A DNA stretch of 64,000 nt from Clostridia bacterium. GTDB lineage: Bacteria > Bacillota_A > Clostridia > Oscillospirales > Acutalibacteraceae. Location of the stretch: positions 322,755 through 386,754 of the forward strand of contig JAFTLL010000004.1 in the NCBI GenBank assembly GCA_017456015.1, given 5' to 3'. The position numbers and the translations under genes were made by a program. Of the stretch, positions 1 to 64,000 are shown piece after piece (positions within the stretch are counted from its first letter, which is position 1; the number at the start of each line of letters is the position of its first letter). The notes under the pieces were generated by a model that saw only the letters and a list, made by a program, of their open reading frames with translations, did not search any database and was not told the DNA's origin.

Positions 1-1128
1 CTGAACCGCAGTACCTTTGAGTCGGTGCTGGTAAAAAACATGAAGCGCGCCCTGCATACGCTGGGACGGGTGGAAATCACCCGTGCGCAATCGACCATTA
101 CGGTTACACCGGCCGAGCCGACATTTGATATGGACGAGGCCTTGTACCGCATCGGCCGCGTTTTCGGTATTGCGGCCTACTGCCGTGCCGCTGTGGTCGA
201 AAAGGATATGGATGCGATTTTGTCGGTTGCCCCGGAATATTTGGCCGATGTTTTGAACGGCGTGCGCACCTTTAAGGTTGAGGCCAAACGGGCGGATAAG
301 CGCTTTCCCTTAAAATCTCCCGAAATTTGTGCCACGCTGGGTGCAAAGCTGTTGGAAAGTTATCCGCATCTGCGTGTTGATGTGCATCATCCTGAACAGG
401 TGATTACGGTTGAAATCCGCGACCATAGCGCCTATATTCATGCCAACCAGTTGCACGGTGCCGGCGGTATGCCGGTGGGCACCGGCGGTCGGGCAACCGT
501 CTTGATTTCGGGCGGAATTGACAGCCCGGTGGCGGCCTGGATGATGTCCAAACGCGGCCTTGAACTGAATGCGGTGCATTTTGCCAGTCCGCCCTATACC
601 AGTCCGCGCGCCGAACGCAAGGTGCAGGACTTGTTGGAAAAGGTGGCGGTTTACAGCGGCACTATACGGCTGGAAACGGTACATTTTACCGAGATTCAAG
701 AGCAGATTGCAAAGAGTTGTCCCGAGGAATATTTTACGCTGATTATGCGCCGGTTTATGATGCGCATTGCGGCACAGCTGGCGGCCGGGCGCAATAGCCT
801 TGCCTTGATTACGGGCGAAAGCCTCGGTCAGGTGGCAAGCCAGACCCTTCCGGCATTGGCCGTTACCGACGCGGTGGCCGGTATGCCGACATTGCGGCCG
901 TTGATTGGGATGGATAAGGACGAAATTGTCGCCATCGCCCGTCGCATTGATACCTTTGAAATTTCCATTCAACCTTATGAGGACTGCTGTACCGTATTTA
1001 CACCCAAGCACCCGAAAACCCGTCCGGTTTTGGAAAACATCGAAAAAGCCGAGGCGGTATTAGATATTGAAGGCTTGTGTGCGCGTGCCATCGAGGGCGT
1101 GCAGGTCTGTTATATAGAGGCAAGATAG
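1..1128 (+). CDS. thiI: tRNA 4-thiouridine synthase ThiI (5' end outside window)
   Basis: ThiI transfers sulfur to uridine 8 of tRNA and also serves thiazole synthesis. The reading frame is open from base 1 and reads LNRSTFESVLVKNMKRAL, which matches the interior of the ThiI N-terminal region, so the true start lies upstream and roughly 15-20 residues are missing; the ATG at 25 is not the start. 375 residues are visible. The THUMP domain comes first, followed by the ATP-pyrophosphatase loop SGGIDSPVAAWMM at about residues 165-177 and the late segment EDCCTVFTPKHPKT typical of the family. No C-terminal rhodanese domain is present, as in most Firmicute ThiI proteins. cinA starts at the very next base, so the two are co-transcribed. 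The assignment is secure. Confidence 0.96.
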   Translation: MNRSTFESVLVKNMKRALHTLGRVEITRAQSTITVTPAEPTFDMDEALYRIGRVFGIAAYCRAAVVEKDMDAILSVAPEYLADVLNGVRTFKVEAKRADKRFPLKSPEICATLGAKLLESYPHLRVDVHHPEQVITVEIRDHSAYIHANQLHGAGGMPVGTGGRATVLISGGIDSPVAAWMMSKRGLELNAVHFASPPYTSPRAERKVQDLLEKVAVYSGTIRLETVHFTEIQEQIAKSCPEEYFTLIMRRFMMRIAAQLAAGRNSLALITGESLGQVASQTLPALAVTDAVAGMPTLRPLIGMDKDEIVAIARRIDTFEISIQPYEDCCTVFTPKHPKTRPVLENIEKAEAVLDIEGLCARAIEGVQVCYIEAR

Positions 1129-2376
1129 ATGAAGGGTGAAATTCTTTGTGTCGGCACCGAGCTGTTGATGGGCGAGGTGTTAAACACCAATGTACAATAT
1201 CTGTCGCAAGGCTTGAAGCAATGCGGTATTCATGTCTATCATCATACGACGGTGGGGGACAATCCCGAACGGTTGCGTGAACAGTTTTTGCAATCGCTGT
1301 CGCGCAGTGATGTCGTCGTTTTATCGGGCGGCCTCGGACCGACCGGAGATGATATTACAAAAGAGGTCGTTGCCGACAGTCTGGGACTCGCGCAGCATAC
1401 CGATTCTGAACAACTGCAAAAAATTCGCGGTTATTTTGAGAGTATAGGCCGCGAAATGACCGAAAACAATAAAAAACAGGCCGAAATTCCCGAAACGGCG
1501 GCCGTTCTGCACAATGCCGTTGGGACAGCACCGGGAATTTATATCCAGAAAGACGGCAAGCATATTTTCTTATTGCCGGGTGTGCCCTCGGAAATGCGGC
1601 CAATGTTTGATATACAGGTGCGGCCGGTGCTGTGCGGTTTTTCGGCAGGACAACTGGTTTCGCACAGTGTTCTGATTTTCGGCATGGGGGAATCGGCGGT
1701 AGATGACCGCTTGCAGGAGCTCATGCAGGGCGCAAACCCAACCGTATCCCCCTATTGCAAAACCGGCGAGGTTTCCCTGCGCGTCGCTTCCTTTGCCGAT
1801 ACGAAACAGGAGGGCGAGGCCGCCTGTGCACAGGCGATTGCTGAAATTTATAAGGTTTGCGGAGAATATGTTGTCGGTGTAGATGTAACCGATTTGCAAA
1901 CGGTTGTGGTCAAATTGCTGGCCGAGAAAAAATTAAAATTGGCGACAGCCGAAAGCTGTACCGGCGGCCTGATCAGCCGCAAGCTGACCGAGGTCAGCGG
2001 TGCTTCGGCCGTCTTTGATTTCGGTGCTTGTGTCTATGCCAACGCCATGAAGCAGAAGCTGCTCGGCGTATCGGCCGAAACCTTACAGCAATACGGCGCT
2101 GTCAGCCGCCAAACGGCGGAGGAAATGGCCGCGGGGGTATGCCGCTATGCCGATGCAGAACTCGGACTTTCGGTTACCGGCGTTGCCGGACCGGGTGCCA
2201 GCGAAAACAAGCCGGTCGGTCTGATTTATATTGCACTGCAAACCCCTCAAAAATGCTTTACAAAGGAATTGAAGCTATTTTCAAAAAGTTATACACGGGA
2301 AACCATACGGGAGTTGACCGCCAAACACGCGCTGGATATGGTACGTCGGTATCTTTGTTTTGGGAATATAGAATAG
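1129..2376 (+). CDS. cinA: CinA family nicotinamide-nucleotide amidase / competence-damage protein
   Basis: This is a full-length two-domain CinA of 415 residues. The N-terminal MoCF-type domain (about 1-170) opens with GEILCVGTELLMGEVLNTN and contains the SGGLGPTGDD loop; the C-terminal PncC-type amidohydrolase domain (about 255-412) contains TAESCTGGLISRKLTEV and VTGVAGPGA. Family members hydrolyse ADP-ribose-type substrates and deamidate nicotinamide mononucleotide in pyridine nucleotide salvage. The ATG follows the thiI stop codon directly with no spacer. The next gene begins 14 bases later and its N-terminal domain resembles this protein's MoCF domain, which suggests a local duplication. 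Confidence 0.95.
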   Translation: MKGEILCVGTELLMGEVLNTNVQYLSQGLKQCGIHVYHHTTVGDNPERLREQFLQSLSRSDVVVLSGGLGPTGDDITKEVVADSLGLAQHTDSEQLQKIRGYFESIGREMTENNKKQAEIPETAAVLHNAVGTAPGIYIQKDGKHIFLLPGVPSEMRPMFDIQVRPVLCGFSAGQLVSHSVLIFGMGESAVDDRLQELMQGANPTVSPYCKTGEVSLRVASFADTKQEGEAACAQAIAEIYKVCGEYVVGVDVTDLQTVVVKLLAEKKLKLATAESCTGGLISRKLTEVSGASAVFDFGACVYANAMKQKLLGVSAETLQQYGAVSRQTAEEMAAGVCRYADAELGLSVTGVAGPGASENKPVGLIYIALQTPQKCFTKELKLFSKSYTRETIRELTAKHALDMVRRYLCFGNIE

Positions 2377-2390
2377 AAAGGAATTAGAAC

Positions 2391-5300
2391 ATGGCCGGAA
2401 ACATTAAACTGGAAATTATCTATTACAAAACTGAGCCGGATGCAATGCTGGAATTTGGTTTGCAGGGCAATTTTGCCATGCGCATTTTGAGCAGTCGCGC
2501 ACAAAACGCTGCTGAGATTATTGCCGCTTTGAAAAAGGCTTCGGTACGGAATGAGTTTATTGTTGTTGTCGGCGGTTTTGAGGATAAAGAAGTGGTTCAG
2601 GTCATTTCCCGAGCCATTGGCAGAGAGGCTGTGCCGGTTTCGCAGTATACCGAAGCGGCACAAAACGAAGAAATTCTGGTTCCCACCGATGCCATTCCTT
2701 TGGTAGCCGAGAATGACTGCCTTTGCGGAGCGGTCATTGAAAGCGGATACCAGAGCATTTTACTGCTCAGCGGTGAAAAGCAACGGCGCGATATGGTCTT
2801 AAAGCCCTTGCTTTTGCCCTATTTGACCGAACGGTATAAAGAAATTCACGCGTCGCAATTTGCATCTGAACCGACCGAGCAGGAGGAAATCTTGCCGGAG
2901 CAGGTGCCGCCGACCGAAATACCGGCTGAGGAAGAAATCTTGCCGGAAGAACCCGAAATGCCGGCCGAAGAAGAAACCCTGCCGGCAGAACCGGAGGTAC
3001 CGGCAGAGGAAACCGAACCGACCGGAACGGAATATGTGTTTACAGGTGAGGAAGCCTCGGCAGACGAAGAGGAATTTTTACCTGAGATAGATGAGTGGCC
3101 GGACTTTGTGTCAGACCTGCCTGTAATCGAAGAGGAGGAAACACCGCCGCCGAAAAAGAAAAAGCGTCGGGTTTGGCTGATATTGCTAATCCTCTTTTTA
3201 TCCTTAGCCTTGGTGGCAGGCTCGGCCTTTTCCTATTTGTTTTATTTTGTGCCTTGGCAAAACAGTAGAAAAATCGAAAACTTTACCGCAATGTTCGCCG
3301 AGGACGATACACTTACCGCGCTGGGTGATGTAAACCCGGATACGGCCGGTTGGCTGAATATGTCGGGCGCCGATATTGTGACGCCGGTCGTCTATGCGGA
3401 TAACGACAGCGCAGATTACTACCGTTACCATTTGCTTGACGGTACAATCAACCCCATCGGCACACCCTATATTACCAAGGACGCCGAACCCTTTTCGGGC
3501 CTTTATATTGTCCGCATGGACGGATATTTTGAAAAGCTGAGCCAATATTTGGATTCTGCATTTGTGCAAAACAACCGCAGATTGCAGCTCCGTTCGGTTT
3601 CTTATTTGGCCGATTGGCAGGTTTTCAGTGCCTTTACCTTTGGAAAAGAACCGGCGTTTGATTATTTGAAGGCCGATTTTTCGGATGCGGCCGAATATGC
3701 CAAGCAATTGCTGATTTTGAAAAATGCTAGCAAAATCGGCAAAGAAATTACGGTAGAAGAAGGGGATACGGTTGCGCTTTTCGCGGCCACGCGTTTCGGT
3801 GAAACGGTTGTGGTTGCGGCGCGTATGGTTTTCCAGAGTGAGGCCAATCCGGCCGTTGAAACGGTAACCGACCCGGTAGAATCTGTATTTTCAGAAGTCG
3901 AATCAATAATTGACAGTACTTCGAGTGAAACCGAATCGACGGTTTCTCAACCGGCGGTTGAATATAAAGCGGAGGATAATAAAATAGTCCTCACAGACAA
4001 GGAAGAAAATGACGATACCAATCTTCCGCCCCTTTCAGATGCCGAAATTAAAGACAATCTGGATATTCCCACTACGCCGCCGGTTTCCTCTACGGTCACC
4101 TCTTCCAGTCGCCCGGCAAGTTCTACGGCATCCACGGTAACCGGTCCGTACGTGACTGTGGAATCCAATAACGTCAATGTGCGTTCGGGCGCGGGAACCG
4201 GCTATGGTAAATTGGGCAAGGCCAGCACCACAGCCACCTATGCCTACCTCGGTGCCGCCAAGGATAATAACGGCGCGGATTGGTATAAAATTCAGTACAC
4301 AGCCGCAACGGTCGGTTATGTAAGTGCAGAGTATGCCACCCGGCATAATTACACCGAATCCTCCTCATCGTCGGCATCTTCTACCGTAACCAGCAGTACG
4401 CCGAGCAATCTGGTGGTTACGGTTTTGAGCAACGGTGTCAATGTCCGTTCGGGTGCCGGAACCAATTACAGCAAATTGGGGCAGGTCAATCTCGGGCAGG
4501 TGTTTACCTATCTGTCTGAAAAAACGGTTTCGGGCTTGGCTTGGTATTCTTTTCAGTATACTACCGATAAGGTAGGATGGATTCGCTCGGATTTTGCTTC
4601 AAAATCAACCCTTGATACCGCACCTTCGTCGAGCAATATTGCTTTGGGTAATGTTGTGCTCACGGTAAGGAACAACGGCGTTCCTTTACAAGGAACGGCG
4701 CTGGATATTGTGGCCAGCGTAATTGAAGCCGAAATGGGTTCAGGCTATCCGCTGGAAGCCTTGAAGGCACAGGCAGTAGCAACCTATTCCTTCCTGCTGG
4801 TGCGCGGTGCCGCAAAGGGCACTCCCGTAACCGTGCCGATGAAGGATGCTGGAACGCGCTGCTATCAGGCGGCCAAGGAGGTATTGGGCCAATGCGCCTA
4901 TTATAACGGCCAGATTGCGCAAACCTACTATTACGCCATTTCGGCCGGCTACACCGCCAATTGCCAGGATATTTGGTCGGCCAAAATCCCCTATTTGGTG
5001 GCGGTAGAATCCACACCGGACAAATCGGCCAAAGGCTATGCCACCGAAAAGAGCTTTACAAGCGAGGAGTTAAAGGCAATATTTAATGCCAAATATCCCG
5101 GCAAGTTCTCCTTTGATAATTTACCAAAGGAAAAATGGTTTGTCTGTACATACGATAGCAATAACGCATACTGTAAGGCCTTTTTAATCGCAAACTGTTT
5201 AACTATAAAGGGCAATAGTCTGTGCGGTTTGCTGGGTCTGCGCTCGGGCGCATTTACCTTAACCTATAATGCTGAAACCGACACCTTCACCTTTAAAGTT

Positions 5301-5417
5301 TACGGCCACGGCCACGGCGTCGGGCTTTCACAGGTCGGAGCCAGGGGTTATGCCAATGAGGGCTGGGACTATAAAAAGATTTTACAGCACTATTACCCCG
5401 GCGTTGTGATTAAATAA
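2391..5417 (+). CDS. SpoIID/LytB-domain membrane protein with pseudo-sortase and two SH3b domains
   Basis: A 1008-residue multidomain surface protein. Seen in order: an N-terminal domain (1-152) that aligns without gaps with part of the CinA MoCF domain; an acidic Glu/Pro-rich stretch (about 165-250) with repeated PAEEE-type units; KKKKRR and a single transmembrane helix (about 261-290); a domain at about 300-480 that follows the class B sortase pattern (NPDTAGWLNM at 315) but lacks the His, Cys and Arg of the active site; a Ser/Thr-rich linker; two bacterial SH3 repeats (about 587-651 and 674-738), each with NVRSGAGT; and a SpoIID domain (about 754-1008) with VIEAEMGSGYPLEALKAQAV and the terminal GHGHGVGLSQVGARGYA. 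SpoIID domains cleave peptidoglycan glycan strands, so a cell-wall role outside the membrane is inferred. AAAGGAATTAGAAC precedes the ATG. A terminator follows. Confidence 0.9.
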   Translation: MAGNIKLEIIYYKTEPDAMLEFGLQGNFAMRILSSRAQNAAEIIAALKKASVRNEFIVVVGGFEDKEVVQVISRAIGREAVPVSQYTEAAQNEEILVPTDAIPLVAENDCLCGAVIESGYQSILLLSGEKQRRDMVLKPLLLPYLTERYKEIHASQFASEPTEQEEILPEQVPPTEIPAEEEILPEEPEMPAEEETLPAEPEVPAEETEPTGTEYVFTGEEASADEEEFLPEIDEWPDFVSDLPVIEEEETPPPKKKKRRVWLILLILFLSLALVAGSAFSYLFYFVPWQNSRKIENFTAMFAEDDTLTALGDVNPDTAGWLNMSGADIVTPVVYADNDSADYYRYHLLDGTINPIGTPYITKDAEPFSGLYIVRMDGYFEKLSQYLDSAFVQNNRRLQLRSVSYLADWQVFSAFTFGKEPAFDYLKADFSDAAEYAKQLLILKNASKIGKEITVEEGDTVALFAATRFGETVVVAARMVFQSEANPAVETVTDPVESVFSEVESIIDSTSSETESTVSQPAVEYKAEDNKIVLTDKEENDDTNLPPLSDAEIKDNLDIPTTPPVSSTVTSSSRPASSTASTVTGPYVTVESNNVNVRSGAGTGYGKLGKASTTATYAYLGAAKDNNGADWYKIQYTAATVGYVSAEYATRHNYTESSSSSASSTVTSSTPSNLVVTVLSNGVNVRSGAGTNYSKLGQVNLGQVFTYLSEKTVSGLAWYSFQYTTDKVGWIRSDFASKSTLDTAPSSSNIALGNVVLTVRNNGVPLQGTALDIVASVIEAEMGSGYPLEALKAQAVATYSFLLVRGAAKGTPVTVPMKDAGTRCYQAAKEVLGQCAYYNGQIAQTYYYAISAGYTANCQDIWSAKIPYLVAVESTPDKSAKGYATEKSFTSEELKAIFNAKYPGKFSFDNLPKEKWFVCTYDSNNAYCKAFLIANCLTIKGNSLCGLLGLRSGAFTLTYNAETDTFTFKVYGHGHGVGLSQVGARGYANEGWDYKKILQHYYPGVVIK

Positions 5418-5426
5418 ATATAAAAA

Positions 5427-5457
5427 GATGCTTTCATTTTGAAAGCATCTTTTTTTT
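5427..5457 (+). terminator. Intrinsic terminator after the SpoIID gene
   Basis: A perfect 9-bp stem GATGCTTTC / GAAAGCATC with an ATTTT loop is followed by eight T residues. It ends the thiI-cinA-SpoIID transcription unit ten bases after the stop codon. Confidence 0.92.
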
Positions 5458-5465
5458 ATAGGGGG

Positions 5466-5494
5466 TTTACAAAAATGTATAAATGCGGTATAAT
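5466..5494 (+). promoter_or_regulatory. Sigma-A promoter of the small RNA / XRE leader
   Basis: TTTACA at 5466-5471 and TATAAT at 5489-5494 are separated by 17 bases. The predicted transcription start, about 5500, coincides with the first base of a 28-bp helix. Confidence 0.75.
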
Positions 5495-5498
5495 ACGA

Positions 5499-5661
5499 TT
5501 GCAACTCAAATTTTAATTATCGAAAGCGGTTTGTGTTTTTTCTTTTGGTAAAAGCATAGGCTCTTATTCATCATATACTGTTTTCGGTAATTATGGAATT
5601 TGTGTTGCAACAAACAGAGCCGGGTGTTTTTCGAGTGCGTGGCTCTGCTACGCACTTTTTT
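5499..5661 (+). ncRNA. Candidate structured small RNA or attenuating leader
   Basis: Hand folding gives a long closing helix: 5499-5505 pairs with 5604-5610 (7 bp), 5507-5514 with 5595-5602 (8 bp, two GU) and 5515-5527 with 5580-5592 (13 bp, two GU), with only one mismatch and a two-base bulge. The apical 52 bases hold a small hairpin CTTTT-GGT-AAAAG (5542-5554) and GGCTCT (5559-5564). The helix is followed by CAGAGCC (5615-5621) and a terminator hairpin AGTGCGT/ACGCACT (5634-5640 with 5650-5656) whose loop contains GGCTCTG (5641-5647), fully complementary to CAGAGCC. A promoter sits just upstream and six T residues follow the hairpin. No coding frame is convincing here. It may be a free RNA of about 160 nt, 6S-like in shape only, or a leader controlling the XRE gene 30 bases downstream. 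I do not recognise the family. Confidence 0.6.
5634..5661 (+). terminator. Terminator hairpin between the RNA element and the XRE gene
   Basis: A 7-bp stem AGTGCGT / ACGCACT with a nine-base loop is followed by six T residues, 32 bases before the XRE start codon. Its loop can pair with upstream bases 5615-5621, so it may be conditional. Confidence 0.65.
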
Positions 5662-5692
5662 GTGCGAAAAATACCGAAAGGAAAATAAAATC

Positions 5693-6028
5693 ATGGAAAA
5701 AACATATTTACAACAGGTGGGTGAACGGTTGCAACAGTGCCGTACCCGCAATTTTTTCTCCCGTAAAGAACTGGCAGAACGGGCGGGAGTTCCAATTTCT
5801 TCCATAAAAAAGATGGAAAGAGGTCAAGAAGCGGTAGGCATTGATGATGCAATAAAAATCTGCAAGGAATTGGACAGCAGTGCAGAATATATTCTCACCG
5901 GAGCTTGCGGTCTTACGGAATTGATTCGCTTAAACCAAAAGATTTTGAATTTGCCGGATATTCGCTCGGAAAATTTACAAAAAATAGCGCAGGCTTTTTG
6001 GAGTACCTGTCCAAGATTATTTCGTTGA
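5693..6028 (+). CDS. XRE-family helix-turn-helix regulator
   Basis: A 111-residue protein whose first 65 residues form a Cro/CI-type helix-turn-helix, with RKELAERAGVPISSIKKMERG as the recognition region (positions about 23-43). The C-terminal 45 residues have no recognised domain. The ATG at 5693 is chosen because GAAAGGA lies ten bases upstream; the open frame extends back to 5600 but that part runs through the structured RNA and the terminator hairpin. The gene stands alone between two terminators and is read convergently with glgA. Target unknown; autoregulation together with the leader RNA is possible but not shown. Confidence 0.82.
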   Translation: MEKTYLQQVGERLQQCRTRNFFSRKELAERAGVPISSIKKMERGQEAVGIDDAIKICKELDSSAEYILTGACGLTELIRLNQKILNLPDIRSENLQKIAQAFWSTCPRLFR

Positions 6029-6038
6029 ACTAAAATTA

Positions 6039-6078
6039 ACGGAGACAGCTTCTTTGCGAAGTGTCTCCGTTTTCTTTG
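6039..6078. terminator. Terminator between the XRE gene and glgA
   Basis: ACGGAGACAGCTTC and GAAGTGTCTCCGT form a long, slightly imperfect stem around a TTTGC loop, followed by TTTTC. It lies between convergent genes and may serve both, with the better T tract on the plus strand. Confidence 0.75.
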
Positions 6079-6087
6079 TTGTGAATG

Positions 6088-7509
6088 TTATTTTCCAATC
6101 AGCTCTTTGTACAAGCGGATATATTTGTTTGCCGAATTTCCCCAGCTGTTGTCGCAGGCCATGGCGCGCCGGATGAGCAGCTCCCAGCCCGCTTTGTCGC
6201 GGTAGCCTTCCAGCGCACGCCATACGGCGTGGTCCATGTCATGGGCGTTATAGGAGGCAAAGGTAAAGCCGTTGCCCTCTCCGTCGCCCGAATCGATGAC
6301 GGTGTCTTTCAGACCGCCGGTTTGTCGTACCACCGGAATGGTGCCGTAGCGCAGAGCAACCATTTGCGCAAGACCGCAGGGTTCGCTCTTGGAGGGCATG
6401 AGGAAAATGTCTGCGCCGGCGTAAATCTTGTGCGCCAGTTCGGGGATAAAGCCGAGCCGCAGGGCTACCTTTTGGGGATAGCGCTTTTGCATTTCGTGGA
6501 AGAAATTCTCATATTCCAATTCTCCCGAACCGAGAATGGCAAACTGCACATCGCCGTCCAGCATCGACGAAAAAACGCGTTCGACCAAATCAAAGCCCTT
6601 GTGGGAAGCGAAACGGGAAACCATACCGATGATGGGTGTGTCGGGAGAAACGGGCAGACCCAACTCTTTTTGCAATTGGGCTTTGTTTTGCGCCTTACCT
6701 GTAAGATTATCGGCGGTGTAGGAGGCATAAATCATCGGGTCGGTTTCGGGATTGTAGACCTCCACATCAATACCATTAACAATGCCGCACAATTTCCATT
6801 TGCGCTCGCGCAAAATCGGGTCGAGGCCGTGCGCATACCACGGGTCGAGAATTTCCTCGGCATAGGTGGGGCTGACGGTTGTAATGCGGTCACAGCATTC
6901 AATTGCACCCTTCATCATATTGATACAGCCATCCCATTCGAGATAATGCGCCTGTTCTTCCGGAACACCCAGTACATCCTGCAAGAGCTCCATGCCGTAC
7001 TTGCCCTGGTATTGAATATTGTGAATGGTGAAAACGGTTTTTATATTTTTATATTTTTCGTCCTGCCGATACATGAGTTCCAGGAAAACCGGAACCATGG
7101 CGGTCTGCCAATCGTTGCAATGGATAATATCCGGCATAAAATTGATATACGGAATCATTTCCAAGACGGCACGGGAGAAAAAGGTAAACCGCTCGGCATC
7201 ATCGTAATGTCCGTAGAGTCCTTGCCGTTTGAAATAATATTGATTGTCAATAAAATAATAAATTACGCCGTTGTGGTGCGCCTCAAAAATACCGCAGTAT
7301 TGGCGCCGCCAAGCCACCGGAACGGTGATGGAGGTAATGTATTTCATTTCGGCGCGCAGTGCATCGGGAATCGATTCATACAGCGGCATAACCACACGGC
7401 AACCGATAAGGCGTCGGCGTTCGGTCTTGGGTAACGCGCCGGCCACATCGGCCAAACCGCCCGACATAGCGAAGGGGTAGGCTTCGCTGGTTGCGTATAA
7501 AACTTTCAT
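6088..7509 (-). CDS. glgA: Glycogen synthase GlgA
   Basis: GT5-family ADP-glucose-dependent glycogen synthase of 473 residues, extending alpha-1,4-glucan chains in the cytoplasm. It has the two Rossmann lobes of the family, with SGGLADVAGALP near residues 17-28, HNIQYQGKYG near 170, and the C-terminal donor-site motif SKSEPCGLAQMVALRYGTIPVV near 376-397. The ATG at 7509 is preceded by GGAGAAACGC and overlaps the glgD stop as TAATG, so translation is coupled. An upstream extension exists but has no ribosome site. The Lys of the usual KTGGL motif near residue 15 reads Met-Ser here (AMSGGL), which is unusual against well-studied GlgA proteins but may be lineage-normal. Confidence 0.95.
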   Translation of the reverse strand: MKVLYATSEAYPFAMSGGLADVAGALPKTERRRLIGCRVVMPLYESIPDALRAEMKYITSITVPVAWRRQYCGIFEAHHNGVIYYFIDNQYYFKRQGLYGHYDDAERFTFFSRAVLEMIPYINFMPDIIHCNDWQTAMVPVFLELMYRQDEKYKNIKTVFTIHNIQYQGKYGMELLQDVLGVPEEQAHYLEWDGCINMMKGAIECCDRITTVSPTYAEEILDPWYAHGLDPILRERKWKLCGIVNGIDVEVYNPETDPMIYASYTADNLTGKAQNKAQLQKELGLPVSPDTPIIGMVSRFASHKGFDLVERVFSSMLDGDVQFAILGSGELEYENFFHEMQKRYPQKVALRLGFIPELAHKIYAGADIFLMPSKSEPCGLAQMVALRYGTIPVVRQTGGLKDTVIDSGDGEGNGFTFASYNAHDMDHAVWRALEGYRDKAGWELLIRRAMACDNSWGNSANKYIRLYKELIGK

Positions 7510-8627
7510 TATAGCGTTTCTCCTTTGGAAATGTAGATGGGGTGACTTTCGGCACCGCAAAGGGTAATACCGCGGTTGACCGTAACGTTTTTATCCAAAA
7601 TGGCACAGCGTATGTCGCAATTATCGCCGATAACGGTGTCTTGCAGGACGATACAGTTTTTCAGCGTTGTCCCTTTGCCGACCTTTACGCCGCGGAAGAG
7701 CACGCAGTTGGTGACCTCGCCCTCGATTTGGCAGCCGTCGGCAATCAGACAGTCGGATACTCGGGAAGAAAGACCGTATTTGGTCGGCATATCGTCACGC
7801 ACCTTGGTATAAACCGGGCGGCCGCCACGGAAAAGGGTGCGTCGGGCGTCGGTATCGCGAATCAACTGCATATTTGCCTGAAAATAGCTTTCCTTTCCGT
7901 CGATTACGGCGGTAAAGTCCTCGATTTTGTAGCCCTGCACCTTTAAGCGGTCGAGCTGCGGCTGAATGATACCGCTGGCAAAACTGCGCTTTCCCAATGC
8001 GTAGGCCTCGCTGACCAAACGAATCAGCAGTTCACGGTCGACAACCATAATGTTCAGACTGTAATCACAGTGTTTTTGCTCAAAGGGGAGGGTAACTTCG
8101 GTTGCAAAACCGTCGGCATCCCACTTGAAGGCCATAATGTCCTGGTCGTTGCGCGGCAACATACCGGTTTTATAGCATATCGTAAAATCTGCGCCGGATT
8201 CAATATGCCGGTCAACCACATCCTCCATATCGATATTGCTGACAAGGTTTGCCTCACTCAGCACGACATATTTTTCCTTGGAGGATTTTAAATATTTGAT
8301 AGAGCCGGCCAGCGCGTCGATTTTGCCTTCATAAATACGGGCGGTGCTGGTGCTGTAAGGGGTAAGCATGTGTAAACCGCCGGATTTCCTCGCCAAATCC
8401 CAGGAGCGTCCGCTGCCCAAATGGTCGGTCAGCGATTGGTAGTTTTCTCTGGTAATCACACCCACTTTGGTAATGCCGGCATTCACCAGATTAGAAAGAG
8501 AAAAGTCAATCAACCGATAGCGTCCGCAAAAGGGAACCGAGCCAATGGCACGACGGGTGGTCATATCTCCCATATATTTGTCATGGGTATTGGGGAAAAT
8601 AATTCCCATTACATCGGAGGGTCTCAT
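7509..8627 (-). CDS. glgD: Glucose-1-phosphate adenylyltransferase regulatory subunit GlgD
   Basis: A 372-residue nucleotidyltransferase-fold protein related to GlgC, with [18 protein letters not shown] near residues 29-46 and a C-terminal left-handed beta-helix of hexapeptide repeats (about 285-365). In Firmicutes GlgD partners GlgC in ADP-glucose synthesis and by itself has little activity. It lacks the LAGGxGxRL start loop of catalytic GlgC and begins [13 protein letters not shown] instead, the usual GlgD pattern. It overlaps glgC by four bases upstream and glgA by one base downstream, consistent with fixed stoichiometry from one mRNA. Confidence 0.93.
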
Positions 8628-9841
8628 ACGGTTTCACCTGCTTTCACATTTTCTTCTACCATGGTTTTTGCTTTAACCACAGCGTTTTCGCCAACCGTAA
8701 GGCCGGCACCGACGACCGAAACGCCCCAATGTTCTAAATCCTGTGCGTTTTGCGGGTCCTGACCGATAACGGCACCGCTTTCCACCGTAACATTTTCGGC
8801 CAAAATAGAGTAATACACCTTGGCGCCTTTTTTGATTACCGTGCCGGGCATAACGATGGAATATAAGACCTCTGCACCGTCCTCAATGGTTACATTTTTT
8901 GCCAGAATCGAGAAATCGACCGTTCCGGCAATTTCACAGCCTTCGGTTATAAGCGAATTCTCAACCTTGGCGGTTGAGGCAATATACTGCGGCGGGGCCG
9001 ATAGATTGCGCGAATAAATTTTCCAGTCCGGATTGGATAAATCCAGTCCCGATTTCGGGCTGAGCAGGTCGAGATTGGCCTCCCATAGGGAATCCAGCGT
9101 TCCGACATCCTTCCAGTAGCCCTGGAAACGGTAGGTGACCAAGCGCTGTGCATCATTCAGCATATTGGGAATAATATTTTTACCGAAATCGTTGTGGGAG
9201 TCGGGATTTTGTTCGTCCTCTATCAAATATTTGCGCAGTTTATCCCAATTGAATATATAAATACCCATCGAAGCCAGATTGCTTTTCGGGTTTTTCGGTT
9301 TTTCCTCAAATTCGTAGACCGAACCGTCCTCCCGCACATTCATAATGCCAAAACGGGAAGCCTCCTCTTTGGGCACCTCCATGACGGCAATGGTACAATC
9401 GGCACCGCTTTTTTTGTGCGCTTTGAGCATCTGGTTGTAGTCCATTTTATAAATGTGGTCCCCCGAAAGAATCAAGACATATTCCGGGTCATACCGTTCA
9501 ATAAAAGGAATGTTCTGGTAAATGGCGTTTGCCGTACCCTTGTACCAATCTCCCCCTTGGTTTCTTTGGTAGGGCGGCAAGACGTGTACGCCGCCGACAT
9601 GGCGGTCCAGGTCCCAGGGCTTGCCGCTGCCGATGTAATCGTTCAGTTCCAGAGGCTGATACTGGGTCAGCACGCCGACGGTATAAATGCCGGAATTGGC
9701 ACAGTTCGACAGCGGAAAATCAATAATCCGGTATTTTCCGCCGTAAGGAACGGCCGGTTTGGCAATGTTCTTGGTCAAAACACCCAATCGGCTGCCCTGA
9801 CCGCCGGCCAAAAGCATAGCGACACATTCATTTTTTTTCAA
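8624..9841 (-). CDS. glgC: Glucose-1-phosphate adenylyltransferase GlgC
   Basis: Catalytic subunit making ADP-glucose from glucose-1-phosphate and ATP, the committed step of glycogen synthesis. Visible are the nucleotide loop [17 protein letters not shown] near residue 9, [35 protein letters not shown] near 117, and a C-terminal beta-helix. The start is chosen as TTG at 9841 ([14 protein letters not shown]), because AGGGAG lies nine bases upstream and the family usually begins MKKxECVAML; the ATG at 9850 directly abuts AGGGAG and the TTG at 9868 has no ribosome site. 405 residues. It follows glgB and overlaps glgD. Confidence 0.94.
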
Positions 9842-9873
9842 TAGAAACATCTCCCTGCGCCTGTGCAAAGGCT

Positions 9874-11775
9874 TTATTTATTTTTTGCAGATTTTCTTGC
9901 CCGTTTTGCAGGCTTTAATTCAAAAAACATGGCGCTCATCGGCGGAATATCCAACGCAACCGAGCGCTCGTAGCCGTGCATCGGTTCTTCCTCATCGGCC
10001 AGCTCTACCGGCAGATGCGGCGAGTTGCCGCCAAACTCCTCCCAATCGGAATTAAAAATCAGTTTGAGCCTGCCGCCCGGTGAGCCGATACGGTAGTTCT
10101 GCCGTTCGACCGGGACAAAATTGCAGACGGCAATCAATTCGCGCCCCTTTTTATCAATTCTGCGGAAAGCAATGATGCTTTGCGCGTTATCATCATGAGA
10201 AATCCAGGAAAAGCCTTCCCAGGAAAAATCGTTTTCCCAAAGGCAGCTGCTCTTTTTGTAAAGATGGTTAAGCGCCCGTACAAAGTCCTGCATTTGCCGG
10301 TGTTTCTCATATTCCAGTAAAAACCAATCCAACTGCTGCTGGTAGTTCCATTCAATAAACTGGGCAAATTCCTGCCCCATGAAAAGCAGTTTCTTACCGG
10401 GGTGTGCCATCATATACATATAAAAGGTACGGAGCGAAGCAAACTTCTGGTCGTAATCGCCCGACATCTTTTCAATCATAGAGCACTTACCGTGTACCAC
10501 CTCATCGTGCGAAATCGGCAGTATAAAGTTTTCGGAAAAGGCGTAAAAGAAGGAAAAGGTCAGCATATTGTGATTGTATTTGCGGCTCAGCGGGTCGAGC
10601 GACATATAGCGCAGCATATCGTTCATCCAACCCATATTCCATTTTAAGTTGAAGCCGAGGCCGTCAACATAGGTGGGTTTGGTCACCATCGGCCAGGCGG
10701 TCGATTCTTCGGCAATCATCAAGGCTTGCGGATAATGGGCAAAAACCGTTTCGTTCAAACGGCGCAAAAAGGCAATGGCCTCCAAGTTTTCCTTGCCGCC
10801 GTATTGGTTGGGCATCCATTCGCCCTCTTTTCGGTTGTAATCCAGATAAAGCATAGAGGCAACGGCATCGACACGCAGACCGTCGATATGGTAGGTGTCC
10901 AGCCAGAAGTAGGCGCTGGAAATCAAGAAACTGACGACCTCGTTGCGGCCGTAATCAAAGACACAGGTTCCCCATTCCTTGTGCTCCCCCTTGCGTTCGT
11001 CGGCATATTCATAGCAGGGTGTGCCGTCGAATCGGTAGAGCCCAAAGGCGTCTTTGGGAAAATGTGCCGGAACCCAGTCTAAAATAACCCCGATACCGTT
11101 TTTGTGCATAATATCCACAAAGGCCATAAAATCGTGCGGTGTGCCGTAACGGGAGGTCGGCGCGAAATAGCCCGACACCTGATATCCCCAAGAACCGTCA
11201 TACGGGTACTCGCAAATCGGCATCAGCTCAACGTGGGTATACCCCATTTTTTTAACATATGCCGCCAATGGGACAGCTATGTCTTTGTAATTGTAAAAGT
11301 TCCGGTCTTCATACTGTATCCAGGAGCCGAGATGCACCTCGTAAATATTCACCGGACTCGCATACATGTTTTTTGTACCTTTGGCCTCCTGCCACGCACG
11401 GTCCTGCCATTCGTAGCTGGACAGGTCATAGAATTTAGAGGCGGTGCCGGGTGCGGTTTCGGCGTGGAAGGCATAAGGGTCGGCTTTCAGTACCGTACTG
11501 CCGTCCTGCGCGGTAACCTTGTATTTATAATTGGCAAAATCCGCACAGGCATCGGTTTCGAGGGTGAAAATACCGTCTTCTCCCTGCATGGGCAACCCGT
11601 TTTCCCAATCGCAAAAATCACCGACAAGGCTGACGGCAGCGGCATTGGGTGCCCATACGCGAAAAAGGGTTTTCTTGCCTTTTCGGTGTGCGCCGAAAAA
11701 GCGGTAACCGGTATGCAGGGTACCATCAAAATATGCCTGTTTCATTTGCAGCTCGGATTTTGTCAAAAATTTCAC
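9874..11775 (-). CDS. glgB: 1,4-alpha-glucan branching enzyme GlgB
   Basis: GH13 branching enzyme of 633 residues that introduces alpha-1,6 branches into glycogen. An N-terminal CBM48 domain (about 20-110, [19 protein letters not shown]) precedes the TIM barrel. Catalytic motifs are [13 protein letters not shown], the nucleophile segment [14 protein letters not shown], the acid/base segment AEESTAWP and SHDEVVHGK. The GTG at 11775 is taken as start; the ATG eleven codons in is an alternative. It is first in the glgB-glgC-glgD-glgA operon and has its own promoter upstream. No glycogen phosphorylase lies in the window, so degradation is encoded elsewhere. Confidence 0.95.
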
Positions 11776-11799
11776 ATCCCAATTTGTATTATCACTTTT

Positions 11800-11828
11800 A
11801 TTTTAACAAAGAATTTTTGATTTTTCAA
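11800..11828 (-). promoter_or_regulatory. Promoter of the glgBCDA operon
   Basis: Read on the minus strand, TTGAAA (11828-11823) and TAAAAT (11805-11800) are 17 bases apart, 25 bases upstream of the glgB GTG. Confidence 0.65.
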
Positions 11829-11913
11829 TGTTTTTTTAGTGTTTTTAAAAGATAAAGCAGAGTATTTTACCCCTCGACTTTGTGTATTTTCCACAAAATG
11901 CGACAGAAAGGGC

Positions 11914-11942
11914 TTTACAGTGACAGTATTTCGTTTTATGAT
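11914..11942 (+). promoter_or_regulatory. Promoter of the DUF6472 gene
   Basis: TTTACA at 11914-11919 and TATGAT at 11937-11942 are 17 bases apart, 52 bases before the start codon. The 219-base gap between glgB and this gene otherwise shows only AT-rich sequence. Confidence 0.55.
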
Positions 11943-11994
11943 AAAAATAGTGCTTTTGGGGATATAGTCACATAGTAGTAAAGGAGAAAACCCG

Positions 11995-12162
11995 ATGGAT
12001 TGCGAGAATTGTGTTTATTATGTTTTTGATGAAAATGATGAATGTTATTATTGTATGGCCGATATGGATGAGGATGAGACGGTTCGACTAATGCAAAGTC
12101 AAAAAGGTTGTCCGTATTTTCGCCGCGAGGATGAATACGGCGTTGTCCGCAAACAAAATTAA
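11995..12162 (+). CDS. DUF6472-like Cys-rich micro-protein
   Basis: A 55-residue acidic protein beginning MDCENCVYYVFDENDECYYC. It has two CxxC pairs (Cys3/6 and Cys17/20) and Cys39 in GCPYF, suggesting a small zinc- or iron-binding fold, and it ends with the basic stretch VVRKQN. The pattern matches what I know as DUF6472, a short family of unknown function seen in Clostridia. AAAGGAG lies ten bases before the ATG and a promoter is visible upstream, so expression is likely. It is a single-gene unit between glgB and the amino acid transporter. Function unknown. Confidence 0.8.
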   Translation: MDCENCVYYVFDENDECYYCMADMDEDETVRLMQSQKGCPYFRREDEYGVVRKQN

Positions 12163-12168
12163 AGCATC

Positions 12169-12210
12169 TTATGCATAAAAAACCGAATATTTTTGCGTTT
12201 TTATGCATAA
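12169..12210. repeat. 13-bp inverted repeat centred on two TATGCATA palindromes
   Basis: TTATGCATAAAAA (12169-12181) is the exact reverse complement of TTTTTATGCATAA (12198-12210), with a 16-base loop. Each arm contains the palindrome TATGCATA. It may terminate the DUF6472 transcript or serve as an operator for the transporter promoter 36 bases downstream. Confidence 0.6.
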
Positions 12211-12245
12211 ATATCAAAAAATTTGAATTTTTTTTCATTTTCCTC

Positions 12246-12274
12246 TTGACAAACGCTTTTGAATGGTGTATTGT
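12246..12274 (+). promoter_or_regulatory. Promoter of the amino acid ABC transporter operon
   Basis: TTGACA at 12246-12251 and TATTGT at 12269-12274 are 17 bases apart, 32 bases before the substrate-binding protein start. Confidence 0.75.
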
Positions 12275-12306
12275 AATAAAAACAAAAATTCAAAGGGGTA
12301 TTTAAA

Positions 12307-13101
12307 ATGAAAAAGATAATTTCTATTTTAATGTGTTTATGTTTACTTTGCGGTATGCTTGCGCTGGTCGGTTGCGGCGGCAAAGATGAAAATGTATTGG
12401 TTATGGCTACCAACGCCGCATTCCCTCCGTACGAATATGTTGAAAACGGTGAGTATGTAGGTATTGATGTTGAACTCGCAACACTTATCGCGGCTGAACT
12501 CGGCAAAGAACTCGAAATCAAGGATGTGGAGTTCGGTTCTATCGTTGGCGGTGTTGAATCCGGCAAGTATGACATTGGTATGGCTGGTATGACGGTTACG
12601 GAAGACCGTTTAGAGAGCGTTAACTTCTCTTCGACATACGCAAATGGTATTCAGTCGGTTATCGTAAAAGAGGATGCTACCTATGCTTCTTATGAAGATT
12701 TCTATACCGGTTTCGATGCAGATGGCAATCCGGTTGCTGTGAAAGAGGGTATCAAAATTGGTGTTCAGCAGGATACCACCGGTGATATTTACTGCTCTTC
12801 CAAGCCTGCCGAATGGGGATTTGGTGAAGAAAATGTAATTCGTTACAAAACAGGCGCTGACGCTGTTCAAGCTCTTGTTGAAGGCAAGGTTACAGCAGTT
12901 ATCATCGACAATGAACCTGCAAAAGCATTTGTAGCTGCAAATCAAGGTCTTAAAATTCAGGAAACTGAGTTCACAAACGAGGACTACGCGATAGCTATTA
13001 ACAAAGAAAATACCGAATTACTCGAAGATGTAAACGCTGCGCTTGCAAAGCTTACCGAAGAAGGTAAAGTTCAAGAGATTATTGATAAATACATTAAATA
13101 A
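12307..13101 (+). CDS. Polar amino acid ABC transporter substrate-binding lipoprotein
   Basis: A 264-residue SBP_bac_3 family protein. The N-terminus is a lipoprotein signal (hydrophobic core, then LVGC at about 20-23), so the mature protein is anchored by Cys23. The binding fold begins VLVMATNAAFPPYEYVENGEYVGIDVEL in outline and includes YDIGMAGMTVTEDR, characteristic of glutamine/arginine/cystine-type receptors. The exact ligand cannot be read. AAAGGGG precedes the ATG. It heads an operon with a permease and an ATPase; a hairpin after its stop probably reduces read-through so that the receptor is made in excess. Confidence 0.93.
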   Translation: MKKIISILMCLCLLCGMLALVGCGGKDENVLVMATNAAFPPYEYVENGEYVGIDVELATLIAAELGKELEIKDVEFGSIVGGVESGKYDIGMAGMTVTEDRLESVNFSSTYANGIQSVIVKEDATYASYEDFYTGFDADGNPVAVKEGIKIGVQQDTTGDIYCSSKPAEWGFGEENVIRYKTGADAVQALVEGKVTAVIIDNEPAKAFVAANQGLKIQETEFTNEDYAIAINKENTELLEDVNAALAKLTEEGKVQEIIDKYIK

Positions 13102-13121
13102 TTAAATCACTCAGTATTTTC

Positions 13122-13159
13122 ACTTAACTCATTCGGTTTTCCGAATGGGTTAAGTTTTG
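13122..13159 (+). terminator. Intercistronic attenuating hairpin
   Basis: ACTTAACTCATTCGG and CCGAATGGGTTAAGT form a 15-bp stem with one GU pair and a TTTT loop, followed by TTTG. It sits between the receptor gene and the permease, the usual place for partial termination in ABC importer operons. Confidence 0.75.
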
Positions 13160-13176
13160 TATAAAAGGAGAAATTG

Positions 13177-13911
13177 ATGAAGGAATGGTTTAGGGAATTA
13201 TCTGACGAATTTGTCTTAAATTTTATAAAAGACAATCGTTGGGAATGGATAGTGCAAGGTTTAAAAAACACTATAATTATCACCTTTTTTGCAACCCTTA
13301 TCGGTATTGCGATTGGTGTTGTTATTGCTATTGTCCGTTCCACTTATGACACGAATTACGAAACAGTTAAAAAACACAAAAATCTTGGGTTTTATCTTTT
13401 AAGCTTTTTTAACTGGGTTTGTAAAATCTACCTGACCGTTATCCGCGGGACGCCGGTTGTTGTTCAGCTGCTTATAATGTATTTCATTATTTTAGCATCC
13501 TCCAACAATGAAACATTTATTGCCGTGTTAGCTTTCGGTATAAACTCAGGCGCCTATGTTGCAGAAATTTTCCGTTCAGGTATTATGTCTATTGATAAAG
13601 GCCAATTTGAAGCAGGCAGAAGTCTTGGCTTTAATTATATACAAACTATGATTTATATAATTGTGCCGCAGATGTTTAAGGTGGTTCTACCTACGCTTTG
13701 TAACGAATTTATCGTTCTTTTAAAGGAAACTTCGATTGCGGGATATGTCGGTATTGTTGATTTAACCAAGGCAGGTGACCTTATCCGCGGTCGTACCTTT
13801 TCAGCCTTTATGCCTTTGATTGCTGTTGCAATTATCTATCTTTTTATTGTAATGCTCTTTACCTGGCTTGTAGGGAAGCTTGAAAGGAGGCTGCGTAACA
13901 GTGACCACTGA
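13177..13911 (+). CDS. Amino acid ABC transporter permease
   Basis: A HisM/GlnP-type permease of 244 residues with several membrane segments, including [20 protein letters not shown] (about 32-51). The EAA loop that contacts the ATPase reads [21 protein letters not shown] near 150. The ATG at 13177 is chosen because AAAGGAG is six bases upstream; a TTG one codon earlier is a worse fit. Its last 11 bases overlap the ATPase gene. It presumably forms a homodimeric channel for the receptor encoded just upstream. Confidence 0.93.
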
Positions 13912-14641
13912 TAAAACACTTATTAAGGTTGAAAATCTGCATAAATCCTTTGGTAAGATTGAAGTTTTAAAGGGTATAAACACCGAAATAAAAAAAGGTG
14001 AGGTTGTTTGTATTATCGGTCCCTCCGGTTCCGGTAAATCTACATTTCTGCGTTGCCTGAACCTTTTAGAAGCTCCGACAAGCGGCCACATTTATTTTGA
14101 CGGAACCGATATTACCGACCCTAAAACCAACATAAATATCCACCGTCAAAAAATGGGGATGGTCTTCCAGCAATTTAATCTTTTCCCTCATATGACGGTG
14201 CTTAAAAACATGACGATTGCACCTATGAAGGTTTTAGGTGTTTCAAAGACGGAGGCCGAAGAGCGCGCCATAAAGCTTTTAGAGCGTGTCGGTCTTGCCG
14301 GCAGGGCAGACGCTTATCCGTCACAGCTTTCGGGTGGCCAAAAACAGCGTGTTGCTATTGTTAGGGCGCTTTGTATGCAGCCTGATGTTATGCTTTTTGA
14401 CGAACCGACCAGTGCGCTTGACCCCGAAATGGTAGGCGAGGTTCTTGAAGTTATGAAGAATCTCGCAAGCGAGGGTATGACCATGGCGGTTGTAACGCAT
14501 GAAATGGGCTTTGCGCGTGAGGTTGCAGACCGTGTATTCTTTATAGATGAAGGAATAATAATGGAGGAAGGCTCTCCTGACGAGCTTTTCCAGAATCCCC
14601 AAACCGCCCGTGCGAAAGAGTTTCTTGCCAAGGTTCTGTAA
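13901..14641 (+). CDS. Amino acid ABC transporter ATP-binding protein
   Basis: A 246-residue PAAT-type ATPase. The Walker A loop is GPSGSGKST (about 37-45), the Q loop [16 protein letters not shown], the signature [15 protein letters not shown], Walker [15 protein letters not shown] and the switch His in VVTHEMGFA. The start is taken as GTG at 13901 because GAAAGGAGG lies nine bases upstream; an in-frame TTG at 13880 falls inside that ribosome site. It overlaps the permease gene and is the last gene of the importer operon. Confidence 0.94.
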
Positions 14642-14646
14642 TATTA

Positions 14647-14680
14647 AAAGGTCACGGTAACAATTGCCGTGACTTTTTTT
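14647..14680 (+). terminator. Terminator of the amino acid ABC operon
   Basis: GTCACGG and CCGTGAC form a 7-bp stem, extended by A/T pairs, followed by seven T residues. Confidence 0.88.
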
Positions 14681-14713
14681 GTCGCTTTTTCTTGGAAAAT
14701 ATATCATGGGTTA

Positions 14714-14742
14714 TTGACGAAATATGTAGGATTTGCTATAAT
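14714..14742 (+). promoter_or_regulatory. Promoter of the GMP synthase subunit gene
   Basis: TTGACG at 14714-14719 and TATAAT at 14737-14742 are 17 bases apart. The predicted leader is only about 26 bases, too short for a purine riboswitch. Confidence 0.8.
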
Positions 14743-14774
14743 ATTTTCATTAAAAAATTATTGGAGGAATTCTT

Positions 14775-15752
14775 ATGGCAGACAAACGTCCCGAAAACAT
14801 GCAGCGCATCAACAATGCAGAGCTGGCCAATGCTTTTATTGATGAGCAGGTGGCAGCAATACGCGCACAGGTAGGTAATAAAAAGGTGCTTTTGGCCCTT
14901 TCCGGCGGCGTTGATTCCTCCGTAGTTGCGGCTTTGTTGATTAAAGCCATCGGTAAGCAGTTGATTTGCGTTCATGTGAACCACGGTCTTATGCGCAAGG
15001 GTGAAAGCGAACAGGTCATTGAGGTCTTTGGTAAAGAACTGGATGCCAACTTGATTTATATTGACGCGACCGACCGCTTCTTAGACCTGCTGGCCGGTGT
15101 GAGCGAGCCCGAAAAGAAGCGTAAAATTATCGGTGGCGAGTTTATCAAGGTGTTCGACGAAGAAGCCGCAAAACTGAAAGATATTTCCTTCCTCGCGCAG
15201 GGCACCATTTATCCCGATATTTTGGAGAGCGACGGCGTAAAGGCCCACCACAATGTCGGTGGCCTGCCGGAGGATATGAAGATGGAGCTGGTTGAACCGG
15301 TAAAACTGCTGTATAAAGACGAGGTTCGTGTTGTCGGTGAGGCTTTGGGTCTGCCCCATTCCATGGTTTACCGCCAACCCTTCCCGGGTCCGGGCTTGGG
15401 TGTTCGTTGTCTGGGTGCAATTACCCGTGACCGCCTGCACGCTTTGCGTGAAGCCGATGCCATACTCAGAGAAGAATTTGATAAAAACGGACTTGCCGGA
15501 AAGGTATGGCAGTATTTTATCGCCGTTCCCGATTTCAAGAGTGTCGGCGTAAAGGACGGTAAGCGCTACGAGGGCTGGGCGGCCATTATCCGTGCGGTCA
15601 ATACCACCGATGCGATGACGGCAACCGTCGAGGAAATCCCCTACAACCTCTTGCACCATATCACAAATCGAATCACCCACGAAGTCGACGGCATTAACCG
15701 CGTGATGATGGATATCACACCCAAGCCGATTGGTACAATAGAATTTGAATAA
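14775..15752 (+). CDS. guaA: GMP synthase ATP-pyrophosphatase subunit (no glutaminase domain)
   Basis: A 325-residue protein corresponding to the C-terminal two thirds of GuaA. It has the ATP-PPase loop LALSGGVDSSVVAALL (about 36-51), GTIYPDILES, GGLPEDMKMELVEPVK and the C-terminal dimerisation domain ending HEVDGINRVMMDITPKP. The class-I glutamine amidotransferase domain that normally precedes it is absent, and no separate amidotransferase lies in the window. It would convert XMP to GMP with ammonia, either free or from an unlinked partner subunit, as in two-subunit enzymes of archaea. GGAGGAATTCTT precedes the ATG, so the short form is the real gene and not a truncation. Confidence 0.92.
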   Translation: MADKRPENMQRINNAELANAFIDEQVAAIRAQVGNKKVLLALSGGVDSSVVAALLIKAIGKQLICVHVNHGLMRKGESEQVIEVFGKELDANLIYIDATDRFLDLLAGVSEPEKKRKIIGGEFIKVFDEEAAKLKDISFLAQGTIYPDILESDGVKAHHNVGGLPEDMKMELVEPVKLLYKDEVRVVGEALGLPHSMVYRQPFPGPGLGVRCLGAITRDRLHALREADAILREEFDKNGLAGKVWQYFIAVPDFKSVGVKDGKRYEGWAAIIRAVNTTDAMTATVEEIPYNLLHHITNRITHEVDGINRVMMDITPKPIGTIEFE

Positions 15753-15760
15753 AATGAATA

Positions 15761-15802
15761 ATGCCCGAAAGCCTTGATAATACTGGGCTTTCGGGCATTT
15801 TA
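15761..15802 (+). terminator. Terminator of the GMP synthase gene
   Basis: ATGCCCGAAAGCC pairs with GGGCTTTCGGGCAT around an 11-base loop and is followed by TTTT. Confidence 0.85.
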
Positions 15803-15838
15803 ACAGTCTTCGTGGCAACATTTGAAAATGATTCATAA

Positions 15839-15881
15839 AAAAGAGCTGTTAGATTTTGGAAAAAATCTAACAGCTCTTTTC
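15839..15881. terminator. Bidirectional terminator hairpin
   Basis: AAGAGCTGTTAGATTTT and AAAAATCTAACAGCTCTT form a stem of about 17 bp with a GGA loop, flanked by A and T runs on both sides. It separates the GMP synthase gene from the ribbon-helix-helix gene. The rest of 15882-15980 shows no feature. Confidence 0.82.
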
Positions 15882-15980
15882 GATAAGCTCGGCAAAGTAT
15901 TCTTGTGTGAAGTCTGCTTTTTTACGGTATTATGCAATCTTTAAACCAAGAGTGATATTATTTCTCTGAAAATTCCGTTT

Positions 15981-16181
15981 TTATTTGCGTGTGGGTTTAA
16001 CATTTTCATTCGGCGCTATATCTTTATATATAGTTCCGTTTTCGGTTTCAAAAGCTTTTATATTATTTCTTATCAAAATAAGGACCTGACTATTGACACT
16101 CCTGCCTTCATAATCCGCGATATACGCAATTTTATTAAGCATTTCTTCCTCAATTCTTATCGAAACGCTTTTTATAGCCAC
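15981..16181 (-). CDS. Ribbon-helix-helix DNA-binding protein
   Basis: A 66-residue Arc/MetJ-type protein starting (M)AIKSVSIRIEEEMLNKIAYI, a short beta strand and two helices, followed by RSVNSQVLILIRNNIKAFE and a polar tail. The start is GTG at 16181 with GGAG seven bases upstream; the upstream extension overlaps that ribosome site. Such proteins are dimeric repressors, often autoregulated. It is divergent from a SLOG-fold gene across about 100 bases that contain two similar GTATATTYATT sequences and an exact ATATACGGTATAT palindrome, which are the obvious candidate operators. Confidence 0.8.
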   Translation of the reverse strand: MAIKSVSIRIEEEMLNKIAYIADYEGRSVNSQVLILIRNNIKAFETENGTIYKDIAPNENVKPTRK

Positions 16182-16234
16182 AAAATCACTCCAAAACAAA
16201 CATATTGTATATTTATTTTAGCAAAAAAAGATGA

Positions 16235-16268
16235 TATAATACTTGAATAGATATACGGTATATTCATT
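16235..16268 (+). promoter_or_regulatory. Divergent control region of the RHH/SLOG pair
   Basis: TATAAT lies at 16235-16240 for the plus-strand gene. The palindrome ATATAC-G-GTATAT spans 16251-16263, just downstream of the expected start site, and GTATATTCATT (16258-16268) repeats GTATATTTATT at 16207-16217 with one change. These are candidate sites for the RHH protein. Confidence 0.45.
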
Positions 16269-16283
16269 ATTTGGAGTGATAGT

Positions 16284-16781
16284 ATGTGCCAGAAAGATTT
16301 TAAATCGAATTGTTGCTGTTTTTTTGGATATAGGGAAATAAACGAGACCGAAGAATTAAAGCAACAATTAAATTCAGTTATAGAAAATCTTATTTTGAAT
16401 AAAAAGGTCGATACCTTTCTTTTCGGTAGCAAGAGCCGTTTTAACAGTTTATGTTATGAACAGGTGACTAAAATCAAAGAAAAACACCCTCACATAGAAA
16501 GAATTTATGTAAGGGCTGAATTTCCACAAATAAACGAAAGCTATAAAGCCTATTTGTTGGAAAGCTACGAGGATACCTATTATCCCGAAAAGGTATTGGG
16601 CGCAGGAAAGGCGGCTTATGTGGAACGCAACCGTGAAATGATAAACCAAAGTCACTTTTGTATAGTTTATTATCAAGAGGAGTGTTTACCAAGAAACCGC
16701 AAAAGCGGAACAGAAATCGCAAGATTTCAAGCCGCTTTTTCTTTGCAGATTTCGTTTTCTTTTACTTCGATTTTACATTGA
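16284..16781 (+). CDS. SLOG-fold (YpsA/DUF1273-like) protein, altered C-terminus
   Basis: A 165-residue protein with the YpsA-like pattern: CCFFGYREI at about 11-19 in place of the first nucleotide-contacting loop, FLFGSKSRFNSLCYEQV, a variable middle, and NREMINQSHFCIVYYQE followed by RKSGTEIA. SLOG proteins are Rossmann-like sensors or hydrolases of nucleotide-derived ligands. The last 20 or so residues are encoded by a terminator-like inverted repeat and U-rich sequence (16701-16740) and do not resemble a protein end, so the original 3' end was probably lost or replaced. It is divergent from the RHH gene. GGAGTGATAGT precedes the ATG. Family assignment is by pattern only. Confidence 0.65.
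   Translation: MCQKDFKSNCCCFFGYREINETEELKQQLNSVIENLILNKKVDTFLFGSKSRFNSLCYEQVTKIKEKHPHIERIYVRAEFPQINESYKAYLLESYEDTYYPEKVLGAGKAAYVERNREMINQSHFCIVYYQEECLPRNRKSGTEIARFQAAFSLQISFSFTSILH
16701..16740 (+). terminator. Terminator-like hairpin inside the SLOG gene 3' end
   Basis: AAAAGCGG (16701-16708) pairs with CCGCTTTT (16732-16739), with an inner stem GAAATC-GCAA-GATTTC (16713-16728), followed by T residues. It overlaps codons of the SLOG gene and probably ends that transcript before pstS. Confidence 0.65.
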
Positions 16782-16815
16782 TTGAATTACCGATTTTACA
16801 ATGTGGCAATATAAT
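16768..16815 (+). promoter_or_regulatory. pst operon promoter with possible Pho box
   Basis: TATAAT at 16810-16815 has TTACCG at 16787-16792 with a 17-base spacer, a weak -35. The direct repeat CGATTTTACA occurs at 16768-16777 and 16791-16800, flanking the -35. Its TTTACA cores resemble the TTAACA-type repeats bound by PhoP in Firmicutes, though the spacing of 23 is double the usual one. Confidence 0.5.
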
Positions 16816-16867
16816 AAAGGACGTAAAGATGAAAATTTACAAAAAATGTCAAAGGAGACCAAAGTAA

Positions 16868-17671
16868 ATGAAAAAGATAATGAGTTTAATTGCAGTAGGA
16901 CTTTTACTTGTCTGCACACTTACCGGATGCAGAAGCAGCGGTGAAAAAATAGCAACCGACGGCTCGACTTCCATGGAAAAGGTTATCGGTGCGCTCGGTG
17001 AAGCCTTTGAGGGCGAAAACAGCGGCGTCAGTTTCACATACAATCCTACCGGCTCCGGTACGGGGATTACGGCAGTTGCCGAGGGCAGATGCGATATCGG
17101 TCTTTCCAGCCGTGAACTCAAAGAGGAAGAAACCACAAAGGGACTTAAAGGCACGGTTCTTGCTTACGACGGCATCGCCGTAATTGTACATCCGAACAAC
17201 CCCGTGGCCGATTTGGGTGTTGAAACCATTGCAAAAATATATAAGGGCGAAATCACAAATTGGAAGAATGTCGGCGGCAACGACGGCGAAATCGTTCTCA
17301 TCGGCCGGGAAGCAGGTAGCGGCACCCGTGACGGCTTCGAGTCCATCACCGATACCGAAGGTGCTTGTGCATACCGCCAGGAGCTTACATCTACCGGTGA
17401 TGTGATTACGACCGTAGCCAATAATCCGAGTGCCATCGGCTACGCGTCGGTTGCATCGGTCAAAGATATTGTTAAAATAATTACCGTAGGCGGTGTTGCG
17501 CCGACCGAGGAAACCATCAAGGACGGCAGCTACCGGATTCAGCGTCCCTTTGTTCTCGTAACCAAAGCGGATACAGCACTTTCCGAAACAGCCCAGAAGT
17601 TCTTTGATTTCTGTTTTTCGGAGGATGCAAAGGAAATGATTCGCGCGGCAGGTGTTATACCTGCCAACTAA
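16868..17671 (+). CDS. pstS: Phosphate ABC transporter substrate-binding lipoprotein PstS
   Basis: A 267-residue PstS. A lipoprotein signal ends LTGC at about residues 18-21. The phosphate-binding fold starts ATDGSTSMEKVIGALGEAF, followed by NPTGSGTGITAVAEGRCDIG and GREAGSGTRDGFE, all standard phosphate-contact loops. AAAGGAG lies ten bases before the ATG. It heads pstSCAB-phoU, the high-affinity phosphate importer and its regulator, transcribed together with gaps of 25, 3, -4 and 4 bases. Confidence 0.96.
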   Translation: MKKIMSLIAVGLLLVCTLTGCRSSGEKIATDGSTSMEKVIGALGEAFEGENSGVSFTYNPTGSGTGITAVAEGRCDIGLSSRELKEEETTKGLKGTVLAYDGIAVIVHPNNPVADLGVETIAKIYKGEITNWKNVGGNDGEIVLIGREAGSGTRDGFESITDTEGACAYRQELTSTGDVITTVANNPSAIGYASVASVKDIVKIITVGGVAPTEETIKDGSYRIQRPFVLVTKADTALSETAQKFFDFCFSEDAKEMIRAAGVIPAN

Positions 17672-17696
17672 AAGGGGTTAAGTCGGAGAGTAATGT

Positions 17697-18572
17697 ATGA
17701 ACAACAAAGCAAAAACACTTGAAAGAGCGGTACACGGTATTTTCTTAATACTTGGGCTGATTACGGTGGCGTCGGTTCTGCTTATCAGCGTATATTTGAT
17801 ACTGTCGGGTATCCCTGCGGTCAAAGAAATCGGTCTGGTTGATTTTCTGTTTGGAAAAGAATGGAAGCCTACGGCAAGAGAACCGCGGCTTGGGATTCTG
17901 CCCTTTATCTTAACGAGTATTTACGGAACGGCGGGGGCAATTCTGATTGGTACACCCATCGGCTTCTTTACGGCCGTGTATCTTGCAAAGATGGCACCGC
18001 CGAAGGTAAAAAGAGTGGTGAGTGCCGCTGTTAGTCTGCTTGCCGGTATTCCTTCGGTTGTATACGGTCTGGTGGGAATGCTGGTGCTGGTTCCGGCCAT
18101 CCGGAATGTATTTGCAATTCCCGACGGTGCAAGTCTGCTTGCCGCCATTATCGTACTCAGCGTTATGGTATTACCGTCGATTATTAAAGTATCGCTCACG
18201 GCTTTGGAGGCCGTACCAAAGGAATATGAGGAGGGCTCTTTGGCACTCGGTGCTACGCCGATAGAAACTTATTTTAAGGTGTCGGTGCCTGCGGCGAAAA
18301 GCGGTATTGCCGCCGCCATCGTACTCGGTGTCGGCCGCGCCATCGGTGAAGCAATGGCGGTTATCATGGTGTCGGGCAATGTGGCGAATATGCCTTCACT
18401 CTTTGAGAGTGTCCGCTTTCTTAGCACCGCCGTATCCAGCGAAATGTCTTATGCAACGGCCGGAAGCTTGCACCAGCAGGCGCTCTTTTCCATCGCCCTT
18501 GTGCTTTTCCTTTTTATTATGCTCATCAACGCGGCGCTCAACTTTTTCTTGAAGAAAAAGAAGGAGGGATAA
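17697..18572 (+). CDS. pstC: Phosphate ABC transporter permease PstC
   Basis: A 291-residue membrane protein with about six transmembrane segments. The long periplasmic-side first loop carries WKPTARE near residue 61, and the ATPase-contact loop reads LTALEAVPKEYEEGSLALGAT near 165-185. IGEAMAVIMVSGN matches PstC rather than PstA. It sits between pstS and pstA with a three-base gap to the latter, and forms the PstCA channel. Confidence 0.95.
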   Translation: MNNKAKTLERAVHGIFLILGLITVASVLLISVYLILSGIPAVKEIGLVDFLFGKEWKPTAREPRLGILPFILTSIYGTAGAILIGTPIGFFTAVYLAKMAPPKVKRVVSAAVSLLAGIPSVVYGLVGMLVLVPAIRNVFAIPDGASLLAAIIVLSVMVLPSIIKVSLTALEAVPKEYEEGSLALGATPIETYFKVSVPAAKSGIAAAIVLGVGRAIGEAMAVIMVSGNVANMPSLFESVRFLSTAVSSEMSYATAGSLHQQALFSIALVLFLFIMLINAALNFFLKKKKEG

Positions 18573-18575
18573 CCG

Positions 18576-19436
18576 ATGGTAGGAAAAGTAGCAAAGAAAA
18601 GAAAGGTCTATGTAGGCGCTATGAAAGCCCTGATGGGAATTTCGGTGGCCATTACCTGCGCACTCGTGATATTTCTTATTGGTTATGTTCTGTTCAAAGG
18701 GTTGCCCAATATTTCGTGGCAGTTGATATCCACAAAACCGAGTTACCTTTCGGGCAATATCGGCATTCTGCCGGATATCCTCAATACGCTGTACATTATT
18801 TTAGCAACACTTCTTGTCGTCCTTCCTCTTGGAGTGGGCGCGGCTGTTTACCTTACGGAATATGCGAAAAACAAGAGGGTTGTCGGCATGATAGAATATG
18901 CCGCCGAGACCCTTTCGGGCATCCCCTCCATTATATATGGTCTGGTCGGCATGCTGTTTTTCTGCCAGTTTCTGAATATGAAAACCTCTTTGCTTGCCGG
19001 TGCAATGACCCTTGTCATTATGAATTTGCCTACCGTCATGCGTACCACGCAGGAGAGTTTGAAAACCGTTCCGCAAAGCTACCGTGAAGGTGCTTTCGGC
19101 CTGGGTGCAGGCAAATGGCGTGTCATTCGTACCGTTGTGCTTCCCGAATGTGTAGACGGCGTAGTAACCGGATGTATTTTGTCGGTCGGTAGAATCCTCG
19201 GGGAATCGGCCGCCCTGCTTTTCACCGCAGGCTTTGCACACGCATTAAACGGCATTTTCGAAGGGCTGACATCTTCGGGGGCAACCCTTACGGTTGCTTT
19301 GTATGTCTATGCAAAAGAGCAGGGTGAGTTTGCGGTTGCCTTTGCCATTGCCGCCATATTAATGATTTTGACCCTTGTTATCAATCTTTTGGCAGACCTA
19401 ACAGGGTATTTCTTCAAAAGGAGAAAAAATAAATGA
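18576..19436 (+). CDS. pstA: Phosphate ABC transporter permease PstA
   Basis: A 286-residue permease with six predicted membrane segments. It has [17 protein letters not shown] near residue 87, [15 protein letters not shown] near 114, the coupling loop [27 protein letters not shown] in outline near 155-180, and [15 protein letters not shown] near 208. These features are typical of PstA. The stop codon overlaps the pstB start by four bases (ATGA). Confidence 0.95.
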
Positions 19437-20185
19437 GCATCATTACAGTAAAAAATTTAAATTTGTGGTACAATACAACACAAGCATTAAAGGGTGTTCA
19501 TATCGACATCCAAGAAAATGCCATTACGGCGCTTATCGGCCCCTCCGGCTGCGGAAAATCCACCTTTCTGAAAACGCTCAACCGCATGAATGATTTGATT
19601 TCCGGCGTTCGCATTGAAGGTGAGATTTGCTACGGAGGCAGGAACATTTTTGAAAAAAGTGTGGATGTCAACGCGCTTCGCCGTGATATCGGTATGGTGT
19701 TTCAAAAACCCAATCCCTTTCCGATGAGTATTTATGATAATATCGCATACGGTCCCCGTACGCACGGGATTAAAAACAAGGTGCAGCTGGATGAAATTGT
19801 GGAGGAATCTCTGCGGGACGCCGCCATTTGGGACGAGGTGAAAGACCGCCTTAAAAAAAGCGCTCTCGGACTTTCAGGCGGTCAGCAGCAAAGACTCTGT
19901 ATTGCCCGTGCGCTTGCGGTAAAACCGAAGATGCTGCTTATGGACGAACCCACAAGCGCCCTTGACCCGATTTCGACATCAAAAATAGAAGACCTTGCAA
20001 CCGAGCTAAAAAACAAGTATACTATCATTATAGTCACCCACAATATGCAGCAGGCTGTTCGTATCTCGGACAAAACCGCCTTCTTTTTGCTCGGTGAGCT
20101 TGTGGAATACGCAGACACCGAGGAAATGTTCTCGAACCCGAGGGATAACAGAACCGAGGATTATATTACAGGAAGGTTTGGATAA
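19433..20185 (+). CDS. pstB: Phosphate ABC transporter ATP-binding protein PstB
   Basis: A 250-residue ATPase. Walker A is GPSGCGKST (about 34-42), followed by the PstB-typical [12 protein letters not shown] loop [21 protein letters not shown]; signature [15 protein letters not shown]; Walker [14 protein letters not shown]; switch His in IVTHNMQQA. It energises phosphate uptake and, with PhoU, signals phosphate status. GGAGAAAAAATA precedes its ATG inside the end of pstA. Confidence 0.96.
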
Positions 20186-20189
20186 AGAT

Positions 20190-20834
20190 ATGCGAAACAG
20201 ATTTGATGAACAGCTTGCATTGCTGAACAGAAAAATGATTGAAATGGGTGCGCAGTGCGAAGAACTGATTGCAATTGCCGCAAAGGCACTTCTTACCGGG
20301 GACACCGAGGGCGCAAACCAGGTAAAAGTACACGGTCACGAAATCGACGAAATGGAAAGAGAAATTGAATCCATCTGCTTGAAGCTTTTGTTGCAGCAGC
20401 AACCGGTTGCCCGTGACCTCCGTCAGATTTCGGCCGCTTTGAAAATGATTACCGATATGGAAAGAATCGGCGACCAGGCAGAGGACATTGCCGAAATCAT
20501 TCCGTTCCTCGGCGGTAGAACGGGAGCCGAGCTTGCCGATTTTAAGCCGATGGCCGAAGCCACCTGCAAAATGGTGACCGACAGTATTGACGCCTATGTC
20601 AAGCAAGACCTGTTGCTTGCAAAAGCAGTTGCCGACCACGATGATATTGTGGATGAATGCTTCGGTCGTGTAAAAGAAACATTGATTAAAATGATAACCG
20701 AAAATACCGCAGACGGAGAATATGCCGTTGACCTGCTGATGATTGCGAAATATTTTGAGCGTATCGGCGACCACGCCGTAAACATTGCAGAGTGGGTAGA
20801 ATTTTCTGTAACTGGGGTTCATAAAGGGGAGTAA
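20190..20834 (+). CDS. phoU: Phosphate signalling regulator PhoU
   Basis: A 214-residue all-helical protein made of two PhoU repeats (about 5-95 and 110-205). Each contains an acidic metal-binding segment, MERIGDQAEDIAE at about 91-103 and FERIGDHAVNIAEW at about 190-203. PhoU links the PstB transporter to the PhoR histidine kinase and lowers uptake when phosphate is plentiful. The start is ATG at 20190, four bases after the pstB stop, with GGAAGG at the end of pstB as ribosome site; a longer frame upstream lies inside pstB. No phoPR pair is in the window. Confidence 0.95.
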   Translation: MRNRFDEQLALLNRKMIEMGAQCEELIAIAAKALLTGDTEGANQVKVHGHEIDEMEREIESICLKLLLQQQPVARDLRQISAALKMITDMERIGDQAEDIAEIIPFLGGRTGAELADFKPMAEATCKMVTDSIDAYVKQDLLLAKAVADHDDIVDECFGRVKETLIKMITENTADGEYAVDLLMIAKYFERIGDHAVNIAEWVEFSVTGVHKGE

Positions 20835-20881
20835 TGTATTATTTAGATAGTACATCGAGGCTTCTATGCTGGCATAGACCG

Positions 20882-20918
20882 GTTTTAAGGCATATGGCAG
20901 AGCCATATGCCTTAAAAC
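20882..20918. repeat. Perfect 17-bp inverted repeat after phoU
   Basis: GTTTTAAGGCATATGGC (20882-20898) and its exact reverse complement (20902-20918) flank an AGA loop. The 3' side has no T tract, so it is an atypical terminator; it may block transcription in both directions or protect the pst mRNA 3' end. Confidence 0.7.
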
Positions 20919-20939
20919 AAAGTATCGAGTTATCCTATA

Positions 20940-20968
20940 TTGACATTTTGAAGCAAAATATCTATAAT
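20940..20968 (+). promoter_or_regulatory. Promoter of the membrane protein / LTA-synthase-like operon
   Basis: TTGACA at 20940-20945 and TATAAT at 20963-20968 with a 17-base spacer, a full consensus sigma-A promoter 30 bases before the start codon. Confidence 0.85.
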
Positions 20969-20997
20969 TGACTTAATATAACTTTCGAGGTGGCTTT

Positions 20998-21324
20998 ATG
21001 TTTGTTGATAATGTATTGACCATAATCAATTTGTTTTTTATCCCCATCATTTCATTGTATATCTACATAAAAAAGAACAACAAAGCATTGCGGTTTTCCT
21101 TTGAAAATTTTTGCATATATGCCGTATTGGTAGCGACAAGCAGTATTTTGAATAAAGCGTTGGTCGTAGTTATAAACCTTGTTTCAGGAAAGATGATTTA
21201 TATAGCTTCAAGCTATTATACCCTCATTGGACTTGTAACCGCAGTTTTTATACCCATTATTTATGAAATTATAACGAAATACATCTCTGTTCGGGTAAAA
21301 GAAAAAAAGAATGATGAAGAATAA
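20998..21324 (+). CDS. Small integral membrane protein, function unknown
   Basis: A 108-residue protein with three likely membrane helices (about 5-23, 36-60, 70-95) and a charged C-terminal tail VRVKEKKNDEE. I do not recognise the family. It follows a strong promoter and its last 14 bases overlap the start of the LTA-synthase-like gene, so the two are translationally linked. A role with that phosphoglycerol transferase, for example as a flippase-like or scaffold partner, is inference from position only. CGAGG lies ten bases before the ATG. Confidence 0.7.
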   Translation: MFVDNVLTIINLFFIPIISLYIYIKKNNKALRFSFENFCIYAVLVATSSILNKALVVVINLVSGKMIYIASSYYTLIGLVTAVFIPIIYEIITKYISVRVKEKKNDEE

Positions 21325-21715
21325 AAGAAAAAACGGATTTTATATTATCGGCGGCTTGTTTTTTCTGTTGGTTGTAATATATAAATTCGGTATTGATTGG
21401 GCAACCGCGAAATTCGGTATAACGATAAAAGAACTTTTATACACCTTGGTTTCACCGCTTGAAGGTGCAGACACAGGGTTTTTAAAGGATGCGGTCATTT
21501 ATTGCCTTCCACCGGTTTTGATTTTTATTGCGGTTTGGATTGTTTATGCTTTAATTGATAAACGAATCAGCAATAGGGTATCTGCTGAAATTGTTTTCAA
21601 AGGAAAAAAGAGATTGTTTTCAATCTTTATAAAATTTTTAAATTTTGCCTGGTTGTACTTTCAATTGTTTCGATTTGCACCACTTCGATTAAGGCGGACA
21701 AGACCTTTAAGGTAG
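21311..21715 (+). CDS. LTA-synthase-like protein, N-terminal membrane part (frame broken at its end)
   Basis: This 134-residue frame encodes two clear membrane helices (about 10-25 and 60-78) and then a basic segment. From about 21605 the sequence stops looking like a protein (QLFRFAPLRLRRTRPLR) while the -1 frame reads a good membrane helix and leads without a stop into the sulfatase domain that starts at 21715. The two pieces therefore belong to one gene of about 505 residues joined by a -1 shift. The shift point contains GGA AAA AAG, a perfect A-AAA-AAG slippery heptamer at 21604-21610. It may be programmed frameshifting, a real mutation, or a homopolymer sequencing error. Confidence 0.75.
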   Translation: MMKNKRKNGFYIIGGLFFLLVVIYKFGIDWATAKFGITIKELLYTLVSPLEGADTGFLKDAVIYCLPPVLIFIAVWIVYALIDKRISNRVSAEIVFKGKKRLFSIFIKFLNFAWLYFQLFRFAPLRLRRTRPLR

Positions 21716-22833
21716 TGGAATACATATCCTCTTATATTCGTAAAACCACCATTTATGAGGATTACTATGTTCAGCCCGACAGTGTCAGCATAAAATCTCC
21801 CCAAAAGGCAAAAAATTTAATATATATCTATTTAGAAAGCATGGAAACAACATACGCTTCAAAATCAGATGGCGGTGCGCAGGCGGAAACAAATTATATA
21901 CCAAAATTAACCGAATTGGCAAAGGAAAACATATCTTTTTCAAGCAGCGAAAAACTCGGCGGTTTTTGTGGCGTAAGCGGCACAACTTGGACGATGGGCT
22001 CTTTGTTTGCAACAACTGCGGGAGTACCCTTTTCTTTTCCGATAAGTGGAAATGCCATGGAAGGTAGAGAAAATTTTGCAAGCGGCATTACGGCCCTTGG
22101 AGATATTTTAGAACAACAAGGATACAAACAGGAGTTTTTGTGCGGTTCGGACGGCAATTTTGCCGGTAGAAAAAACTATTTTGTTCAACATGGGAATTAC
22201 GAAGTTTTTGATATTTACTCTGCAAGAAAAGAGGGCTATATCCCCGAGGATTATTTTGTATGGTGGGGCTATGAAGACCTGCATCTTTATGAAATCGCAA
22301 AGCATAGATTGACAGAGCTTGCAAAAGACAAAAACCAACCCTTTAATTTTACAATGCTCACGGTTGATACACATCATATTGACGGATATGTTTGTGAAAA
22401 CTGCCCTTCTATATATGAAAATCAGCTTGGAAATGTTTTGTTATGTGCCGATTCACAAATTTGTGAATTTATAAAGTGGTGTGAGAAACAACCCTTTTAT
22501 GAGGATACGGTTATTATTATCACAGGTGACCATCCCAGAATGGACACAACGCTTGTAAGTGAAACAGAATATTTAGAGCGAACGATTTATAATTGTTTTA
22601 TAAATACCGATAAAAATGCAGAGCAGTTAAATTTAAAGAACCGAGTTTTTACGGCTATGGACATTTTCCCCACGGTTCTTTCTGCATTAAACTTTGAAAT
22701 TGAAGGGGACAAATTGGGTCTGGGCACCGATATGTTTTCAGGCAAACAGACGCTTGCCGAAAAAATAGGAATAGCAACATTACAAGGGGAAATCAACAAA
22801 TACTCCAAATATTATATTGACAATTTTTCTTGA
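21715..22833 (+). CDS. LTA-synthase / phosphoglycerol transferase family sulfatase domain (C-terminal part)
   Basis: A 372-residue extracellular catalytic domain of the LtaS/OpgB alkaline-phosphatase superfamily. It contains LIYIYLESMETTY (metal Glu), the nucleophile region SGTTWTMGSLFATTAG, TVDTHHIDG, and IIITGDHPRMDTTL with the metal-binding Asp-His. Such enzymes transfer glycerol phosphate from phosphatidylglycerol to a glycan or lipid. The frame starts formally at GTG 21715, overlapping the upstream stop, but that start has only a weak ribosome site and would lack a membrane anchor, so the natural product is probably the -1 frameshift fusion with the upstream frame. A second, intact LtaS-like gene lies at 52193-54247. 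Confidence 0.85.
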   Translation: MEYISSYIRKTTIYEDYYVQPDSVSIKSPQKAKNLIYIYLESMETTYASKSDGGAQAETNYIPKLTELAKENISFSSSEKLGGFCGVSGTTWTMGSLFATTAGVPFSFPISGNAMEGRENFASGITALGDILEQQGYKQEFLCGSDGNFAGRKNYFVQHGNYEVFDIYSARKEGYIPEDYFVWWGYEDLHLYEIAKHRLTELAKDKNQPFNFTMLTVDTHHIDGYVCENCPSIYENQLGNVLLCADSQICEFIKWCEKQPFYEDTVIIITGDHPRMDTTLVSETEYLERTIYNCFINTDKNAEQLNLKNRVFTAMDIFPTVLSALNFEIEGDKLGLGTDMFSGKQTLAEKIGIATLQGEINKYSKYYIDNFS

Positions 22834-22845
22834 CAAAAGTAATAT
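22817..22845 (+). promoter_or_regulatory. Promoter of azlCD
   Basis: TTGACA at 22817-22822 and TAATAT at 22840-22845 with a 17-base spacer. The -35 lies inside the last codons of the upstream gene. Confidence 0.55.
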
Positions 22846-22877
22846 AGAATGGTTACTGGCAAAAGCGAAGTGAAAAA

Positions 22878-23561
22878 ATGAAAAAAACAATCAAATCGGC
22901 GTTTATAGATACCATTCCGGTGCTGACGGGTTATATCGTGCTTGGGTTTGGCTTTGGTATTATTCTCAGCGCAAACGGGTATGAAATCTGGTTAGCTTTC
23001 TTTATGAGCCTTTTTATATATGCAGGCGCTATGCAGTATGTGGCCGTAGGTTTGCTGACGGGCGGTACGTCCTTGATTACCGTGGCGGTTACAACCCTTA
23101 TGGTCAATGCGCGGCATTTGTTTTACGGTATTTCCATGCTGGATAAATACAAAAAAATCGGCAAAAGAAAACTATATCTAATGTTTTCCCTCACCGATGA
23201 AACCTACGCATTGGTCTGCAATGCCAATCCTGACATTGCGCCTGAGCGAAAAAAGGATTATTACCTGTTAGTTTCGGTGTTTAACCATATGTACTGGATT
23301 ATCGGCTCTGTGCTTGGTGCAACGGTCGGAAGTCTGGCCAAATTTAATAGCGAGGGTATTGATTTCGTGCTGACAGCCCTTTTTGTTACGGTATTTCTCG
23401 AACAATGGTTAACCTCTGAAAAGCATACGTCTGCCATTATCGGTGTTGCTGTTTCGGTCGTATGCCTGCTGCTCTTTGGAAGCGAAAACTTTCTTATCCC
23501 GACCATGCTTCTCATTGCGCTTTTACTTTGTCTGTATAGGGAGGAAAGCAAAAATGACTGA
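22878..23561 (+). CDS. azlC: Branched-chain amino acid exporter large subunit AzlC
   Basis: A 227-residue membrane protein of the AzlC family with about five hydrophobic segments. It has GYIVLGFGFGIILSANGY near residue 17, FIYAGAMQYVAVGLL near 46 and the conserved NARHLFYGISML near 76. AzlC/AzlD pairs export branched-chain amino acids or analogues. AzlD follows with an eight-base overlap. The ribosome site before the ATG is weak. Confidence 0.92.
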   Translation: MKKTIKSAFIDTIPVLTGYIVLGFGFGIILSANGYEIWLAFFMSLFIYAGAMQYVAVGLLTGGTSLITVAVTTLMVNARHLFYGISMLDKYKKIGKRKLYLMFSLTDETYALVCNANPDIAPERKKDYYLLVSVFNHMYWIIGSVLGATVGSLAKFNSEGIDFVLTALFVTVFLEQWLTSEKHTSAIIGVAVSVVCLLLFGSENFLIPTMLLIALLLCLYREESKND

Positions 23562-23880
23562 TTTACATACTTGGGGTGTGATAGCCGTTACCGCTTTGGT
23601 AACTGCGGCACTTCGCTTTCTTCCTTTTATTGTATTTAACGAAAACAGAAAAACACCGAAGTGGATTGAAAAACTCGGCAGGCTGCTCCCCTTTGCCGTT
23701 ATGGGTATGCTGGTGGTTTATTGCTTAAAAGATGTGCATTTTGCAAGTGTTTCGGGCTTTTTGCCGGCATTGATAGCCTGCTTGGTTGTCGGAATCTTTT
23801 ATGTTTGGAAACGCAATACCCTGATCAGTATCGTTTCGGGAACCGTCTGTTACATGATTTTGGTGCAAACGGTGTTTTAA
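23554..23880 (+). CDS. azlD: Branched-chain amino acid exporter small subunit AzlD
   Basis: A 108-residue AzlD family protein with three to four membrane helices, beginning MTDLHTWGVIAVTALVTAALR and containing RLLPFAVMGMLVVYCL. It is the partner of AzlC. The ATG at 23554 has AGGGAGG upstream and overlaps the azlC stop; the open frame extends further upstream only as a shadow of azlC. Confidence 0.92.
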   Translation: MTDLHTWGVIAVTALVTAALRFLPFIVFNENRKTPKWIEKLGRLLPFAVMGMLVVYCLKDVHFASVSGFLPALIACLVVGIFYVWKRNTLISIVSGTVCYMILVQTVF

Positions 23881-23886
23881 TAATTA

Positions 23887-23926
23887 AAAGCACGGACGAA
23901 GTACATTCGCCCGTGCTTTATTATTT
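23887..23926. terminator. Convergent terminator between azlD and rubrerythrin
   Basis: AAAGCACGG pairs with CCGTGCTTT, with inner CGAA/TTCG pairing and A/T runs on either side, so it can stop transcription from both directions. Confidence 0.82.
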
Positions 23927-23956
23927 TCGGGTGGCATGGAGCCGCCCGAAAAATGT

Positions 23957-24499
23957 TTATTTAAAATATCTGTTCAGCAGTCCTTCGAAAGCCTTGCCGT
24001 GACGAGCCTCGTCGCGGGCCATTTCATGTACCGTATCATGAATGGCGTCCAGACCCAACTCTTTGGCCAGCTTGGCAAGCTCGAATTTGCCGGCGGTAGC
24101 GCCGTTTTCAGCATCTACACGAAGTTCCAGATTCTTTTTGGTGCTGTCGGTTACGACCTCGCCCAACAGCTCGGCAAATTTAGCGGCATGCTCGGCCTCT
24201 TCATAAGCGGCCTTTTCCCAATACAAGCCGATTTCGGGATAGCCTTCGCGGTGGGCAACTCTTGCCATGGCAAGATACATACCAACCTCACAGCATTCGC
24301 CCTCAAAATTGGCCTTTAAACCTTCGATAATGCGGGGGTCAGAACCCTTGGCAACACCCAGAACGTGCTCGGCTGCCCAAGTGGTCTCGCCGTCCTGTAC
24401 CTTAAATTTCTCGCCGGGAACCTTACATTGCGGGCAGAACTCCGGCGGCGCATCACCAATGTGCACATAACCACAAACAGGGCATACATACTTTTTCAT
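23957..24499 (-). CDS. Reverse rubrerythrin (NADH-dependent peroxidase)
   Basis: A 180-residue protein with the rubredoxin domain first (CPVCGY at 5-10 and CPQCKVPG at about 22-29) and the ferritin-like diiron domain after it (about 40-175), the inverse of classical rubrerythrin. Diiron ligands are visible in [36 protein letters not shown] and [17 protein letters not shown]. Reverse rubrerythrins of clostridia reduce hydrogen peroxide and defend against oxygen. The ATG at 24499 follows GGAGGAAAAAGTT. It lies 34 bases downstream of perR on the same strand and is very probably co-transcribed and under the same Fur/Per box. Confidence 0.94.
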
Positions 24500-24533
24500 A
24501 ACTTTTTCCTCCAATAATCTAATTTATATCATT

Positions 24534-24917
24534 TTATACTACGGCTTTGCAGTTTTTGCATTTACCGTAAAATAACAAGACGTATCCCTCGATTTTGCAA
24601 CCGAGCGCGTGTTCCATTTCTCTTTCGATTTTCAAATCGGGGGAGAGAAATGCGTCATAAATCGTGCCGCAGGAAAGACAGCGGAAATGCTGATGCTCTT
24701 CTATTCGGCCGTCAAAATGCTCAACCCCGTCATCGGTTTTAAAACTTTTCACTTCACCTAAATCTCTTAGCAGTGCAAGATTTCGGTAGACGGTTGCCAA
24801 ACTTACGGTTGGCTCGGATTGACGGACAATATCATAAACATCGGCCGCAGTCGGATGTGTGTAGGTGCTTTTTACAGCAGACAGCACTAAATCTCTTTGA
24901 TGGGATTGTTTTCTCAT
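24534..24917 (-). CDS. perR: PerR-type Fur family repressor
   Basis: A 127-residue Fur superfamily protein. The winged helix (about 1-80) includes SLATVYRNLALLRDLGEVK; the metal sites include VEHFDGRIEEHQHFRC, as in PerR, and two structural zinc CxxC pairs, CLSC and CKNC near the end. PerR senses peroxide by metal-catalysed His oxidation, and its pairing with a rubrerythrin peroxidase favours PerR over iron-sensing Fur. The ATG at 24917 has GGAGGG six bases upstream. A sequence matching the classical Fur box at 17 of 19 positions covers its promoter, so it is autoregulated. Confidence 0.9.
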   Translation of the reverse strand: MRKQSHQRDLVLSAVKSTYTHPTAADVYDIVRQSEPTVSLATVYRNLALLRDLGEVKSFKTDDGVEHFDGRIEEHQHFRCLSCGTIYDAFLSPDLKIEREMEHALGCKIEGYVLLFYGKCKNCKAVV

Positions 24918-24933
24918 AAAGCCCTCCAATAAC

Positions 24934-24984
24934 GATAATAATTATCGTTATCATTATATTAACAGAAAAGAAACGCGGTGTCAA
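24934..24984 (-). promoter_or_regulatory. perR-rubrerythrin promoter with Fur/Per box
   Basis: On the minus strand TTGACA (24984-24979) is followed 17 bases later by TAATAT (24961-24956), with TATAAT just next to it (24958-24953). GATAACGATAATTATTATC (24952-24934), immediately downstream, matches the Fur consensus GATAATGATAATCATTATC at 17 of 19 positions. Confidence 0.8.
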
Positions 24985-25002
24985 GTGTTTTTTTAAAATT
25001 TC

Positions 25003-25030
25003 TTGACTTTTTTTTAAAAACGGCTATAAT
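25003..25030 (+). promoter_or_regulatory. Promoter of the T-box/thrS transcript
   Basis: TTGACT at 25003-25008 and TATAAT at 25025-25030 are 16 bases apart, just before the T-box leader. Confidence 0.78.
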
Positions 25031-25035
25031 AAAAG

Positions 25036-25257
25036 AAAGCGTTGATAAGGAAAGTAGCACATCCCCCGCAGACCAGAGAGCGGTGTCATCGGCTGTAAGC
25101 ACTGTACTGTAAGGCTGTGTGAAGACCACCTTGGAGCGCCTGTGAAAACAAGCAGGCCGTTTCCCGCGTTAAGGGGTTTGAGTGGCATTGTTATGCAATC
25201 CGGGTGGAACCGTGGAGTTTTAACTTCATCCCAGAGTGGGATGGAGTTTTATTTTTT
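25036..25257 (+). ncRNA. T-box leader controlling thrS
   Basis: The leader contains the T-box sequence GGGTGGAACCGTGGA (25202-25216) that pairs with the uncharged tRNA acceptor end, a GAGAGC-type motif in stem I, and a downstream terminator: AACTTCATCCC (25222-25232) pairs with GGGATGGAGTT (25238-25248) and is followed by TTATTTTTT. ACC near 25126, in GTGAAGACCACC, is the likely specifier codon for threonine, consistent with thrS downstream. Uncharged tRNA-Thr should stabilise the antiterminator and allow thrS expression. Confidence 0.92.
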
Positions 25258-25271
25258 ATGGAGGAACAACT

Positions 25272-27209
25272 ATGATTCAAGTAAAGTTAAGGGACGAAGT
25301 CAAGGAATTTGAAAGCGGTATCAGCGTTGCAGAAATTACCAAGTCGATTGGCATGGGACTGTATAAAGCCGCCTGCGCGGCAAGAGTGGACGGCGAGTTT
25401 TGCGATTTGCGCACCGTCCTCGAAAAGGATTGCACGGTGGAAATACTGACCTTTGACGACGAATACGGCCGCTGGGCCTTCCGCCACACCGCGTCGCACA
25501 TTTTGGCCCAAGCGGTAAAACGCTTATATCCCCAAGTAAAACTGGCAATCGGTCCGGCAATTGATAACGGTTTTTATTATGATTTTGATTGTGACTTTTC
25601 GTTTACCGAAGAGGTGCTTGCCAAAATCGAAGCCGAGATGAAAAACATTGTGAAAGAGGATATTCCTCTGGAACGCTATGCGTTGCCGCGCGAGGAAGCC
25701 TTGGCCTATTTCAACCAAAAGCAAGAAATTTATAAGGTAGAGCTGATTGAGGATTTGCCCGAGGGCGAGGAAATCAGTTTTTATAAGCAGGGTGAGTTTA
25801 CCGATTTGTGCGCAGGTGCACATTTAATGTCGACCGGCGCGGTAAAGGCCTTTAAGCTGACCAGCGCAACCGGTGCCTATTGGCGCGGAGATTCCAAACG
25901 CAAAATGTTGACCCGCGTTTACGGCACCGCCTTCCCCAAAGCGGCACAGCTCGAAGAGCATTTAACGCAATTAGAGGAAGCCAAGAAACGCGACCATAAT
26001 AAATTAGGCCGCGAGTTGGAGATTTTCACCACCAGCGATGTCATCGGGCAGGGCCTGCCGGTTCTGTTGCCCAACGGCGCGCGGATTATCCAGCTTTTGC
26101 AACGCTTTGTTGAGGACGAGGAACAGCGCCGCGGCTGGTTGCTGACCAAAACACCCTACATGGCAAAAAGCGACTTGTATAAGATTTCGGGACACTGGGA
26201 CCATTATCAGGACGGTATGTTTGTTATGGGCAACGAAGAAACCGACGATGAGGTTTTTGCCCTGCGCCCCATGACCTGTCCCTTCCAATATCAGGCCTAT
26301 CTCAACCGCAGCCGCTCCTACCGCGACCTGCCGCTACGTTATAACGAAACCTCGACGCTCTTCCGTAACGAGGCATCGGGTGAAATGCACGGACTGATTC
26401 GGGTTCGCCAGTTTACGATTTCCGAGGGACATTTGATGTGTACTCCCGAGCAGCTGGAAGAGGAATTTAAGGGCTGTCTGGAATTGGCCATCTATATGCT
26501 GAAAACCCTGGGGCTTTATGAGGACGTTTCCTACCGCTTTTCCAAGTGGGACCCCGATGATCGTGATAAATATATCGGTACGCCCGAGCAATGGGACGAA
26601 GCCCAGGGCACAATGGAGAAAATTCTCAAACATTTGGAAATCCCCTATAAGGTCGGCGTAGGCGAGGCGGCTTTCTACGGACCGAAATTGGATATTCAAA
26701 TCCGGAATGTGCACGGTAAAGAGGATACTTTAATTACCATTCAAATCGACCAGATGCTGTCGGAAAAATTCGGTATGGAGTATGTCGATAAAGACGGCGA
26801 AAAGAAAAACCCGTATATTATTCACCGTACCTCTATCGGTTGCTACGAGCGCACCTTGGCGCTTTTAATCGAAAAATATGCCGGTGCCTTCCCGATTTGG
26901 TTGGCGCCCTTGCAGGTAAAACTTCTTCCGATTGCTGACCGCCATCATGACGCGGCCTATGAATATAAAAAGGTATTGGACGCCTGCGGTATGCGTGTAG
27001 AGGTTGACGACCGCAGTGAAAAAATCGGCTACAAAATCCGGGAAGCACAGCTTGCAAAAGTGCCCTATATGTTGGTTATCGGCGATAAAGAGGTCGAAAC
27101 CGGTGCGGTTTCGGTACGCCGCCGCGGAGAAGGGGACATCGGCGCAATGCCATTGGAGGACTTTAAAGCCCTCGCCCTTTCGGAAATTGCTTCCAAGGTC
27201 ATAAAATAA
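25272..27209 (+). CDS. thrS: Threonine-tRNA ligase
   Basis: Full-length bacterial ThrRS of 645 residues. Domains in order: TGS (about 1-60), the editing domain with HTASHILAQAVKRLYP near 72 and the DLCAGAHL zinc/editing segment near 180, the class II catalytic core with FRNEASGEMHGLIRVRQFT near 365-383 and the late motif RTSIGCYERTLALLIE, and the anticodon-binding domain (about 545-645). The ATG at 25272 follows GGAGGAACAACT. Expression is controlled by the T-box upstream. Confidence 0.97.
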   Translation: MIQVKLRDEVKEFESGISVAEITKSIGMGLYKAACAARVDGEFCDLRTVLEKDCTVEILTFDDEYGRWAFRHTASHILAQAVKRLYPQVKLAIGPAIDNGFYYDFDCDFSFTEEVLAKIEAEMKNIVKEDIPLERYALPREEALAYFNQKQEIYKVELIEDLPEGEEISFYKQGEFTDLCAGAHLMSTGAVKAFKLTSATGAYWRGDSKRKMLTRVYGTAFPKAAQLEEHLTQLEEAKKRDHNKLGRELEIFTTSDVIGQGLPVLLPNGARIIQLLQRFVEDEEQRRGWLLTKTPYMAKSDLYKISGHWDHYQDGMFVMGNEETDDEVFALRPMTCPFQYQAYLNRSRSYRDLPLRYNETSTLFRNEASGEMHGLIRVRQFTISEGHLMCTPEQLEEEFKGCLELAIYMLKTLGLYEDVSYRFSKWDPDDRDKYIGTPEQWDEAQGTMEKILKHLEIPYKVGVGEAAFYGPKLDIQIRNVHGKEDTLITIQIDQMLSEKFGMEYVDKDGEKKNPYIIHRTSIGCYERTLALLIEKYAGAFPIWLAPLQVKLLPIADRHHDAAYEYKKVLDACGMRVEVDDRSEKIGYKIREAQLAKVPYMLVIGDKEVETGAVSVRRRGEGDIGAMPLEDFKALALSEIASKVIK

Positions 27210-27243
27210 AACATCGGGCAAGGAAAAAACCTTGCCCGATGTT
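27210..27243. terminator. Bidirectional terminator between thrS and the XRE gene
   Basis: AACATCGGGCAAGG pairs with CCTTGCCCGATGTT around six A residues. The T tract is best on the minus strand (TTTATTTTA), so it mainly ends the XRE transcript, but the stem also follows thrS by one base. Confidence 0.8.
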
Positions 27244-27254
27244 ACTGTGCTCTA

Positions 27255-27503
27255 TTATTTCTTTGCTTCAAACAAAGCGTCGGTAGTTACATTTAAAATT
27301 TTTGCAATCGCATAAATTTCCTTGTCGGTGGCCATTCGAACTTGGCCTTCGAGCTTTGAATAACTTGTAGGGTTAATATCGCAGCCCATGATTTGCATTT
27401 TGGAAATAAAATCCTTTTGCTTTATGCCCTTTTCTTTTCGTATGCGCTCGATATTTTTACCCACGATATTACAATTACCGCATTCTTGTTTGCGAATTTT
27501 CAA
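27255..27503 (-). CDS. XRE-family regulator divergent from a SLOG gene
   Basis: An 82-residue protein that is essentially one helix-turn-helix domain: NIVGKNIERIRKEKGIKQKD, then a second helix pair and KLEGQVRMATDKEIYAIAKIL. The start is taken as TTG at 27503 because AGAGGTG lies six bases upstream; in-frame GTG and ATG codons further upstream have no ribosome site. The N-terminal ECGNC (about residues 6-10) could bind metal. It is divergent from the SLOG gene at 27620, and the region between holds four copies of GAATTAT or its complement, probable operators. Confidence 0.8.
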   Translation of the reverse strand: MKIRKQECGNCNIVGKNIERIRKEKGIKQKDFISKMQIMGCDINPTSYSKLEGQVRMATDKEIYAIAKILNVTTDALFEAKK

Positions 27504-27532
27504 GGTATTCACCTCTAAAATATTCCTTACAA

Positions 27533-27591
27533 GAATTATATTGGTAACTGCGTGTGACATAATTCTGCTATGGAATTATAAAAAATAATTC
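27533..27591. promoter_or_regulatory. Four GAATTAT half-sites in the XRE/SLOG divergent region
   Basis: GAATTAT occurs at 27533-27539 and 27573-27579, and its reverse complement ATAATTC at 27559-27565 and 27585-27591. The pair 27559-27579 forms an inverted repeat with a seven-base spacer. The heptamer is a likely recognition unit of the adjacent XRE protein. Confidence 0.55.
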
Positions 27592-27619
27592 CGGGTTAGA
27601 ATTGTATGGGGGTGATGAT

Positions 27620-27982
27620 TTGATAAAACGAATTGTTGTTGCAGGATGCAGGGATTATAATAACTATCCCGAAGCAAAGGCATATATTGATTTTTGTATT
27701 TCCAATATAAAGCAAGACCATACTCTGGTTTTTCTTTCGGGCAGTTGCCGGGGTGCAGATGCGCTTGGAGAACGATATGCAACCGAAAACGGATATAGCA
27801 TTGAACGGTATCCTGCCGAATGGGATAAATACGGCAGAGCGGCCGGACCGAAACGGAACCTGGAAATGGCAAAAAACTGTGATTATGTCATCTGCTTTTG
27901 GGACGGCAAAAGTCGGGGTACAAAGACCATGATAGAATATGCCAAAAGTTTAGGCAAGCCGGTCAGAATCAAACAAATATAA
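27620..27982 (+). CDS. DUF2493/YspA-like SLOG-fold protein
   Basis: A 120-residue protein starting (M)IKRIVVAGCRDYNNYPEA, the DUF2493 pattern G-x-R-x-x, with LSGSCRGADALGERYATEN near 40-58 and KNCDYVICFWDGKSRGTKTMI near 85-105. These loops form the nucleotide-ligand pocket of SLOG proteins. The TTG at 27620 is preceded by GGGGGTGATGAT. Such genes are common in phages and mobile elements and have been proposed as sensors in conflict systems; the true ligand is unknown. It ends in a strong terminator and is divergent from the XRE gene. Confidence 0.82.
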   Translation: MIKRIVVAGCRDYNNYPEAKAYIDFCISNIKQDHTLVFLSGSCRGADALGERYATENGYSIERYPAEWDKYGRAAGPKRNLEMAKNCDYVICFWDGKSRGTKTMIEYAKSLGKPVRIKQI

Positions 27983-28012
27983 AAAACACCGCTCATAGGG
28001 CGGTGTTTTTTA
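27981..28012. terminator. Convergent terminator between SLOG and S24 repressor genes
   Basis: AAAAAACACCGC pairs with GCGGTGTTTTTT around a six-base loop, with A and T runs for both directions. Confidence 0.88.
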
Positions 28013-28014
28013 TA

Positions 28015-28728
28015 TTAGTTATCAACTTCTCTGATAATCAGCTTCGGGATACCGAGGATTTGGCAACGCTCCAAATCCTCCTTTTCGATACGCTTCGGCG
28101 TATAAACCGGATTGACCGGAATCAGCCGCATCCAATCCTCTCCCGTAACATATTCGACCCGTTTCAATGTGGCACATTCATTGTCATACAAAACGGCGCC
28201 GACTTGGCCGCTGTAATCCATGGTTTTCTGCTTTAAAATCAAAACCTTATCCCCTTCCATATAAAGAGGATACATACTGTCACCGCAAACGCTCAAAACA
28301 AAATAATCCGATTGCGGACGGCCTTTCAAATAGGTCGTCGGTATATCGACCGTTTCGCCGTTCCAGTCCTCATAGGCAAAATGGTCATACCCTGCGGCAA
28401 CCTCACCAATGACGGCAAAGGTTACAAATTCGTCGGTAACGCGCGGTATGGGATAACGTGCCGGCGGTGCATTTCGCTCGGCCTTTTCCGCACCGAGCAG
28501 CCAGTCGGGATTTACGCCGAAAATATTCGCCATGGCATGGAGTGTTGTCATTTTCGGAGCCATAAGACCGTTTTGATAACGGCTGATTGTGCCGGGCGTG
28601 AGAGAAAGCTTCTCCGCCAGCGTATAAGTATTTTCCTCGGTTTCAGACAAAAGCTGTGCAAAACGTGCGGCAAACCGTTCCAGGTTGATGGATTGCTTTT
28701 TCAATTCTTTCACTTCCCCATACTTCAT
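28015..28728 (-). CDS. LexA/CI-like repressor (XRE helix-turn-helix plus S24 peptidase)
   Basis: A 237-residue phage-type repressor. The helix-turn-helix spans about residues 17-75 (TLAEKLSLTPGTISRYQNGLM) and the S24 self-cleaving domain about 110-230, with the Ala-Gly cleavage site in VIGEVAAGYD, the catalytic Ser in VCGDSMYPLYMEGD and the catalytic Lys in CATLKRVEY. All residues needed for RecA-stimulated self-cleavage are present, so it should respond to DNA damage. The ATG at 28728 is the likely start, though the ribosome site is weak. It is divergent from an ArpU-like gene over a region with four related operator-like sequences. Confidence 0.88.
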   Translation of the reverse strand: MKYGEVKELKKQSINLERFAARFAQLLSETEENTYTLAEKLSLTPGTISRYQNGLMAPKMTTLHAMANIFGVNPDWLLGAEKAERNAPPARYPIPRVTDEFVTFAVIGEVAAGYDHFAYEDWNGETVDIPTTYLKGRPQSDYFVLSVCGDSMYPLYMEGDKVLILKQKTMDYSGQVGAVLYDNECATLKRVEYVTGEDWMRLIPVNPVYTPKRIEKEDLERCQILGIPKLIIREVDN

Positions 28729-28759
28729 ATTGTTTCTATTATCTATTATAACCAAAAAA

Positions 28760-28921
28760 TTGCAAAATGCAACACATTTTTTTAGTTTTTATAAAAAATA
28801 TTGCGAAAAGCATTGACATTATCCCAAAAGTGTGCTATCTTAATATTGCAAAACGCAATAACCGGCAAAAAATAAGTTGGGCCCATAAATTTTTTTGCCA
28901 ACAATATTGCAAAACGCAATA
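28760..28921. promoter_or_regulatory. Operator array and divergent promoters of the S24 repressor switch
   Basis: TATTGCAAAACGCAATA occurs identically at 28844-28860 and 28905-28921. Related sites are TTGCAAAATGCAA (28760-28772) and TATTGCGAAAAGCATT (28799-28814). The rightward promoter TTGACA (28813-28818), 17-base spacer, TATCTT (28836-28841) is flanked by two of them. The leftward promoter has TTATAATAG near 28741-28749. The arrangement is that of a phage lysis-lysogeny switch. Confidence 0.75.
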
Positions 28922-28939
28922 AATAGGGAGGAAAAATAC

Positions 28940-29377
28940 ATGAATTGGAAAAAAGAAGCAATTGAGGATTTGAAACGGTATGTTTGCCGAAAAGAGGGTT
29001 GTCTGAATGTTGCAGACAGAATACAGACTCTAAACAGCCGGTTAAGCGGTGTGCGCGGCGCAAATACAGATGCGGTACCCAATCATGGCGGCGGCAGTAA
29101 GGTAGAGGAGTGGCGCATCAATACCATTATGGAGCGCGACCGGCTCAAAATCAATTATGCATCCTTAAAGAAACTGGTACAGCTGACCGAGCGCGGACTT
29201 GCCCAGCTAACCGATGATGAGCGCCGCGTCTTGGAGAAATTTTTTATTCACCGCGGCGGCCGGCATGTCGACGAGCTGATGGAGGAGCTGTGCTATGAAA
29301 AAACCCGTATTTACGAACTAAAAGATGAGGCGCTGTACAAATTCACCGTGGCAATGTACGGCATGATAGAATCTTAA
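28940..29377 (+). CDS. ArpU/RinA-like phage-type transcriptional regulator
   Basis: A 145-residue protein. The N-terminal half is helical and polar (MNWKKEAIEDLKRYVCRKEG); the C-terminal half, LTDDERRVLEKFFIHRGG then VDELMEELCYEKTRIYELKDEAL, resembles the sigma-factor region 4 fold of phage late regulators such as ArpU and DUF1492 proteins. AGGGAGG precedes the ATG at 28940. The gene lies under the operator array of the divergent S24 repressor. No phage structural gene is adjacent, so it is either a prophage remnant or a domesticated switch. Confidence 0.7.
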   Translation: MNWKKEAIEDLKRYVCRKEGCLNVADRIQTLNSRLSGVRGANTDAVPNHGGGSKVEEWRINTIMERDRLKINYASLKKLVQLTERGLAQLTDDERRVLEKFFIHRGGRHVDELMEELCYEKTRIYELKDEALYKFTVAMYGMIES

Positions 29378-29480
29378 CAGCGGCTAAAAAAAGAAATTCT
29401 TAAAAAGTTTACAAGAAAAGTGGAAATTCCGTCATATATTTGGTATACTGTAAAGTAAAGTAAGTAAGAGGTGAGCGTCT

Positions 29481-30056
29481 ATGAATATTTGTGTATACGG
29501 TGCGGCCAGTAATAAAATAGACCGCAAATATATTGAAGAAACCGAATACTTGGGCGAAGCCATGGCAAAAAGAGGGGACACCTTGGTGTTCGGCGGCGGC
29601 GCCGGCGGTGTTATGGGTGCGACTGCCCGCGGAATGACCCGCGGCGGCGGTAAAATTATCGGTGTTGCGCCAACCTTTTTTGTGGACGGTGTGTTATACC
29701 AAGAATGTACCGAATTTCACTCCACCGAAACCATGCGCCAGCGTAAACAAATCATGGAGGACAATGCTGACGGCTTTATCGTTGCGCCGGGCGGCATCGG
29801 TACCTTTGAGGAATTTTTTGAAATTCTGACCTTAAAGCAGTTGAACCGTCACGAAAAACCGATTGTTATTCTGAATGTCGGCGGTTATTATGATAAACTT
29901 CTTGCCTTTTTGGATTACGTCGCGGCAGAGCAGTTTATGAGCGAAAGCTGTAAGGAACTCTATCATACGGTGGAAACAGCAGACGAGGCATTGGATTATT
30001 TAGAGCATTACCAAGCCCATATGCGCTCTACCGAAGAATATAAAAATTTGAGGTAA
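29481..30056 (+). CDS. LOG family nucleoside 5'-monophosphate phosphoribohydrolase
   Basis: A 191-residue TIGR00730-type protein. It has CVYGAASNKID at the N-terminus, VFGGGAGGVMGATARG near 38-53, the MRQRKQIM segment and the signature PGGIGTFEEFFEILT near 112-126. LOG enzymes release the base from (modified) adenosine monophosphates; the bacterial substrate is often unknown. GAGGTGAGCGTCT precedes the ATG and an extended -10 TTGGTATACT lies at 29440-29449. It begins a run of four closely spaced plus-strand genes. Confidence 0.92.
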   Translation: MNICVYGAASNKIDRKYIEETEYLGEAMAKRGDTLVFGGGAGGVMGATARGMTRGGGKIIGVAPTFFVDGVLYQECTEFHSTETMRQRKQIMEDNADGFIVAPGGIGTFEEFFEILTLKQLNRHEKPIVILNVGGYYDKLLAFLDYVAAEQFMSESCKELYHTVETADEALDYLEHYQAHMRSTEEYKNLR

Positions 30057-30063
30057 TTGCGGC

Positions 30064-30738
30064 GTGCGAATGCGGAAAAAGAAAAATTTAGAGGACAGGT
30101 TAGCGGTTTGTGCGCCTGTCCTTCTGTCACCTGTATGCGAGGAAAGGCATTATGAAAAAGCGGCGGCCGGACAAGCCTATATCGATATGGCCGCCCTGTT
30201 CGGTACCGAACAGCCGATAGATTTGGAAATCGGTTGCGGCAAGGGCGGCTTTGCCTGTGCGCTGGCCGCAAAGGAACCGAACACACCGATTTTAGCGGTG
30301 GAAAAATGCGCTAATGTGTTGGTTGCCGGTTGCGAACGCGCGATGAAGGAAGAAATTCCAAACCTTCGCTTTTTGCAATGTGGTGCCGAACTCTTGACAC
30401 GGTATTTGCGTCCCGCTTCGGTGCGGCGTATCTATTTGAATTTCAGTTGCCCTTATCCGAAAAAAGCCTATGAAAACCATCGGCTGACCGGTGTGAGATT
30501 TTTGGCAAACTATAAAAAACTGCTTATTCCCGAGGGGAAAATCATTCAAAAGACTGACAACCAAGCCTTTTTTGAATATTCCCTTGAACAGTTTTCGGCT
30601 GCGGGCTTTTTGCTGCAAAATATCGCATTGGATTTGCACAACAGCCCTTTCGCGCAAGACAATATTATAACCGAGTATGAGGCAAGATTTGTTGCCGAGG
30701 GCAAACCGATTTACCGTTTGGAGGCTCTGCCGAGATGA
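30064..30738 (+). CDS. trmB: tRNA (guanine-N7-)-methyltransferase TrmB
   Basis: A 224-residue class I SAM methyltransferase making m7G46 in tRNA. The SAM loop DLEIGCGKGGFACALAAKEP lies near residues 52-71. The family segment that normally reads NFSDPWPKxRHxKRRL is NFSCPYPKKAYENHRLT here, with the conserved Asp replaced by Cys and several basic residues lost. The start is GTG at 30064, eight bases after the LOG stop, with ATG at 30070 as alternative. It overlaps the radical SAM gene by four bases (ATGA). Confidence 0.88.
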   Translation: MRMRKKKNLEDRLAVCAPVLLSPVCEERHYEKAAAGQAYIDMAALFGTEQPIDLEIGCGKGGFACALAAKEPNTPILAVEKCANVLVAGCERAMKEEIPNLRFLQCGAELLTRYLRPASVRRIYLNFSCPYPKKAYENHRLTGVRFLANYKKLLIPEGKIIQKTDNQAFFEYSLEQFSAAGFLLQNIALDLHNSPFAQDNIITEYEARFVAEGKPIYRLEALPR

Positions 30739-32393
30739 GAGGGCTGCTTTGTGCCGTCAATTCGCAATACATACACGCCTCTTTGGCGGTTTGGTATCTG
30801 AAAGCAGCCGCTGAAAACAAACCGAAAGTTGTAGAGTCCACCGTGAACCGTCCGGTGATGCAAACGGCCGCCGAGCTGATTGCAAGTAAGCCGGACTTTC
30901 TCGGTTTTTCCTGTTATATTTGGAACATTAACTATATTAAGGAACTCTGTACACAAGTAAAATCCGCCTTGCCGAAGGTTAAAATTCTGTTGGGCGGCCC
31001 CGAGGTGAGCTACCGTGCCGCCGAGGTTTTAAAGGAAATAAAAGAGGTCGACTTTGTCTGCACCGGCGAGGGGGAAATCCCCTATGCAAAACTCTACGCG
31101 GCGCTGGAAAACGGCCAAAGCCCGGAGGGAATCGAGGGCATCTACACGCGGCAATTTGCCACGGTACCGTTTTTGACAAATCTTCTGCCGCCCGACCCAT
31201 ATGGGGAGGAATATTTTTCTGCATTACAGGGCAGAATTGCCTATATCGAAAGCAGTCGCGGCTGTCCGTTCCGTTGTGCTTTTTGCCTTTCGGGGCGCTG
31301 CGGCGGTGTGCGGTTTTTTCCATTAGAGCAAACCAAAAAGCAAATGCTTTTGTTGGCCGCCTCGGGTACGAAAACCATAAAGTTTGTTGACCGTACATTC
31401 AATGCCGACCGCGCCCGCGCGCGGGAAATCTTTTCTTTTATAGGGGCGCATTACGGCAAGGAAATCCCACTGGGTGTTTGTTTCCATTTTGAGATTGCCG
31501 GAGATTTGCTCGACAAAGAAACCCTTGCGCTCTTAAAAAACCTGCCGGCCGGTGCAGTGCAATTTGAAATCGGTCTGCAAAGCTTTCATGAAGAAACCCT
31601 GCAAGCGGTGCATCGGAAAACCGATACAGCGCGCTTGTGCGCCAATATTCGAGCACTAATGGAAATGGGCAATATCCATGTCCACATTGATTTGATTGCC
31701 GGTCTGCCGCAGGAGGATATCGAAACCTTTGCAAACAGCTTCAACATGGGGTATTCCCTGCAACCCCACCGCCTGCAATTTGGTTTTTTAAAGCTTTTGC
31801 ACGGTGCGGATATGCGCGAGCAACCGCAGGAGTACCCCTGCGAGTACAATCCGGCACCGCCCTATGAGGTTTTATCTACACCCTGGCTGAGCGAACAGGA
31901 TTTGAGTACATTACATAAAATAGAGCAGATTTTTGACCGTATGCACAACAGCGGCCGCTTCCGGCGAACCGAGGCCTATCTGCTTTTGGCGCTGGGCTGT
32001 ACGCCCTTTGCGATTTTTGCAGAGCTGTCATCCTATCCGCCAGAGCGTTTTGCCACACCGGACAAGCTGACCGAATTACTTATGTCGGTTTTCTCTAACC
32101 GTGCCGACCCGATGCGTTTGCGTGATTGCCTGGTTTGTGACCGCATGGCAACCAACCAAAACCGCCGGTTGCCGTCGGTTCTGCGGATTGAGGATAAACG
32201 GCTCAAAAAACTGCGTGCAAAATATAAGAATGCCGCAACCGATGTGGCTTGGCTTTATGCCGAACAAAGGGCGGTTTGTGTGGATTATACCGAGCGCAAT
32301 CGGGTGACGGGTGAATACCCGTTGCACACCTTTGTGCCGGAGGATATAGAAAGCAATGGAAAGGTGAATACAGATGAGAAAAAAACAATTTAA
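30735..32393 (+). CDS. B12-binding radical SAM protein (DUF4080 type)
   Basis: A 552-residue protein with an N-terminal cobalamin-binding-like domain (about 1-140, including DFLGFSCYIWNINY and LLGGPEVSYRA), the radical SAM core with the cluster motif CPFRCAFC near 177-184 and FVDRTFNADRARAREIF near 217, and a C-terminal DUF4080-type region of about 200 residues. The substrate of this family is not known to me. Translation is coupled to trmB by an ATGA overlap, and the 3' end overlaps htpG by 20 bases. Confidence 0.88.
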   Translation: MRGLLCAVNSQYIHASLAVWYLKAAAENKPKVVESTVNRPVMQTAAELIASKPDFLGFSCYIWNINYIKELCTQVKSALPKVKILLGGPEVSYRAAEVLKEIKEVDFVCTGEGEIPYAKLYAALENGQSPEGIEGIYTRQFATVPFLTNLLPPDPYGEEYFSALQGRIAYIESSRGCPFRCAFCLSGRCGGVRFFPLEQTKKQMLLLAASGTKTIKFVDRTFNADRARAREIFSFIGAHYGKEIPLGVCFHFEIAGDLLDKETLALLKNLPAGAVQFEIGLQSFHEETLQAVHRKTDTARLCANIRALMEMGNIHVHIDLIAGLPQEDIETFANSFNMGYSLQPHRLQFGFLKLLHGADMREQPQEYPCEYNPAPPYEVLSTPWLSEQDLSTLHKIEQIFDRMHNSGRFRRTEAYLLLALGCTPFAIFAELSSYPPERFATPDKLTELLMSVFSNRADPMRLRDCLVCDRMATNQNRRLPSVLRIEDKRLKKLRAKYKNAATDVAWLYAEQRAVCVDYTERNRVTGEYPLHTFVPEDIESNGKVNTDEKKTI

Positions 32394-34254
32394 AGCCGAA
32401 TCACAAAAACTGTTGGATATGATGATTCACTCAATTTACACCCACAAGGAAATCTTTTTGCGCGAGCTGATTTCCAACGCGAGCGACGCATTGGACAAGC
32501 TTTATTTCCGTTCCCTGACCGATAGCGAGGTTGGACGCAAACGGGAGGACTTTCGGATTGATTTGGCGCTGGATAAGCAGGCTCGCACCCTGACCATCAC
32601 CGACAACGGCTGCGGCATGACCGAAGCCGAATTGGAGCAGAACCTCGGCACGATTGCCAAAAGCGGTTCGGGCGCATTCAAGCAGGAAAACGAAAAAACT
32701 GAGGATGTTGAAATCATCGGTCAATTCGGTGTCGGCTTTTATTCCGCCTTTATGGTCAGCGATAGGGTGGAGGTGCGCAGTCGCGCCTACGGTGCGGACC
32801 AGGCCTTTTTGTGGGAGAGTGACGGTGTCGACGGCTATACCGTTCGTCCCGATACCATGGAGTCGGCCGGTACGGTTATCACATTAAAAATCAAAGAAAA
32901 TACCGAAAACGAGAACTATGATGAATTTTTAGAGCCCCACCGTATTGCCGCGTTGGTGAAAAAATATTCAGATTATATCCATTACCCGATTCAAATGGAA
33001 ATGGAGGAAAGCCGGCCGAAGGAGGGCACCGAGGGCGAGTATGAAACGGTCAAGGAACTGAAAACTCTCAATAGTATGGTGCCGCTGTGGCGCAAAAACA
33101 AATCGGAAATCACCGAGGAGGATTACAACCGCTTTTATAAGGAAAAGTTTTTCGATTTTGCCGACCCGGTAAAGGTCATTCACAGCAAAACCGAGGGTCA
33201 AGTGACCTATGATGCGCTTTTGTATATTCCCGAACGCGCACCCTTTGATTATTACACCAAGGATTTTAAAAAGGGCTTGGCCCTCTATTCCAACGGCGTT
33301 ATGATTATGGAACAATGCGCCGATTTGCTTCCGGATTATTACAGTTTTGTCAAAGGTCTGGTGGACAGCGCCGACCTTTCGCTCAACATTTCGCGCGAAC
33401 TGTTACAGCATGACCATCAGCTCAAACTGATTGCCAAAAACATTGAAAAGAAAATCCATACCGAACTGAAAAAACTGCTCGATACCGAGCGTGAAAAGTA
33501 CGAAAAGCTCTGGAAGGCCTTTGGTATGCAAATTAAATTTGGTGTCTATAATGACTATGGTATACACAAGGACAGCTTAAAGGATTTGTTGCTTTTCTAT
33601 TCCATGAACGAGAAAAAGCCGGTCACGCTGGAAGAATACATTTCCAAAATGCCCGAGGAGCAGAAGGAAATCTACTATGCCTGCGGCGAAACCAACGATA
33701 AAATTGATATGTTGCCCCAGTTGGAGGGGGTACGCGCCAAGGGCTATGATGCACTGTTCTTAACCGAAAACGTCGATGAATTCTGCTTGCAGGTGCTGGG
33801 CGAGCATAAAGAAAAAAGGTTCCACAATGTTTGCGCCGGAGACCTCGACCTTGGCAGCAGTGAGGAAAGCGATGCACTAAAAGAGCGCAATGAGGCGGCA
33901 AAGGATTTGTTTGCCGCAATGAAAGAAGCGCTGGGCGATGCCGTGACCGACATTCGGTTCACCGGCAATTTAAAGGACCATCCGGTCTGCCTGGTGAGCG
34001 AGGGTGGCCTTTCGGTGGATATGGAAAAGGTGCTCAACAGTATGCCGACCGGCGAAAAGGTCAAGGCAAAGGTCATTTTAGAAATCAATGCCGAGCACCC
34101 GATTGCCGCCAAATTGGAAACTTTGAAGGACGCCGACCCCGAAGCCCTAAAAAAATATGCCAAGGTGCTGTTTGCATCGGCACGGCTCATCAGCGGCCTG
34201 CCCTGTGAAAACCCAACCGAGTTTTCGCGCTTGATTTGCGAAATTATGCTGTAA
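32374..34254 (+). CDS. htpG: Molecular chaperone HtpG (Hsp90)
   Basis: A 626-residue Hsp90. The ATPase N-domain has REIFLRELISNASDALDKL-type sequence near 26-44, the DNGCGMT loop near 77 and GQFGVGFYSAFMVSDRV near 117; the middle domain contains the catalytic Arg region SLNISRELLQHD near 341; the C-terminal dimerisation domain ends at 626. It has no long charged linker, as expected for bacteria. GAAAGGTG precedes the ATG inside the upstream gene. A terminator follows 17 bases after the stop. Confidence 0.96.
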   Translation: MRKKQFKAESQKLLDMMIHSIYTHKEIFLRELISNASDALDKLYFRSLTDSEVGRKREDFRIDLALDKQARTLTITDNGCGMTEAELEQNLGTIAKSGSGAFKQENEKTEDVEIIGQFGVGFYSAFMVSDRVEVRSRAYGADQAFLWESDGVDGYTVRPDTMESAGTVITLKIKENTENENYDEFLEPHRIAALVKKYSDYIHYPIQMEMEESRPKEGTEGEYETVKELKTLNSMVPLWRKNKSEITEEDYNRFYKEKFFDFADPVKVIHSKTEGQVTYDALLYIPERAPFDYYTKDFKKGLALYSNGVMIMEQCADLLPDYYSFVKGLVDSADLSLNISRELLQHDHQLKLIAKNIEKKIHTELKKLLDTEREKYEKLWKAFGMQIKFGVYNDYGIHKDSLKDLLLFYSMNEKKPVTLEEYISKMPEEQKEIYYACGETNDKIDMLPQLEGVRAKGYDALFLTENVDEFCLQVLGEHKEKRFHNVCAGDLDLGSSEESDALKERNEAAKDLFAAMKEALGDAVTDIRFTGNLKDHPVCLVSEGGLSVDMEKVLNSMPTGEKVKAKVILEINAEHPIAAKLETLKDADPEALKKYAKVLFASARLISGLPCENPTEFSRLICEIML

Positions 34255-34271
34255 CAAAAAGCGAAAAGAAA

Positions 34272-34309
34272 AAGGACATCCTTGTAAAAAGGGTGTCCTT
34301 AATTTTTTT
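34272..34309 (+). terminator. Terminator after htpG
   Basis: AAGGACATCC pairs with GGGTGTCCTT (one GU) and is followed by AATTTTTTT. Confidence 0.85.
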
Positions 34310-34433
34310 GGGGTTTTAAGCAAAATTCAAACCGGATAAGCATATATTTTAAAAGGAACAAAAAAGTCAGCCGTCCAGTCGGCACATAAGACTACAAAGA
34401 GGAGAAAAGAAAAATCTCCGGAAAGGATAAAAT

Positions 34434-35357
34434 ATGAATTTGTTTCTGCCGGAGGGGCAGCTGTTACATATGCCCCGGAATAAGTATATCTTGTCCAGAC
34501 CGTCGGCCATTGCACAGGCGGCGGCTGAGGGGACGATTTTGGAAGCGACGGCAACGGTTTGCAACCAGAACCATGACCTGCTCTGCGATTTGGGGAGTAT
34601 GCGCGGCGTGATTCCGCGTGACGCGGGGGCAATCGGTATTGCCGAGGGGCAGGTGCGCGATATTGCGTTGATTTCGCGGGTTGGCAAGCCGGTCAGCTTT
34701 GTGGTTACCGAAATCCGCAGCGATGCCGAAGGCCGGCCGCTTGCCATTTTATCCCGTGAACGAGCACAACGCCTTTGTTTAGAGCATTATATCAATAAAC
34801 TGCAACCCGGACAGATTATCGATGCGAAAATTACCCACTTTGAAAACTTTGGGGCTTTTTGCGATATTGGTTGCGGTGTGATTGCTTTACTGCCGATTAA
34901 CGCCATTTCGGTATCCCGGATTTCGCATCCATCCGACCGGTTTCGCTGTGGAGAGAACATAAAGGCAGTGGTACGCACACGGGACAGTGCAGGACGGATT
35001 ACTTTGAGTTGTAAAGAACTGCTGGGCACATGGCAGGAAAACGCCGGTAGATTTACCCAAGGCGAAACGGTATCGGGTATCGTTCGTTCGGTGGAGGATT
35101 ATGGTGTGTTTATAGAATTGACGCCCAACCTTGCCGGTCTGGCCGAGCCGCTGGCTGATGTGGAAATCGGGCAGCACACCAGCGTTTACATAAAAAGCCT
35201 GCTCCCTGAAAAAATGAAGGTGAAGCTGATTATTATCGACCTGTTAAAAGACCCACCGGCGCCGGTTCCGGTCAAATACTATCTGGATACCGGCCGGTTA
35301 GAGCGTTGGGTTTATTCCCCGAAAGAATGCCCGAAAATCATTGAAACGGTATTTTAA
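34434..35357 (+). CDS. S1-repeat RNA-binding protein (ribosomal protein S1-like)
   Basis: A 307-residue protein with three S1/OB repeats: about 30-115, 120-190 (PGQIIDAKITHFENFGAFCDIG) and 200-270 (GETVSGIVRSVEDYGVFIEL). It resembles the short S1-like proteins of Firmicutes, which bind mRNA or the ribosome, and is not a full RpsA. AAAGGA lies six bases before the ATG. The 124-base leader from 34310 has two small hairpins (GCCG/CGGC at about 34379-34392 and GGAGA/TCTCC at about 34401-34421), the second close to the ribosome site, so autogenous control is conceivable. Confidence 0.85.
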   Translation: MNLFLPEGQLLHMPRNKYILSRPSAIAQAAAEGTILEATATVCNQNHDLLCDLGSMRGVIPRDAGAIGIAEGQVRDIALISRVGKPVSFVVTEIRSDAEGRPLAILSRERAQRLCLEHYINKLQPGQIIDAKITHFENFGAFCDIGCGVIALLPINAISVSRISHPSDRFRCGENIKAVVRTRDSAGRITLSCKELLGTWQENAGRFTQGETVSGIVRSVEDYGVFIELTPNLAGLAEPLADVEIGQHTSVYIKSLLPEKMKVKLIIIDLLKDPPAPVPVKYYLDTGRLERWVYSPKECPKIIETVF

Positions 35358-35361
35358 AAAT

Positions 35362-35394
35362 AACAGCGGTGCTCTTTTATAGAGCACCGCTGTT
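35362..35394. terminator. Convergent terminator between the S1 gene and copA
   Basis: AACAGCGGTGCTC and GAGCACCGCTGTT form a perfect 13-bp stem. The T-rich tail (ATTTTTAAAAT) is on the minus strand, so it mainly ends copA. Confidence 0.85.
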
Positions 35395-35405
35395 GATAAA
35401 TGGAA

Positions 35406-35618
35406 TTACGACTCGTGGCGGATAACGGTATAGCCTGCTTCTTGTATCGCCGTATCCAAGGTTTTGTCTTCTACCGGTTCGGAAAGCGTAATGTGTGCGC
35501 ATTTGTTTCCCAAATCGATGGTCACGCCGGTTACGCCCGGCACGGTCTCCAACGCGGCTTGCACACGCGCGGCACAGTGTGCGCACATCATGCCCTCAAT
35601 ATACACCTTTTTTTCCAT
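35406..35618 (-). other. Possible internally initiated CopZ-like copper chaperone within copA
   Basis: In frame with copA, ATG at 35618 is preceded by AGGAGG (35631-35626) at a seven-base spacing, an ideal Shine-Dalgarno site. It would give a free 70-residue protein beginning MEKKVYIEGMMCAHCAARV, a complete HMA fold and the size of CopZ. It may be made besides the fusion, giving both a tethered and a soluble copper carrier. This is inference from the sequence; the site may also be a relic of a formerly separate gene. Confidence 0.6.
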
Positions 35619-37796
35619 GTGTTTTCCTCCTGTATTTTCCGCTGCTGATGCAGCGGTTTGTTTTTTATGAAAATTGCGCAAACGCAAAGCGTTGCCGACA
35701 ACAAAAATACTGCTGAAACTCATCGCCGCCGCGGCCAGCGAGGGGTCTAAATGCACACCCAGCAGACCGGTGGCCAGCGGAATACAAAGGCTGTTGTAAA
35801 ACAGTGCCCAAAACAGATTTCCTTTGATGTTTCGCATAACGGCACGGCTGAGCGAAATGGCGGTGCACACCTGTTCAAGCTGATTGCCCATGATGACGAT
35901 TTGCGCCGATTCGATGGCAATATCGGTTCCGGCGCCGATGGCAATACCCACATCGGCTTCGGTTAATGCGGGGGCGTCGTTTATACCGTCACCAACCATC
36001 GCGACCAACCCCTTTTGCTTTAAGAGCCGGACCTTTTCCTGCTTGTTTTGCGGAAGCACGTCGGCAACATAGCTACTGATACCGACAGCGTCGGCAATTT
36101 CCTTGGCGGCGGCTGTATTGTCACCGGTCAGCATAACCGTATCAATACCCATTTGGTGCAGGTCCGCAATGGCCTGCTTCGCGTCGGGCTTGATTTGGTC
36201 TTTAATGATAAATTTGCCGACAATTTTATCGTTCTCGGTCACAAAGACGGTTGTACCGTTTTTGGCGATATTCTTTTTGCCCGCGCCGGTCAACAAACTG
36301 CTGCCGACAAAATACCGGTTTTCTCCAATGCTTGCCGAAACCCCCTTGCCGGGGATGGTTTCGAAATCGGTCACTTCTCGGAGCGGTAAATTCTTCTGCT
36401 TGGCGGCGGCAACAATGGCGGCGGCCAAGGGATGATTGGAATGGCTTTCAATCGCGGCGGCAATCGATAACACGGTGTTTTGGTCGGCATGGTAGGCGGT
36501 AAAGGCCTCCACGGCCGGCGTACCGACGGTAATCGTACCGGTTTTATCAAAAACAACCGTTTTTACCTTATGGGAGGTTTCCAAGGCCTCGCCGGATTTG
36601 ATTAAAATACCCAGCGCGGCACCGCGGCCGGTACCGACCATAATCGAGGTCGGGGTGGCCAGTCCCAATGCACAGGGGCAGGAAACAACCAAGACCGAAA
36701 TGGCGTGGGTCAGGGCGGTTTCAAGACCCTTGCCCAACAGCATCCAAGCGGCAAAGCTCAAAAGCGCAATGCCAAATACGATAGGCAGAAAAATGCCGCT
36801 GACCTTGTCGGCCAGTTTCGAAATCGGCGCCTTTTTTGAAGCGGCCTGTTCTACCAAGCGGATAATCTCGGACAGCACGGTGTCCTCACCGACCGAGGTA
36901 ATTTCCACGCGGATATATCCGCTTTGCAAAACGGTCGCGCCGATGACGGTACTGCCGATGCCCACCGCTTCGGGCAAGTTTTCGCCGGTTAAAAAGGCCT
37001 TGTTTACAGCACCTTCGCCGAAAATGACCTTTCCGTCGGCCGGGACAGCATCGCCGGTTTTTACGATAACGATATCACCCACACGAAGCTCACTGACCAA
37101 AACATTTTGTTCGCCGTCGGCGGTCTGTAAGAGCGCGGTTTTCGGGCTTAAATTCATCAGGGCTGTAATCGCGCCGGCCGTTTTGGATTTGGAACGGCTT
37201 TCTAAATATTTGCCCAGACAGATTAAGGTGAGAATCATGCCGGCCGTTTCAAAATACAAATGGGTCGCCTGCGCATCAAAAAAGAGCAAATAGAGGCTGT
37301 AAAGAAATGCGATGCCGCTACCAACAGCAATCAAAGAATTCATGTTGGGCGCACCCTTAAACAAGGCTTTGCATCCACTTGTAAAAATAGAAAAATTCAC
37401 AATCAAAATCGGAAGAGTCAGCAGAAACTGCACGATACCCGACACCATACGGTCCTGCAAAAAAGCAGGCAGGGGCAGATGCCACATATGCCCCATACCG
37501 AGGTAAAACAGCGGCAACATAAAAATAAGCGACAGGACAAACCGCCTTTTAAAAGCGGCCGTTTCTTTTTGCGCAGGTGCTGCGGCGGCATCCTTTTTTA
37601 GTGTCGCAGTATAACCGGCACGCGAAACAGCGTTACAGATATCAGCAGATGTAACTGTTCCCGGTTGGTAATCGACCAGCATGGTTTTGGTCAGCAGATT
37701 GACCTGCACAGATTTTACATTCAACGCACCCACAGCCTTTTCCACCCGGGCGCTGCACGCCGCACAGCTCATACCTGTGACAATATATTCTTCCAT
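35406..37796 (-). CDS. copA: Copper-exporting P1B-ATPase CopA with C-terminal CopZ-like domain
   Basis: A 796-residue Cu(I) exporter. An N-terminal HMA domain has GMSCAACSARV (about 7-17). After the first membrane segments come the actuator domain, the CPC membrane motif in VSCPCALGLATP near 391-402, the phosphorylation motif DKTGTIT near 433, and MVGDGINDAPAL near 624. The last 70 residues are a second, C-terminal HMA domain (MEKKVYIEGMMCAHCAARV), joined by a short Ala/Thr/Gly linker. C-terminal placement is unusual and looks like a copZ chaperone gene fused to copA. The ATG at 37796 follows GGAGGATGTA. A perfect internal ribosome site precedes the C-terminal HMA (see the separate entry). 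Confidence 0.93.
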   Translation of the reverse strand: MEEYIVTGMSCAACSARVEKAVGALNVKSVQVNLLTKTMLVDYQPGTVTSADICNAVSRAGYTATLKKDAAAAPAQKETAAFKRRFVLSLIFMLPLFYLGMGHMWHLPLPAFLQDRMVSGIVQFLLTLPILIVNFSIFTSGCKALFKGAPNMNSLIAVGSGIAFLYSLYLLFFDAQATHLYFETAGMILTLICLGKYLESRSKSKTAGAITALMNLSPKTALLQTADGEQNVLVSELRVGDIVIVKTGDAVPADGKVIFGEGAVNKAFLTGENLPEAVGIGSTVIGATVLQSGYIRVEITSVGEDTVLSEIIRLVEQAASKKAPISKLADKVSGIFLPIVFGIALLSFAAWMLLGKGLETALTHAISVLVVSCPCALGLATPTSIMVGTGRGAALGILIKSGEALETSHKVKTVVFDKTGTITVGTPAVEAFTAYHADQNTVLSIAAAIESHSNHPLAAAIVAAAKQKNLPLREVTDFETIPGKGVSASIGENRYFVGSSLLTGAGKKNIAKNGTTVFVTENDKIVGKFIIKDQIKPDAKQAIADLHQMGIDTVMLTGDNTAAAKEIADAVGISSYVADVLPQNKQEKVRLLKQKGLVAMVGDGINDAPALTEADVGIAIGAGTDIAIESAQIVIMGNQLEQVCTAISLSRAVMRNIKGNLFWALFYNSLCIPLATGLLGVHLDPSLAAAAMSFSSIFVVGNALRLRNFHKKQTAASAAENTGGKHMEKKVYIEGMMCAHCAARVQAALETVPGVTGVTIDLGNKCAHITLSEPVEDKTLDTAIQEAGYTVIRHES

Positions 37797-37837
37797 TACA
37801 TCCTCCGATTGGTTATAGTAAGTCTTTGCTAACATAT

Positions 37838-37866
37838 ATTATATCCATTTAAATGGGCTTTGTCAA
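37838..37866 (-). promoter_or_regulatory. copA promoter with palindromic spacer
   Basis: On the minus strand TTGACA (37866-37861) and TATAAT (37843-37838) are separated by 17 bases. The spacer contains the perfect 12-bp palindrome CCATTTAAATGG (37856-37845), a plausible repressor site. No copY or csoR gene is in the window. Confidence 0.8.
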
Positions 37867-37897
37867 ACAAAAACAGGCGTTGCAAAAGCAACGCCTG
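37867..37897 (-). terminator. Terminator of gap
   Basis: CAGGCGTTGC and GCAACGCCTG form a perfect 10-bp stem (37874-37897); on the minus strand it is followed by TTTTTGTTT, and the copA -35 hexamer starts within the last T residues. Confidence 0.88.
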
Positions 37898-37912
37898 CCG
37901 AAATCGAAAAGG

Positions 37913-38923
37913 TTAGATTTCTGCGAAATATTTGATGGTGCGAACCATCTGGCTGGTGTAGCTGTTCTCGTTGTCATACCAAGAAACAACCTGTACCTGA
38001 TAGGTGTCATCATCAATCTTGGTTACCATGGTCTGTGTTGCATCGAACAGAGAACCGTAGGTGATGCCGATAATATCAGAAGATACAAGCGGCTCTTCGG
38101 TGTAACCGAAGGAAGCGCTGGAAGCGGCCTTCATAGCGGCGTTGATGCCCTCAACGGTTACATCCTTGCCCTTAACAACTGCAACCAAAATGGTGGTAGA
38201 ACCGGTCGGAACCGGAACACGCTGTGCAGAACCGATGAGCTTGCCGTTCAATTCCGGAATAACCAGGCCGATTGCTTTTGCAGCACCGGTGGAGTTCGGA
38301 ACAATGTTTACAGCGGCAGCACGGGCGCGGCGAAGATCGCCTTTTCTGTGCGGGCCGTCAAGAACCATCTGGTCGCCGGTGAAGGCGTGAACGGTGGTCA
38401 TGATACCGCTCTGGATGGCTGCATAATCGTTCAGAGTTTTGGCCATAGGAGCCAAGCAGTTGGTGGTGCAGGAAGCGGCAGAAATGATTTTGTCATCTGC
38501 GGTGAGGGTGTTTTCATTTACGCTGAAAACAATGGTGGGAAGGTCTTTGCCTGCCGGAGCAGAAATAACAACCTTTTTCGCACCTGCATCAATATGTGCC
38601 TGCGCTTTATCCTTCGAGCAATAGAAACCGGTACATTCCAGAACAACGTCAACACCGATTTCACCCCAAGGCAGGTCAGCCGCGTTTTTCTCGGCATAAA
38701 TTTTGATGGTTTTTCCATCAACGGTAATGCTGTCTTCACCAGCAGTTACGGTGTCAGCCAGAGCGTATCTGCCCTGTGCAGAATCGTATTTGAGAAGATG
38801 AGCCAACATGCTGGGGCTTGTCAAATCGTTGATTGCAACGATTTCGTAGCCATCGGCACCAAACATCTGACGGAAAGCCAGACGGCCGATACGGCCGAAG
38901 CCGTTAATAGCAACTTTAACCAT
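37913..38923 (-). CDS. gap: Glyceraldehyde-3-phosphate dehydrogenase
   Basis: A 336-residue type I NAD-dependent GAPDH of glycolysis. It begins [20 protein letters not shown] (nucleotide fold), has the catalytic Cys in [12 protein letters not shown] near 153, TVHAFTGDQ near 179, and ends in the [15 protein letters not shown] segment. AGGAGGAAATTTCC precedes the ATG. It has its own promoter upstream and terminator downstream and stands alone, not next to pgk or tpiA. Confidence 0.97.
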
Positions 38924-38956
38924 GGAAATTTCCTCCTAAAATAAAACTATATATTT

Positions 38957-38984
38957 ATTATAAACGATTTTTCCCATTTTTCAA
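38957..38984 (-). promoter_or_regulatory. gap promoter
   Basis: On the minus strand TTGAAA (38984-38979) and TATAAT (38962-38957) are 16 bases apart, 34 bases before the gap start. Confidence 0.7.
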
Positions 38985-39113
38985 GTCCTTTTTGGTACAA
39001 GTCAAAAAATCGTGAATACCAACAAAATTTGAAAAATTTACATTTGTTCGTCTGTGGTTGTTGTGGATAAAATAGAAGGGATTAGAATAAAACAATCGGT
39101 TGAGGACATAAAT

Positions 39114-39641
39114 ATGAACCACAGAGAACAACTTTTCGATTATATTCTGCAACACGGCATTGACGCGTATGCGCTCAAAATTCTGTTGCGGATTCGGCGG
39201 GAGGAACTGATGCATCGGGAACCGTTTTTTCAATGCGTGGAAATCAGCGGACTGGGTGAATTGCTTGCATCGGTGTGCGAATGTAGACTTGTGACGCGCC
39301 GTATAGAGGAGCGTAAAATTATAACCGATAAAAGTATGTTTTGCGCCTTGGTTTTCAATATTGTTAACCGTCTGGCAAGACCGTTGCAGATTTGCACCGT
39401 TACGCATAAAAACTGCCTCGCCGTTATTTTGAAGGGCAATTTTGAGTATACGCCCAATCCCTTTGAAGCGATGTTATTAAAAAAACTGCAAGCCGCTGTA
39501 TCCTTTTTAAAAGGACAGCCTACAAGTGTGCTGGTTCTGAAATTAAATCGCGCCACCGCAAGACCGTCGGCCTGTATTTCTGTCGAGGAAATGCTTTTGA
39601 ATCCGCTTTCGGATGCCTATGTTTTTTTACACAATGTATAA
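39114..39641 (+). CDS. Hypothetical protein, possibly a degenerate histidine-kinase-like ATPase fold
   Basis: A 175-residue soluble protein I cannot assign. The N-terminal part is helical (MNHREQLFDYILQHGIDAY). The middle, ITDKSMFCALVFNIVNRLAR, resembles the N-box helix of GHKL/HATPase domains (pattern D...L...LNLxxNA), followed by strand-like ICTVTHKNCLAVILKGNF, but the later G-boxes are not recognisable. A divergent HATPase-like sensor or anti-sigma fold is a low-confidence guess. The ATG at 39114 is chosen for GAGG eight bases upstream. A separate promoter for the next gene follows. Confidence 0.6.
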   Translation: MNHREQLFDYILQHGIDAYALKILLRIRREELMHREPFFQCVEISGLGELLASVCECRLVTRRIEERKIITDKSMFCALVFNIVNRLARPLQICTVTHKNCLAVILKGNFEYTPNPFEAMLLKKLQAAVSFLKGQPTSVLVLKLNRATARPSACISVEEMLLNPLSDAYVFLHNV

Positions 39642-39683
39642 ATGAAACTTATAAAGCTGCCCCTTAAAAGTTGCAATTATATC

Positions 39684-39712
39684 TTGACCGGTGCGGCTTC
39701 AAGTAGTATACT
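39684..39712 (+). promoter_or_regulatory. Promoter of the DUF368 gene
   Basis: TTGACC at 39684-39689 and TATACT at 39707-39712 with a 17-base spacer. Confidence 0.7.
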
Positions 39713-39781
39713 GAATGTAAAGAAATAAGCGGCAGTGCTTGCATTTTTTTAGTTTTGCTTTTGGGGGTGAAATACCGGAGA

Positions 39782-40675
39782 ATGAGAACCAACGAAGCGT
39801 TAAAAACAAGCGAAGATTTACAAACAAATAAAAAAGCAAACCGCGCGATACAGAGGTGTGCAAATATTGCTATGAGGCTGCTGCAAGGTGTCATTATCGG
39901 GCTTGGCGCCGTTTTACCGGGCGTTTCCGGCGGCGTGCTTTGTGTTGCTTTCGGTATTTATAAACCGGTAATGGAGTTGTTGTCGCATCCGGTGCGGGCC
40001 TTTAAAACCCAGATGCGGTTGCTGTTTCCGGTTTTGGTGGGTGCCGCCATGGGCTTCCTTGGAATTTCCAAATTGCTCGGTTTTTTTCTTACGGCATACC
40101 CTGCGCCCTCCATATGCCTTTTTGCAGGGTTGATTATCGGCATGCAGCCCTCCTTGTTCAAAGAGGCAGGGGTCAATGGGCGCGGCAAGGCGGCATTTTT
40201 CTCTCTGGAAATCGCCTTCCTGCTTACCACCGCTTTGTTGCTTGGTTTGCATATGATTTCTACAACGATTGCATTAAATCCGGTGGCCTATCTTTTTTGC
40301 GGCTTTTGTGTCGCACTCAGTGTTATTGTTCCGGGTATGAGTTTTTCAACCCTTTTGATGCCGCTCGGCCTGTATACGCCACTGGTAACTGGGATAGGCA
40401 ATTTGGATTTGGAGGTCATTACCCTTACCGGTATCGGTGCGATTTTGACGGTGGTTGTCCTTGCACGGGGCGTTACAATCTTTATGCAACGGTTTTATAC
40501 GGTTGCATATCACGCCATTCTCGGTATTGTGATTGCGGCTACGGTCTATATCATTCCCTACAAAAGTTTTACATTGAGCCTGCGGTCCGGTCTGCTGAAC
40601 GGTGTTTGTATTGTCGCAGGAATTGGAATTGCGCTTTTGTTGGAAAAGTGCAACCGTAAAATCAAACCCCAGTAA
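39782..40675 (+). CDS. DUF368 membrane protein (PopT-type undecaprenyl phosphate translocase)
   Basis: A 297-residue protein with about eight membrane helices after a 30-residue charged N-terminus. The family signature GLGAVLPGVSGGVLCVAFGIY lies near residues 40-60, and a second copy-like VIVPGMSFSTLLMPLGLY near 180-197 shows the internal repeat. DUF368 proteins have been reported to recycle undecaprenyl phosphate across the membrane, supporting cell-wall polymer synthesis. The start is uncertain: ATG 39782 is used, with GTG 39767 and TTG 39755 possible. A terminator follows. Confidence 0.87.
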   Translation: MRTNEALKTSEDLQTNKKANRAIQRCANIAMRLLQGVIIGLGAVLPGVSGGVLCVAFGIYKPVMELLSHPVRAFKTQMRLLFPVLVGAAMGFLGISKLLGFFLTAYPAPSICLFAGLIIGMQPSLFKEAGVNGRGKAAFFSLEIAFLLTTALLLGLHMISTTIALNPVAYLFCGFCVALSVIVPGMSFSTLLMPLGLYTPLVTGIGNLDLEVITLTGIGAILTVVVLARGVTIFMQRFYTVAYHAILGIVIAATVYIIPYKSFTLSLRSGLLNGVCIVAGIGIALLLEKCNRKIKPQ

Positions 40676-40694
40676 AATGAACATAAAAAATATG

Positions 40695-40727
40695 GCCGGC
40701 AGCATAAGCTGCCGGTCTTGTTTTTTG
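40695..40727 (+). terminator. Terminator after the DUF368 gene
   Basis: GCCGGCAGC pairs with GCTGCCGGT around ATAA and is followed by CTTGTTTTTTG. Confidence 0.85.
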
Positions 40728-40730
40728 TTT

Positions 40731-40958
40731 TTAATAGCGTCTGTTTCGGCAGGCACAATAGCGAACGATCAGATAAATTGCAATCAAGATCGCTAAAATA
40801 ACTGCGACAACAATAACTGCCGCAATTGCGCCCAAAATTGCCGAAGCGAAAACGCTGCCGAGAATCAGACCGATTGCCGCTGCAAATAGGGCAATCAAGA
40901 AGGTCAAAACTGTGTCAAGACAACAGCGTCTTCCGCATCCGAGGCCATTGTTTTCCAT
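40731..40958 (-). CDS. Small Cys/hydrophobic membrane protein
   Basis: A 75-residue protein: a polar Cys-containing head (MENNGLGCGRRCCLD), two almost continuous hydrophobic helices rich in Ala/Ile/Val (about 17-38 and 42-66), and a Cys/Arg tail (RYCACRNRRY). AAAGGAAGTGACAGAGA before the ATG is a good ribosome site. I do not recognise the family. The symmetric Cys-Arg ends on one side of a hairpin membrane insert are notable. It is a one-gene unit between two plus-strand operons. Confidence 0.65.
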   Translation of the reverse strand: MENNGLGCGRRCCLDTVLTFLIALFAAAIGLILGSVFASAILGAIAAVIVVAVILAILIAIYLIVRYCACRNRRY

Positions 40959-41068
40959 TCTCTGTCACTTCCTTTGTTTTCTCAGCCGGCTGTACTTTAT
41001 TTTATGCGGCTTGTCTGCCATTGGTGACAGGCCGGCCGAAAAACAGAGTTAAACTTTACATGAAAATG

Positions 41069-41097
41069 TTGACGAAATCATAAAGAAGCGGTATAAT
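41069..41097 (+). promoter_or_regulatory. Promoter of mscL-pduL-hemW
   Basis: TTGACG at 41069-41074 and TATAAT at 41092-41097 with a 17-base spacer. Confidence 0.82.
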
Positions 41098-41120
41098 TGT
41101 TGCAAAGGGGGATGAAGAAA

Positions 41121-41567
41121 ATGCGTAATTTCGTAAATGAGTTTAAAAAATTTATTTCCAAGGGCAATGTAGTAGACATGGCTATTGCGGTCATCATGGG
41201 CGGCGCTTTCGGAAAAATCGTTACCAGCTTGGTAAATGACATCATCATGCCGCTCATCAGCGTGGTTATCGGTGGATTGAATGTAAAGGATTGGAAGTGG
41301 GTAATCAAGGCGGCTGAGAAAAATGCGGCAGGAGACATTATTACAGAAGAAACAGCACTTACATACGGCGTTTTTTTGCAAAATGTCATTGATTTTCTGA
41401 TTATTGCTTTTTGCATTTTTGTCATGTTACGGCTTTTGTTGAGTATGCAAAACAGATTCCGCAAACCCGCCAAAGAAGAACCGGTAGTCGAGGCACCGAA
41501 GGAAACCGAACTGGATGTGCTTATGGATATCCGTTCTATGTTAAAGGAACAAAATAAAGGAGAATAA
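41121..41567 (+). CDS. mscL: Large-conductance mechanosensitive channel MscL
   Basis: A 148-residue MscL that releases solutes on hypo-osmotic shock. It starts MRNFVNEFKKFISKGNVVDM, continues IAVIMGGAFGKIVTSLVNDIIMP in outline (TM1), has a periplasmic loop of about 35 residues and TM2 FLQNVIDFLIIAFCIFVMLR, and ends in a charged amphipathic tail ELDVLMDIRSML. ATG 41121 is preferred because AAAGGGGG lies nine to ten bases upstream; ATG 41112 overlaps the site. pduL follows after five bases. Confidence 0.95.
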   Translation: MRNFVNEFKKFISKGNVVDMAIAVIMGGAFGKIVTSLVNDIIMPLISVVIGGLNVKDWKWVIKAAEKNAAGDIITEETALTYGVFLQNVIDFLIIAFCIFVMLRLLLSMQNRFRKPAKEEPVVEAPKETELDVLMDIRSMLKEQNKGE

Positions 41568-41572
41568 AAGTT

Positions 41573-42148
41573 ATGCAAAAACCCGTATTGGTAGAAGTGT
41601 CTGCACGGCACGCACATTTGTCACAGGAAGCACTGGAAATTCTGTTCGGTAAGGGACATACGCTCACACCCAAAAAAGAGCTTTCCCAGCCCGGGCAATA
41701 TGCTTGCGAGGAGCGGATTACCGTGGTTGGTCCGAAAAAAGAGCTGGCCGGCGTTTCGATATTGGGTCCGGTTCGCCCGTCTACACAGGTTGAAATTTCT
41801 GCAACCGATGCACGTTCCATCGGCCTTGCAGCACCGATTCGCGAGTCAGGTGATGTAGCCGGCAGTGTAGGCTGTAAACTGGTTGGCCCCTGCGGTGAGC
41901 TTGAAATTTCCGAAGGTGTAATTGTGGCCAAGCGCCATATTCATATGACACCGGCAGATGCCGAAAAATACGGTGTGCAGGATAAACAAGTCGTTCGGGT
42001 TGCGGTTGAATCCAACGGACGCAGTCTGGTGTTCGGTGATGTTGTTGCCAGAGTCAGCGAAAAGTTTGCACTGGCAATGCATATTGATACCGACGAGGGC
42101 AATGCCGCCGGATGCACCCCGGGCATGATGGGCGACATTCTTGATTAG
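41573..42148 (+). CDS. pduL: Phosphate propanoyltransferase (PduL-type phosphotransacylase)
   Basis: A 191-residue PduL, which interconverts acyl-CoA and acyl-phosphate and is unrelated to Pta. It has the paired zinc-binding motifs SARHAHLS near residues 9-16 and KRHIHMTPADAEKYG near 121-135, plus GDVVARVSEKFALAMHIDTDE in outline. It lacks the N-terminal encapsulation peptide of microcompartment versions, so it probably acts as the cytosolic acetate-forming phosphotransacetylase. No microcompartment gene is near. Its end overlaps hemW by eight bases. Confidence 0.93.
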   Translation: MQKPVLVEVSARHAHLSQEALEILFGKGHTLTPKKELSQPGQYACEERITVVGPKKELAGVSILGPVRPSTQVEISATDARSIGLAAPIRESGDVAGSVGCKLVGPCGELEISEGVIVAKRHIHMTPADAEKYGVQDKQVVRVAVESNGRSLVFGDVVARVSEKFALAMHIDTDEGNAAGCTPGMMGDILD

Positions 42149-43271
42149 TACAAAACAACAAAATCATACAACGCCCGCCGAAAAGGCGGGCGTATATTTG
42201 CATTTTCCTTTTTGCGAAAGCAAATGCAATTACTGCGATTTTTATTCTGCCCGCTTTCCGGCAGAAAAACAGCAGGCATATATTGCCGCACTCTGCAATC
42301 AAATTTCGGATTACGGGGCGCGGCTTTCTTTGTCGGCGGATACTTTATATCTCGGCGGCGGCACGCCCACCGTTTTGCAGGCCGAGGCGCTGGTGCAGAC
42401 CATTAAAACCGCAAAGCAGCAGTTTGGCCCTTTTGCGGAAATTACGGTGGAAGCCAACCCGGCCGACCGTTTGGGAGACACCTTTTTATCTCTGCGGCAG
42501 GCAGGGGTCAACCGCCTGTCTTTGGGGGTGCAATCGGCCGACCTGACAGAACTGCAACGATTGGGGCGCCGCCATACGCCCGAGCAGGTTGTGCGCTGTG
42601 TTGCGGACAGCCGCGCCGCCGGTATCCAAAATCTTTCTTTGGATTTGATGCTGGGTATTCCGGGGCAAACCGCCGAAAGCTTACAGCACACTTTGGATTT
42701 TTGCTTGGCGCTTGCACCTGAACATATTTCGGCCTATATGCTGAAAATTGAAGAGGGAACCCCCTTTGGGCGTATATGTCCTCCCGGACTGCCGAGCGAG
42801 GATGAAACGGCCGCTTTGTACCTGCAAATGTGTGACACCTTGCGCACGGCGGGATATCTGCATTATGAAATCTCGAATTTTTGCAAGCCCGGCTTTGAAA
42901 GCCGGCATAATCTAAAATATTGGACCCTTTCTCCTTATCTTGGTATAGGCCCCGGCGCACACAGCTTTATCGATGGAAAACGGTTTTATTTTCCGCGGAG
43001 TTTGGACTCCTTTTTGTCCAACCCCTGCTCGATACCGGACGGCGATGGCGGAGATGAGAATGAATATGTTATGCTGCGGTTGCGGTTGGCCGAAGGGCTG
43101 AATTATAAGGAATACCAGCGGTTGTATCAAAAGGATTTTGCTGCGCTGCACGAAAAGCAGATTGCGCAATTACAGCAAAACGGTTTGGTACACCCTTCAA
43201 CCGAGCGTCTGGCCTTGACCGAAAAAGGCTTCTTGCTTTCCAACAGCATTATTTTACAGCTGCTTGATTAA
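42141..43271 (+). CDS. hemW: Radical SAM heme chaperone HemW
   Basis: A 376-residue radical SAM protein of the HemN/HemW group. The motif CESKCNYCDFYS lies near residues 25-36, followed by LGGGTPT near 67, NPADRLGDTFL, VNRLSLGVQSADLTELQRLGR in outline and the C-terminal HemN domain. HemW proteins deliver heme; they are often mis-annotated as coproporphyrinogen oxidase. The start is TTG at 42141, overlapping the pduL stop; no ATG or GTG precedes the conserved VYLHFPFC. A terminator follows immediately. Confidence 0.92.
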   Translation: MISTKQQNHTTPAEKAGVYLHFPFCESKCNYCDFYSARFPAEKQQAYIAALCNQISDYGARLSLSADTLYLGGGTPTVLQAEALVQTIKTAKQQFGPFAEITVEANPADRLGDTFLSLRQAGVNRLSLGVQSADLTELQRLGRRHTPEQVVRCVADSRAAGIQNLSLDLMLGIPGQTAESLQHTLDFCLALAPEHISAYMLKIEEGTPFGRICPPGLPSEDETAALYLQMCDTLRTAGYLHYEISNFCKPGFESRHNLKYWTLSPYLGIGPGAHSFIDGKRFYFPRSLDSFLSNPCSIPDGDGGDENEYVMLRLRLAEGLNYKEYQRLYQKDFAALHEKQIAQLQQNGLVHPSTERLALTEKGFLLSNSIILQLLD

Positions 43272-43320
43272 AAACCATGCCCTTTCGCTCATAAAGCGAA
43301 AGGGCATGGTTTATTCCTTT
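43272..43320. terminator. Convergent terminator between hemW and the phosphopantetheinyl transferase gene
   Basis: AAACCATGCCCTTTCGCT and its exact reverse complement (18 bp, 43272-43289 with 43295-43312) flank a five-base loop, with A/T runs on both sides. Confidence 0.85.
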
Positions 43321-43838
43321 TGAATTTTTACATTCTGTTTTTGTTCGGTCGCAATACAAACGGTAAAATCCTTGTTTTCGATGCGGTAAAAGAAAGCCGG
43401 AGGCAAATCGGGGGAAGAAAAGGTGTCCTCCAATACCGAAAAGTCACGCATAGACTGCCGTAAACCGGTGCCATATAATTTCAAATAGCTTTCTTTTGCT
43501 GTCCAGATACGGAGAAATGCGCGGGCGTCATCGTCCGGAACCGCTCTATGCTCGGTCTCGGTCAAGCAATAGCGGCGCAAGCCCTCTCGTATGGCTCTAT
43601 CGTAAAACTCGATATCGACACCCACCTCGGCATCCGACACGGCAATCACCAATCGGTTACGGCTGTGGGAAACATTGAAAAAAATGTTTTCGTTCTGCAA
43701 AGCCGGTTTTCCGTCGGGACGCAGTGTGAAAGCAGGTCGAGCAACCGACCAATCCGTTTGCAAAATCTCTGATAGCCTTGCTTGCCAAAAGGCACGCCGG
43801 TTTTCCTTTGGGCAGGGGTAAAAATAAAGATAAACCAT
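43311..43838 (-). CDS. 4'-phosphopantetheinyl transferase (Sfp type)
   Basis: A 175-residue Sfp-superfamily enzyme that moves phosphopantetheine from CoA to carrier proteins. The magnesium motif is VGVDIEFYD near 71-79 and the second motif IWTAKESYLKLYGTGL near 110-125, with FNVSHSRNRLVIAV near 54. It is shorter than classical Sfp (about 220) but complete in its motifs. GGAG lies eight bases before the ATG. It is the last gene of a minus-strand unit with the two PH-domain genes, and its stop falls within the shared terminator. No peptide or polyketide synthase is in the window. Confidence 0.88.
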   Translation of the reverse strand: MVYLYFYPCPKENRRAFWQARLSEILQTDWSVARPAFTLRPDGKPALQNENIFFNVSHSRNRLVIAVSDAEVGVDIEFYDRAIREGLRRYCLTETEHRAVPDDDARAFLRIWTAKESYLKLYGTGLRQSMRDFSVLEDTFSSPDLPPAFFYRIENKDFTVCIATEQKQNVKIQKE

Positions 43839-43840
43839 AG

Positions 43841-45271
43841 CTATTGCTCCAAACGGTAGGTTTCGTGTAAAAAGGTCTGTACCTCTTTGTGCTTTAAAGA
43901 GGTTACGGTCAGTTTATCACGGTTTTTATCCCGGATTTTAAAGGTGGTGCGGCAAAAACCGCTGATAAAATCGGGGAGAAAACGGGTGACAATGATTTCT
44001 TCAATGTCATTGGATTTGGCCGTAATCGATTTAAAGGTAAAAATACCGCCGCCGACGCAGACCAAATAATTTTGCAGCGAAAAACCGCTGTGTTTGAAAC
44101 GCACCAGTTGGCAGACGGCGAATAACAAATCTATCACAGCCGCAACAACGGCAAAAAATTCAATCACATCGGCAAACTTCGGGAAAAGTCCGGTCAGCAG
44201 AGCGCGTACCGGTAAAATCAAGGCAAAGATTAAAAGTGGCGGCGTTAAAAAACGTAAAAGCGTAATGGGCGGTGGTGTAAAAGCAACGCTTTTTTTAGGA
44301 AGCTCCGGCACAAAGGCCGACAACACCCGCTTCATTTCCGGTTTTGTTACGGCCGGGAGAAAGACTGGGCTTTCCCGGCGTTTTTCGCCGTAGCCACCCA
44401 CGCTGATTTTAACCGAATAATGCCCAAGCAAGCGCATAAACCAGTTTTGTTGCGAAACAACGGCGTGCATGGTCTGCAAATCAAACACAATACTGCGCCG
44501 GGGCAATATGCCGGCGCGGATGTTGATAACACTGTCCTTTTTATAGACACGAAAGCCGATGTTTTTCAAAAGTCCGTTCAGCAAAGCAACGCCATAGCCC
44601 ACAAGAAGAATTAAGGAGATAATGCCTGCAATTCGCGGAATTTCACGGGGCATTTGTTTGGAAATCTGCAAGACCTTTTCAATCAAAAGGCGGTTGAGGG
44701 TCTCGCCGATAATCGAACCGGCCTGATTGATAATCGGTGCGGCAATCAGCAGACCGGTTGCGGCCGAAGAGGTGGCCGCGGCCATAAGCAAAACCTTCCA
44801 AAAGCCGGAGGCATACCGCAAATCGGCCGTTGCCGCGTCGAATCCGTTCATAATCATAGCAGCGTTTTTCTTGTGCATGGGAATACATATATCCGCGCCG
44901 CCCTTGACGCCGGCATCGGTATAAACTTTGAGATTCACCACCCCAAACAGGGCATAAAACGGATTGTTTTCGCTGGTAACCAAGACAATTTTTTCGGCCG
45001 GGATGGCGGTTCTTGTACGGTAAAACAAGCCCTTGCAAATTACGATTTTTTCTTCGGCCAAGGTAATACTGCAAAGCTTATATTTGAGTACGGCGATACC
45101 GACGGCCAGCAGGGAGGCCAGCACCTCGCCGATAATCAGCCTTGTGAGCACACCGGTCTCATGGTAGTTCAACAAACCGCGTATCGCGGGATAAATTAAA
45201 AGGGTAAGGTAAGGGTAGAGATAGGTTAAAATCAGCAGACGGTGCGGTTTTATATGGATTTTTTTTTCCAT
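43841..45271 (-). CDS. YdbT-like membrane protein with bacterial PH domains
   Basis: A 476-residue protein with paired membrane helices alternating with bPH2 domains. Hydrophobic pairs occur at about 12-65, 155-240 and 330-390, each followed by a PH-like segment, for example KLCSITLAEEKIVICKGLFYRTRTAIPAEKI and RAGILPRRSIVFDLQTMHAVVSQQNWF in outline. YdbS/YdbT pairs confer resistance to some antimicrobial peptides in Bacillus; here that is inference. It sits one base from the YdbS-like gene and two bases from the phosphopantetheinyl transferase gene. Confidence 0.85.
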   Translation of the reverse strand: MEKKIHIKPHRLLILTYLYPYLTLLIYPAIRGLLNYHETGVLTRLIIGEVLASLLAVGIAVLKYKLCSITLAEEKIVICKGLFYRTRTAIPAEKIVLVTSENNPFYALFGVVNLKVYTDAGVKGGADICIPMHKKNAAMIMNGFDAATADLRYASGFWKVLLMAAATSSAATGLLIAAPIINQAGSIIGETLNRLLIEKVLQISKQMPREIPRIAGIISLILLVGYGVALLNGLLKNIGFRVYKKDSVINIRAGILPRRSIVFDLQTMHAVVSQQNWFMRLLGHYSVKISVGGYGEKRRESPVFLPAVTKPEMKRVLSAFVPELPKKSVAFTPPPITLLRFLTPPLLIFALILPVRALLTGLFPKFADVIEFFAVVAAVIDLLFAVCQLVRFKHSGFSLQNYLVCVGGGIFTFKSITAKSNDIEEIIVTRFLPDFISGFCRTTFKIRDKNRDKLTVTSLKHKEVQTFLHETYRLEQ

Positions 45272-45703
45272 TTAATGCCTCCTGCCGCAACGGGATATAA
45301 TTTCCTCTGCGATTTCGCTTTCTAAGGGCGGCAAGAGCAGATAGCCGCCCAGCGCCTTGATACGCAAAGAATGCATGTTAAAGAGTGCCGAAACGGGAGT
45401 GCAAACCTTTTGCATAAACAGAAGCCTGTCCAAGGGCAGGATATGTTCCCGGCGCATAAAGAAGCCGACGGTGTAGCTTAAAGCTGCATCCGAAACACGA
45501 ATGTCAACACTGCGCCAGAGCGCCGGAAGATAAAAAAGTACGGCAAACAGCCCGGCAAGGACAGAAAAAGCCATAATTGTGTGAGAAACACTGGGCAAAA
45601 AATAGGAAATCACCAAGGAGAGAATACAAAGTAATCCAAAAACCAAAAAGGCATATACATACCATAAATATAAGGTTTTTTTCGAAAGGCGGTAGACCTT
45701 CAT
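45272..45703 (-). CDS. YdbS-like PH-domain membrane protein
   Basis: A 143-residue protein with two membrane helices (about 10-34 and 38-60) and one bPH2 domain (about 65-140) that includes YTVGFFMRREHILPLDRLLFMQKV in outline. It is the small partner of the YdbT-like protein downstream. The ATG at 45703 begins one base after the rarA stop; GGTG lies six bases upstream. An in-frame GTG at 45715 overlaps rarA and is less likely. Confidence 0.85.
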   Translation of the reverse strand: MKVYRLSKKTLYLWYVYAFLVFGLLCILSLVISYFLPSVSHTIMAFSVLAGLFAVLFYLPALWRSVDIRVSDAALSYTVGFFMRREHILPLDRLLFMQKVCTPVSALFNMHSLRIKALGGYLLLPPLESEIAEEIISRCGRRH

Positions 45704-45704
45704 T

Positions 45705-46982
45705 TTAATCACCACTTGATTTTTTAATTTCTTCCAAATGGGTAAGAAAGCTCTGCTCGGTTTTATTATCTCCGCAACGGTAGTATTTTTTCCCTTTCAA
45801 TACATCGGGCAAATACTGCTGACGAACATAATGGTTGGGATAATCATGGGGATACAGATAATGTTGGCCCCGCACTATGGCATCGGCACCGTCAAAATGC
45901 TTGTTTTGCAATTGCCGCGGAATTGGACCGATATTGCCTTTTTGCACATCGGCCATGGCCGCGTTGATGCCCATATAAGCCGAATTGGATTTAGGAGATA
46001 AACAAACCAGCACGACCGCATCGGCCAGCGGAATCCGCGCTTCGGGAAGGCCGAGCATTTGGGCGGCATCCACAGCCGATTTCACAATCGGTATAATTTG
46101 GGGGTAAGCCAAACCGACATCCTCACAGGCGCAAACCATCAGTCGCCGGCAGGCCGAGGGCAAATCTCCGGCCTCCAAAAGACGGGCGAGGTAATGCAAC
46201 GCCGCGTCGGGGTCACTGCCGCGCATGGATTTCTGGTAGGCCGAAACAATATCATAATGGTCGTCGCCATTTCGGTCGTACCGCATGGTACTCTTGCCGA
46301 TGACCGACTGCACATTTTCGCGCGTGATATGGATTTTTCCGTTTTGGCGTTCAGCGGTCAGCACGGCGATTTCCAGCGCGTTCAGCGCCTTGCGCACATC
46401 CCCGCCGCCGCTTGCGGCCAGCGCTTTGACCAAAGTATCTTCGGAAAAGGTGATTTCGGCACCGTTTTCCTCAGCAAGACAAACCACACCGCGTTGGATT
46501 GCCGGCAGAATATCTTCCACCGAAAGCGGTTTAAATTCAAACACGGTGCAACGGCTAATGACAGCGTTGTAAACATAAAAATACGGATTTTCGGTGGTCG
46601 AAGCAATGAGTGTCACACTACCGTTTTCGATATATTCCAGCAAGGTCTGCTGTTGGCGCTTGTTAAAATACTGAATTTCGTCGAGATAGAGCAAAACGCC
46701 GTTTTCCCCTTGGATTGTATCCAGTTGGGAAAGCATATCCTTGATATCGGCGGTTGAGGCGGTGGTAGCATTCATTTTATAAAACATACGGCCGCTTTTT
46801 TTAGCCAGCATATTTGCAACGGTAGTTTTGCCTACACCGGAGGGACCGTAAAAAATCAAATTGGGCAGGGTGTCCAAATCGAAAAGCCGCCGCAACGGCT
46901 TGTTTTCACCCAAGAGGTGCTGTTGACCGCAGAGCTCATCGGGGGTTTGGGGGCGGATACGCTCCGCCAATGGGGTTTGCAA
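45705..46982 (-). CDS. rarA: Replication-associated recombination protein RarA (MgsA)
   Basis: A 425-residue AAA+ ATPase acting at stalled forks. It begins (M)QTPLAERIRPQTPDELCGQQHLLG, has Walker A FYGPSGVGKTTVANMLA near 43-59, Walker B VLLYLDEIQYFN near 94-105 (DEIQ in place of the common DEIH), sensor ASTTENPYFYVYNAVISRC, and the C-terminal tetramerisation region with ALHYLARLLEAGD. The start TTG at 46982 is chosen because GGAG lies nine bases upstream and the family starts there; a TTG seven codons earlier lies before the ribosome site. It is 30 bases downstream of the LUD gene. Confidence 0.93.
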   Translation of the reverse strand: MQTPLAERIRPQTPDELCGQQHLLGENKPLRRLFDLDTLPNLIFYGPSGVGKTTVANMLAKKSGRMFYKMNATTASTADIKDMLSQLDTIQGENGVLLYLDEIQYFNKRQQQTLLEYIENGSVTLIASTTENPYFYVYNAVISRCTVFEFKPLSVEDILPAIQRGVVCLAEENGAEITFSEDTLVKALAASGGGDVRKALNALEIAVLTAERQNGKIHITRENVQSVIGKSTMRYDRNGDDHYDIVSAYQKSMRGSDPDAALHYLARLLEAGDLPSACRRLMVCACEDVGLAYPQIIPIVKSAVDAAQMLGLPEARIPLADAVVLVCLSPKSNSAYMGINAAMADVQKGNIGPIPRQLQNKHFDGADAIVRGQHYLYPHDYPNHYVRQQYLPDVLKGKKYYRCGDNKTEQSFLTHLEEIKKSSGD

Positions 46983-47012
46983 TGCGCAACACTCCTTTGT
47001 CAAAATTGCGTT

Positions 47013-47660
47013 TTAATAACCCAAGGCTTGGTTAACAAGAATGACCTTAATGCGGTTTTTTTGGCGCTGCCTTGCAGAAACCAGAAAATTAGCGCAAATG
47101 CGTGCCTCACAAGCACACCCGTCACACATTTGCCCGTCGGCTTTCTGTAACGAAACACATTCGCCGGTTTTGGCACAGTAGGTATCCTTTTCCAGACGGA
47201 TTGTGTTTTTCGGGGCGGCAATTTCCTTTACGCGCCGTTCGGCCGCCTTCAAATCCTTTACAATTTTATTTACGCCGACAACGGCAATCACGCTCTTCGG
47301 GCCGAAGGCAATCGCGGCAATGCGGTTGGAATTCCCGTCAACATTATAAAGCCAGCCCTGTTCGGTAATGGCATTGCAGGAGGTGAGATAAACATCGGCC
47401 GAAAAGGTGCGGCGGTAAATCTCTTCGACGGCTTCGGGGGTTTCGGCCTTGCTGCGGTCTAAAAACGTATAGGCACCCGAGCGCATCAGTTCCAGCACAC
47501 CGCTTTGTGCCAGCGTGACCGAGCCGCCGCAGGAAATCACATCGCCTTCTTTTAATAGGGCCCGCACCTGCTCTACGGCATCGGCTGCGGTTTCACAGTA
47601 AAATGCCTGCATTTGATTTTTCTCAATATTTTGCATCAGTTGTTTGATGGCGTCTGTCAT
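47013..47660 (-). CDS. LUD domain protein (lactate utilisation LutC-like)
   Basis: A 215-residue LUD (DUF162) protein. It contains VISCGGSVTLAQSGVLELM near 41-59, FLDRSKAETPEAVEEIYRR near 65-83, SADVYLTSCNAITEQGWLYNVDGNSNR in outline, and VVGVNKIVKDLKAAERRVKEIAAP. The C-terminal tail has a Cys cluster (GQMCDGCACEARIC) that could hold an iron-sulfur or zinc site and is not in LutC itself; stand-alone versions of this type occur in Clostridia. The ATG at 47660 has AAAGGA upstream. Substrate unknown. Confidence 0.88.
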   Translation of the reverse strand: MTDAIKQLMQNIEKNQMQAFYCETAADAVEQVRALLKEGDVISCGGSVTLAQSGVLELMRSGAYTFLDRSKAETPEAVEEIYRRTFSADVYLTSCNAITEQGWLYNVDGNSNRIAAIAFGPKSVIAVVGVNKIVKDLKAAERRVKEIAAPKNTIRLEKDTYCAKTGECVSLQKADGQMCDGCACEARICANFLVSARQRQKNRIKVILVNQALGY

Positions 47661-47702
47661 AAGAATGTTCCTTTCTGTCAAGGCTTTTCCTTATTTTAAC
47701 AT

Positions 47703-47734
47703 AAAAAGGCACGGCTTGCAAGCCGTGCCTTTTT
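47703..47734. terminator. Perfect palindromic terminator between the permease and LUD genes
   Basis: AAAAAGGCACGGCTTG and CAAGCCGTGCCTTTTT form a continuous 16-bp palindrome with A and T ends. It ends the pyrR-permease transcript on the minus strand. Confidence 0.88.
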
Positions 47735-47746
47735 CAAAGCATTGTA

Positions 47747-49123
47747 TTATTCTTGGTCTGCGTCTTCTTCCTTAGATTTGGAAAGCAAAACATTGGCCAG
47801 GATACCGAGAATCAACGCGCAGGCAATCGAGGTCAGCGTGATGGGGCCAATCGAAATTTGCAAGCCGCCGATACCGGCAATCAAAATCGTGGAAACAACA
47901 AACAGATTGCGGTTTTTCTCCAAGTTGACCGATTGAATCATTTTCAAACCGCTTACGGCAATAAAGCCATACAACGCCATGCAAACGCCGCCCATTACGC
48001 AGGAGGGAATGGAGTTTACAAAGGCAACAAAGGGATTGATAAAGGAAATCAGAATCGCACCGATAGCCGCTGTAATAATGGTGTAAACCGAAGCGTTTCT
48101 TGTAATGGCAACACAGGCAACCGACTCACCATAGGTGGTATTGGGGCAACCGCCGAAGAAAGCGCCTACCATAGAGCCGACACCATCACCCAAGAGGGTT
48201 CTGGCAAGACCGGGCTCAACCAAAAGGTCTTTTTCAATGATAGAGGAGATATTTTTATGGTCGGCAATGTGCTCTGCAAATACAACGAACGCAACCGGAA
48301 TGTAGGCTACCGCAATAGAAATTATGTAGGTTGCATTCAAATCACCAAAACCTTTGGCAGCGGTCAGGAAGGTGAAATCGGGAACGCTGATAAAGGTTTT
48401 CAGAGTCACACCGTTTTCTACAAGCGCTGCGAAGGGGGCAAGGTTCAAAATCTTCATGGCATCGATACCGCTGGCGTTGCCGATTAAGGTCAAAATCAAG
48501 GCAACGGCATAACCGGCGAGAATACCGATGATAAAGGGAATGAGTTTAATGAATTTTTTACCGTAGGTCGAGCAAATCATGGTAACAGCCAGGGTAACCA
48601 GACCGCAAAGAATGGCAAGCAGAGGAGAAGCAACCGGAACATTTTCTGCCGAAACAACGCTGCCCTTGGTTAAATCGCCAACGGCGTTGCCGGCCAGAGA
48701 AAGACCAATGATGGCAACGGTAGGTCCGATAACGACTGCGGGCATGATTTTGTTAATCCAGTTTACACCGACCAGTTTCACAACCAAAGCGATAATAACA
48801 TAAACCAGACCGGCAAAAATCGCACCAAAGATCAGGCCGATATAGCCGAGCTGCATCGAAACGCCACCGGCGAATGCAGCGGCCATCGAACCGAGGAAGG
48901 CGAAGGAAGAACCGAGGAATACCGGGCTTTTGGCTTTGGTAAACAAAACATAGACCAGCGTTCCTACACCGGCACCGAACAAAGCGGCGGCCGGGCTCAT
49001 GCCATTACCGATGATGACCGGAACCACAAGGGTGGCAGCCATGATGGCCAAAAGCTGTTGTATCGCAAATACAATCAATTGGCCAAATTTGGGTTTGTCT
49101 TTGACATCGAAAATCATTTTCAT
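47747..49123 (-). CDS. uraA: Uracil/xanthine permease family (UraA-type)
   Basis: A 458-residue NCS2 transporter with about 14 membrane segments. It has FAIQQLLAIMAATLVVPVII near 19-38, SSFAFLGSM near 72-80, the substrate-site segment VVFAEHIADHKNISSIIEKDL near 280-300, and the family motif GGCPNTTYGESVACVAITRNAS in outline near 324-345. Its position directly after pyrR, under the PyrR attenuator, argues for uracil rather than xanthine. AGGAGGTATTTTT precedes the ATG. Confidence 0.93.
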   Translation of the reverse strand: MKMIFDVKDKPKFGQLIVFAIQQLLAIMAATLVVPVIIGNGMSPAAALFGAGVGTLVYVLFTKAKSPVFLGSSFAFLGSMAAAFAGGVSMQLGYIGLIFGAIFAGLVYVIIALVVKLVGVNWINKIMPAVVIGPTVAIIGLSLAGNAVGDLTKGSVVSAENVPVASPLLAILCGLVTLAVTMICSTYGKKFIKLIPFIIGILAGYAVALILTLIGNASGIDAMKILNLAPFAALVENGVTLKTFISVPDFTFLTAAKGFGDLNATYIISIAVAYIPVAFVVFAEHIADHKNISSIIEKDLLVEPGLARTLLGDGVGSMVGAFFGGCPNTTYGESVACVAITRNASVYTIITAAIGAILISFINPFVAFVNSIPSCVMGGVCMALYGFIAVSGLKMIQSVNLEKNRNLFVVSTILIAGIGGLQISIGPITLTSIACALILGILANVLLSKSKEEDADQE

Positions 49124-49175
49124 AAAAATACCTCCTAAAATTTTATAATCTTCATTTTAAAGCTACTTTAAAATG

Positions 49176-49727
<552 letters not shown>

Positions 49728-49846
49728 TCATAAAAAAAGCCTTGCCGTCAACCGACAAGGTACAAAAGGGCATATATCGTGCCGTCCTCTGTATGAAAAT
49801 CTTATCGGTCTCTCTGTCCCGCCGTTAAAGATTATTTGCTTTTCAT
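49728..49846 (-). promoter_or_regulatory. PyrR-responsive attenuator leader
   Basis: On the minus strand the leader holds GCGGGACAGAGAGACCGAT (about 49822-49804), like the PyrR-binding loop with its AGAGAG core, then a terminator in which CCTTGTCG pairs with CGGCAAGG (49760-49740), followed by seven T residues. High UMP should stop transcription before pyrR-uraA. Confidence 0.75.
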
Positions 49847-49875
49847 ATTATAGCATATTTTGTCGAATTTGTAAA
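49847..49875 (-). promoter_or_regulatory. pyrR-uraA promoter
   Basis: On the minus strand TTTACA (49875-49870) and TATAAT (49852-49847) are 17 bases apart. Confidence 0.8.
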
Positions 49876-49925
49876 GAATTTTTCAAGAAATTCCTCTGAT
49901 TTTTGGAAAAGTGTTCGGGGTGTAC

Positions 49926-49954
49926 TTGAAAATCCGCCGCCTTGCCGTTATAAT
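49926..49954 (+). promoter_or_regulatory. alr promoter
   Basis: TTGAAA at 49926-49931 and TATAAT at 49949-49954 with a 17-base spacer, divergent from the pyrR promoter 51 bases away. Confidence 0.8.
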
Positions 49955-50005
49955 GATTATGGAATGTGTATACATAATCTATGTGTTGGGAAGAAGGACA
50001 GCAGC

Positions 50006-51160
50006 TTGGATTTTCTGAAACGAACCTGGATCGAAGTGAATTTGGATAATGCGCAATTCAATCTGCAATCCATTCGGTCGGTCTGTGCGAAGCCTTTCAT
50101 GGTGGTAATAAAAGCCAATGCTTACGGACACGGTGCAATTGAAATGGCGCGGTTTTATATGCAAAACGGCGTTACGCAGTTTGCGGTATCCAATATAGAA
50201 GAAGCAATTGAACTGCGCCGCGGCGGTGTTACCGGGGATATTTTGATTTTGGGGTTCACTCCCTGTACTTTGGCTGCCGAGTTGGCCGAATATGATTTGA
50301 TACAGACGGTACTTTCCTGCGCCTATGCACATGAACTTTCGGCGCAGGCAAAACAGCCAATCCGCATACATATTAAATTAGATACCGGCATGGGGCGCAT
50401 CGGATTAGATTGCCGAGAGAGCGTAGCCGATTGTATAGAGGAAATTCGAGAAATTATCGATTTGCCGAGGCTTAAATTTCAAGGCTTATTTACGCATTTT
50501 TCCTCGGCCGACAGTACCCGGCCGGACGAAAGAGCCTATGTGCAGCGGCAGTATGACCTCTTTTGTGATGCGGTGCGTACCTTGCGTGCAGAGGGATATG
50601 TATTTATGACCCATTGCTGTAACTCGGCGGCAACCTTGTTGGATTTGGATAAGCATTGCGACGCGGTGCGGCCGGGCATTATTTTGTACGGACTCACCCC
50701 CGCTGCCGACCTGATTTCACCGGTGCCCCTGCGGCCGGTCATGACCTTAAAAACAACGGTGGCCATGGTGAAAACGGTTGCACCCGAAACCTATGTCAGC
50801 TACGGACGCACCTTTCGAAGCGATAGACCGATGCGCATTGCCACCCTTCCGGTTGGCTATGCTGATGGATATCTCCGTGCCCTTTCGGGTAAGGCCGATG
50901 TCTTGCTTCACGGAAAACGCGCCCGTGTACTCGGTAGGGTGTGCATGGACCAAATGATGGTCGATGTAACCGAAATTCCCAATGTCCAAGAGGGTGATGA
51001 GGTGATTTTGTTCGGCGAAACCGAACTCACCGCCAACGAACTGGCCAAACAGGCCGATACCATTGGCTATGAACTGCTTTGCGGTATTGCGCGGCGTGTG
51101 CCGCGGGTCTATCTTTCAGGCGGCGCCATCTGTGATATTCACAGTATGATTGAAACCTGA
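50006..51160 (+). CDS. alr: Alanine racemase
   Basis: A 384-residue PLP enzyme making D-alanine for peptidoglycan. The PLP lysine lies in FMVVIKANAYGHGAIE near 31-46, the catalytic Tyr in YVSYGRTFRS near 264, and RVCMDQMMVDVTE near 307-319 is also typical. The start is taken as TTG at 50006 (LDFLKRTWIEVNLDNA) because AAGGA lies seven bases upstream and the family begins just before TWxEVNL; the ATG at 49964 has no ribosome site. A terminator follows. Confidence 0.95.
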   Translation: MDFLKRTWIEVNLDNAQFNLQSIRSVCAKPFMVVIKANAYGHGAIEMARFYMQNGVTQFAVSNIEEAIELRRGGVTGDILILGFTPCTLAAELAEYDLIQTVLSCAYAHELSAQAKQPIRIHIKLDTGMGRIGLDCRESVADCIEEIREIIDLPRLKFQGLFTHFSSADSTRPDERAYVQRQYDLFCDAVRTLRAEGYVFMTHCCNSAATLLDLDKHCDAVRPGIILYGLTPAADLISPVPLRPVMTLKTTVAMVKTVAPETYVSYGRTFRSDRPMRIATLPVGYADGYLRALSGKADVLLHGKRARVLGRVCMDQMMVDVTEIPNVQEGDEVILFGETELTANELAKQADTIGYELLCGIARRVPRVYLSGGAICDIHSMIET

Positions 51161-51185
51161 TGTACTTTACAAATAAAAATTTCGC

Positions 51186-51217
51186 AAAAACACACCTTTT
51201 TCGACGGTGTGTTTTTT
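51186..51217 (+). terminator. Terminator after alr
   Basis: AAAAACACACC pairs with GGTGTGTTTTT around a nine-base loop and is followed by T residues. Confidence 0.85.
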
Positions 51218-51289
51218 CTTTCGCCATTTTTTGTGTCGAGGTTTGTCGCAAAGGACAAATTTCGGTTGTTTTATGGGTTGCGAAACCGC

Positions 51290-51318
51290 TTGCAAAGCAG
51301 AATTGGACGGGCTATACT
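51290..51318 (+). promoter_or_regulatory. Promoter of the ParB-like gene
   Basis: TTGCAA at 51290-51295 and TATACT at 51313-51318 with a 17-base spacer. Confidence 0.7.
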
Positions 51319-51347
51319 CTAAATGTCGATAGGGCAGAGGTGACGAG

Positions 51348-52124
51348 ATGAAGGGCTTGCAAAGACTGACAGAAATCCCGGTGCGGCTGATTGATTTACC
51401 GCAAACAGCGGCGCAAAAAAGCGGCGACCGTTACGAGCTGGAAATGTTGAAAAACAGTATTGCAGCCGGCGGTCTGCTGAAACCGATAACCGTGAGCCGT
51501 TTAAGCGACGGAAGATACTGCTTGGTCAGTGGATACAGACGGTTGCAAGCCTGTAAAGAGTTGGGGTACACCTCCATTGCTTGTTTGGAGGTTTCGGATT
51601 CGCCTGCCGGACTGACACTGCGCGCCCTCATCGATTCGGTACAGCATCGGCAGCTGAATATGTTTGAGCAGGCCGAAGCTATTGCCGATTTTCGTGCAAA
51701 AACCCAAATGGAAGACCGTGCATTGGCCGCAGTACTGGGCATTGGTGAACTGGAACTAAGTGAACAGCTTCGTTTGCTGGAACTGGACAAAAAACATAGA
51801 GAGATTCTGTTGAGCGCCCATGCCGACCGCGCACAGGTATTAAAAATTATCGGGTTACCGCGTCTGCAAAGAACCGACGCTGTAAAATATATGGTGACGG
51901 CTGATAAAAATAAGCAGACAAGTGGGCGGATTGTTCATCCGAATTTTCATTCTGTGGGCGATATTCGCCTCTTTTTAAATAGCTTTAACCGTATTGTTTC
52001 CTCCATGCAGCGCGCCGGTTATTTGACCTCTGTGGCGCAAAGAGAAACCAAAAATCATTACGCTTATACCATAAAAATCTCTAAAAGTCCGCAAATGCGG
52101 CTTCCGGAAATTGCCGGAAACTAA
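51348..52124 (+). CDS. ParB/Noc-like N-domain protein
   Basis: A 258-residue protein with a ParB N-terminal fold (about 8-95): IPVRLIDLPQ, then LEMLKNSIAAGGLLKPITV and VSGYRRLQACKELGYTSI. The box that in CTP-binding ParB reads GERRxRA is GYRRLQA here, with the Glu lost. A central helix-turn-helix (about 100-160) has FEQAEAIADFRAKTQMEDRALAAVLG in outline. The C-terminal 90 residues resemble neither the ParB dimer domain nor Noc. No parA is adjacent, unlike chromosomal parAB, so it may be a separate nucleoid or gene regulator. GAGGTGACGAG precedes the ATG. Confidence 0.78.
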   Translation: MKGLQRLTEIPVRLIDLPQTAAQKSGDRYELEMLKNSIAAGGLLKPITVSRLSDGRYCLVSGYRRLQACKELGYTSIACLEVSDSPAGLTLRALIDSVQHRQLNMFEQAEAIADFRAKTQMEDRALAAVLGIGELELSEQLRLLELDKKHREILLSAHADRAQVLKIIGLPRLQRTDAVKYMVTADKNKQTSGRIVHPNFHSVGDIRLFLNSFNRIVSSMQRAGYLTSVAQRETKNHYAYTIKISKSPQMRLPEIAGN

Positions 52125-52154
52125 CCTTACCCACCCATATTCATCCCCATACAA

Positions 52155-52186
52155 GAGGGCCGTGCTGATAATCCAGCACGGCCCTC
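52155..52186. terminator. Convergent terminator between the ParB-like and LtaS-like genes
   Basis: GAGGGCCGTGCTG and CAGCACGGCCCTC form a perfect 13-bp stem with a six-base loop; T tracts are weak on both sides. Confidence 0.72.
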
Positions 52187-52192
52187 GACCCT

Positions 52193-54247
52193 TTATTTAA
52201 AAACGTATCGATAATAATCTTTGTCTAACACCTTTAAAGAGGTGGTTTGTTTTCTGGAAACCACAACCCGCATTGTCTGCACATAGCTTTCTTGTTGCTC
52301 GGCGGTCATTTGTTCACCGAGTGCAGAGGGGGTAAACACCTTGGTTCTGTTGTTGTAGGTGCCCTTGTCGGTAATCCAGTGCCAGGAGCCGCCCTTGCCA
52401 TTGCAGTTGAGGATGACCAGCGGCTCGGTGGTGGACAAAATATCTCTGCCCATCAGCAAACGAGAGTCGTACTCTAACCCAAACAGATTGGAAAGGGTCG
52501 GGATAATGTCAATCGCGGAGCAGGGCTTATCTACCACAATCGGTTTTTCCATACCGGCCGACCAAAGAATAAAGGAATTGCGGTACAAATCAAAATTATT
52601 CTCAATATTTTCGGCAGGTAGGCCGTACAGTTCAGACAATTCACTGTTGCTTAAAGCGTAAGGATAATGGTCGGCGCTCATGGCAAATACGGTATCCTCC
52701 AAAATACCGGCCGCGTTAAGGCCGTCAATGAGGGTGTTCAGCATATACTCAACCTCTAACTGGCAGGCAAGATAGGCTTTTACATTTTCGCTGTAAGGCA
52801 AATCGGCCACCTCATCACGGTGCTTAGAGGACATTTTATTGCCCATCCAGTTGTAATTTGCGTGACCGCTGACCGTCATATAATAGGCATGGAAGGGTTT
52901 TCCGTCGGTAAAATCCGGAAGGGTGACTGCCGCCATTTCGGCATCGGAGTAGGGCCAGGATTTTGTCGGCAGGGTCAGTCCGTTGTCGATGGCTTTGAAG
53001 GTATAGCCCATGTTGGGGTGCGACTTGTCGCGTCCGTAATAGGTGTAGGTATTGTTATGATAGGCCAGCGTTTTGTAGCCTAGTTTTTTAAACTGGTTGC
53101 CCATAGTAAAGGGCAAGTATTTGTCGGCGCTGATTTTTAAGCATTGGGCGGTATTGTAAAAATTGCCGGTGGTCGCGGCATACTCTCCGGTGGCGGTGCT
53201 TCCACCCCACATAGAGGTGTAGAAGTTGTTGAATACAAAGCCTTCGGTAGACATCTTATAAAGCGTCGGTGTCAGTTGGGGGTCGATAATCTTATAAGAA
53301 AAGCCTTCCAGCGTCATAAAAATCAAATTTTTTCCCTTAAACATACCGGTGTATTCGTTTTGCAGGGTCGGTGTCTGTTCGGAAAAATAGGTATGTAAAG
53401 ATTGTATATCGCGGTTACTTTCGCTGTTCGCCAAAGCGGCCAAATCAATATCCATTACATTGGGCTTGTAAACGATCGCGTCCTCCTTTTTCGATGCTGT
53501 ATCGGAGGACGATGCATTTGCGTCGGGTAAGTCTACCGAAAATTCCTTGGCACCGAAAATCATCTGTTTGATTTCAATACGCTGGGTGGTCACCACGCCA
53601 AAGTAACGCACCGTATCGGCAGGGGACAGGGTGGTAACATAGTAATATCTTGTTCCGAAAGGCGCATTGTCGATGGAAATAAAACCGACATTCAAAAAAT
53701 GCAAAACCAGAGCGAAAGCGGTAAATATCAGCCGAGCAGACGGCTTGAACCGATAGCAGGGCGCATAGGTTTTGCCCAAAAACAGATAAAATAAAAAGGG
53801 CAAAAAGAACAAGATAATCATGTGCAGACTCAGCAGGGTGGCAAGTATGGTTTCTTTCCAGAAGCTGAGCAGATTGCCGGCAAGCCCCAGGGTTGACCAG
53901 ACAAAAAATGTTTTAAAGAAACTGAAATACACATAATAAAAGGAAAAGAACACACCCAAGACCGCCAGACAAACAAGTGTGATTTTTCGATTGGTACTCC
54001 GCTTGAAGGAGATGCACAGTATGGCCAATAAAAGCCCGAATACACCGCTGAAAAGCAGGGTAAACAGAAGTCCCACATCAAAGAAGGAGTCCATCACCGC
54101 AAGTTTAAACAGCAGTTCCATAAAAAAGACGCTCAGCGGCATAAAGGCAAGAAAATAAAAAGGGTTTTGCACTGCACCCTTGCCGTTCCTCGTGCGCAAA
54201 AACGTTATAAATTTTTCTAATCGATTTTTAAGCATAACAACACCCAT
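52193..54247 (-). CDS. LTA-synthase family sulfatase (LtaS-like)
   Basis: A 684-residue membrane enzyme: five N-terminal membrane helices (about 30-215), a linker, and an extracellular sulfatase-fold domain (about 310-640). Metal and catalytic elements are LIFMTLEGFSYKIID near 312 and WGGSTATGEYAATTG near 347 (Thr nucleophile region), with VSGHANYNW and VFAMSADHYPYAL carrying the late metal ligands. Such enzymes polymerise or transfer glycerol phosphate to make lipoteichoic acid-like polymers. The ATG at 54247 is used; an ATG four codons later (54235) is equally plausible. It has its own promoter. Confidence 0.9.
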   Translation of the reverse strand: MGVVMLKNRLEKFITFLRTRNGKGAVQNPFYFLAFMPLSVFFMELLFKLAVMDSFFDVGLLFTLLFSGVFGLLLAILCISFKRSTNRKITLVCLAVLGVFFSFYYVYFSFFKTFFVWSTLGLAGNLLSFWKETILATLLSLHMIILFFLPFLFYLFLGKTYAPCYRFKPSARLIFTAFALVLHFLNVGFISIDNAPFGTRYYYVTTLSPADTVRYFGVVTTQRIEIKQMIFGAKEFSVDLPDANASSSDTASKKEDAIVYKPNVMDIDLAALANSESNRDIQSLHTYFSEQTPTLQNEYTGMFKGKNLIFMTLEGFSYKIIDPQLTPTLYKMSTEGFVFNNFYTSMWGGSTATGEYAATTGNFYNTAQCLKISADKYLPFTMGNQFKKLGYKTLAYHNNTYTYYGRDKSHPNMGYTFKAIDNGLTLPTKSWPYSDAEMAAVTLPDFTDGKPFHAYYMTVSGHANYNWMGNKMSSKHRDEVADLPYSENVKAYLACQLEVEYMLNTLIDGLNAAGILEDTVFAMSADHYPYALSNSELSELYGLPAENIENNFDLYRNSFILWSAGMEKPIVVDKPCSAIDIIPTLSNLFGLEYDSRLLMGRDILSTTEPLVILNCNGKGGSWHWITDKGTYNNRTKVFTPSALGEQMTAEQQESYVQTMRVVVSRKQTTSLKVLDKDYYRYVFK

Positions 54248-54281
54248 ATCACAAATTACCTATTTTGAACAGGTTTTAATT

Positions 54282-54310
54282 ATTATAGCACAAAGAAAAG
54301 GTTTAGACAA
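54282..54310 (-). promoter_or_regulatory. Promoter of the LtaS-like gene
   Basis: On the minus strand TTGTCT (54310-54305) and TATAAT (54287-54282) are 17 bases apart. Confidence 0.68.
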
Positions 54311-54361
54311 TAAATTTTATATTTCGACAAAATTTGTAAATTATCACAAAAAAAGAAATGC

Positions 54362-54390
54362 TTGCATTTTATAAAAGACTATGTTATAAT
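54362..54390 (+). promoter_or_regulatory. Promoter of the rimP-ribF operon
   Basis: TTGCAT at 54362-54367 and TATAAT at 54385-54390 with a 17-base spacer, ahead of a leader hairpin. Confidence 0.78.
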
Positions 54391-54414
54391 CTATTGGAAG
54401 TATGAAAGAAACGG

Positions 54415-54446
54415 AGAGTGGGGCGACCCACTCTTTGCTTTTTGTT
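54415..54446 (+). promoter_or_regulatory. Leader hairpin before rimP
   Basis: AGAGTGGG (54415-54422) pairs with CCCACTCT (54427-54434) around a GCGA tetraloop and is followed by the U-rich TTGCTTTTTG. It is a probable attenuator; control by NusA, encoded in the operon, is inference. Confidence 0.6.
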
Positions 54447-54462
54447 GGAAGGATGATGCTTT

Positions 54463-54942
54463 TTGGCAAACAATACGGCCGATAAGGTTCGGGAACTGGT
54501 GGAGCCGACTGTGCAGGCATTGGGACTGCGCGTTTGGGATGTGCGCTATGTGAAAGAAGGCGCCGCCTGGTATCTGCGCGTTTATATTGATAGCGACGAT
54601 GGCATAAATATAAACGATTGCACCGAGGTTTCCCGCCGGATTGACCCTATTCTTGATGCTGCCGACCCGATCAGCACCTCCTATTATTTAGAGGTTTGCT
54701 CTCCGGGCTTGGAACGGGAATTGACAAGGCCGGAGCACTTTGCCGCCATGCAGGGACGCAGTGTGCAGGTGCATTTGGTACGCCCGATTGAGGGGCAACG
54801 GGATTTTACCGGTATACTCACCGGCTGGGAAGATGGTAGTGTTACCCTGACAGCAGAAAGCGGTGTACAGACATTTGAAAAAGCAATGATTTCCAAGGTG
54901 AAACTAAACGATTGTATGGAGGAGAAAAATCAAAATGGCTAA
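54463..54942 (+). CDS. rimP: Ribosome maturation factor RimP
   Basis: A 159-residue RimP needed for 30S assembly. It begins (M)ANNTADKVRELVEPTVQALG, has YLRVYIDSDDGININDCTEVSR in outline near 37-58 and YYLEVCSPGLERELTRPEHF near 72-91, then the SH3-like C-terminal domain. The start is TTG at 54463 with AAGGA nine bases upstream. It is the first gene of the conserved nusA-infB operon and overlaps nusA by eight bases. Confidence 0.94.
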   Translation: MANNTADKVRELVEPTVQALGLRVWDVRYVKEGAAWYLRVYIDSDDGININDCTEVSRRIDPILDAADPISTSYYLEVCSPGLERELTRPEHFAAMQGRSVQVHLVRPIEGQRDFTGILTGWEDGSVTLTAESGVQTFEKAMISKVKLNDCMEEKNQNG

Positions 54943-56008
54943 AAATAACACAAAGGAATTTTTTGAGGCACTACATTTGATGGAGGGCGAAAAGGGAATC
55001 CCTGCCCAGTATATTGCCGAAAAGATTGCGGCCGCAATCATTGTGGCAACCAAAAAAGATTACGGCGGGCAGGATATTGTCCATTGTGATATCGACTGTG
55101 AAAAAGAAACCTTTAAGGTGTATGTGCGCAAAAATGTTGTTGAAGAGGTTGAAAACCCCTATACCGACCTTTTGCTTGCAGATGCACAGGCCATCAGCAA
55201 ACGCGCCAAGGTTGGCGGTACGGTCGACATTGCACTGGATACAAGACAGTTCGGCCGCATTGTAGCCCAAACGGCAAAGCATGTTATCCGTCAGGGTATC
55301 CGGGAGGCAGAACGCGGTCAAACCTTGGAGGAGTTTCAAAGTAAGAACCACGAATTGGTTTCGGCGTTGGTACAGCGCGTTGACCCCAAAACCGGAAATG
55401 CTACCTTGTTGATCGGCCGTGCCGAAGCGGTATTGCCCAAAATCGAACAGGTACCAGATGAAATCATCAGCGAGGGAGACCATATTAAGGTTTATATCGT
55501 AGATGTGAAGAGCACCGACAAGGGCCCCAAGGTTATGATTTCCCGCACCCATCCCGGTTTGGTGAAGCGTTTGTTTGAGATGGAAGTGCCCGAAATTTTT
55601 GACGGAACGATTGAGGTTAAGGCCATTTCCCGTCAAGCCGGCTCTCGTACCAAAATGGCGGTTTACAGTGCCAACACCGAGTTGGATGCCATCGGCGCCT
55701 GTATCGGTCAGCGCGGTATCCGTGTCAATAAGATTGTAGAAGAGCTTGCAGGCGAGAAGATTGACATTGTTAAGTACTCAGATGACCCGCAGGCCTTTGT
55801 CGCTGAGGCGATTAAGCCGGCCAAAGCCCTTAAAGTAGAAATTGAGAGTGAAGACCCCAAAACCTGCCGCGTTACCGTGCCGGATTCTCAGCTTTCCCTG
55901 GCCATCGGCAACAAGGGCCAGAATGTGCGGCTCGCCGCCAAGCTCACCGGCTGGAAGATTGACATTCGTCCCGAAAGCGGATTCTTCGGTGAGGATACCG
56001 AGGACTAA
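54935..56008 (+). CDS. nusA: Transcription termination/antitermination factor NusA
   Basis: A 357-residue NusA with the N-terminal polymerase-binding domain (about 1-125), S1 domain (about 133-200) and two KH domains (about 205-345). Visible are GSRTKMAVYS near 230, ACIGQRGIRVNKIVEELAGEKIDIVKY in outline near 247-273, and LAIGNKGQNVRLAAKLTGWKIDI near 323-345. It lacks the C-terminal acidic repeats of E. coli NusA, as usual in Firmicutes. GGAGGAGAAAAATCAAA precedes the ATG. Confidence 0.96.
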   Translation: MAKNNTKEFFEALHLMEGEKGIPAQYIAEKIAAAIIVATKKDYGGQDIVHCDIDCEKETFKVYVRKNVVEEVENPYTDLLLADAQAISKRAKVGGTVDIALDTRQFGRIVAQTAKHVIRQGIREAERGQTLEEFQSKNHELVSALVQRVDPKTGNATLLIGRAEAVLPKIEQVPDEIISEGDHIKVYIVDVKSTDKGPKVMISRTHPGLVKRLFEMEVPEIFDGTIEVKAISRQAGSRTKMAVYSANTELDAIGACIGQRGIRVNKIVEELAGEKIDIVKYSDDPQAFVAEAIKPAKALKVEIESEDPKTCRVTVPDSQLSLAIGNKGQNVRLAAKLTGWKIDIRPESGFFGEDTED

Positions 56009-56056
56009 AAATTGAGAACAGCGGTGCAAAACCGTTTAAAGGGGTGTATCTGACAG

Positions 56057-56323
56057 ATGCAAACGAAAAAGCAACCGTTGCGTATGTGTATCGGTTGTAT
56101 GGAAATGAAGCCCAAGGCGGAATTGATTCGCATTGTCCGCGATAAGGAAGGCAACATTTCGTTGGATAAGAAGGGCCGTGCGCCCGGCAGAGGGGCCTAC
56201 CTCTGCAACGCTTTGGCTTGTTATGAAAAAGCGGTAAAAGGCAAAAAAATTGAGCGTGCATTTAAAACGGCCATCAGCGCCGAGGTTTATGCGGCGCTTG
56301 GGCAGGCGATGCAGGATGCATAA
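56057..56323 (+). CDS. rnpM: RNase P modulator RnpM (YlxR)
   Basis: An 88-residue YlxR-family protein. It contains RMCIGCMEMKPKAELIRIVR near 9-28 and KKGRAPGRGAYLC near 38-50, the two conserved family segments. YlxR has been shown to bind and modulate RNase P, and its usual place between nusA and the L7Ae-like gene is kept. The 48-base gap after nusA holds no other gene. Confidence 0.93.
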   Translation: MQTKKQPLRMCIGCMEMKPKAELIRIVRDKEGNISLDKKGRAPGRGAYLCNALACYEKAVKGKKIERAFKTAISAEVYAALGQAMQDA

Positions 56324-56630
56324 TCATCCGGTATTGTCCCGTATGGGGATTGCGCGTCGCGCCGGTCTGCTGGCGGTCGGCACCGAAAAGGTGACGGCGG
56401 CGGTCAAAAGCGGTCGTGCGCATCTCATTATCCTTGCATCGGATATTTCCCCTAAAACAGAAAAAGAGCTGCGTTTTCTCACCAAAGGGAAAACCGAAAT
56501 GATGCGAATTGAGGCTGATTTATCCGCAATGTCTGCTGCCATCGGTATTCGGGCAGGTGTTGCGGCCGTAACAGACAACGGATTGGCCCAAGCGATTAGA
56601 AAGGCGGGTATGTTGAATGACAAAATATAA
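56316..56630 (+). CDS. L7Ae-family ribosomal protein (YlxQ-like)
   Basis: A 104-residue L7Ae/L30e-fold RNA-binding protein starting [22 protein letters not shown], with [15 protein letters not shown] near 39-53 and [16 protein letters not shown] near 83-98. It belongs to the YlxQ group of k-turn binding proteins. The ATG at 56316 overlaps the rnpM stop (ATGCATAA); the longer upstream frame is a shadow of rnpM. Its end overlaps infB by 14 bases. Confidence 0.92.
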
Positions 56631-59088
56631 AGTACATGAGCTTGCAAAGGACTTTGCTTTGCAGACAAAGGATATTTTGGATATTCTTGCGGGCGTGTTT
56701 GGCGAAAAGAAAAGCCAGACCTCGCTGGAAGAAGAGGAAATTGATTACGTTTTTGATGCCATCACACAGCAAAATCAGGTAAAAAGCTTTGATGCCTATT
56801 TTGCCAAAGGTGATGAGGCGCGCTCCAAGCGTCAGGAGCAAAAAGCAAAGGAGAAAGAAGAACTGCTTGCCAAGCAGGCGGCAATTCTTGAACAGCTGAA
56901 AGCAGCCCAAATGGCGCAAAAGGCTGAGCAAACCCCTGCGCCGGAAAAAGAAAAACCGGCAGCCAAACCGGCTGCAAAACCGCCGGTAAAAGAGAAACCT
57001 GCGGCAGAAAAACCGAAAGCGGAACCGAAGGAGAAAAAGCCGGCAGAACCGAACCTGCATCCCTTCGAGGCCAAAAAGAAGAAGGAAAATCCGGGTGCCG
57101 CTCCCAATCGCGGCCCGGCTGAGATTCGTAAGGTAGATACCCGAGCTTCTCATGTCGACCTGGATAAATACAATGAAAAATATGAAAACATTGCCCCGGC
57201 GCATGCCATGAAGGACAATGTACAGCGCAAGCAGAAAATCAAGCAGAAATCGCAGGATTACCGCCGTCCGCAGGGTGCCAAGCGCGAAACCGAAGCGGAC
57301 AAACTGCGCCGTCTGCAACTGGAAAAAATCAAAAAAACACCGATTAAGGTTACGGTAGGCGATGAGGTTACGGTTGCCGAATTGGCCGCCGCAATGAAAA
57401 AGACGGTTGCCGAGGTCATTAAGTGCCTCATCGGCTTGGGCATGATGGCCACCGCCAACCAGGTGATTGATTATGATACAGCCGAAATCGTTGTAACCGA
57501 GTTGGGTTGTAAAATAGAACGCGCCGTTGTGGTTACAATAGAAGAGAGGATTATGGATGTCGCTGAGGACAAGGAAGAGGATTTGAAGCCTCGCGACCCC
57601 ATTGTTGTTGTCATGGGTCACGTAGACCACGGCAAAACCTCCCTCTTGGACGCAATTCGCAACACCAATGTTACCGGCGGCGAGGCCGGTGGTATTACCC
57701 AGCATATCGGTGCATACCGTGTAAATTGCAACGGCAGTAAAATCACATTTTTGGATACGCCCGGCCATGCGGCCTTTACCTCTATGCGCCAGCGCGGTGC
57801 CATGGCAACCGATATTGCCGTTTTGGTGGTTGCGGCTGACGACGGTATCATGCCGCAGACCATTGAGGCCATAAATCATGCCAGAGCCGCCGAAGTGCAA
57901 ATGATTGTGGCGATAAATAAAATGGATAAGCCGGAGGCCAATCCCGACCGCGTGCTGCAACAGCTCACCGAACATTCGGTTGTTCCCGAACAGTGGGGCG
58001 GCGATGTCATCTGCGTTCCGGTTTCGGCCAAAACCCATGACGGTATTGATAAGTTGCTGGAAAATATTCTGCTGGTTTCCGAAATGATGGAACTGAAAGC
58101 CAACCCCGACCGTAAGGCGAAGGGTACCGTCATCGAAGCGCGCCTGGATAAAGGACGCGGTCCGGTGGCTACACTGTTGGTACAGACCGGTACCTTGCAT
58201 ACCGGTGATATTATCGTTGCCGGCACCTCGGTCGGCCGCGTGCGTGTCATGACCAATGAAAACGGTAAAGTATTGAAAAAGGCCGGTCCATCGGTTCCGG
58301 TTGAAATTACGGGACTTGTTGAGGTTCCCCAAGCCGGAGATGCCTTTGATGCCGCTTCGGATGAGCGTCTGGCACGCCAGCTGGTTGAACAGAGAAAACA
58401 AAAACAAAAAGACGAAGCCTTCAAAGCAACCCAAAAGGTTACCCTGGATAACCTATTCTCTCAATTGGAGCAGGGTGAGCTGAAAGAACTCAGTATCATT
58501 GTTAAGGCCGACGTGCAGGGCTCGGTTGAGGCTGTGCGCGAGAGTCTGGAAAAGATTTCAAATGATGAGGTCCGCGTTCGCGTGATTCACGGCGGCGTCG
58601 GTGCCATCAATGAGTCGGATATTATGCTGGCCGGAACCTCCGGTGCAATCGTTGTCGGCTTCAATGTCCGCCCCGATGCCGTTGCCAAGGATTTGGCCGA
58701 GCGTGACGGCGTAGATGTGCGTATGTACCGCGTAATTTACGATTGTATTGAAGAAATTGAATCGGCCATGAAGGGTATGCTCGCACCCAAGTTCCGCGAG
58801 GTACAGATGGGCGCGGTTGAGGTACGTGAAACCTATAAGATTTCGGGCGTCGGCACCATTGCCGGCTGCTATGTCACCAACGGTAAAGTCACCCGTAACT
58901 GTCAGATTCGCGTCGTGCGTGACGGTGTCGTGCTGGCAGAGGATGCCATTGATTCCCTCCGCCGCTTTAAAGACGATGTCAAAGAGGTTGCGCAGGGATA
59001 TGAATGCGGTATCGGCCTGGTTAAATACAGCGATATCAAGGTCGGCGACGTTTTAGAGGCCTTTATCATGGAGGAATACAGAGATTAG
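56617..59088 (+). CDS. infB: Translation initiation factor IF-2
   Basis: An 823-residue IF-2. An N-terminal IF2_N domain (about 1-55) is followed by a low-complexity Lys/Glu/Pro/Ala linker (about 65-220), a second IF2_N (about 245-300), and the GTPase with [14 protein letters not shown] near 333, [16 protein letters not shown] near 378 and NKMDKP near 432. Domains II-IV follow, with [16 protein letters not shown] near 626. It places initiator tRNA on the 30S subunit. The ATG overlaps the L7Ae-like gene by 14 bases. Confidence 0.97.
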
Positions 59089-59111
59089 GGCTTTGGAAAG
59101 GAAGATAAACA

Positions 59112-59453
59112 ATGCCAAGCTATAAAATCGGGCGCGTAAACGCAGATTTGCAACGCGAACTGGCCGATTTGATTCGCGGAATCAAGGACCCGCGCGTCAG
59201 TTCGTTGATTAGTGTGGTTAAGGTAGATGTTTCGGGCGATTTGTCGGTAGCAAAAATTTATATCAGCGCAATTGAAGGCACTGAGGAGACCGAAAACTCG
59301 GTAAAGGGATTGAAAAGCGCGGCGGGTTATCTTCGCCGCGAGCTCTCCCATCGGCTCAAACTGCGCAAAATCCCCGAGCTTGTTTTTCTTGCCGACGACT
59401 CTATCCGGCACAGCGCGCATATTGCCGCGCTCTTAAATGATTTAGAAAAGTAG
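59112..59453 (+). CDS. rbfA: 30S ribosome-binding factor RbfA
   Basis: A 113-residue KH-fold protein starting MPSYKIGRVNADLQRELADL, with VDVSGDLSVAKIYISAIEG near 37-55 and GYLRRELSHRLKLRKIPELVF in outline near 73-93. RbfA assists maturation of the 16S rRNA 5' end. It lies 23 bases after infB, with GGAAAGGAAG upstream of the ATG. Confidence 0.95.
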   Translation: MPSYKIGRVNADLQRELADLIRGIKDPRVSSLISVVKVDVSGDLSVAKIYISAIEGTEETENSVKGLKSAAGYLRRELSHRLKLRKIPELVFLADDSIRHSAHIAALLNDLEK

Positions 59454-59460
59454 GTGCAGT

Positions 59461-60432
59461 ATGATGGGGAATGAATGTGTGCGCCTGGATTTAGAGGAAA
59501 CCTGTGCTTTTTTGGCGGCCAATGACCGTTTCCGTATTATTACACACGCCTTTCCTGATGGGGACACCCTCGGCAGCGGCTTCGCACTTTGTGCGCTGTT
59601 GCGCGGTATGGGGAAAAAGGCCAATGTCTATTGCCCCGACCCCATTCCGGAAAAATTTGCCTATTTGCAATTAAAGGAACAGCGCTTTTCACCGAAATGT
59701 ACCGTTATGGTGGATGTGGCCGATATAAAATTAAGCGGACGCTTTGCCAAGCTCTATGCCGGCAAGGTGGATTTGTGTATTGACCACCATGTTTCCAATG
59801 TCGGTTATGCTGACCGGCTGTATCTGGATGCGTCGGCATCGGCCGCCTGTGAGTGTATTTATGAAATTGCCGTCCGGTTGGGCCGCCCGTTGGACGGCTT
59901 TGTTGTCAATGCACTCTATACCGGCATTTCCACCGACACTGGATGTTTCCGCTTTTCCAATACCACCGCGCGTACACACCGTATTGCGGCAGAGCTTTTG
60001 GAAAAGGGTGCTGACAGCGGTGAGATTAACCGCACAATGTTTGAAACCAAAAGTCGCCCGCGTTTGAACATTGAACGCATGGCGTTGGATGCAATGGAGT
60101 TTTGGTTTGACGGCAAATGTGCTACTCTGCCGATTACATTGACCATGCAGCAAAGCGCCGGCTGTGACCAGGGCGATATGGAGGGCATCACCTCTTTACC
60201 GCGCACCATCGAAGGTGTACTGGTCGGCGTTACCTTCCGGGAGAAACCGCAGGGCGGTGTCTATAAAGTTTCGGTGCGTACCCACGCGCCGCTCGATGCC
60301 GCTTTGATCTGCAAGACTTTTGGCGGCGGCGGCCATGTCCGTGCGGCCGGGTGTGAAATTGCCGGCACATTGGATCAGGCAAAGGAGCAAATGCTGGCGG
60401 TTGTGGCGCAGCATTTGAAAAACAATCTATGA
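59461..60432 (+). CDS. nrnA: DHH-family oligoribonuclease / pAp phosphatase NrnA
   Basis: A 323-residue DHH/DHHA1 phosphoesterase that degrades nano-RNA and 3'-phosphoadenosine 5'-phosphate. Motifs are THAFPDGDTLGSGFAL near 28-43, VMVDVADIKL near 81, the DHH triad CIDHHVSN near 104, and the DHHA1 end GGGGHVRAAGCEIAG near 288-302. It lies in its usual place between rbfA and truB and overlaps truB by four bases (ATGA). Confidence 0.94.
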   Translation: MMGNECVRLDLEETCAFLAANDRFRIITHAFPDGDTLGSGFALCALLRGMGKKANVYCPDPIPEKFAYLQLKEQRFSPKCTVMVDVADIKLSGRFAKLYAGKVDLCIDHHVSNVGYADRLYLDASASAACECIYEIAVRLGRPLDGFVVNALYTGISTDTGCFRFSNTTARTHRIAAELLEKGADSGEINRTMFETKSRPRLNIERMALDAMEFWFDGKCATLPITLTMQQSAGCDQGDMEGITSLPRTIEGVLVGVTFREKPQGGVYKVSVRTHAPLDAALICKTFGGGGHVRAAGCEIAGTLDQAKEQMLAVVAQHLKNNL

Positions 60433-61313
60433 ACGGTTTAATTTTATTGGACAAGCCGGAGGGCGTTACTTCCTTCGGTGCAGTAGCGGCCATCCGCCGT
60501 ATTTTCGGGGAGAAAAAGGCTGGGCATACCGGAACACTTGACCCAATGGCTACCGGCGTGTTGCCCGTCCTGCTCGGCTCGGCTACGCGATTGTCCGACT
60601 ATCTGCTTTCGGCAGACAAGTCCTATGTTGCTACCATGCGTCTAGGTGTTGTGACCGATACGCTGGATAGAACCGGTACGGTTCTATCTAAGCGGGAAGT
60701 GCAGGTCGGAGAAGAAGATTTTTTAAATGCCATGTCGCGCTTTCGCGGCGAGATATTGCAGGTGCCGCCGATGTATTCGGCCATCAAGCAAAACGGCCAA
60801 CCGCTCTATAAGCTGGCACGGCAGGGCGTCGAAACCGAACGTGCCGCACGGCCGGTGCATATTTATGAATTTACACTTTTGGCACATGAGGCACCGGACG
60901 AGTATACCGTTTCGGTGCGTTGCTCAAAGGGTACCTATATTCGAACCCTTTGCGCCGATTTGGGTGAAGCTTTGGGTTGCGGCGCCATTCTAACTGCCCT
61001 GCGCCGTACAAGCACGGGTGGTTTTTCCATAACCGATTGTGTCACCTTGGAGGGATTGCAAGAAAGACCGCAGGACTTTTTGTTACCGCTTGTGCGTGCG
61101 GTAGAGCATCTGCCGGCGGTTTCGGTGTCGGAAAAACAGGCCATTCGCTTTCAAAACGGTGGCGTGCTGGATTTGAACCGCTTGCAAGGGCTGTTACCCA
61201 TACCGGAAATACCGGTTCGGGTCATGCAGGGCGACCGGCTGATTGGAATCGGTGCGGTTGACCGGGAGGCAAACGCCTTGCGGATTCGCTGTGTTTTGCA
61301 TCGCGGCGAATAG
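60429..61313 (+). CDS. truB: tRNA pseudouridine(55) synthase TruB
   Basis: A 294-residue TruB making the universal pseudouridine 55 in tRNA. It begins MNGLILLDKPEGVTSFGAVA and has the catalytic Asp motif KKAGHTGTLDPMATGVLPVL near 30-49, VPPMYSAIKQNGQPLYKLAR in outline near 114-133 and CSKGTYIRTLCADLG near 168-182. Translation is coupled to nrnA. Confidence 0.96.
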   Translation: MNGLILLDKPEGVTSFGAVAAIRRIFGEKKAGHTGTLDPMATGVLPVLLGSATRLSDYLLSADKSYVATMRLGVVTDTLDRTGTVLSKREVQVGEEDFLNAMSRFRGEILQVPPMYSAIKQNGQPLYKLARQGVETERAARPVHIYEFTLLAHEAPDEYTVSVRCSKGTYIRTLCADLGEALGCGAILTALRRTSTGGFSITDCVTLEGLQERPQDFLLPLVRAVEHLPAVSVSEKQAIRFQNGGVLDLNRLQGLLPIPEIPVRVMQGDRLIGIGAVDREANALRIRCVLHRGE

Positions 61314-61338
61314 ATAGTAAAATCGAGGAGGAAATGTC

Positions 61339-62190
61339 ATGCAAAGCACAGTTGCCGCACTGGGCACCTTTGACGGTGTGCATATCGGCCACCACGCGGT
61401 TTTGGAAAGCGCGTTGGGGCATGACGGTTTGCGCCCGATTTGTTTAAGCTTTCAAAGCACACCAAAAAACGCATTGGGCATTCAAACGCCCTTGTTGTTG
61501 ACCGATGCACAGCGGACAGAAAAAATTAAACAGACCGGCTTTGCAGAGGTTGTACTCTTTGATTTTGCGGCCGTGCGGCATCAGTTGCCGGCGGAATTTT
61601 TAGATTTCATTGTAAAAACATATCAAATTCGTGCCTTGTGTTGCGGTTTCAATTACCGTTTTGGTGCAGACGGCAGGGGCGACATTGATTTTTTGCGCCG
61701 ATATTGCGCGCAAAATGACCTGCGCCTGACGGTGACCGATGCGGTTACGGTAAACGGTGTCCCGGTAAGTTCGACCGAAATCCGCACCCGTATTTCGGGT
61801 GGGGAAATCGAGCAGGCCAACACCATGCTGGGGTACAACTTTTTTATTGCGGGTATCATTGTTCATGGTTTTAAACGGGGGAGAACCATCGGTTTCCCCA
61901 CCATCAATCAAGATATAGAGCCAACCCTTTGCTGTCCCAAACACGGGGTATATGTATCCTCTGTTTTGGTAGACGGAAAGCGTTACAAGGGATTGACCAA
62001 TATCGGCAATAATCCAACCTTTGCTCTGCCTGCCGCCAAAGCCGAAACCTATATTCATGGGTTTTCGGGAGATATTTATGGTAAGCATGCCAAGGTGGAG
62101 CTGCTGCATTTTGTTCGCCCGGAAATTCGATTCACCTCGGCTGACCAATTAAAGGCACAGATTCAATCAGATTTAAAAACCATACTTTAA
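61339..62190 (+). CDS. ribF: Bifunctional riboflavin kinase / FAD synthetase RibF
   Basis: A 283-residue RibF making FMN and FAD. The N-terminal adenylyltransferase domain has ALGTFDGVHIGHHAVLE near 6-22 and SSTEIRTRISGGEIEQAN near 145-162; the C-terminal kinase domain has GRTIGFPTINQD near 180-191 and YKGLTNIGNNPTF near 217-229. Each family motif is intact. It is the last gene of the rimP operon, with GAGGAGGAAATGTC before the ATG. Confidence 0.95.
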   Translation: MQSTVAALGTFDGVHIGHHAVLESALGHDGLRPICLSFQSTPKNALGIQTPLLLTDAQRTEKIKQTGFAEVVLFDFAAVRHQLPAEFLDFIVKTYQIRALCCGFNYRFGADGRGDIDFLRRYCAQNDLRLTVTDAVTVNGVPVSSTEIRTRISGGEIEQANTMLGYNFFIAGIIVHGFKRGRTIGFPTINQDIEPTLCCPKHGVYVSSVLVDGKRYKGLTNIGNNPTFALPAAKAETYIHGFSGDIYGKHAKVELLHFVRPEIRFTSADQLKAQIQSDLKTIL

Positions 62191-62219
62191 AAAACGACCG
62201 CGTCGCGGTCGTTTTTTTT
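62191..62219. terminator. Terminator after ribF
   Basis: AAAACGACCGC pairs with GCGGTCGTTTT around GTC and is followed by T residues; it separates ribF from the convergent small genes. Confidence 0.88.
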
Positions 62220-62574
62220 ACCACATAATATATAAGAGCGCCAGTAACAAAAGTTCGTCGGCGTCATCGTTCCCTAAGAGCATAATCATTAAGGCGATAA
62301 CCAAAATATCATTGTCCAATTTAATGGCATCGAAATTCAGCATTTTCAATAATCCCATACCGCGATTCTGTTTCTGTACGGTAGGCGAGGCAGGAATTGA
62401 CTCCGGCAGAGGAGATAGGTCGGGTTCTTTTTTATGGGTCGGTTCAACAAAATGCGGCATGGGAATTGTACCGTTGCCTGAACGTGCGTTCTTTGCGCGC
62501 CGGTTCATCTCATGCATACGCTGTTCGGCATCCCGCCGCATTTGTTCCATTTCCCGTCGTTCCTTCTCGGTCAA
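62218..62574 (-). CDS. Hypothetical protein with acidic-hydrophobic C-terminus
   Basis: A 118-residue protein with a charged, likely coiled N-terminal helix (MTEKERREMEQMRRDAEQRM), a Pro-rich middle and a C-terminus made of two short hydrophobic helices split by Asp residues, ILVIALMIMLLGNDDADELL then LLALLYIMW. This ending resembles small unknown proteins I associate with Clostridia, but I cannot name a family. The start is TTG at 62574 with GAGGGTGATAGC upstream. It is last in a three-gene minus-strand unit and stops at the ribF terminator. Confidence 0.65.
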   Translation of the reverse strand: MTEKERREMEQMRRDAEQRMHEMNRRAKNARSGNGTIPMPHFVEPTHKKEPDLSPLPESIPASPTVQKQNRGMGLLKMLNFDAIKLDNDILVIALMIMLLGNDDADELLLLALLYIMW

Positions 62575-62584
62575 GCTATCACCC

Positions 62585-62911
62585 TCACAGTATCCCTTGG
62601 TCTTTCAGCAGCGGTGCAAGGCTGACCAGTTTCAGCAACTTGACCGCCGTATCTACACGCCCCTGCCGTTTTTCACTCAAATGCGGTTTTAATGCCAATA
62701 ACAACCGGGCGCGGTTGTCCTCTCCCATGTTTTTGAGCTTTCCCATAATGTTCATCATTGCGCCAATGTCCACATCCGGTAGACCGGCGGGTGCTTGGGG
62801 CGCCGGAGCGTTGTTTTCCGCACCGAATAACGCCTGTGCCGCCTGTGAAAGCTTTTCCATTGCGTCCGGTTGGTTTAAAAGGGCTTCGATTTTTGTCGAC
62901 ATATCATCCAT
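62585..62911 (-). CDS. Hypothetical helical protein
   Basis: A 108-residue protein, mostly helical, with MDDMSTKIEALLNQPDAMEKL, an Ala/Pro-rich linker (about 34-46), and VDIGAMMNIMGKLKNMGEDNRARLLLALKPHLS in outline, ending in KLLKLVSLAPLLKDQGIL. No family recognised. It overlaps the upstream small gene by eight bases and lies ten bases before the downstream one, so the three are surely co-expressed. Confidence 0.65.
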   Translation of the reverse strand: MDDMSTKIEALLNQPDAMEKLSQAAQALFGAENNAPAPQAPAGLPDVDIGAMMNIMGKLKNMGEDNRARLLLALKPHLSEKRQGRVDTAVKLLKLVSLAPLLKDQGIL

Positions 62912-63137
62912 TGTTTTTGTCCAGCAATCCTTTCAAAAATTCCTGCACCTTTTGGTTTTGCAAAAGCTGTTCCGTCTGCTTTTTGTCGGTCATCAGCTGT
63001 TGAATTTTGGCCTTGTCTGCCTCTCCTAAATGGGATAAAATGCTGTTTACATCACCATTTTGAACCGCACTTTTGTCAACACCCAACTTTTTGGACAATA
63101 ACTCGGCGGCCAGGTTGATATTGAAATTATTTTGCAT
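62904..63137 (-). CDS. Hypothetical small helical protein
   Basis: A 77-residue protein starting MQNNFNINLAAELLSKKLGV, then VNSILSHLGEADKAKIQQLM and QNQKVQEFLKGLLDKNNG. It is helical with short repeated amphipathic segments. GGTGGTGATTGCA precedes the ATG at 63137; a much longer in-frame extension upstream is a shadow of the phosphoesterase gene. First gene of the three-gene unit. Function unknown. Confidence 0.65.
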   Translation of the reverse strand: MQNNFNINLAAELLSKKLGVDKSAVQNGDVNSILSHLGEADKAKIQQLMTDKKQTEQLLQNQKVQEFLKGLLDKNNG

Positions 63138-63200
63138 TGCAATCACCACCCTCATATAGTATACTATGTATAATATGAAAATTATATGAAAGGGTTCGTT

Positions 63201-63677
63201 ATGAGAATTCTTGTTTTGTCTGATTCCCATGGCCGCGCCGGTCTGGTGGAGGAAATCATCGAAAAGAATCCAGAAGCCGAGCATATTTTCTTTCTCGGCG
63301 ATGTTTTGCGTGACCTGGAAACAGCCAAACTGCTTTTTACAGATAAAAAATTTTACGCGGTTGCCGGTAATTGTGACTTTTATGCCGATTGCCCAAGTGA
63401 AGCGACTGCCCGGCTCGGCGGCGTGAAGATTTTTTATTGCCATGGGCATACGCTGGGGGTTAAATACGGTACCGAGCGCCTTTTTCACCGCGCGGCCGCC
63501 GAACAAGCAGACTTGGTGTTGTACGGACATACCCATCAGGCAAACATTGCCCAGCAGGGTGAATGTTTTATGGTAAATCCCGGCTCGGTAGCACAGGCCA
63601 GAAACAGCCGGAACAGCTATGCAGTGATAGATATAGACGAAAAAGGGATTTTCCCGTCGATTGTTTTGGTCGAATGA
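63201..63677 (+). CDS. YfcE/MJ0936-type metallophosphoesterase
   Basis: A 158-residue calcineurin-like phosphoesterase. The metal motifs are LVLSDSHGR near 4-12, FFLGDVLRDLE near 35-45, VAGNCDFYAD near 58-67, CHGHTLGVKYG near 79-89 and LYGHTHQAN near 105-113, followed by NPGSVAQARN. It resembles YfcE, a phosphodiesterase of unknown physiological substrate. ATG 63201 is preferred over 63186 because AAAGGG lies between them at the right spacing. It is divergent from the three small genes. Confidence 0.92.
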   Translation: MRILVLSDSHGRAGLVEEIIEKNPEAEHIFFLGDVLRDLETAKLLFTDKKFYAVAGNCDFYADCPSEATARLGGVKIFYCHGHTLGVKYGTERLFHRAAAEQADLVLYGHTHQANIAQQGECFMVNPGSVAQARNSRNSYAVIDIDEKGIFPSIVLVE

Positions 63678-63719
63678 AGACAGGAGCTTGTAATTTGTTG
63701 AATTTTTTTCAAAAAGGGG

Positions 63720-63748
63720 TTGCAATATACCACTGAAAAGTGTATAAT
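63720..63748 (+). promoter_or_regulatory. tRNA-fMet promoter
   Basis: TTGCAA at 63720-63725 and TATAAT at 63743-63748 with a 17-base spacer, about 20 bases before the tRNA. Confidence 0.78.
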
Positions 63749-63768
63749 ATAAAAGCAGTAAAAAATAT

Positions 63769-63845
<77 letters not shown>

Positions 63846-63850
63846 AAAAT

Positions 63851-63886
63851 GAAAACAGTCACCAAAAGGTGGCTGTTTTCGTTTTT
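63851..63886 (+). terminator. Terminator after tRNA-fMet
   Basis: GAAAACAGTCACC pairs with GGTGGCTGTTTTC around AAAA and is followed by GTTTTT. Confidence 0.88.
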
Positions 63887-63919
63887 AATTGTAGAGATGG
63901 GTTTAAAATTCATGCAATT

Positions 63920-64000
63920 CGGGTTATGAGTCCGACGAGCGTTGCTCGTTGGGTGAGGTCGCGACCGCCGCCGGTGGCGGAAACAGGGAGCGTAACGAAG
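63920..64000. repeat. Structured sequence with an inverted partial copy of tRNA-fMet
   Basis: Bases 63920-63940 match the reverse complement of the tRNA anticodon arm (63791-63811) at 20 of 21 positions. The following bases hold ACGAGC-GTT-GCTCGT (63935-63949), GGTCGCGACC and CCGCC-GCC-GGTGGCGG, three compact palindromic units. No convincing gene is seen to the window edge. It may be part of a repeated element found next to tRNA genes. Confidence 0.5.

Follow-up and report, generated by a model that had tools for sequence, protein, structure and literature searches.

Candidate RNA switches that mostly carry a promoter: an apparently undescribed family in relatives of Oscillospiraceae

A structured element at positions 5466-5661 of a 64,000-nucleotide stretch of Clostridia bacterium DNA (the window) represents an apparently undescribed family of candidate RNA switches. 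Most copies of the family, which occurs in relatives of Oscillospiraceae, have a promoter of their own. The long helix, promoter and complementary loops of the window belong to this multi-copy, probably cis-regulatory RNA family. With high confidence, the element is read as the 5' leader of a gene for an XRE-family regulator and as a member of a family of promoter-plus-attenuator cassettes. Its best reading is that of a cis-acting transcription attenuator, rather than a free small RNA or a 6S RNA. Comparison of the copies supports the four alternative helices, the promoter and the position before genes. The tests agree with the original prediction of a structured RNA, so far undescribed, that has its own promoter and an on/off switch: the RNA reached no Rfam threshold in the loci scanned, its covariation is strong and its promoter is conserved.

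The element in the window

The features of the element are collected in Table 1. The promoter that had been predicted is present and carries 11 of the 12 consensus bases. It was also the sole promoter-like site reported by a promoter scan of positions 5300-6150. Shuffled versions of this region held a mean of 1.9 such sites, so the consensus match alone is weak, and the promoter is convincing because it is conserved family-wide. Transcription probably starts near 5500-5502. If no other promoter exists, the XRE gene would be expressed by read-through only; the scan showed no second promoter-like site. The protein encoded upstream of the element, at 2391-5417, is 1008 aa long and combines SH3_3 repeats with a SpoIID domain.

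Table 1. Features of the element and of the gene behind it (window coordinates)
Feature	Position	Strand	Description and basis
Sigma-70 promoter	5466..5494	+	-35 TTTACA, 17-nt spacer, -10 TATAAT; promoter scan and family conservation of the -10 box
P1a 5' arm	5499..5511	+	TTGCAACTCAAAT; base of the long helix, partner 5598-5610; family covariation
Upper P1 5' arm	5512..5530	+	partner within 5577-5597; sequence varies, pairing maintained
P2 hairpin	5533..5557	+	GTGTTTTTTC 5533-5542, loop TTTT, GGTAAAAGCAT 5547-5557; covariation
Strand A	5550..5564	+	AAAAGCATAGGCTCT; P2 3' arm plus GGCTCT; complement of L
P1 3' arm	5577..5610	+	last bases TTGCAA
Strand L	5615..5631	+	CAGAGCCGGGTGTTTTT; partner A, or T (antiterminator)
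Strand T	5635..5647	+	terminator 5' arm and loop; contains GGCTCTG 5641-5647
Strand T'	5647..5661	+	terminator 3' arm 5647-5655, T run 5656-5661
XRE-family regulator	5693..6028	+	111 aa, ATG at 5693

The long helix is real. In the MFE fold, 5499-5505 and 5507-5530 pair with 5577-5593, 5596-5602 and 5604-5610, giving 31 pairs with one T.T mismatch and one 2-nt bulge; 28 pairs had been counted initially, in 5499-5527 and 5580-5610. For the segment 5496-5665 the folding energy is -60.4 kcal/mol; shuffled sequences average -35.1 (sd 4.1; z -6.2), and none of 200 shuffles folded as well. P2 is absent from this single-sequence MFE structure. The expected terminator-like hairpin was located by a scan at 5633-5657, followed by a T run; shuffled sequences contained a mean of 1.0 such sites. 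As had been claimed, CAGAGCC (5615-5621) is complementary to GGCTCTG (5641-5647) in the terminator loop and, over six bases, to GGCTCT (5559-5564) in the apical loop. The apical complementarity exceeds that earlier description and amounts to 14 pairs, formed by 5550-5564 with the linker 5616-5631.

Family copies and their distribution

A protein-library search with the window XRE protein returned 62 proteins at E <= 0.001, its own entry included, many of them 111 aa long. Orthologs were sought in 394 genomes from the order to which G002 belongs (G002 is the source of locus L002 and is titled Oscillospiraceae bacterium); a single genome, G139, has a clear XRE ortholog (E 1.7e-34). The regulator at this locus (L009) is 44% identical to that of the window over 108 aa. 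The DNA upstream of it has the same design: a -10 box, P1, P2, GGAGCC, a terminator and a T run. When the two leaders were aligned, 98.6% of the three-helix cells paired, against 35-57% with slid partners. Two pairs were changed on both sides, which 131 of 500 shuffles equalled, and the two-sequence comparison therefore proves little alone. Between the main terminator and the XRE gene, L009 also contains two extra terminator-like repeats (GTGCGT...ACGCACTTTTTT; 1830-1950, minus strand), and the window has one terminator only.

A second match in the order sample, in G134 (4e-19), belongs to a leaderless locus, and loci L010-L020 are likewise XRE genes without it. No further clear ortholog was found in the genus and family of G139 or in the genus of G181, nor among 398 genomes of the G181 family at E <= 1e-22; in the G181 genus, 8 of 70 genomes gave only weaker matches at leaderless loci. 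Profile scans with the XRE alignment yielded two distant XRE genes in genome contigs and two in viral contigs, nothing closer. The six listed proteins from the library search that are at least 130 aa long (P0015, P0021, P0029, P0048, P0053 and P0054) carry N-terminal extensions. In all six, the extension resembles the translated leader, in two different frames, and 0 of 500 shuffles did so for each. Leader-like upstream sequence was thus present in 8 of 8 XRE members with upstream information (these six, the window and L009). The leader frame differs between relatives, which argues that the leader is non-coding. The protein library searched with translated pieces of the leader returned the source proteins only. 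The window DNA had no match among phages and plasmids, the XRE protein had none among phages and one among plasmids (31%), and exact-pattern scans of viral contigs gave 0 hits.

A covariance model, R1, was built from the window and L009. At E <= 0.001 it matched 112 of the 394 genomes in the order, with up to seven copies each. As R1 E-values are rough, the matches were retested with a model, R2, built after aligning 53 R1 matches. On loci around the listed R1 matches, R2 matched 100 of 100 sources (window and L009 included) in one run and 8 of 8 in another; 59 of the tested loci lay outside its training set, yet all were chosen from R1's list. This gave 113 copies from 108 sources, all at 83.8 bits or more and drawn from 66 genomes besides the window, whereas 18 unrelated loci reached at most 17.1 bits. 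In one genus, that of G181, G045 and G360, which is nearest to the window among the genomes compared by a putative GlgC-like protein and IF-2, R2 matched 60 of 70 genomes at E <= 1e-6, with up to 13 matches each. In a sample across the phylum at the same threshold, it matched 0 of 148 genomes apart from the centre genome G181 (149 drawn). Searches of more than 40 genomes used stricter filters, so these presence counts are lower bounds.

The RNA of the window and of 20 fetched loci reached the curated threshold of no family in Rfam release 15, a search that the original prediction had proposed as a check. The loose Rfam matches in the window were all far below threshold and at chance level. A published description of the family was not found in a literature search (including PMC11109978) that covered parts of the articles.

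L164 (1627-1851) and L165 (1265-1486) hold longer variants of 222-225 nt with lower scores, which are perhaps a subfamily. Two contigs of G139 (L051, 1438-1553; L021, 1501-1675) break off at the same leader, inside it or immediately ahead of it, and appear to be adjacent pieces that the assembler split at the hairpin. The RNA is also carried by MT835845.1 (L166) and MT837627.1 (L167), metagenome records labelled Bacteriophage sp.; the genes around these leaders read as ordinary bacterial ones, and the phage label may be wrong.

Conserved architecture and alternative helices

Sufficient upstream DNA was available for 112 copies. A -10-like box that matches TATAAT in at least 5 of 6 bases lies close to the RNA start in 99 of these, and in 80 its position is identical; shuffled upstream DNA reached 5/6 in 32 of 112. 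Also conserved are the TTG of the -35 region (0.96, 0.91 and 0.77) and a TG ahead of the -10 box (0.96 and 0.96), which the window does not have. In 72 copies, P1 has a mean of 31.7 predicted pairs (range 18 to 37), and the P1 domain is of near constant length (median 113 nt, range 104-125). The upper P1 arms are free in sequence and tight in pairing: matched arms gave -18.7 kcal/mol and mismatched arms -7.1, with 0 of 5000 permutations as good. The P1a arms gave the same permutation result and are kept in sequence as well as in pairing, with A-U in 53 of 53 sequences at two pairs. The conserved unpaired bases are a CAA after P1 (85% or more) and an A, U and A on the 5' side of P1 (66, 61 and 67 of 72). 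The P1 internal loop suggested the UAA/GAN motif, a likeness that did not hold up: these 5' bases are conserved but the opposing ones are not. In alignment A4, which was fitted to R1 and is biased towards its structure, both partners of 27 of 34 predicted pairs have changed in one sequence or more. The family thus has a conserved secondary structure with compensatory changes.

Covariation was tested by comparing the pairing of segments from the same copy with that of segments from different copies, over 5000 permutations. With the 72 copies (of 105) that are less than 70% identical, P2, A:L, L:T and T:T' each gave 0 of 5000 permutations as good. The controls gave 187 (A:T'), 960 (A:T), 4423 (P2-5':T'), 4956 (P2-5':L) and 271 (upper P1 with L) of 5000; the permutations ignore the family tree, and two of these controls (187 and 271) come near significance. 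A set of 52 copies again gave 0 of 5000 for each of the four helices and 4789 for a control, and a 49-copy run gave 0 of 5000 for A:L. The covariation that the original prediction had asked to have checked in related genomes is strong across the family copies. Along the series P2-5', A, L, T, T', all neighbouring pairs are under selection, and every inner strand can pair with two others; this is the design of a transcription attenuator. L:T and T:T', the predicted, mutually exclusive antiterminator and terminator, both covary.

Mean energies are -9.8 kcal/mol for P2, -16.5 for A:L, -12.7 for the antiterminator and -16.3 for the terminator; the window values are -6.9 (a weak P2), -16.7, -12.8 and -16.9. 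Besides the weak P2, some features weigh against the attenuator reading. L:T in the window is broken by one mismatch. Some copies fold poorly as cut, with terminators down to -0.8 and antiterminators to 0.0 kcal/mol. A complete P1 would put A far from L, and A:L would require the upper P1 to open or bend.

In the proposed mechanism, RNA polymerase would start at the foot of P1 and make P1 with P2 at its tip, followed by L, T and T'. With A locked in P2, L would be free to pair with T as the antiterminator, and transcription would enter the gene. With A available, A would capture L in a slightly bulged helix of about 14-15 pairs, T:T' would form and transcription would stop at the T run. A ligand, protein or RNA acting on P1 or P2 would set the choice between these states. 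The terminator function of the hairpin, the default state and the direction of the response are all deduced from sequence and pairing.

Downstream genes and alternative explanations

Behind 62 of 113 copies, a start codon with a good ribosome site (at least 5 of the 6 bases of AGGAGG) lies no more than 40 nt away; among the controls this held for 1 of 110 antisense sides and for 9 of 336 random places. These 62 copies lie, by sequence alone, in the 5' leader of a gene, and so close a start leaves little room for a second promoter. At any distance, a good ribosome site was found behind 89 of 113 copies (30 of 110 antisense, 59 of 336 random). The median gap to the ORF was 19 nt (138 antisense, 132 random), and the median ORF length 250 aa (105 and 102). 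A same-strand ORF of at least 45 aa starts within 300 nt of 111 of the 113 copies, a bare count that is uninformative, since an ORF of this kind was also found on 99 of the 110 antisense sides and at 299 of the 336 random places.

The original prediction noted that the element precedes an XRE gene; this is true here, but XRE is merely one target of a family that stands before many different and unrelated genes, which often appear to encode cell-surface proteins. By a crude test, the start resembles a signal peptide in 59 of 111 downstream ORFs and in 20 of 67 other ORFs from these loci (Fisher p 0.003). A family scan was run on 104 downstream proteins, cut to at most 450 aa, from which duplicates, weak ribosome sites and gaps above 280 nt had first been removed. 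Among the best 25 of 52 families, BspA-type LRR_5 occurred in 20 of the 104, HTH_3 in 5, AMP-binding and DUF6809 in 3 each, and SLH and Peptidase_M23 in 2 each. At L056, L094, L134, L135, L138, L145 and L147, the protein encoded behind the copy is small (about 59-69 aa) and cysteine-bearing, like ENYxCIYExNGxCTLKEISLN. At L139, L141, L142, L149, L151 and L158, in the nearest genus, they precede putative short XRE-like proteins, as judged from translations.

Copies are also stacked before one gene: four in L161 (879-1672, minus strand), three in L054 (1547-2118) and two in L036 (1186-1677), with promoter-like sequence ahead of every copy and members that are often quite dissimilar. Two copies each also occur in L060, L064, L162 and L163.

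The original prediction had left the RNA as either a free small RNA or a leader, and the near starts favour the leader. A trans-acting RNA ending at 5661, with the downstream gene read by leakage, would explain the promoter and the terminator-like hairpin, the 42 of 113 copies with no start picked within 40 nt and the 2 with no ORF of at least 45 aa within 300 nt. It is nevertheless improbable, as the 62 copies with a near start and good ribosome site (against 1 of 110 antisense) are tied to the gene behind them, and the covarying relay of A, L and T makes best sense as regulated termination. Such a relay also resembles amino-acid attenuators, and a leader peptide whose ribosome position set the state could be encoded in the 8 of 72 leaders that have a ribosome-site-like sequence with an ORF of at least 5 codons. 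The other 64 have no such ORF, the inferred start lies within the first bases of P1, and the frames that gene callers draw through the leader vary among relatives, so that this reading is very improbable.

A DNA element, either an invertible promoter or terminator segment between inverted repeats or a hairpin-shaped mobile element, would account for the 13-bp inverted repeat ends about 110 bp apart, the multiple copies, the surface-protein targets and the contig breaks at the hairpin in G139. Surface genes of C. difficile are known to have invertible segments flanked by inverted repeats. The 113 copies, however, match the model end to end in a single orientation relative to the promoter side, and the antisense matches that were dropped are weak and overlap the same hairpins. 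Moreover, 72 of 105 copies are less than 70% identical to each other and so not recently mobile, while the upper P1 arms covary and several of the helices commonly contain G-U pairs; a DNA element is extremely improbable. A different kind of alternative is the attenuator itself with its effector named: a regulator, perhaps the XRE protein in the window, that binds P1 or L. It is a tentative option, suggested by the conservation of P1a in sequence as well as pairing and by the helix-turn-helix protein behind the window and L009 copies, which would fit autoregulation. Against an XRE effector, HTH_3 was found in only 5 of the 104 downstream proteins (best 25 of 52 families), and the 8 of 70 genus genomes with XRE matches gave only weaker, leaderless ones, while the RNA is in 60 of 70. 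The window XRE is unlikely as a general effector of the family; another protein could be.

Under the preferred reading, the transcription attenuator, the predicted mode of action is that of terminating riboswitches or of attenuators operated by a protein. With terminating riboswitches the element shares the place in the 5' leader, a structured 5' domain, the exclusive terminator and antiterminator and the several copies per genome. It differs in reaching the threshold of no Rfam family (window and 20 loci), in its fixed-place promoter and in its unrelated target genes. Cyclic di-GMP riboswitches also govern surface proteins. T-box leaders likewise have alternative terminators and antiterminators, as does this leader; the Rfam T-box model matched neither the window nor the RNA of the 20 scanned loci. 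The suggested resemblance to 6S RNA is unsupported. The two share a long rod-like fold, but the 6S rod has a large central bubble, which the rod of the element does not have, and the element lies close before a gene; 6S models gave no match and were absent from the 19 Rfam matches at E <= 10 for 5400-5720.

In PMC8040213, a study of candidate structured RNAs from human microbiomes, HTH_XRE is the domain reported most often directly downstream (15 candidates). This suggests that the present family may be among its unnamed candidates. The Clostridiales-1 motif, which PMC2864571 lists with an Rfam number, is absent from the Rfam matches here. Stacked regulatory RNAs before one gene are shared with the tandem riboswitches of PMC9481103; promoter-like sequence for each copy distinguishes the arrays in L161, L054 and L036, and the terms 'own', 'separate' or 'independent promoter' do not occur in that review.

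It is an evenly balanced question whether the family forms a new orphan riboswitch-like class, confined to one order as sampled. Such a class would place one complete promoter-plus-switch cassette before surface proteins, lipoproteins and regulators alike. A genome would carry several of them, sometimes in stacks of up to four with separate promoters, and together they would form a regulon answering one shared signal.

The bacterial group that carries the RNA is abundant in guts. As a regulatory RNA the family would be common across this large group, with matches in 112 of 394 genomes of the order and in 60 of 70 of one genus, and would have been missed by the current RNA library. It would tie many uncharacterised surface proteins (LRR_5 in 20 of 104, among the best 25 of 52 families) to one signal, and the hunt for that signal would become a direct biochemical task. 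Also, with its fixed promoter and the exclusive helices that follow as a relay, the element would make a good unit for studies of co-transcriptional folding.
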